Shown piece by piece: positions 1 through 21,592 of a stretch of DNA of 21,592 nucleotides; within the stretch, counting starts at the first letter, position 1, and each line of letters begins with the position of its first letter. This stretch comes from Chloroflexota bacterium (GTDB lineage Bacteria > Chloroflexota > Anaerolineae > Promineifilales > Promineifilaceae): assembly GCA_024223125.1 (NCBI GenBank), contig JAAEOP010000947.1, positions 1-21,592 on the forward strand, in the 5' to 3' direction. The notes beneath the pieces were generated by a model. The model made no database searches, was not told where the DNA came from, and saw nothing but the letters and a program-made list of their open reading frames with translations. A program made the translations under genes and the position numbers.

Positions 1-1464
1 GATGCGGCCGCTCGCCTGACCGACCTGACCGTCAGCGGCGCCAGCGGCTCGCCCACCCCATTCAGCTTCAGTTACGACGCCGATGATATGCTCACCCAGG
101 CCGGCGATCTGACCCTGAATTACGACGCCCAAACCGGCCTCATCAACGACACAACGCTGGACAATACAACAGATAGTTGGAGCTTCAACCCCTTCACCGA
201 ACTGAACAGCTACAGCGCCGCCTACAACAGCGCTGATGTTTTTGCCGTGCAGTACGGCCGTGATGATTTAGGACGCATCACCCAAAAAGTGGAAACCGTC
301 AGCGGCCAGACAGTCACTACCACGTACAGCTATGATGCGGCCGGCCGACTAGAAACAGAAACAGTAAATGGCAACAATATCGCCACGTACACCTATGACA
401 GCAACGGCAACCGTCTCAGCGACGGCACAAACAACGCTGCCTATGACGACCAGGACCGTCTGCTGCAATACGGCAGCGCCAGCTACAGCTACACCGCCAA
501 TGGCGAACTGCTCACCAAAACAGTTGGCGGCCAAACCACTGCTTACACCTATGATGTTCTGGGCAACCTTGTCGGCGTCACCCTGCCCAACAGCGACCAG
601 ATTACCTATCTGATTGACGGTGACAACCGGCGCATTGGTAAACTGGTGAACGGCACATTGGTACAGGGCTTCCTCTATCAGGACGGCTTGAATCCGGTAG
701 CCGAACTGGACGGTAACGGCGACATCGTCAGCCTGTTCATTTACGCCAGCCAGAGTAATGTGCCCGACTACATGATCAAAAACGGTATCAAATACCGTAT
801 TATCTCCGACCATTTGGGCAGCCCCCGTCTTATCATCAACAGCCAGACCGGGGTTGTTGCCCAGGAGATGCACTACACTGGCTTCGGTCAAGTCACCCAA
901 AACACAACCCCCAACTTCCAACCATTCGGCTTTGCCGGCGGCCTGTACGACACAGACACCAGCCTGGTTCGTTTTGGGGCACGGGATTATGATGCGGAGA
1001 ACGGCCGTTGGACAACGAAGGATCCGATCAAATTTGCAAGTTATAGTACTAACCATTACACATATCTCGGTTCTGAGCCGATAAACCATACTGATTTATC
1101 TGGACTGATTTGTGGAACTGGAGCCTGTGTAGCAGTTGGTATTGGAGCAGTAAGAGCAACACAAATTGGGTGGCGCATATATAACGCATATAAGGCAGGA
1201 CAGGCTGCGGCTTCTATTGCGAATTCACTCCCCAATATCAGTCCATCCGATGATGCATCAAGTGGTACACAAGGTTCAGAGGAACCAGGTTCATGCAGTG
1301 CTGATAATACTGAAGATTCTGAGAGTGGAGATGAAGGAGGAACTAGAGGGGGATCGCAACCAAATATCGGTGCAGGGCGTCCCAAATGGGAAGACATTCT
1401 GAGAAACGGACCAAAAAAAATAGGCCCTTCTACACCGGGCAAGGGAGGTAGTCGAGGCAGATAA
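1..1464 (+). CDS. RHS/YD-repeat protein, C-terminal part (5' end outside window)
   Basis: The frame is open from base 1, so the ATG at 88 is internal and the gene starts upstream of the window. YD repeats run through the first ~240 residues (for example YDSNGNRL, YDDQDRLL, YTYDVLGNL). They are followed by the RHS-associated core end: DHLGSPRL, then LVRFGARDYDAENGRW, then KDPI. RHS proteins form a large shell, usually secreted or surface-exposed, and release a variable C-terminal tip that is often a toxin. Here about 118 residues follow the core, with a Gly/Ala-rich hydrophobic stretch, a Ser/Glu/Asp-rich low-complexity part and a GRPKWEDIL-like end. I do not recognise a toxin fold. Base composition falls right after the KDPI box (near 1020-1030), typical of tip replacement. 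No obvious immunity gene follows. The family call is sure; toxin activity is not. Confidence 0.9.
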   Translation, partial: DAAARLTDLTVSGASGSPTPFSFSYDADDMLTQAGDLTLNYDAQTGLINDTTLDNTTDSWSFNPFTELNSYSAAYNSADVFAVQYGRDDLGRITQKVETVSGQTVTTTYSYDAAGRLETETVNGNNIATYTYDSNGNRLSDGTNNAAYDDQDRLLQYGSASYSYTANGELLTKTVGGQTTAYTYDVLGNLVGVTLPNSDQITYLIDGDNRRIGKLVNGTLVQGFLYQDGLNPVAELDGNGDIVSLFIYASQSNVPDYMIKNGIKYRIISDHLGSPRLIINSQTGVVAQEMHYTGFGQVTQNTTPNFQPFGFAGGLYDTDTSLVRFGARDYDAENGRWTTKDPIKFASYSTNHYTYLGSEPINHTDLSGLICGTGACVAVGIGAVRATQIGWRIYNAYKAGQAAASIANSLPNISPSDDASSGTQGSEEPGSCSADNTEDSESGDEGGTRGGSQPNIGAGRPKWEDILRNGPKKIGPSTPGKGGSRGR

Positions 1465-1554
1465 AAAGCACCATTTTTACTCTGGAGGGACACCGCGGTG
1501 TACAAATATTCTGTGTCTATGTTTCCTTGTTATAGGGGTGAACCTCATGATCAA

Positions 1555-1745
1555 GGGGTGGGGCACATGGGGTGTTGAACTGTAGAAACATGCTTGTTGT
1601 GGGTTGAACTATGTCGTATGGGTGTGGTTCATTTCAGTTAAACTAGAGGAGAGAGCATTCTCAAGTGCGACTGCGGTATCTGAGGATGCCTGCCCCTCCA
1701 ATTCATTTGAAACACACCCATATCGTATGCGGGGCCAACGGCCGT
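1555..1745 (+). repeat. Cassette repeat copy A (split)
   Basis: Bases 1555-1620 align with 2448-2518: both contain GTGTTGAA, then GTAGAAACAT, GCTTGTTGTGG, TTGAAC and TCGTATG in the same order. Bases 1709-1745 (CATATCGTATGCGGGGCCAACGGCCGT region) match the end of copy B at 2506-2533. About 90 bases that are absent from copy B separate the two parts. The bases beside the break, ATGGGTGTGGTTCATT and ATTCATTTGAAACACACCCAT, form an imperfect inverted pair, which looks like an insertion into an original full copy. Confidence 0.6.
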
Positions 1746-1767
1746 ACTAAAAAACAACGCCTTACAG

Positions 1768-1805
1768 AAATGGGTGATGGCATACCTTGTGCCATCACCC
1801 ATTTT
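1768..1805. terminator. Rho-independent-like hairpin, possibly bidirectional
   Basis: A perfect 15-bp stem, 1768-1782 against 1790-1804, has a 7-base loop. It has A residues on the left and ATTTT on the right, so it could end transcription in either direction. It lies downstream of the RHS gene and upstream of the first toxin-antitoxin promoter and would insulate one from the other. Confidence 0.7.
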
Positions 1806-1862
1806 GCAGGGTTATGGATCTCTGCTCATCCGTGACACTCCATTGACCATCTTCCTAGAAAA

Positions 1863-1889
1863 TTCTCTGGTATAATATTTCATAGAGAA
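1863..1889 (+). promoter_or_regulatory. Extended -10 promoter with inverted repeat, probable autoregulatory operator
   Basis: TATAAT at 1871-1876 is preceded by TGG, giving an extended -10 (TGnTATAAT). No good -35 is present at the usual distance; a TTGACC lies about 22 bases upstream. Inverted hexamers TTCTCT (1863-1868) and AGAGAA (1884-1889) flank the -10. This layout suits autorepression by the antitoxin of the module that starts at 1954. The promoter is well supported; its use as an operator is inferred. Confidence 0.6.
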
Positions 1890-1953
1890 CATCTTTCAGA
1901 AGAGGGTACTCCAAGAACCTGAAAAGTGTATTTATCTAAAAAGGAGCAATTTT

Positions 1954-2169
1954 ATGCAAACGGTTACTTTATTTGGAGAAGTGTTAGAAGCAGCCAATAA
2001 ATTACCTTTGGACGAGCAAGAATCTTTAATTGAGATTTTGCGCCGTCGTATTGCTGAACATCGCCGCATAGATTTAGCAAAAGATATTCAAGATGCAAGA
2101 CAAGAATTTCAAGCAGGACAAGTTAAAGTTGCAACTCCCGATGAGATAATGGCTGAAATTCTGTCATGA
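1954..2169 (+). CDS. Type II antitoxin (partner of RelE/YafQ-like toxin)
   Basis: A 71-residue acidic/basic protein of antitoxin size. An AAGGAG ribosome site at 1941-1946 supports the ATG at 1954. The N-terminal half (VLEAANKLPLDEQESLIEIL) reads as an amphipathic helical dimerisation/DNA-binding region. The C-terminal half (QDARQEFQAGQVKVATPDEI) is the kind of extended tail that wraps around a toxin. The stop overlaps the next start by 4 bases (ATGA), the usual translational coupling that keeps antitoxin in excess. Family: small antitoxins found with RelE/StbE-type toxins; I cannot name a narrower family. An inverted repeat over the promoter suggests autoregulation. Confidence 0.8.
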   Translation: MQTVTLFGEVLEAANKLPLDEQESLIEILRRRIAEHRRIDLAKDIQDARQEFQAGQVKVATPDEIMAEILS

Positions 2170-2447
2170 AACGAAAGTTACTCAAGACAAATGTTTTTAT
2201 CCGGTCAGCAAAACGAATTATCAAAAAAAGACCACAACTAGCCCCAAATCTCCAGTCAACCTTAGACTTAATGGCTGAAGATGTTTTTCACCCCCGTCTA
2301 AAAACACACAAACTTAAAGGCAGGTTAGCCGATTCTTGGGCGTGCAGCGTTGGCTATGATTTACGTATCATATTTGAATTTGTGCAACATGAGGGGGATG
2401 AAGCTATTTTGTTAGAAACAATAGGAACCCATGACGAAGTATATTAA
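2166..2447 (+). CDS. RelE/ParE superfamily toxin, YafQ-like mRNA interferase
   Basis: A 93-residue basic protein. The order of motifs fits RelE/YafQ toxins: an N-terminal FIRSAKRIIKK helix, then HKLKGRLADSWACSVGYDLRI, where the strand with Lys/Arg and the YDLRIIFEF strand form the core, and a C-terminal ILLETIGTHDEVY strand with the His and Tyr at the position typical of catalytic or RNA-binding residues in YafQ. Such proteins cleave mRNA on the ribosome; gyrase-acting ParE relatives share the fold, so the target is not certain. The start overlaps the antitoxin stop by 4 bases. Cassette repeat copy B starts directly after the stop codon. Confidence 0.85.
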   Translation: MKRKLLKTNVFIRSAKRIIKKRPQLAPNLQSTLDLMAEDVFHPRLKTHKLKGRLADSWACSVGYDLRIIFEFVQHEGDEAILLETIGTHDEVY

Positions 2448-2534
2448 GTGGAGGGGCGCATGGAGTGTTGAATAGTAGAAACATAACACGCTTGTTGTGG
2501 ATTGAACACTATCGTATGCGGCGCCAACGGCCGC
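2448..2534 (+). repeat. Cassette repeat copy B
   Basis: This copy starts at the base after the toxin stop codon. It shares with copy A the ordered blocks GTGTTGAA, TAGTAGAAACAT, GCTTGTTGTGG, TTGAAC and TCGTATGCGG, and ends GCCAACGGCCG. Inside it GTGTTGAAT (2466-2474) and ATTGAACAC (2491-2499) are inverted with one mismatch, so a small hairpin is possible. GTTGAAT fits the GTTRRRY end of integron attC sites, but the opposite box does not fit RYYYAAC exactly. Confidence 0.6.
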
Positions 2535-2619
2535 TCCCCCTTCCACCCTTCATTTTTTGTTGTGTTGGGGACGGCCGCTTAAAGAGCCGCTTGTTTTGGG
2601 GATGATAGAATACGTGGTA

Positions 2620-2649
2620 TTGGAATGACAGACGGCAGGATGATATAAT
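2620..2649 (+). promoter_or_regulatory. Promoter of the BrnT/BrnA-like module
   Basis: TTGGAA at 2620-2625 and TATAAT at 2644-2649 are 18 bases apart, close to the sigma-70-type consensus. The TTG start at 2683 lies about 33 bases downstream of the -10, leaving room for a short leader with GGAG at 2673-2676. Confidence 0.6.
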
Positions 2650-2682
2650 TCATAAAATTGGACTTGAATAATGGAGTAGCTT

Positions 2683-2970
2683 TTGAAAATCAATCGCCTC
2701 ATTTGGCTAGACCAATACCTGATAAAAATCGAGGTTAAACATAGTGTTTATCAGGATGAAGTACGAGAAGTTCTCTCCAGTAACCCACGTATCCGCCGTG
2801 TTGGTAAAGGCAAACATCGCCGAGGAGAACACCTGTATGCAGCCTATGGTCAAACCCAAGAAGGGCGTTATTTGACCATCTTCTTTATCCGCAAACCAGG
2901 AAACGAAGCCCTGATTATCAGCGCCCGGAATATGGACAATAAGGAGCGCAAACAATATGGACGCAAATAA
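2683..2970 (+). CDS. BrnT-like ribonuclease toxin
   Basis: A 95-residue protein with a TTG start supported by GGAG at 2673-2676, 6 bases upstream. It has the order typical of BrnT/DUF4258 toxins: VKHSVYQDEVREVLSSNPRI near the N-terminus, RGEHLYAAYGQTQEGRYLTIFF in the middle and the diagnostic end IISARNMDNKERKQY, which corresponds to the ISAR...ERK(x)Y signature. BrnT is a RelE-fold ribonuclease toxin, usually encoded before its antitoxin BrnA, as here. The antitoxin start lies 14 bases inside this gene's end. Neighbouring modules and the repeat pattern suggest a mobile or cassette-like origin. Confidence 0.85.
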   Translation: MKINRLIWLDQYLIKIEVKHSVYQDEVREVLSSNPRIRRVGKGKHRRGEHLYAAYGQTQEGRYLTIFFIRKPGNEALIISARNMDNKERKQYGRK

Positions 2971-3247
2971 GCAAACTCGTGACCCTATGCCTGATGAAAC
3001 AGCCACTATTGAGGAAATCATTGCCTTTTGGGATACGCACAGTACAGCAGATTATGAAGACGAAATGGAGGATGTCCATTTTGAAATAGATATTCGAGAG
3101 GAAATCTATGTTATCAGGTTGGTCCCGGAGTTAGCCAGTATGATTGGGCGCAAGGCCAAAGCGAGGGGGGTCACAACAGAAACATTGGTTAACCTATGGC
3201 TTGCTGAAAAAGTGGGAATGTCAACTTCAATGGCACAAGCTGCATAG
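2957..3247 (+). CDS. BrnA/CopG-like antitoxin
   Basis: A 96-residue acidic protein. The start overlaps the toxin by 14 bases, and AAGGAG at 2940-2945 lies upstream of the ATG. The N-terminal PDETATIEEIIAFWDTHSTADYEDEM block is a common toxin-binding segment of CopG-type antitoxins. The C-terminal half (EIYVIRLVPELASMIGRKAKARGVTTETLVNLWLAEK) has the strand-helix-helix pattern of a ribbon-helix-helix DNA-binding domain. It should neutralise the BrnT-like toxin and repress the shared promoter. Cassette repeat copy C follows the stop directly. Confidence 0.8.
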   Translation: MDANKQTRDPMPDETATIEEIIAFWDTHSTADYEDEMEDVHFEIDIREEIYVIRLVPELASMIGRKAKARGVTTETLVNLWLAEKVGMSTSMAQAA

Positions 3248-3308
3248 TCAATAATAGAAACAGTTTTACGCTGAACTGAACCACATTACGCGCTGTATTA
3301 ACGGCCGT
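3247..3308 (+). repeat. Cassette repeat copy C (degenerate)
   Basis: This copy begins at the end of the antitoxin gene. It keeps AATAATAGAAACA (copy B has AATAGTAGAAACA), then an ACGCT block, CTGAACC, ATTACGCGC and a final AACGGCCGT. The similarity to copy B is weaker than that between A and B, but the order of blocks and the position just after a module are the same. Confidence 0.45.
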
Positions 3309-3325
3309 AATCCTGTCAATATTCC

Positions 3326-6300
3326 CTATTCTGGTTTGACGGCCCGGTTAGCCGGCAACGGCCGTTCCACTTTCTTCACCGATTCACTTTCCAATTCCGC
3401 CAGCACAATTTCGACCGCTTTCTCCAGTTGGGGATCGCGTCCGGCCATCACCAGCTTGGGCGTCATTTCGATTTCCACATCGGGGGCGACCCCTTCATTT
3501 TCCACTTCCCATTCCCCATCGGGGCTGAAGATGGCTAATCGGGGCGCAGTAATCATGCCGCCGTCCATCAATACGGGATTGTCATAGATACCCACCAGCC
3601 CACCCCAGGTGCGTTTGCCCACCAGTTTACCCAAACCGCGCCGCCGGAAGAACAGCGGCATGGCATCGCCGCCAGAACCGGCATATTCGTTGATGATCAT
3701 TACTTTGGGGCCGAAGATGGAAGCGTTGGGCGTAGAAAAAATCTGGCCTTCGCGGGTGGCCCAATAACTGAGCAGCGGCCGATCCAACAAATCAATCACA
3801 TAATCGGCCACAGAACCGCCGCCGTTAAAGCGTTCATCCAGCACCACCGCTTCTTTGTTGAGCTGGGAGAAGTAGTAGCGGTTGAAGGAGGCGTACCCTT
3901 CCAGAGCGGTATTGGCCATGTAGACGTAGGCCACACGGCCGTTACTCATTTCGTCTACTTTTTGGCGGTTTTCTTCTACCCATGACCAGTGGCGCAATAT
4001 AGTTTCGCTGCTGAGGGGGATGACGGTGACGTTACGGCCGTCGGCCGGATCCGTCGTGGGGCTGATGAGCAGTTCTGTCTGCCGTTTGGCTGTTTTTTCA
4101 AAGAGACTGTAAAGATTGGTAGGGGCGCGGAGGGGACGGCCGTTGACTGCTAAAATATATTCTCCCTCGGCTACATTGACGCCCGGTTCAGTTAAAGGCG
4201 CTCGTAGTTCAGGATGCCAATTCAGGCCGGCGTAAATGCGTTGGATGCGATAATAGCCATCCACAATCTCATAATCCGCACCTAGCAGACCACCGGGTAC
4301 ATGGGCGGGCGTAGGTATATCGCCCAGTGCCACATAGGCATGGCCGACCGTTAATTCACCCAACAATTCGGCAAAGATAAAGTTCAAATCTTGACGATGG
4401 CCGACGTGGGCTAGAAACGGCCGATAACGTTCACACATCCCCTCCCAATCCACCCCGTGCATGTGGGCGTCGTAGAAAAAGTCGCGCTGAATACGGCCGG
4501 TTTCATTGTACATTTGCTCCCATTCCGCTTTGGGGTCTACATACGCTTCCATCTGGCGCAGGTTGAATTTGTCACGGCCGTTGTCCTTCTTTTTATCGGT
4601 CGCCATAATAGTGTATTCACCCCGTTTTTTGCCCTGGTAGAGCAGCTTCTTGCCATCGGCGCTAATCCAATAAGCCCGAATACCAGACAAGAAAACCTCG
4701 CTTTTCCGCTCTTTTAGGTCAAACGTATGCAGGGTAGACAAGGGCACATTATCTTGTTCCACATAGTCTCGCCATCCTTCCAGATAAAACAACTTATCTT
4801 CGGCCGTTTGCAAAGAGAGGTAGTTGCGGGCGGGCACAGGCAAAGGCACAATGCGCTGCGCCAATCCTTCCAGATCAATTTGTACTGTGACCGGTTCATC
4901 CTTTTTCTTCTTCTCGTTGTTGTTTCCGTTGTCCTCTTCGTCATTCTCTTTTTCTTTTTTGTCTGGTTCATCGTCGCTTTCAGGGGCCAGCGGTGAGGGA
5001 TCGTCTTTGTTGAGGACGGCGACGTAGAGGCTGCTTTGTATCGGCCGTTCGTAAGAAGACATATCCAGCCAACCCGTGTTTAAGCCAAAATTAGCACTGG
5101 CGGCAAAGAATAGATGCTTCCCATCGCGGCTAAAACAGGCGTAGGTGGCGTCGCTCAGACCATCGGTGATTTGATGTGTTTCGCCGCTGGCACAATCATA
5201 CAAAAACAGGGCGCGGATGTGGGTTTCCAGCCGTTTGGTGTAGGCAATCCATTGGCTGTCTGGCGACCAAACCGGGTTGAGGCTGCGTTCTGGATGGTCG
5301 TAAGTGTCGCTGCCAATATGAATTGACTCCCTGTCTTTTATGTCAATGTAGTAAAGGTTGAGGGCTTTATCGGTGTAGGCGATTTTTTGGCTGTCCGGCG
5401 ACCAGACGGGTGAATAGAAAAATGATTTTTTACCCAGGGGGATGAACGCTTTCTCTTTCAGTCCGGTCTGGTCAGACAAGACCAGTTCGTATTCTCCGTT
5501 GGCGTCTGAGAAGTAGGCGATGGCACGGCCGTTAGGCGACCAGGCCGGGTATCGTTCATGAGCGTCTGGGGTGCGGGTCAGGTTGCGGATGTCTCCTTTT
5601 TTCATGGGCACGGTAAAGATGTCGCCTCGCGCTTCAAAAACAGCCCGCACCCCAGTTGGTGAAATGCCAGCATTACGAATGTACCGGGCCGCTTTTTTGT
5701 AATGGGGACGTGTATGGGGCAAATCGGCGGCAATGTGAATGGGCAAGGGATGGCTTTCATTTTGCGCCGGATCGTAAATGTGGATGCGGCCGCCTTGCTC
5801 ATAAGCCAGTACGCCAGCTCCGGCCGTTAGGGAACGAATGTCAAAGTCATCATGATGGGTCAGTTGAGTCACTTCTTGGGTGTTGGTGTCATAGCTAAAC
5901 AGGTTCATCGTGCGCTGCCGGTCTGACAAGAAGTAGATGGTCTCATCCAGCCAGCAGGGGAAGGTGTCGCTGGCGTTAACATGGGGGATTTCGATGTGAT
6001 CAAAAGTCGCCAAATCCAACACCCAAATGGGCACGGTTTGGCCGCCGCGATACTGTTTCCAGGACCAGAATGGTTCGGGGATGGTCGTATAAGCAATATG
6101 GCTGCCATCTGGGGAATAGACGCCGCGTTCGGCCATGGGCATGGGAAGGGGCTGCGGAAAACCGCCAGCTAAGGAGACGGAATAAAGTCGCCGGTAACGC
6201 AGAGTAGGCGCATCCCGCGAGGTGGCGAATAAAATGTGTTGTCCGTCGGCCGTCCAGCCGCGCATCCAATCTTCACCGGGATGAAAAGTCAGCCGCTGCG

Positions 6301-6553
6301 GCGAGCCACCCTGAATGCTGATGACGTAGATGCTACTGTTGCCATCATAATTGCCAGAGAAGGCAATCCATTGACCGTCTGGCGAGAACATAGGGGTGGA
6401 TTTGAATCCTTTTTGGGCGGTCAGACGGTGAGGGTAACGGCCGTCGCGCTCGGCAAGCCAAATGTCGCTGGCATACAAAAAAGCGATGTGGTCGGCGCTG
6501 ACGGTGGGTTGTTTGAGCAGAAGTGTTTCTGGGTGAGGTTCTGGCTTTTTCAT
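3326..6553 (-). CDS. Tricorn protease homologue (peptidase S41B)
   Basis: A 1075-residue protein, full length for the tricorn family. The N-terminal half holds WD40-like/TolB-type beta-propeller repeats (FSPDGQWIAFSG, WSPNGRAIAYFS, WSPDSQWIAYT). A Lys/Glu/Asp-rich low-complexity linker follows at about residues 522-553. Next come the tricorn core, a PDZ-like segment (EGEYILAVNGRPL) and the tail-specific protease domain. Predicted catalytic residues are His738 (in GELTVGHAY), Ser960 (in NEYAGSGGD) and Glu1020 (in NEGVAPD), close to His746/Ser965/Glu1023 of the Thermoplasma enzyme as I recall it. No signal peptide is seen, so a cytoplasmic role in degrading oligopeptides left by larger proteases is likely. 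An AAGGA lies 12 bases before the ATG, which is long. It follows ruvA on the same strand after a hairpin repeat, so cotranscription is uncertain. Confidence 0.93.
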   Translation of the reverse strand: MKKPEPHPETLLLKQPTVSADHIAFLYASDIWLAERDGRYPHRLTAQKGFKSTPMFSPDGQWIAFSGNYDGNSSIYVISIQGGSPQRLTFHPGEDWMRGWTADGQHILFATSRDAPTLRYRRLYSVSLAGGFPQPLPMPMAERGVYSPDGSHIAYTTIPEPFWSWKQYRGGQTVPIWVLDLATFDHIEIPHVNASDTFPCWLDETIYFLSDRQRTMNLFSYDTNTQEVTQLTHHDDFDIRSLTAGAGVLAYEQGGRIHIYDPAQNESHPLPIHIAADLPHTRPHYKKAARYIRNAGISPTGVRAVFEARGDIFTVPMKKGDIRNLTRTPDAHERYPAWSPNGRAIAYFSDANGEYELVLSDQTGLKEKAFIPLGKKSFFYSPVWSPDSQKIAYTDKALNLYYIDIKDRESIHIGSDTYDHPERSLNPVWSPDSQWIAYTKRLETHIRALFLYDCASGETHQITDGLSDATYACFSRDGKHLFFAASANFGLNTGWLDMSSYERPIQSSLYVAVLNKDDPSPLAPESDDEPDKKEKENDEEDNGNNNEKKKKDEPVTVQIDLEGLAQRIVPLPVPARNYLSLQTAEDKLFYLEGWRDYVEQDNVPLSTLHTFDLKERKSEVFLSGIRAYWISADGKKLLYQGKKRGEYTIMATDKKKDNGRDKFNLRQMEAYVDPKAEWEQMYNETGRIQRDFFYDAHMHGVDWEGMCERYRPFLAHVGHRQDLNFIFAELLGELTVGHAYVALGDIPTPAHVPGGLLGADYEIVDGYYRIQRIYAGLNWHPELRAPLTEPGVNVAEGEYILAVNGRPLRAPTNLYSLFEKTAKRQTELLISPTTDPADGRNVTVIPLSSETILRHWSWVEENRQKVDEMSNGRVAYVYMANTALEGYASFNRYYFSQLNKEAVVLDERFNGGGSVADYVIDLLDRPLLSYWATREGQIFSTPNASIFGPKVMIINEYAGSGGDAMPLFFRRRGLGKLVGKRTWGGLVGIYDNPVLMDGGMITAPRLAIFSPDGEWEVENEGVAPDVEIEMTPKLVMAGRDPQLEKAVEIVLAELESESVKKVERPLPANRAVKPE

Positions 6554-6575
6554 TGAGTGGGTAATTCCTTAATGA

Positions 6576-6624
6576 AGATTGGAGATTGAGAGATTAGGAG
6601 ATTCAATCTCTCAATCTCCAATCT
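6576..6624. repeat. GAGATTGG-family hairpin repeat between ruvA and the tricorn gene
   Basis: Arms 6576-6595 and 6605-6624 are perfect 20-bp complements with a 9-base loop. They are built from repeats of the unit GAGATT/AATCTC. The element may work as a transcription barrier or mRNA-stabilising hairpin at the end of ruvA; no T-tract follows on the minus strand, so a classical terminator is unlikely. The same family occurs at 7242-7294 and inside a coding region at 19699-19793. Confidence 0.85.
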
Positions 6625-6659
6625 CTCAATCTCCCAATTTTCTTTCATGACGATAAGTA

Positions 6660-7241
6660 TTAGCTCTGGTCAAGATATTGCAGAGCAAGCTGGACACGTT
6701 CGTCTACGGTTGTGACTTCGCGGGGGAGGTGTTGCAGCGCTGATTGGGCTTCGACAATACTGAAACCCAGCCCGGTGAGGAAATCTATTACATCGGTGTC
6801 TACATCACTAACCAAAGGCACGGCCATAGTGACCTGGGTCAAATCCAATTTATCGCGTAGTTGGAACATGAGGCGTTCGGCCGTCTTTTTGCCAATTCCG
6901 GGGACGCGCTGGAGAACGGCCGTTTCTTCCCGTATAATAGCGCTCTTCAACAGTTCCGGGCTGAGAGTAGACAAAATGGCCAGCCCCACCTTTGGCCCCA
7001 CGCCACTGACGCCCAACAGTACCTCAAACAACTGCAAATCCTCTAATGTCTCAAAACCATACAGCGACAGTTCTTGCTCCCGTACAATCAAATGGGTGTG
7101 TAAATAAAGGGAACGGCCGACGCCCCCCACATCTTCCAATACCGTGCGCGGCACAGACACCCGCACCCCCACGCCACCCACAGCGATAACAAGGGCATCT
7201 TTTTCGATTCGTTGGATGGAGCCGGAGATGGAAGCAATCAT
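6660..7241 (-). CDS. ruvA: Holliday junction branch migration protein RuvA
   Basis: A 193-residue protein, standard length for RuvA. Domain I (residues 1-63) is the OB fold beginning MIASISGSIQRI. Domain II has the two helix-hairpin-helix motifs (GVSGVGPKVGLAIL and RVPGIGKKTAERL) that contact junction DNA. The C-terminal domain that binds RuvB contains FLTGLGFSIVEAQSAL. RuvA tetramers clamp the Holliday junction and load the RuvB motor; ruvB is not in this window. The gene follows ruvC with a 54-base gap filled by a hairpin repeat that touches the start codon, so no Shine-Dalgarno sequence is visible (the leader reads CAATCTC before ATG). Confidence 0.97.
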   Translation of the reverse strand: MIASISGSIQRIEKDALVIAVGGVGVRVSVPRTVLEDVGGVGRSLYLHTHLIVREQELSLYGFETLEDLQLFEVLLGVSGVGPKVGLAILSTLSPELLKSAIIREETAVLQRVPGIGKKTAERLMFQLRDKLDLTQVTMAVPLVSDVDTDVIDFLTGLGFSIVEAQSALQHLPREVTTVDERVQLALQYLDQS

Positions 7242-7294
7242 GAGATTGGGGATTAGAGATTGGAGATTAGCGAGAGAATCTCCAATCTCTAATC
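7242..7294. repeat. GAGATTGG-family hairpin repeat between ruvC and ruvA
   Basis: Arms 7251-7268 and 7277-7294 are perfect 18-bp complements with an 8-base loop. The 27 bases 7242-7268 are identical to 19699-19725, which lie inside a coding sequence. The element fills nearly the whole ruvC-ruvA gap. Confidence 0.85.
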
Positions 7295-7295
7295 G

Positions 7296-7784
7296 CTATT
7301 CATACAAACTTTCAAACCGTTGATAATGATAATGGGTAATGGCTACTGCTAACCCATCGGCCGCGTCGTCGGGGCGAGGAGTTTCTTCCAGATTAAGCAG
7401 ATTGCGAACCATGAGCTGCACCTGGTTTTTGTCGGCTTTGCCGTAGCCGGTGACGGCATCTTTAATTTTAGGCGGCGAATATTCACCGATGGGAATATTC
7501 GCATTGGCAAGGGTTAAAATGAGAACGCCCCGCGCCTGCCCAACCGTGATAGCAGTGGTGACATTGCGGCCGAAAAACACCTCTTCAATACCGGCCGTGT
7601 CTGGTTGGTATTCTTGCAGCAGTTGCTTCAATTCTTGTTGGATGGTTTGCAGGCGTTGGGGCATTTCTTGTTTGGGAGAAGTGGTGATGGTTCCGTAGGT
7701 AACGGCCGTAAGCTGCCCTTCATCCTCATCTATAATTCCATAGCCTGTCGTCGCCGTACCGGGGTCAAGTCCTAAAATTCGCAT
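7296..7784 (-). CDS. ruvC: Holliday junction endonuclease RuvC
   Basis: A 162-residue protein, standard length for RuvC. It has the RNase H-like fold with the four expected acidic catalytic residues: Asp7 (GLDPG), Glu67 (GIEEVFFGRN), Asp140 and Asp143 (PDDAADGLAVA). RuvC dimers cut four-way junctions symmetrically after branch migration by RuvAB. The start lies 5 bases after the yebC stop, so the two are almost certainly cotranscribed and possibly translationally coupled. The order yebC-ruvC-ruvA is widespread in bacteria. Confidence 0.97.
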   Translation of the reverse strand: MRILGLDPGTATTGYGIIDEDEGQLTAVTYGTITTSPKQEMPQRLQTIQQELKQLLQEYQPDTAGIEEVFFGRNVTTAITVGQARGVLILTLANANIPIGEYSPPKIKDAVTGYGKADKNQVQLMVRNLLNLEETPRPDDAADGLAVAITHYHYQRFESLYE

Positions 7785-7789
7785 GAAAC

Positions 7790-8539
7790 TCAGACAGCTT
7801 CCAGGGCTTCCAAAGCGTCGTCCTTGACATCGAGCGTGGAGTAAACATTTTGCACATCGTCAACATCTTCCACGGCGTCAATAAACTTCAAAACCTGAAC
7901 TGCTTCATTGGTACTTAATTCTAAAGTGTTGTCGGGATCATAAATCACGGTTGCTTCTACTAGATTGTAACCGGCATCTTTTAAGTGATCCCGCACACTC
8001 TGGAATTGATTTAATTCCACGAAGATTTCAGCCACGTCATCATTGAACTGAATATCGTCGGCGCCCGCTTCGGCCGCTTCCAGAAATAGATCGTCTTCAT
8101 CAAAAGCGCCATCAATGACGACATATCCTTTGCGGGTAAACTGCCAGGAAACGGCGCCTGCTTCGGCCATGTTCCCGCCGTTTTTAGAGACATAATGCCG
8201 TACATCAGCAATAGCCCGGTTGCGATTGTCGGTGACAACTTCAATGAGAATACCAACCGCTTTTGGCCCATACGCTTCATACACATTTGTTTCTAGCTGT
8301 CCGCCTTCCAATTCGCCCGTGCCCCGTTTGATGGAGCGTTCGATATTATCTTTGGGCATGTTGGCCGCTTTGGCTTTTTCAATGGCTAGAGCCAGCGCAT
8401 TGTTAAATTCTGGATCGCCGCCCCCTTCACGGGCAGCAATGGTGAGGTCTTTTGCCAGCCGGGTAAATATTTTGGCCCGTTTTTTATCGGTGGCCGCTTT
8501 TTTGTGTTTAATGGTTGACCATTTTGAATGACCAGACAT
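7790..8539 (-). CDS. yebC: YebC/PmpR-family protein
   Basis: A 249-residue protein with the unmistakable start MSGHSKWSTIKHKKAATDKKRAKIF. The frame is open further upstream (to 8671), but the ATG at 8539 has AGGGAGA 7 bases before it and matches the family start, so I chose it. It contains the usual three domains, including NMPKDNIERSIKRG and the acidic end (EDVDDVQNVY). YebC proteins were long listed as transcription regulators; more recent work, as I recall it, ties them to translation of difficult proline stretches. It is the first gene of the yebC-ruvC-ruvA operon, with a promoter at 8603-8631. Confidence 0.96.
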   Translation of the reverse strand: MSGHSKWSTIKHKKAATDKKRAKIFTRLAKDLTIAAREGGGDPEFNNALALAIEKAKAANMPKDNIERSIKRGTGELEGGQLETNVYEAYGPKAVGILIEVVTDNRNRAIADVRHYVSKNGGNMAEAGAVSWQFTRKGYVVIDGAFDEDDLFLEAAEAGADDIQFNDDVAEIFVELNQFQSVRDHLKDAGYNLVEATVIYDPDNTLELSTNEAVQVLKFIDAVEDVDDVQNVYSTLDVKDDALEALEAV

Positions 8540-8602
8540 TGTTTTCTCCCTATTCCATGAGCAGTTGGACTGCCCATTTGTAAGATTATTTTTGGAAGAA
8601 AA

Positions 8603-8631
8603 ATTATACCACACATCGCTTTTACGAATAA
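8603..8631 (-). promoter_or_regulatory. Promoter of the yebC-ruvC-ruvA operon
   Basis: On the minus strand TATAAT (complement of 8603-8608) is preceded by TGG, giving an extended -10. A TTATTC/TTTATT sequence lies 17-18 bases upstream as a weak -35. The yebC ATG lies about 64 bases downstream. Confidence 0.6.
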
Positions 8632-8684
8632 ATTGAACCATATCGCTGAAATCGAAATTGTGGATTAGCATTAAGGGAAGGCAA

Positions 8685-8990
8685 ATGATGAAAGAAACAC
8701 GAATTCCTCCAGTTCATCCAGGCGAAGTTTTGCTTGAAGATTTTCTTAAACCGTTAGGTATCAGTCACTGTCGGTTGACAAAAGAGATGAAAGTGTACCC
8801 GCGCAAAATCAATGAAATTGTGCATGGGAAACGGGCCATTACAGCCGATACAGCCTTACGTTTAAGTCGTTATTTTGGAACATCCGCAGAGTTGTGGATG
8901 AATTTACAAGCACTTTATGATTTGGAGAAGACCCGCGATGAAATAGAGGAGCAATTGGAAAGAGATGTTGTGCCTATGGTTTATGCTTGA
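8685..8990 (+). CDS. HigA-like antitoxin (XRE helix-turn-helix)
   Basis: About 101 residues starting MMKETRIPPVHPGEVLLEDFLKPLGIS, the classical HigA/VapI start. A helix-turn-helix follows (SHCRLTKEMKVYPRKINEIVHGKRAITADTALRLSRYFGTSAELW). An AAGGGAAGG purine tract ends 3 bases before the ATG at 8685; the next ATG at 8688 is an equally good start, and the open TTG at 8658 is not needed. HigA normally follows a higB toxin gene; none lies upstream, where yebC is divergent. It is therefore an orphan antitoxin or a stand-alone regulator. Its 3' end overlaps the convergent glycosyltransferase gene by 10 bases. Confidence 0.88.
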   Translation: MMKETRIPPVHPGEVLLEDFLKPLGISHCRLTKEMKVYPRKINEIVHGKRAITADTALRLSRYFGTSAELWMNLQALYDLEKTRDEIEEQLERDVVPMVYA

Positions 8991-9997
8991 AATGGTTCAA
9001 TCTGGCTTTGCAAACGGCACAGTTTTTTGAAGGTGTGCAGGGTGGGATAATCTTTCATCATACGGCCGTACATTTCATACCAATGTTGGAAATCTGCCCG
9101 ACGACCGTACCGTTCCATACTGCCCTGCTTGCGAAACTGCCACGGTTTGAAGCCGGTGTAATGAATGCCAAACAAGACGGATAGATCGGGGTAGCCATTT
9201 AAGCTGTGAAAACGCAAATCCACATTTGTCCATTGGCCCGACCAGCGCAGGGTTAGATATTGCATTTCTGGCCATGTGAATTGTTGCCCGACTAGCTGTT
9301 GAATTTGCGGCCGTTCTAAATCTTGCCGGATGGCAGCATACTCCGCCAGCGATGGTTCCAAAATCAACAGTGAACTAATGATCCCCATATTGCTGGGATC
9401 GTCTGCTACCCGGTCGGTTATCTCTTTGGGGATGGGACGGCCGTGCGGACAGTTGGCGTAAATCTGATGCCAGTTCCAGGTTCCGTCCTGGTACACGCTG
9501 TCGGGAATAATGAAATTGCCATCTGCACCCCATTCCATGACATGTGTTTTGTGTTCATTGATGGAGCCGGCGGGGGCGGGCAAGGTGAACAGATGATCGT
9601 AATGTTTTTGGGGCAGGAGGTCGGCGTCCAGGAGGATGATTTTGTCGTAATGGCGGCCCAAATCACCATCAGCCCCCAGGCGTAAAACGTGCAATTTGGT
9701 GAATACGAGGGGGAGATACGGCCGTTTACCAGCTAACTTATGGGGCACAACAATCGGTTCTACTTCCAACACCACATCATACAAAAGCCGCAGCGCTTTA
9801 CGTGCAGAGCAGGTAATTTCCGGCGTTACCAGACAGATGAGGTCGGCCTTTGTGTTCTGGCGGCGCAGACCATAAGCCAGCAGTAGAACGGCGGGTAGAT
9901 AGCTGTCATTGAGGGTGAAGAGGGTGGCGTAGGCGAAGCGGGCACGGCCGTTGCCCCGTTCCATATTTTGTGGCTTGGGAAAATTTGTCTTCGTCAT
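8981..9997 (-). CDS. GT8/glycogenin-like glycosyltransferase
   Basis: A 338-residue cytoplasmic protein. The N-terminus FAYATLFTLNDSYLPAVLLLAYGL and the DxD motif at Asp124-Ala-Asp126 (IILLDADLLPQ) mark a GT-A fold of family GT8. The C-terminal HYTGFKPW at about 279-286 matches the HxxGxxKPW signature that closes on the sugar nucleotide. Family members move glucose, galactose or similar sugars from UDP/ADP-sugars to protein, lipid A core or oligosaccharide acceptors; the acceptor here is unknown. The ATG overlaps the stop of the upstream PD-(D/E)XK-like gene (ATGA), and no ribosome site is visible. Translation therefore probably depends on coupling to that gene, which links it to the DNA-modification operon. 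Confidence 0.88.
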   Translation of the reverse strand: MTKTNFPKPQNMERGNGRARFAYATLFTLNDSYLPAVLLLAYGLRRQNTKADLICLVTPEITCSARKALRLLYDVVLEVEPIVVPHKLAGKRPYLPLVFTKLHVLRLGADGDLGRHYDKIILLDADLLPQKHYDHLFTLPAPAGSINEHKTHVMEWGADGNFIIPDSVYQDGTWNWHQIYANCPHGRPIPKEITDRVADDPSNMGIISSLLILEPSLAEYAAIRQDLERPQIQQLVGQQFTWPEMQYLTLRWSGQWTNVDLRFHSLNGYPDLSVLFGIHYTGFKPWQFRKQGSMERYGRRADFQHWYEMYGRMMKDYPTLHTFKKLCRLQSQIEPFQA

Positions 9998-10716
9998 GGC
10001 CGCATTTCGACAAAGTCAAATGTGAGGAATAAATGGTGTAAACGAATGGAATTATTATTGATCCTCACATGCTGAGATTGATAGCTGTTTGGGAAGTTTT
10101 CTACTGAGGAAACTGGAAGTAAATGATTTGATGCGTCTAGGGTTGGGTTTTTACGAATATTACCCATGCTTTGGTTTATATCAGTGACAATGTTGGCCAC
10201 ATTGCCAGCCAACACATAAGCTAAAACACCAGCATCAACGACATCTGCTGCATATTCACGACGGATAAAGCGATAAATAGCTTCGTTTACATACTCTGAA
10301 TTCAGCCCGCTATAATCAGCATTTACTCGTTTATCACCGACCCGCTTGGCTTCCCATACAAAATGAACGGTGTGATACTCCCTTTCCCAAATATCATGGA
10401 GTAGCAAATCAATTTCTTTTGCTTCTATGGTTGCTTGCTTGCCGGTAAGCATTTGCTTTGTATGTGTTTTTGTACGAACCCAAATGCGGATTGGCAGTTC
10501 ACGGTCAAATGTTAATGGATGCAAATAATTATGGGCAAGGTTTAAGGTAAAGGCGTTTTCTTCCCAGTCCCGCATTGCTAAACCATCGTGATACATTAAC
10601 TGATACGCTTGGATAGTTAATTCAATAACCTGTTGCACAAAATCTTCCCAGGTTAATTTAGTGAACTGTTGAAAGTCACCGGCGCTAGGTATGGCAGACT
10701 GGTGTAATTGGCTCAA
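9994..10716 (-). CDS. PD-(D/E)XK-like putative nuclease next to a DNA methylase
   Basis: A 240-residue protein. It starts with TTG at 10716, supported by AGGGGGGAAG just upstream, 12 bases after the methylase stop. I do not recognise a named family. It shows a plausible PD-(D/E)XK core: early Glu53/Glu54 (WEEN), Asp103 in EIDLLLHD, then Glu122-Ala-Lys124 in VHFVWEAKRV, with strand-like hydrophobics around each. This spacing fits restriction-type nucleases. The C-terminal half is mostly helical with no motif I can name. Position directly after an N6-adenine methylase suggests it is the cutting or target-sensing partner. Its stop overlaps the glycosyltransferase start. Assignment to the nuclease fold is inferred from motif spacing. 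Confidence 0.6.
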   Translation of the reverse strand: MSQLHQSAIPSAGDFQQFTKLTWEDFVQQVIELTIQAYQLMYHDGLAMRDWEENAFTLNLAHNYLHPLTFDRELPIRIWVRTKTHTKQMLTGKQATIEAKEIDLLLHDIWEREYHTVHFVWEAKRVGDKRVNADYSGLNSEYVNEAIYRFIRREYAADVVDAGVLAYVLAGNVANIVTDINQSMGNIRKNPTLDASNHLLPVSSVENFPNSYQSQHVRINNNSIRLHHLFLTFDFVEMRP

Positions 10717-10728
10717 GACTTCCCCCCT

Positions 10729-13722
10729 CTAAAATAATGAAACCTCAGCCAAAAATGCGTCGGCATCGGCACGGGCTTGCGACTGGGTCCAAAAACGTTG
10801 TTCACTAGGCCGCACCAACGACATTTGCTCGCCATCATAGACACGGACATGCTGCCGCATGTACATTGAAGGCGCTTTTTGTTCTAATAAGAGCTTATCC
10901 AATTCGTACAGTTTGGCGTGCATCGCATCTGATTGGGTGACAACTTGCGTTGGCTGCGCTTCATCTAAGTCAACCAAATCAAAACTTACGACTGTCAAAG
11001 GTGCGCGATTTTTATAAACAATAGCATTCAACGTTTTATTTTTAAGGTGAAACAGAGATGTGGCTGTACGTGAAAACACATCTGCATAGGCTGTCAACAT
11101 AGGCACATCAGGATTTCTAACCGCTCTTATGCCGTTAGGTTTTCGTGTTTTCTTTTTTGCCCACTCAAAAAATGCCATCCCGTAATTCAACATATCATCT
11201 ACCAACTGTTGTTCAACAGGATGAAGTCTATACAATTCGTATACTAATTTATTGATGATTGTTTCATACTCTTGCTGACGATGATTATCCTGCAATAAAA
11301 ACAGATCATCCTCATTTGATGATGTCTTCATCTGTTCAAGATAGTGTAAAATTTCTTGAAGCCGCTCATCATCCTCATGTGGAATCAGAAAAGGCATATC
11401 TTTATACTCTTTATGGAGCGGATTACGTCGTTCCACAGCCCAGCGTGTTGATGTCAAAAATTGATAGTATTTAGTAAGCGGTGAATTAATCAGACAAACC
11501 AGCCATTTAAGAATCGGTTCCTGGCCCTTTTTCCCGTTTATTCCAGAGAAACTAGCTAAATACGAGATATCCGTATCAACAAAAGCCGCCTGACAATTTG
11601 ATTGATGAATAAGAACGAGAGGGCCTTTGTACCTTTCCTTTTCCCCAACTAAGTAAAGGAATCTCTCTTTTGTTGGGCTAAGATTGTCGGTAGAAACAAA
11701 ATATGGCTCAAATTGAGTAGTAGGTAAAAAAGGCACGTCTTTCAAGTGGTCAGGAGTTGGTTTTCTTTTTTGATTTCTGCTTTCGTCCTTACTTTTTCCA
11801 ACTTGGAATCCTTCTCTTGGCTCAGACCAATTTAATAACTGTGACTGTTCCGATAAGGTAGTGATGTCATTTAACCGCTCAATCAAAGCGGCATCGCGGG
11901 GAGTACCCCATTGAGCGATTTTCCAGAGGTGGGGGAAATCAAGGAGGTGTTGGTGGTCTAAAAATTTGATGTCGGTAGTGTCTAGCACAATTGCTTTGAG
12001 ATGTTGCGATAATGGAGATGGTTTGGGAACGCCATAAACGAGTTTTTGGGTAAAATCGGGTTCGTTCGGGGTATAGAAAACGGCCGCTGCCGGACTAATC
12101 GCTTTCGGAAACAACTCATAAACAATCGCTGCAAAATTAACAACAGCCCGCACATGGTAAGTGCGGAAGAATTGGTCACGGAATGTTTTATGGGTATCAC
12201 TGGTGACTAAAATTGTGCTTTTAACCGGCGATAAAAGGGCAATTTCGCCTGTTTCGCTGCAAAATCCAGGTACACGCAGCATAAAGGCAGGTGCGGCTTG
12301 TTTGCCGCCCACCGTATAATTATGCTCTTTAAGCCATTGTTGAGCAGGGGATGTCAATGTACCTTTCCCCCACGGCATATTACCCACGATACGATCAAAG
12401 CGGCGTTGGGCAAATTGAGCGTCAATCTCTGCGGTAAAAAAATCAGCGCCCAATAAATTTTGCGACTGTAAAGGGGGAAAGCGGAAAGAATCCTCCCGCA
12501 CCTGCTCATTCGTCAAATGGTTGAGGATTTCCAGGTAAAGACTAAATGCAGCAATGCGTACTGCTTCTTCGTTTTTGTCAACGCCATAAATATTTTGGCG
12601 CAGAATTTGGATAAGAGCCGTGGCATTTAGCTGCCCATTTTGTCGCGCCCATGCCTGAATTAAACGACGGTATGCGCCGACCAAAAAGATGCCGGAGCCA
12701 CAGGCAGGGTCTAATACGGCCATATCAGGCTGAATAACCTCATCTCCCATTGTCTCTTCCAGCATAAAATCTACAAGGGGCAGGGGGGTGTAATAAGCGC
12801 TGGCGGAGCGCTGTTCGCTTTCGCCAATGAAAGCGTCGTAAATGTGGCTGATCAATTCGATGGGAATGTATTCAAAGTTGTACGGCCAAAAACTTAGCTG
12901 TCCTGTTTTCAGGTCAGTTTGATTTAGAAAGTCCAGCAAAATTTTGAGATGGTGATCTTCGACATCTTTTTCTGCATCTTCCACGGGAAATAAATCGCCA
13001 TTGAAGCGGTTGCTTAATTGCTCATATAGCACGTATGTAGTGGAACGGCCGTTACCCAACGCCTCACGATAACTATTTGCCTCCCCTTGCGTCATTTGTT
13101 GTATCCATTCCATATCCAAAATGCCGCGATCTTCAAGGTAGCAAATGAAAATGGAGCGACCTAGCAGTGTATACGCCAAATGGTTTGTCAACCCGTTGTT
13201 TGTTAAAAACTGACGCACCTGTTTCATACTGGCGACCAATTTACGATCGGCCCGTGCTTGATAATCTATTTTACGGGCTTCTGACGAATCCCAAAAAGCG
13301 CCCGTCTCTAAATAAATTCGGTGGTAGTAGGCATCAATCAGTTCTTGTCTGATTTTTTGCTGAGCGGATAAGTGATCAGCTAATTCTGTTAAATGCTGTA
13401 ATAGTTTGGGTTCTTTATCAGGGCCAGGAGGAGCATCGTAGCCGCTGTAAACACGAATTTCATGAGGCAAGGTCACAAAAAGCAGCGGCGCTTTGCTTTG
13501 GCTCCACACATTTTTGTGCAGTTGTCTGATTTCATCTAAATCTAGTTCGCTAAAACGGCTGAAATAGGCAAGGGGCTGATGTTCGAGGAATAATGCGGCC
13601 TGGATATGAGGAATAGGACGGCCGTTCGGCCAGGGAATAGCTTCAGCTTCTGTAAGAAGTCCTGGTGTTCCAGCATAGCCAAGTTCTTCAAATAATAATT
13701 GCTCTAATTTGCTGGCTACCAC
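10729..13722 (-). CDS. Large N6-adenine DNA methyltransferase (Eco57I/type IIG-like)
   Basis: The frame opens at a TTG at 13752, but AAAGGAGG ends 6 bases before an in-frame GTG at 13722, which I take as the start (997 residues). The N-terminal ~300 residues are helical with a typical IFICYLEDRGIL segment. The methylase core has SAYYTP, SAM-binding motif I DPACGSGIF (about 338-346) and a catalytic motif IV that reads NMPW at about 448-451 instead of NPPY/W. The C-terminal half resembles the target recognition part of type IIG enzymes (PLVLIHQ, NSPLTKYYQF). The N-terminal nuclease-like region shows no clear ExK, so cutting may depend on the next gene. Codon use is more A/T-rich than in the neighbours and ACGGCCGT is rare here, which hints at transfer. 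Confidence 0.88.
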   Translation of the reverse strand: MVASKLEQLLFEELGYAGTPGLLTEAEAIPWPNGRPIPHIQAALFLEHQPLAYFSRFSELDLDEIRQLHKNVWSQSKAPLLFVTLPHEIRVYSGYDAPPGPDKEPKLLQHLTELADHLSAQQKIRQELIDAYYHRIYLETGAFWDSSEARKIDYQARADRKLVASMKQVRQFLTNNGLTNHLAYTLLGRSIFICYLEDRGILDMEWIQQMTQGEANSYREALGNGRSTTYVLYEQLSNRFNGDLFPVEDAEKDVEDHHLKILLDFLNQTDLKTGQLSFWPYNFEYIPIELISHIYDAFIGESEQRSASAYYTPLPLVDFMLEETMGDEVIQPDMAVLDPACGSGIFLVGAYRRLIQAWARQNGQLNATALIQILRQNIYGVDKNEEAVRIAAFSLYLEILNHLTNEQVREDSFRFPPLQSQNLLGADFFTAEIDAQFAQRRFDRIVGNMPWGKGTLTSPAQQWLKEHNYTVGGKQAAPAFMLRVPGFCSETGEIALLSPVKSTILVTSDTHKTFRDQFFRTYHVRAVVNFAAIVYELFPKAISPAAAVFYTPNEPDFTQKLVYGVPKPSPLSQHLKAIVLDTTDIKFLDHQHLLDFPHLWKIAQWGTPRDAALIERLNDITTLSEQSQLLNWSEPREGFQVGKSKDESRNQKRKPTPDHLKDVPFLPTTQFEPYFVSTDNLSPTKERFLYLVGEKERYKGPLVLIHQSNCQAAFVDTDISYLASFSGINGKKGQEPILKWLVCLINSPLTKYYQFLTSTRWAVERRNPLHKEYKDMPFLIPHEDDERLQEILHYLEQMKTSSNEDDLFLLQDNHRQQEYETIINKLVYELYRLHPVEQQLVDDMLNYGMAFFEWAKKKTRKPNGIRAVRNPDVPMLTAYADVFSRTATSLFHLKNKTLNAIVYKNRAPLTVVSFDLVDLDEAQPTQVVTQSDAMHAKLYELDKLLLEQKAPSMYMRQHVRVYDGEQMSLVRPSEQRFWTQSQARADADAFLAEVSLF

Positions 13723-13784
13723 CTGTTTCCTCCTTTTGGGGAAGTCTGACAATTACACAACTACTTCACATAAGATCATCATTG

Positions 13785-13813
13785 AGTATAGCACTTTTGT
13801 TCGTGTCTGGCAA
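13785..13813 (-). promoter_or_regulatory. Promoter of the methylase-nuclease-glycosyltransferase operon
   Basis: On the minus strand TTGCCA (complement of 13808-13813) and TATACT (complement of 13785-13790) are separated by exactly 17 bases. Transcription would begin near 13778 and give a leader of about 55 bases to the GTG at 13722. The -35 nearly touches the end of the upstream GH1 gene, so the operon has its own promoter. Confidence 0.65.
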
Positions 13814-13815
13814 GT

Positions 13816-15168
13816 CTAATCAACCAGATAAGTGTCCTTTTTGAGCGTTTCACCCAGAAACATTGTTGCCAGCAGTTCCGGCGCATAGCGGGCAGCCATA
13901 TCGCTACTGATACGGCCGCTGTGGCAGATTTCGCCGTAAAGTTGTCCACTGCGGCGCAGGCGGCGTTCTTGGGTTTCTGGGTCTAGTTCAATCAGACCAA
14001 AGCGCTGCGTCCAGCCGCGATCCCATTCAAAGTTGTCTACCAGACTCCAATGATAGTAACCCATTACCGGCCAACAAAAGTTGATGGCTTTCCAGATTTG
14101 GTGGAGATGGGTGAGGATGAATGATGGCCGTAATTTATCGGCCGCGTCTGGTAGCCCATTTTCTGTAATGTAAATCGGTTTGTTGTATTTGAGAACCTGC
14201 TTGATGACCTGGAACAAACCCTGCGGATATATCTCTCCATAATTGCCATCACTGACGACAGCATCCGGTCCCCAATCCAAATCATAGAAACCGCCGCGGG
14301 GTGGGAACTTGGTATAGTAGCGCGTGTAATAATTCACGCCTACAAAATCGAAAGCGCCGGCCAGGTGGGGGATTTTGGTTGAGCCGATGAGGGAACGCAT
14401 ACGGCCGTTTACCATCGTCTCCATCCATAAATCATTGAAAAGTGAGGAGACAAAATTTGCCCACCATTTGCTAGGAAAGCGGGAACCGGGTCTGGCCTGG
14501 AAGACGGGGAAATTCTTAGCCACACCTACTTCTGCCTGGGGATATATTTCTTTAATAGTGTGGTAGGCTGTAGCGTGGCACATCAGCATATGTTTCACAG
14601 CTTCCATTCCGGCCCATAAGCCGCTTTTTTGCGGCACGGGGAATGTCCCGATCAGATAGCGCATAAAGACATAGACCATTGGCTCGTTAATGGTGATCCA
14701 TTTGGGAATGAGATCGCCCAGAGTGTTGACCACTTTGGCTGTGTAACGTTGAAAATATTCCACCACAATTTGGCTGCTAAAGTCTCCTTTTTCTGTCAGC
14801 CATAACGGGTTGCTGAAATGGTGCAGTGTGACCATTGGCTCAATGCCTCGATTGTGCATTGCCTGCAAAATTTCCCGGTAGCGATCCAGGGCGTCATTGT
14901 CAAAAGCGCTGGGTTGGGGTTCGATACGGCTCCATTCTAAGGAGAGGCGATGGGCATTTGTCCCCATTTCCATAGCTGTGTTTAGATCAGTTTCGGCATC
15001 TGTCCACCAGTTGCTGGCTGGACCGGATTTGTGGTTATGGAGGATACGGCCGTCTGTCTGCTCCCAGGTCCACCAATCACTATTTGTATTATGGCCTTCA
15101 ACTTGATAAGCGGCCGTGGCTGTTCCCCAACGAAAATCAGCCGGAAAAATCATCTGTGCCTGTGCCAT
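13816..15168 (-). CDS. Glycoside hydrolase family 1 beta-glycosidase
   Basis: A 450-residue protein, usual GH1 length, with no signal peptide, so it is cytoplasmic. The start MAQAQMIFPADFRWGTATAAYQVEG is classical, and AAGGAG lies 6 bases before the ATG. The acid/base is Glu162 in WITINEP and the nucleophile is Glu336 in YITENG. Substrate-site residues include LHHFSNP (about 115-121) and the NFEWDRGW loop (379-386). GH1 enzymes cut beta-glucosides, beta-galactosides or related sugars with retention; the exact sugar cannot be told from sequence. No transporter or regulator sits beside it. The array of heptamers lies upstream of its start. Confidence 0.95.
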   Translation of the reverse strand: MAQAQMIFPADFRWGTATAAYQVEGHNTNSDWWTWEQTDGRILHNHKSGPASNWWTDAETDLNTAMEMGTNAHRLSLEWSRIEPQPSAFDNDALDRYREILQAMHNRGIEPMVTLHHFSNPLWLTEKGDFSSQIVVEYFQRYTAKVVNTLGDLIPKWITINEPMVYVFMRYLIGTFPVPQKSGLWAGMEAVKHMLMCHATAYHTIKEIYPQAEVGVAKNFPVFQARPGSRFPSKWWANFVSSLFNDLWMETMVNGRMRSLIGSTKIPHLAGAFDFVGVNYYTRYYTKFPPRGGFYDLDWGPDAVVSDGNYGEIYPQGLFQVIKQVLKYNKPIYITENGLPDAADKLRPSFILTHLHQIWKAINFCWPVMGYYHWSLVDNFEWDRGWTQRFGLIELDPETQERRLRRSGQLYGEICHSGRISSDMAARYAPELLATMFLGETLKKDTYLVD

Positions 15169-15220
15169 CGTGTACTCCTTCTTCTACTACCCACACACCA
15201 ATAACCGCTATACCGCTAAC

Positions 15221-15304
15221 GAATCACGAATCACGAATCACGAATCACGGATTACGGATTACGGATTACGGATTACGGATTACGGATTACGGATTACGGA
15301 TTAC
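15221..15304 (+). repeat. Tandem heptamer array, 4 x GAATCAC + 8 x GGATTAC
   Basis: Twelve perfect heptamers lie head to tail: four GAATCAC then eight GGATTAC, 84 bases. The two units differ at two positions, and the switch is clean. The array lies between the divergent GH1 gene and the V4R gene. Single and partial copies of the same unit recur inside the coding region near 18795-18830. Confidence 0.95.
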
Positions 15305-15321
15305 GAGCTTAACACGCTGTT

Positions 15322-15349
15322 TTGCCCCTGCCAAATAGCTTGTTATACT
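15322..15349 (+). promoter_or_regulatory. Possible promoter of the V4R gene
   Basis: TTGCCC at 15322-15327 and TATACT at 15344-15349 are 16 bases apart, with the GTG start at 15466 about 115 bases downstream. Plausible but not strong. Confidence 0.4.
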
Positions 15350-15465
15350 TATACTCACCTTGTCATTGGGTGGCAATAAGTGAATAACTTCATAAGAAAT
15401 TAATCAATGATGACCGTTTCACTCTCAATTCAAACTAAGTTGCAAGGTAGCGTCGGAGGCTTTTT

Positions 15466-16101
15466 GTGAAAGATTTAGTACCCCAAAGTGGTTACTATTA
15501 CCCCAACAAAATGGGCCGTATACTCCTTGTTTCTATGGAAGAAGTGATGGGGCGGAACGGATTAAATGCCTTGTTGAATTTAATTGACCTGCGCGAATTT
15601 CAACAGGAGTTGCCTCCCGATAATTTGGAAAGAGAATTTGATTTTGCCAATATTAGCAATCTAAGCAAAGCTCTGCGTGAAATCTATGGGCTGCGAGGCG
15701 GCCGAGGGTTAGCTTTACGAGGTGGACGGGCAATTTTTTCCAAAGGATTACGCCATTTTGGCGCCCTGGCGGGTGTTAGCGATTTAGCCTTTAAGGTATT
15801 ACCTCTTAAAACCAAACTCAAAATAGGTGTTCCGGCCGTGGCCCGCATCTTTTCCCAATTTAGTGATCAGGGCAGTCATGTTGGGGAGAAAGATGATCAT
15901 TTCTTATATACTATTGATCGTTGTTCAGAATGTTGGCAGCAAACCTCAGATCGGCCGATATGTTATATTGCCGTGGGTATTTTGCAGGAGACATTGCGCT
16001 GGGTGAGCGGCGGGCTGGAATTTCGAGTGGACCAGGTGGCTTGCAAAGCGATGGGGGATGAGGCCTGTGTTTTCAAAATTGACAAAGACCCGATTAAGTA
16101 A
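15466..16101 (+). CDS. V4R-domain protein, putative small-molecule sensor
   Basis: A 211-residue protein starting with GTG at 15466, supported by GGAGG at 15455-15459. The C-terminal third fits the V4R (4-vinyl reductase) domain: ICYIAVGILQETLRWVSGG, then VACKAMGDEACVFKI with the final Gly-Asp-x-x-Cys-x-Phe signature. Cysteines 153, 156, 166, 193 and 201 could bind a metal or sense a ligand. The N-terminal ~140 residues (PNKMGRILLVSMEEVMGRNGLNALL...) form an alpha-rich region seen with V4R proteins. V4R domains occur in bacteriochlorophyll-related proteins and as ligand-sensing parts of regulators. Here the domain is stand-alone, followed 173 bases later by a response regulator on the same strand, so a signalling role is the best guess. 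Confidence 0.8.
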   Translation: MKDLVPQSGYYYPNKMGRILLVSMEEVMGRNGLNALLNLIDLREFQQELPPDNLEREFDFANISNLSKALREIYGLRGGRGLALRGGRAIFSKGLRHFGALAGVSDLAFKVLPLKTKLKIGVPAVARIFSQFSDQGSHVGEKDDHFLYTIDRCSECWQQTSDRPICYIAVGILQETLRWVSGGLEFRVDQVACKAMGDEACVFKIDKDPIK

Positions 16102-16168
16102 AATTAACTTCATAAATATTAGACCATACATCATTTAGCTATTAATGTTAACTTAAGCGTAGACTTCG

Positions 16169-16191
16169 CAGGTTTAAGTATTGGAAACCTG
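16169..16191. repeat. Small inverted repeat upstream of the response regulator
   Basis: CAGGTTT (16169-16175) and AAACCTG (16185-16191) pair around a 9-base loop. The preceding AGACTTCG is the kind of flank seen in palindromic repeats, but only a partial element is present. It may end V4R transcription weakly or be a relic. Confidence 0.45.
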
Positions 16192-16274
16192 TGATGCATT
16201 TAACATCTATGATCGTTTAACAAATTCCAGGTACAATGATGATTGTTATTTATGAATCATCAAGGAAGAAACAT

Positions 16275-17144
16275 GTGAGTGACGAAAAAAAAGGACAGCA
16301 TAAGATATTTATCGTTGAAGATGACCTCGATTTATCAGAAATGTTGAGTGCCTACTTCCGCGTACAAGGATATGATGTATCTACGGCATCACGCGGGGAA
16401 GACGCCATTAATGAAATTAGCAATAATATTCCTGATGTCGCTGTTTTAGATATTCGCTTGCCTGATATTGACGGCTATGAGGTCTGTCGCCGATTACGGC
16501 ACGCTCGGCGCACACAAAATTTGCCGGTTATCTTTTTAACGGAAAAGCGAGATCGGGATGATAAATTGGCCGGTTTGGAACTGGGCGCGATAGATTACAT
16601 TACCAAACCGTTTGATATTCAAGAATTGCGGCTGCGTATTCGCAATGCGCTGCGCCGGGCACAGTTGAGTACGCTGCAAAATCCGGTTACGGGTTTACCG
16701 GAAGGTATTCTGGTGCGGGAGCGTTTAGACCAGATGTTGAAGCAGCCGGAATGGGGTGTGGTGTCGGCCGGTATTCGTGGGTTAGGCAAGTTTCGGGATA
16801 AGTTTGGGTTTGTGGCCGCAGATGATGTGTCGCGGGCGGTAACGTTGATGATTACGAACGCGGTGCAGGAAAGTGGATCGGGTGAAGATTTTGTTGGTCA
16901 TACGGATACAGGCGACTTTGTCATTATTACGTCGGCCGCTAGAAGTAATAAGCTGGCAGAAAGATGTCTGGTGCGCTTGCAGCCTTCGATTCAATATTTT
17001 TATCCAGCGTTGGATCGACAGCGGCTGCATGAATTGCCGGAATCTGATAGATTGACGGTGCGGGTTTCTGCAATTTCGGACAAGGATGAACCTATCAATT
17101 CGTTGGAATCGCTGTTTGAAGCGTTGGAAAATCGTCGGTTATAA
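16275..17144 (+). CDS. Response regulator with degenerate GGDEF-like domain
   Basis: The frame is open from an ATG at 16236, but AAGGAAG at 16262-16268 places the start at the GTG at 16275 (289 residues). The receiver domain (residues ~10-125) has the acidic pocket Glu15/Asp16/Asp17, phosphoacceptor Asp59 (VLDIRLPDIDGYE), Thr89 and Lys111 (TKPFD), all intact. The second half begins NPVTGLPEG, the usual first motif of GGDEF domains, and contains a GKFRDKFGFVAADDV helix. The catalytic GGDEF loop is replaced by HTDTGDF (209-215), so cyclic-di-GMP synthesis is unlikely. It may be a phosphorylation-controlled binding module. No histidine kinase is in the window. Confidence 0.88.
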   Translation: MSDEKKGQHKIFIVEDDLDLSEMLSAYFRVQGYDVSTASRGEDAINEISNNIPDVAVLDIRLPDIDGYEVCRRLRHARRTQNLPVIFLTEKRDRDDKLAGLELGAIDYITKPFDIQELRLRIRNALRRAQLSTLQNPVTGLPEGILVRERLDQMLKQPEWGVVSAGIRGLGKFRDKFGFVAADDVSRAVTLMITNAVQESGSGEDFVGHTDTGDFVIITSAARSNKLAERCLVRLQPSIQYFYPALDRQRLHELPESDRLTVRVSAISDKDEPINSLESLFEALENRRL

Positions 17145-17231
17145 GTTTGTCTTACCATTTTTAATCCTTTGTGATTTTGATACAATCGTATAGTTTGCAA
17201 GTGGCAATTTTGCAAGTCAGTAACACGTTGG

Positions 17232-17265
17232 AATCAGGGCTATTAGTAGCCCTGATTTTGTTTTG
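17232..17265 (+). terminator. Rho-independent terminator after the response regulator
   Basis: An 11-bp perfect stem, 17232-17242 against 17247-17257, has a TTAG loop and is followed by TTGTTTTG. It ends the response-regulator transcript but lies only 5-13 bases before the next ATG (17271), where a ribosome site would be expected. Confidence 0.75.
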
Positions 17266-17270
17266 AGTTT

Positions 17271-20200
17271 ATGAAGCGGTTTTTGCGGTTTAGAATAGAT
17301 TTTTTTGTTGTACTTGGTTTTTTTGTTTTGCCACTGTTGTTGTTTGGGAATGTAACATTAGGTGGCAAGACGATGCTGCCGATAGATAATTTGTTTCAAT
17401 GGGCGCCATGGACGGCTGCGGCCAACCAATTCTACATCACCACTTCCCACAACCCCCTCATTACAGATCTGATTATTGAGAATTACGTCTGGAAGCAGTT
17501 TATTCGAGAAAATATCACCACGCCAACGCAGCTTTTGTGGAATCCGTATTTGTTTGGCGGAGTTCCGTTTTTGGCGGCCGGGCAGCATGGAGCGTATTAC
17601 CCGTTTAGTGTGCTGTTTCTCATCCTGCCCTTGAGCAAGGCATATGGCTGGTACGCGGTTAGCCAGTTGTGGCTGGCGGGGGTGTTGATGTATGTGTACG
17701 GTCGTGTTCTGGGACTCAGACGTAGTTCGGCCGCGTTGGCCGCGTTGGTGTATCAGGGGGGCGGGTTTATTGTGGTTAGCGCGGCCGTGTTTCCTATGGT
17801 CATCGGGGCAGTGGCTTGGCTACCATTGCTATTGGCTTGTGTTGATAAGGTGATTGGCAGTTCTGTGAATTGGGCTAAAACAACATGGTTGTGGGTGGTT
17901 GTGGGATCTGTCGCATTAGGTACGCAAATTTTTGCCGGGCACATTGAATTTACTATTTACACGCTGCTGGTGGTGGCGGTGTATGGTGTGTGGCGGGTGG
18001 GGCAAGTGGCAAGTGGCAAGTATGCAAGTAGAACTGATTACCGATCACTGATTACTGAACACTGTTTACGGCCGTTCCTCTGGCTCACGGGTATGGTTTT
18101 GCTGGGTCTGATGATCGGGGCGGTACAGTTGGTTCCTTTGTTTGAATTGGGGCAGGCGAACTTTCGGGAAGCGTCGGCCAGTTTTGCTGAGGTGCAAAGT
18201 TATGCCTTTCCTAAACGACGGCTGGCGACGTTGGCGATGCCCAACTTTTTTGGCAATCCGGCACATCAGGCTGTGGTGGATGTGTTGAGCGGTGTGACGG
18301 CGCCGGTCAGGCAGAATTATTATGGGCAGCCAGTAGTTACGACGGAGTGGGGGATTAAGAATTATGTGGAGGGCGGCATTTATTTGGGCATTTTGCCTTT
18401 GTTTTTGGCGCTATTGGGGGTGTATGGGGGGCTGCGGTTTGGGGACGAGACAGACGGGGATGGGGGATCCTTGTTTGGCAAGGGTTCTGCCCGCCTGTCT
18501 CGCCCCTACAACGGTCGTCGGGGGATAACGGTTTTTTATTTGTTGCTGTCGTTGTTTTCGTTGGCGTTTATTTTTGGGACGCCATTGTATGCTTTGTTGT
18601 ATTATGGGCTGCCGTTTGTGAACCAGTTGCATACACCGTTTCGTTGGGTGTTTCCGTTGTCGTTGGCGGTGGCTGTGTTGGCTGGGTTTGGGGTAGATTA
18701 CCTTTCAGCAACTAGAAAATGGCAGACGGTGAGGAAGTGGCAATCGGGGAGTAGCAAGTATGCAAGTGGCAAGTGGCAAGTTGCAAGTAGGACGGAAAAC
18801 GGATTACGGATTGCGGATTACGGGTTACGGCCGTTATTCTTGTGGAGCAAACCATCCTTCATTACCGGGTTAGCTGGAGTTGCTTTGTGGAGCGGGGCGC
18901 TGTTGCTGATGGGGTTGTTTGCTTCACGGCCGTTGTACCCACAAATTGAACCATTGGTGGAACGGATTTTTCTGGGGATGGCGTTGGCGGCCGATGTGTT
19001 CCCCGATGCGCGTACATTTTACAGCTATGAATACCGACAGTTGTTTTTGTTGAGCTTGATGTTGGTGGGTACGGGAGCTACGCTGCGCGTTAGTCGCTGT
19101 CCTATTTTTGTTGGGCGTTGGGGTGGCCGTAGACCCATCTGGCTGTTCATGGCTGCTGGGTTGATTGTGCTGGATATATGGGCGGCCAACAGAGGTTTTC
19201 ATGCGGCCAATGATCCGACGCTGCTGGCGTACAAGCCAGAATTGGCGCTATGGTTGGAAGCACAGCCTGGTTTGTGGCGGCTGACCAGCTTTACACCGCA
19301 GGGAGACACGCCGTTTCATGCCAATTCTGGCTGGCTGTTCAATTTGCCTGATGTACGTGGCTATGACTCCATCATTCCCAAACAATATACGCAATATTTG
19401 GGCGCAATTGAACCCCAGGGGGAACTGCCCTTTAACCGCATTCAACCGTTCAAAATGTGGCAGTCGCTCAACTCACCGCTGTTGGATGTGCTGGGGGTAA
19501 AATATGTGATTACGTCGGAAACGATTGAGTTGCCTAAATATGAATTGACCTGGGAAGGGGAAGGGGTGCGGGTGTATGAGAATCTGGGAGTTGCACCGCG
19601 GGCTTATACGCTGCCGGTGTCGCAAACGGCCGTGATGCCTGATCCTCTCACAGCTATGACTGAATATGATCCCCGCAGTTTTGTGGTGATAGGGGAGGGA
19701 GATTGGGGATTAGAGATTGGAGATTCGACAAGTACGCCCAATCTCCAATCCTTCGGTTTCGCTCAGGACAAGCCTCCAACCTCCAATCTCCAACCGGCCG
19801 ACATCATCGCCAACAGCAACATCGAAGTAATTGTACAAACGGCCGTATCCGAACCATCCTGGCTCATTTTGAATGACAGTTACTTCCCCGGCTGGAAGGT
19901 GTTTGTGAAGCCAGTTGGCACGGGGGAGGAGACTGAACGGCAAACAGAGATTACACGGGTCAATGGAAATTTTCGGGGCGTGCAGTTGGAACCGGGCGCC
20001 TGGGAAGTGCGTTTTCGTTACAGTCCCCTCACGTTTCAATTGGGTGGCTTGGCAAGTGCAATGGCGATGGTGATTTTGGTTTTTGGTACGGCCGTGTGGG
20101 GCTGGCGTATCTTCTACAAACCCACAGGTAACGTCTCTAAAATCCACAGCATTGCTAAAAACAGTCTGGCCCCGATGGCCCTTAATTTGTTCAACAAATT

Positions 20201-21592
20201 TATAGATTTTGTCTTTGCTATGTTTTATTTGCGTGTGCTGGGGCCGGCAGGAGCGGGCAGCTTTCAGACGGCCATTGTGACGGCCGGTATTTTTGACATT
20301 GTAGCGAACTATGGTCTGGACATCCTTTTCATCCGTGATGTGTCGCATGACCATAATAAAACATCCAACTATTTGTTCAACACCACCATTTTACGAATCG
20401 GTATCGCCTTTTTTGCCGCCTTGCCCGTTTTTGTTCTTATCTTTGTGACCAACCGCCTGCCAGATAGCAATCCGCTAACGTCGGCCGAAATTGTGGCTAC
20501 GATTTTGATTATGGTAGGCATGGTTTTTTCGGGTATGAGCAAAGGGGTGACGGGCTTGTTTTATGTGCATGAAGAGGCAGAAACCCCGGCGGCAATGACC
20601 ACAGCCACCACCATCATGAAAGTGGGGTTTGGGGTGATGGTGTTATTGGCCGGATATAGTTTTGTGGGCTTAGCGGCCGTTTCCATCCTCACTAATCTTC
20701 TCACCCTTGTTGTTCTCGTTGTTTTGGCGCTGCGAAAGTATGATTTACCTGGCCCCTGGAAGCTGGATATTGGTTTGCAGCAACGGATGCTGAACATGGG
20801 TTTTCCGCTCATGCTCATTCATTTGCTGCAAACGATCTTTATCTCTATTGACACCTATTTGCTGCGGGTGATGCTGCCCAATGGTCAGGAGGTAGCCGGT
20901 TGGTACAGCAGCGCGTATAAATGGTTCAATGCCCTGCAAATCATCCCTTCGTTCTTTACGCTGGCATTGTTCCCCATCATCACTCGTGAAATTAAGGATT
21001 CGCTGGAATCGGCACGAAGGATGTATGGGATGGCGATTAAGATTATGTATTTGTTAGCGCTGCCAGTAGCGGCCGTAACCTGGTATCTGGCGTATCCACT
21101 AGTGCGACTTGTGGGCGGGCCGGAATTTTTGCCGCATGGGGCTATTGCGCTGCAAATTGTCATCTGGTCTATTCCTATTGGCTGGATGAATAGTGTAACG
21201 AACTATGTTCTCATCAGCCTGGGATTAGAACGGATGCAGCCGCGAGCATTTACGGCCGGGGTGCTGTTCAACATCGTCACCAATCTCTTGTTTATTCCCC
21301 TGTTTACCTATGTGGCGGCGGGAGTGACAACTATTTTGTCTGAGGTCGTACTGCTGCTGGTGTTTGAATATTATTTGCGACGACGGATGCCGGGGGTGCG
21401 TTGGGGTGGCTTTTTGTGGAAGCCAGGGTTGGTAACGGCCGTGACTGTCACAGCTATGTATCTGGGCGGACAAATTCATCTGCTGGTAGGATTATTTGGC
21501 ATTTTACTTTATCCGGCCGGGCTGCTGGCGTTGCGGGTAGTGGGACCAGATGAACGCAAAATTCTGGCGGATATTCTGCCTGCGTCCATTGC
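17271..21592 (+). CDS. Fused YfhO-like membrane glycosyltransferase and Wzx/MVF-type flippase (3' end outside window)
   Basis: I read this frame codon by codon from the ATG at 17271 to the window end: more than 1440 codons with no stop. Residues 1 to about 950 form a YfhO-like (GT-C type) membrane protein: PIDNLFQWAPW (37-47), a conserved WNPYLFGGVPF (90-100), about a dozen hydrophobic segments, then an extracytoplasmic region with LILNDSYFPGW and a last membrane segment (ASAMAMVILVFGTAVWGW). A short linker (RIFYKPTGN) leads into a polysaccharide flippase beginning near residue 955 (IAKNSLAPMALNLFNKFIDFVF, YLRVLGPAGAGSFQTA). YfhO proteins glycosylate surface polymers or lipids from lipid-linked sugars; flippases move lipid-linked sugars across the membrane. 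One chain could couple the two steps. No Shine-Dalgarno sequence is visible before 17271, and none before possible flippase starts. Four repeat-derived stretches lie in frame within the YfhO part. Confidence 0.85.
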   Translation, partial: MKRFLRFRIDFFVVLGFFVLPLLLFGNVTLGGKTMLPIDNLFQWAPWTAAANQFYITTSHNPLITDLIIENYVWKQFIRENITTPTQLLWNPYLFGGVPFLAAGQHGAYYPFSVLFLILPLSKAYGWYAVSQLWLAGVLMYVYGRVLGLRRSSAALAALVYQGGGFIVVSAAVFPMVIGAVAWLPLLLACVDKVIGSSVNWAKTTWLWVVVGSVALGTQIFAGHIEFTIYTLLVVAVYGVWRVGQVASGKYASRTDYRSLITEHCLRPFLWLTGMVLLGLMIGAVQLVPLFELGQANFREASASFAEVQSYAFPKRRLATLAMPNFFGNPAHQAVVDVLSGVTAPVRQNYYGQPVVTTEWGIKNYVEGGIYLGILPLFLALLGVYGGLRFGDETDGDGGSLFGKGSARLSRPYNGRRGITVFYLLLSLFSLAFIFGTPLYALLYYGLPFVNQLHTPFRWVFPLSLAVAVLAGFGVDYLSATRKWQTVRKWQSGSSKYASGKWQVASRTENGLRIADYGLRPLFLWSKPSFITGLAGVALWSGALLLMGLFASRPLYPQIEPLVERIFLGMALAADVFPDARTFYSYEYRQLFLLSLMLVGTGATLRVSRCPIFVGRWGGRRPIWLFMAAGLIVLDIWAANRGFHAANDPTLLAYKPELALWLEAQPGLWRLTSFTPQGDTPFHANSGWLFNLPDVRGYDSIIPKQYTQYLGAIEPQGELPFNRIQPFKMWQSLNSPLLDVLGVKYVITSETIELPKYELTWEGEGVRVYENLGVAPRAYTLPVSQTAVMPDPLTAMTEYDPRSFVVIGEGDWGLEIGDSTSTPNLQSFGFAQDKPPTSNLQPADIIANSNIEVIVQTAVSEPSWLILNDSYFPGWKVFVKPVGTGEETERQTEITRVNGNFRGVQLEPGAWEVRFRYSPLTFQLGGLASAMAMVILVFGTAVWGWRIFYKPTGNVSKIHSIAKNSLAPMALNLFNKFIDFVFAMFYLRVLGPAGAGSFQTAIVTAGIFDIVANYGLDILFIRDVSHDHNKTSNYLFNTTILRIGIAFFAALPVFVLIFVTNRLPDSNPLTSAEIVATILIMVGMVFSGMSKGVTGLFYVHEEAETPAAMTTATTIMKVGFGVMVLLAGYSFVGLAAVSILTNLLTLVVLVVLALRKYDLPGPWKLDIGLQQRMLNMGFPLMLIHLLQTIFISIDTYLLRVMLPNGQEVAGWYSSAYKWFNALQIIPSFFTLALFPIITREIKDSLESARRMYGMAIKIMYLLALPVAAVTWYLAYPLVRLVGGPEFLPHGAIALQIVIWSIPIGWMNSVTNYVLISLGLERMQPRAFTAGVLFNIVTNLLFIPLFTYVAAGVTTILSEVVLLLVFEYYLRRRMPGVRWGGFLWKPGLVTAVTVTAMYLGGQIHLLVGLFGILLYPAGLLALRVVGPDERKILADILPASI
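18003..18062 (+). repeat. In-frame repeat segment 1: GCAAGTGGCAAGT and GATTACTGA-type units
   Basis: About 60 bases inside the YfhO part (residues ~245-264). The sequence repeats CAAGTGGCAAGTATGCAAGTA and then GATTACCGATCACTGATTACTGAA. The same CAAGTGGCAA unit occurs at 18754-18790 and upstream of the gene near 17198-17215. Translated, it gives a hydrophilic stretch after a membrane segment (VWRVGQVASGKYAS), probably a loop. Confidence 0.7.
18438..18522 (+). repeat. In-frame repeat segment 2: imperfect inverted repeat
   Basis: GGGGACGAGACAGACGGG at the left and the near-complement CCCGCCTGTCTCGCCCC at the right bracket about 35 bases with TTTGGCAAGGGTTCTGC. The region encodes residues ~390-418, a Gly/Asp/Arg-rich insert between two membrane segments, and reads like an intergenic palindromic element captured in frame. 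Confidence 0.6.
18738..18830 (+). repeat. In-frame repeat segment 3: CAAGTGGCAA and GGATTAC units
   Basis: About 90 bases encoding residues ~490-521. It combines GCAAGTATGCAAGTGGCAAG with GGATTACGGATTGCGGATTA, the latter built of the heptamer unit at 15249-15304. The protein shows the matching repeat NGLRIADYGLRP. Confidence 0.75.
19699..19793 (+). repeat. In-frame repeat segment 4: GAGATTGG-family element
   Basis: Bases 19699-19725 are identical over 27 bases to 7242-7268 in the ruvC-ruvA gap. The right part carries complementary AATCTCCAATC units (19739-19750 and 19783-19790), with a TCCTTCGGTTTCGCTCAGGA block between them. It encodes residues ~809-842 (GDWGLEIGD ... TSNLQP) and keeps the frame. 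Confidence 0.85.

What the first reader, a model, noticed from the sequence alone, without database searches (positions are those of the whole stretch)
17271..21592. YfhO-like glycosyltransferase fused to a Wzx/MVF flippase in one reading frame
Seen: more than 1440 codons without a stop, with a YfhO-like half ending in a normal last membrane segment and then, after about ten linker residues, a normal flippase N-terminus. No ribosome site appears near the junction (20100-20180). Known: these families normally come from separate, often adjacent genes. Inferred: a single chain could hand a lipid-linked sugar from flipping to transfer. A sequencing error that removed a stop is the main alternative.
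Basis: partly seen in the sequence, partly recalled or inferred. Interest (0 to 1): 0.7.

Follow-up and report, generated by a model that had tools for sequence, protein, structure and literature searches.

The report
Glycosyltransferase and sugar-lipid flippase in one
In a class of poorly studied bacteria (Anaerolineae), an enzyme that attaches sugars outside the cell membrane and a pump that flips sugar-carrying lipids across it are predicted to be made as one long protein with a nearly fixed joint, so the fusion is real and old rather than a sequencing error, although what it does has not been tested.

The parts
17271..20114 (+). YfhO-family GT-C glycosyltransferase half, residues 1-948 (14 membrane helices by my reading of the model)
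17385..17387 (+). Asp39, first acidic residue of external loop 1
   Evidence: D in 25 and E in 7 of 32 aligned fused proteins
17466..17468 (+). Asp66, candidate catalytic acid in external loop 1
   Evidence: D in 32 of 32; 90% or more of 77 rows; catalytic role inferred from GT-C precedent
19593..20027 (+). External beta-sandwich, residues 775-919, weakly resembling carbohydrate-binding parts of glycoside hydrolases
20028..20114 (+). Last helix of the GT-C half (TM14), residues 920-948, returning the chain to the cytoplasm
   Evidence: model helix 920-948; positive-inside pattern
20115..20138 (+). Linker, residues 949-956
   Evidence: Between conserved W945 and N964 there are 16-20 residues in 31 of 32 fused proteins and 30 in one
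20139..21590 (+). MOP-superfamily (Wzx/MurJ-type) flippase half, residues 957-1440, cut about 7 codons before its end by the contig edge
15466..16101 (+). V4R-domain protein gene, upstream neighbour in the close group only
   Evidence: PF02830 41.9 bits; relatives in the flanks of 17 of 40 neighbourhoods, the window counted and L025 left out
16236..17144 (+). Response-regulator-domain protein gene, upstream neighbour in the close group only
   Evidence: in the same 17 of 40 neighbourhoods

Best explanation
It is a natural, old, single-chain fusion of an outward-facing GT-C glycosyltransferase (YfhO family) and a MOP-type flippase. Shown here: one frame, the two predicted folds, a conserved and nearly fixed joint, a topology that fits, and common descent. 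Inferred: a cytoplasmic GT-A synthase (DPM1/CsbB type) charges a polyprenyl phosphate with a sugar; the flippase half turns it to the outer face; the GT-C half, using Asp39/Asp66 in external loop 1, passes the sugar to an external acceptor (cell-surface polymer, lipid or protein). This would be the GacK (flippase) and GacL (GT-C) steps joined in one protein, giving 1:1 stoichiometry and closeness and perhaps direct hand-off. How likely: natural fusion about 0.98; GT-C plus flippase activities about 0.8; same substrate passing between them about 0.55.
For: Fusion: 37 of 40 loci, 120 of 120 listed long homologues through the junction, 83 of the 90 matching genomes (of 98) of one family with the flippase in a frame of 1000 aa or more (my count), 41 of the 48 matching genomes (of 52) of another with one match through the junction (my count). 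Folds. Linker 16-20 residues in 31 of 32. Topology: net positive loops inside, neutral or negative outside, for 14 helices, ending inside. The halves evolve together: distance correlation 0.951 over 496 pairs, 0 of 1000 permutations as high. Flippase tree without short entries and with L071 set aside: 47 fused rows on one side of one branch and 23 stand-alone on the other, 99/94, in all of 200 bootstrap trees. A DPM1-like GT2 gene (best solved match dolichol monophosphate mannose synthase 5mlz, E 6.9e-33) adjoins the fused gene in L038 and in its near relative L029 and lies 4.3 kb upstream in L016; a relative (best 48-100% identity) is in 13 of 14 such genomes. Precedent for a Wzx-type flippase with a GT-C transferase: GacK/GacL, WpsG/WpsJ (PMC8035078 and PMC10821137 passages); for AglR as or beside a DolP-mannose flippase: PMC3871713 passages.
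Against: No activity data. GtrA-type flippases, the usual ones for polyprenyl-P-sugars, are also in 13 of 14 of these genomes, so the donor could be flipped without this protein. In Listeria the Wzx homologue tested was not needed for LTA glycosylation and GtcA was (PMC7389260 passages). The DPM1-like gene is near in only 3 of 40 neighbourhoods, two of them nearly the same lineage; no control was run on genomes without the fusion, and such synthases are common. Neighbourhoods are otherwise not conserved outside the close group. In the reduced relatives (8 proteins) much of the GT-C half is gone and D39, H224 and E226 are replaced, so this form of glycosyl transfer seems not to be needed in that lineage. 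pTM 0.75 for residues 241-1440 does not establish a domain contact; no PAE was available and the N-terminal 240 residues were missing. Nearest neighbours agree between the two halves in only 21 of 32 proteins.
Confidence: 0.55

Rival explanations
1. Sequencing or assembly error, or a one-off accident, joined two neighbouring genes.
For: Single contig, gene cut by its end. One related genome (G514) has a frame change inside the YfhO half near residues 801-850, and L039 has a break inside its YfhO half, so errors or decay do occur in this gene.
Against: Same joint in 37 of 40 loci, in 120 of 120 listed long homologues and in two families of genomes; purifying selection on both sides.
Confidence: 0.01
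2. En-bloc transfer: the flippase half flips a lipid-linked oligosaccharide (Wzx role) and the GT-C half works as a ligase or oligosaccharyltransferase, like WpsG with WpsJ or PglK with PglB (the latter recalled).
Against: The B. subtilis and Listeria YfhO enzymes are assigned to C55-P-monosaccharide donors (PMC5836110 and PMC8035078 passages); no glycan gene cluster recognised around the gene in the flanks examined; a DPM1-like gene adjoins it in one lineage.
Confidence: 0.25
3. The two halves serve one pathway but different molecules: GtrA supplies the donor sugar-lipid, and the flippase half brings out the lipid-linked acceptor that the GT-C half decorates. The fusion fixes location only.
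For: GtrA in 13 of 14 genomes (the control rang in 7 of 14 well-known genomes); both halves keep their own conserved residues.
Against: GtrA is a broad family and the hits were not shown to serve this protein; no acceptor pathway recognised next to the gene.
Confidence: 0.14
4. The GT-C half is mainly a non-catalytic partner that regulates or feeds the flippase.
For: A reduced family (8 proteins, 834-977 aa, one matching the G295 protein) keeps the flippase, the last helix and part of the GT-C half but lacks most of residues 290-843 and replaces D39, H224 and E226 in 8 of 8.
Against: In the full-length family loop-1 acids and H224, E226, R299, R316, K363, E367, R458 are kept in 32 of 32, with dN/dS near 0.12. 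An acid remains in the D66 column in 7 of 8 reduced proteins.
Confidence: 0.05

Closest known systems
GacK (Wzx-type flippase) and GacL (GT-C) of Streptococcus pyogenes; WpsG/WpsJ of lactococci
   Same: Same two protein kinds proposed to work in sequence (passages)
   Different: Separate genes there, one chain here; substrate here unknown; GT-C half is of YfhO type (GacL is listed as PMT-2)
CsbB-GtcA-YfhO LTA glycosylation system of Bacillus subtilis
   Same: YfhO-family GT-C with a large external domain before the last helix (PMC5836110 passages)
   Different: Flippase there is the small GtrA-family GtcA and a separate gene; no MOP flippase
MurJ and WzxE flippases
   Different: Those solved proteins stand alone; 11-16% identity to the aligned MurJ and WzxE chains
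AglR of Haloferax volcanii
   Same: Proposed to serve as or assist a DolP-mannose flippase (PMC3871713 passages); its MOP membership is recalled, not tested
   Different: Separate gene, archaeal
MprF
   Same: One chain holding a lipid-modifying enzyme and a flippase (search listing with starts of abstracts)
   Different: Unrelated folds (recalled), aminoacyl phospholipids, enzyme half modifies inner-leaflet lipid

Membership tests
Pfam PF09586 YfhO | Profile match over the gathering score | tested here: met
   39.2 bits vs 28.5 for residues 1-945 alone; not listed for the whole chain at E<=1e-3
GT-C glycosyltransferases | GT-C fold of the membrane half | tested here: met
GT-C glycosyltransferases | Acidic residues in external loop 1 | tested here: met
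   D/E39 and D66 in 32 of 32; no residue-level superposition was made
GT-C glycosyltransferases | Sugar transfer from a lipid donor | not testable with these tools
   needs biochemistry
MOP flippases (Wzx/MurJ) | PF01943 and MOP fold | tested here: met
MOP flippases (Wzx/MurJ) | Flipping of a lipid-linked sugar | not testable with these tools
   needs biochemistry; the same fold also holds drug transporters (MATE rows)
NCBIfam Wzx_EPS (NF041871) | Score over the curated cut-off | tested here: not met
   29.7 bits vs 800
Multi-component transmembrane glycosylation system | GT-A synthase, flippase and GT-C acting together | tested here: inconclusive
   DPM1-like GT2 in 13 of 14 genomes but near the fused gene in 3 of 40 neighbourhoods; action not tested
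GacK/GacL-type pair | Flippase and GT-C as separate genes | tested here: not met
   One frame here and in 37 of 40 loci

The most novel reading that the evidence does not exclude
A single-chain membrane machine that flips a polyprenyl-linked sugar and at once transfers it, with the joint held to 16-20 residues because the flippase exit must face the GT-C active site; kept as a usual, perhaps core, gene in families of Anaerolineae, with a second lineage in which the GT-C half was pared down to a partner of the flippase.
Probability: 0.4. Interest if true: 0.75.

Novelty: new variant of a known kind. Interest (0 to 1): 0.55.

Why it matters
Which flippase serves which external glycosyltransferase, and whether lipid-linked sugars are handed over directly, is largely inferred from genetics. 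A natural fusion conserved over much of a bacterial class names the pair, fixes the stoichiometry, and offers one protein for reconstitution or cryo-EM of flipping coupled to transfer. It also points to an undescribed surface-glycan step in Anaerolineae, whose envelopes are poorly known (my own knowledge). Where a source gives a name, it is after the flippase half or 'hypothetical protein', so the glycosyltransferase half is easily missed, although precomputed domains list YfhO for some of them.

Tried and rejected
Sequencing error or lost stop: rejected. Two genes with translational coupling: no frame break or ribosome-site motif at the joint. Split relatives: 15 of 114 shorter homologues begin at query residues 926-970. 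Six short entries were put in the tree (four from this class, plus P0207 and P0208, which begin inside the YfhO half) and all six nest among fused proteins, so they look truncated or re-split. Their DNA was not found (best match to P0226 72% and fused). Seven flippase frames under 1000 aa run into contig ends: five frames are open at their 5' end (two of these five, G434 and G476, are too short to reach the joint) and two start at contig base 1-5. In one search, 7 of 48 matching genomes gave only pieces not crossing the joint: five touch contig ends (G508 and G524 checked; G539, G540, G548 by coordinates), G530 and G538 are unresolved. Two fused frames flagged with a stop (G269, G018) have it after the flippase, not at the joint.

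Stand-alone flippases of other Chloroflexota as half of an adjacent YfhO-flippase pair: 20 regions fetched; 9 neighbours scanned: leucyl aminopeptidase in 4, glycosyltransferases in 3, one radical SAM protein, one without a match; no YfhO-like frame adjoins in the listing, and L051 has one about 5 kb away. For L052 and L070 my listing hid the flippase frame, so their neighbours were not judged; neighbours of the remaining regions were not identified by Pfam.

A first tree with six short entries gave the fused branch only 93/95, and its label test counted those entries as a third group; the tree without them and without one duplicate gave 99/94. In both, L071 lies outside on a long branch.

A conserved pathway operon: not found in flanks of up to 6 kb. 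GtrA absence as support for this flippase: failed, GtrA is in 13 of 14. Literature: no paper describing this fusion seen in searches (13 of 13 listed; 20 of 41; 20 of 35; 10 of 1171, none of the ten with YfhO; 4 of 4); I saw listings there, and passages by term of PMC8035078, PMC5836110, PMC7389260, PMC10821137, PMC3871713 and PMC4973528. The library is partial. Phyla other than Chloroflexota were covered only by the peptide-pattern scan, which reaches close relatives; all 40 record titles there name Chloroflexota groups.

Full report
OBSERVATION. The frame 17271-21590 on the + strand is open for 1440 codons and leaves the window without a stop. The database copy of the protein comes from a 21592-base contig, so the gene is cut by the contig end; in L001 the frame ends about 7 residues later. 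Residues 1-945 match PF09586 YfhO when scanned alone (39.2 bits, cut-off 28.5) but not within the full chain at E<=1e-3. Residues 962-1239 match PF01943 (81.3 bits, cut-off 28.2). No in-frame start codon at 20061-20235 has a GGAG, GAGG or AGGA motif within 22 bases upstream.

THE JOINT IS REAL AND OLD. A scan of the species genomes (one for each of 84,980 species) gave 40 loci, all titled as Chloroflexota groups. In 37 of 40 one open frame holds both halves, some cut by contig ends; in 3 (L013, L034, L037) the contig ends before the flippase; in L039 (one of the 37) the YfhO half itself is broken into two frames but its last part is joined to the flippase. All 120 long homologues listed (one of them the window's own) align through the junction in one piece, 102 of 120 over nearly the whole chain (615 were found, 120 listed). 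That search admits only proteins of 0.55-1.75 times the query length, so a second search with the flippase half alone looked for short relatives: of the 114 further proteins listed, 52 start inside the YfhO half, 47 inside the flippase and 15 near the joint. Many lie on short contigs, and the six that I placed in a tree nest among fused ones. In a family of 98 genomes 90 match and 83 of those 90 have the flippase in a frame of 1000 aa or more; the other seven run into contig ends. In the family of G001, 48 of 52 match and 41 of those 48 show one match through the junction; of the other seven, five touch contig ends and two are unresolved. In 400 genomes across the phylum, 43 show a match running through the joint by my count of the listing (two flagged with a stop, which lies after the flippase), and many others show only stand-alone flippases or YfhO proteins.

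GEOMETRY. Between the conserved W945 and N964 there are 16-20 residues in 31 of 32 fused proteins and 30 in one. The GT-C half was modelled with pLDDT 90.4 and pTM 0.92. Its helices, divided by me and read with loop charges averaged over 32 proteins, give 14 membrane passes with positive loops inside and neutral or negative loops outside, so the chain re-enters the cytoplasm after helix 920-948. MOP flippases begin in the cytoplasm (established knowledge), so the fusion needs no topological change. The model of residues 241-1440 has pLDDT 87.0 and pTM 0.75; no PAE was available, so a domain contact is not claimed.

ORIGIN. In a first tree of 78 flippase domains, 48 of 49 fused rows plus six short entries lie on one branch (93/95) with none of the 23 stand-alone rows. 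Rebuilt without the short entries and one duplicate, and with L071 in no group, 47 fused rows are split from 23 stand-alone rows by one branch, 99/94, in all of 200 bootstrap trees. The exception, L071 from genome G295, is an 896-residue frame whose GT-C half is about 400 residues. Eight such proteins of 834-977 aa were listed in the database, one of them (P0236) 100% identical to the L071 query. All eight lack most of residues 290-843 and replace D39, H224 and E226; an acid stands in the D66 column in 7 of 8. They keep the last part of the external sheet, the last helix, linker and flippase. Whether this is one fusion later pared down or a second fusion is open, because L071 is a long branch. 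Stand-alone flippases of other Chloroflexota sit beside leucyl aminopeptidase genes (4 of the 9 neighbours scanned) or glycosyltransferases (3 of 9); no YfhO-like frame adjoined one in the listing.

MECHANISM. In Gram-positive bacteria a GT-A enzyme makes a C55-P-sugar, a flippase turns it out and a GT-C enzyme transfers it; the flippase is usually thought to be GtrA-type but Wzx-type in Streptococcus pyogenes (GacK with GacL) (PMC8035078 passages; PMC10821137 passages). In Haloferax AglR is proposed to serve as or assist the DolP-mannose flippase (PMC3871713 passages). The present protein is best read as the last two steps in one chain. The synthase step is supported by a DPM1-like GT2 gene (5mlz, E 6.9e-33) directly upstream in L038 and its near relative L029 and 4.3 kb upstream in L016, and by a relative in 13 of 14 fused-gene genomes (no control on genomes without the fusion). 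Against: 37 of the 40 neighbourhoods examined (39 loci, L025 left out, and the window; flanks of at most 6 kb in the loci) lack it, GtrA is in 13 of 14 genomes (the control rang in 7 of 14 well-known genomes), and in Listeria a Wzx homologue was dispensable for LTA glycosylation (PMC7389260 passages). En-bloc oligosaccharide transfer and separate donor/acceptor flipping remain open.

NOVELTY. The sequences are in public databases; where one search gives a source's name it is after the flippase half or 'hypothetical protein'. No paper describing the fusion appeared in the listings of searches of the held library, which is partial. MprF shows that enzyme-flippase fusions exist (search listing with starts of abstracts). 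I call this a new variant of a known kind: known parts and a known division of labour, but one conserved chain.

Noticed in passing
18005-18075, 18735-18835, 19690-19800 (and 18440-18525): Short repeat-like stretches are read in frame inside the YfhO half. They vary in length among close relatives, and some fall in the stretches of lowest model confidence. Parts match each other or intergenic DNA of the window, for example a heptamer array at 15247-15305 and 27 identical bases at 7242-7268; the stretch 18440-18525 recurs in L002 and L012. By my topology three fall in cytoplasmic loops and one in the external sheet.
   Followed up: partly
L071 3894-6584; P0236-P0243: A reduced family of about 830-980 aa: first helices of the GT-C half, the end of the external sheet and last helix, joined to the flippase, with most of residues 290-843 absent and D39, H224, E226 replaced. 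A candidate pseudo-glycosyltransferase fused to a flippase.
   Followed up: partly
L012 10322-12496 and 7 other loci: Within 1 kb downstream of the fused gene in 8 of 40 neighbourhoods lies a 661-724 aa frame of one family; the one scanned has a weak PMT_2 match (PF13231, 30.2 bits), so perhaps another GT-C protein.
   Followed up: no
15466-17144: V4R-domain protein and response-regulator-domain protein genes stand upstream of the fused gene in the close group (17 of 40 neighbourhoods, the window counted), perhaps controlling it.
   Followed up: no
10729-13752 (-): 1007-aa protein with N6_Mtase, Eco57I and MmeI methylase matches: looks like a single-chain restriction-modification enzyme.
   Followed up: no
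3326-6553 (-): Tricorn-like protease with PD40, Tricorn_C1, PDZ and S41 domains next to ruvA/ruvC and a YebC-family gene.
   Followed up: no
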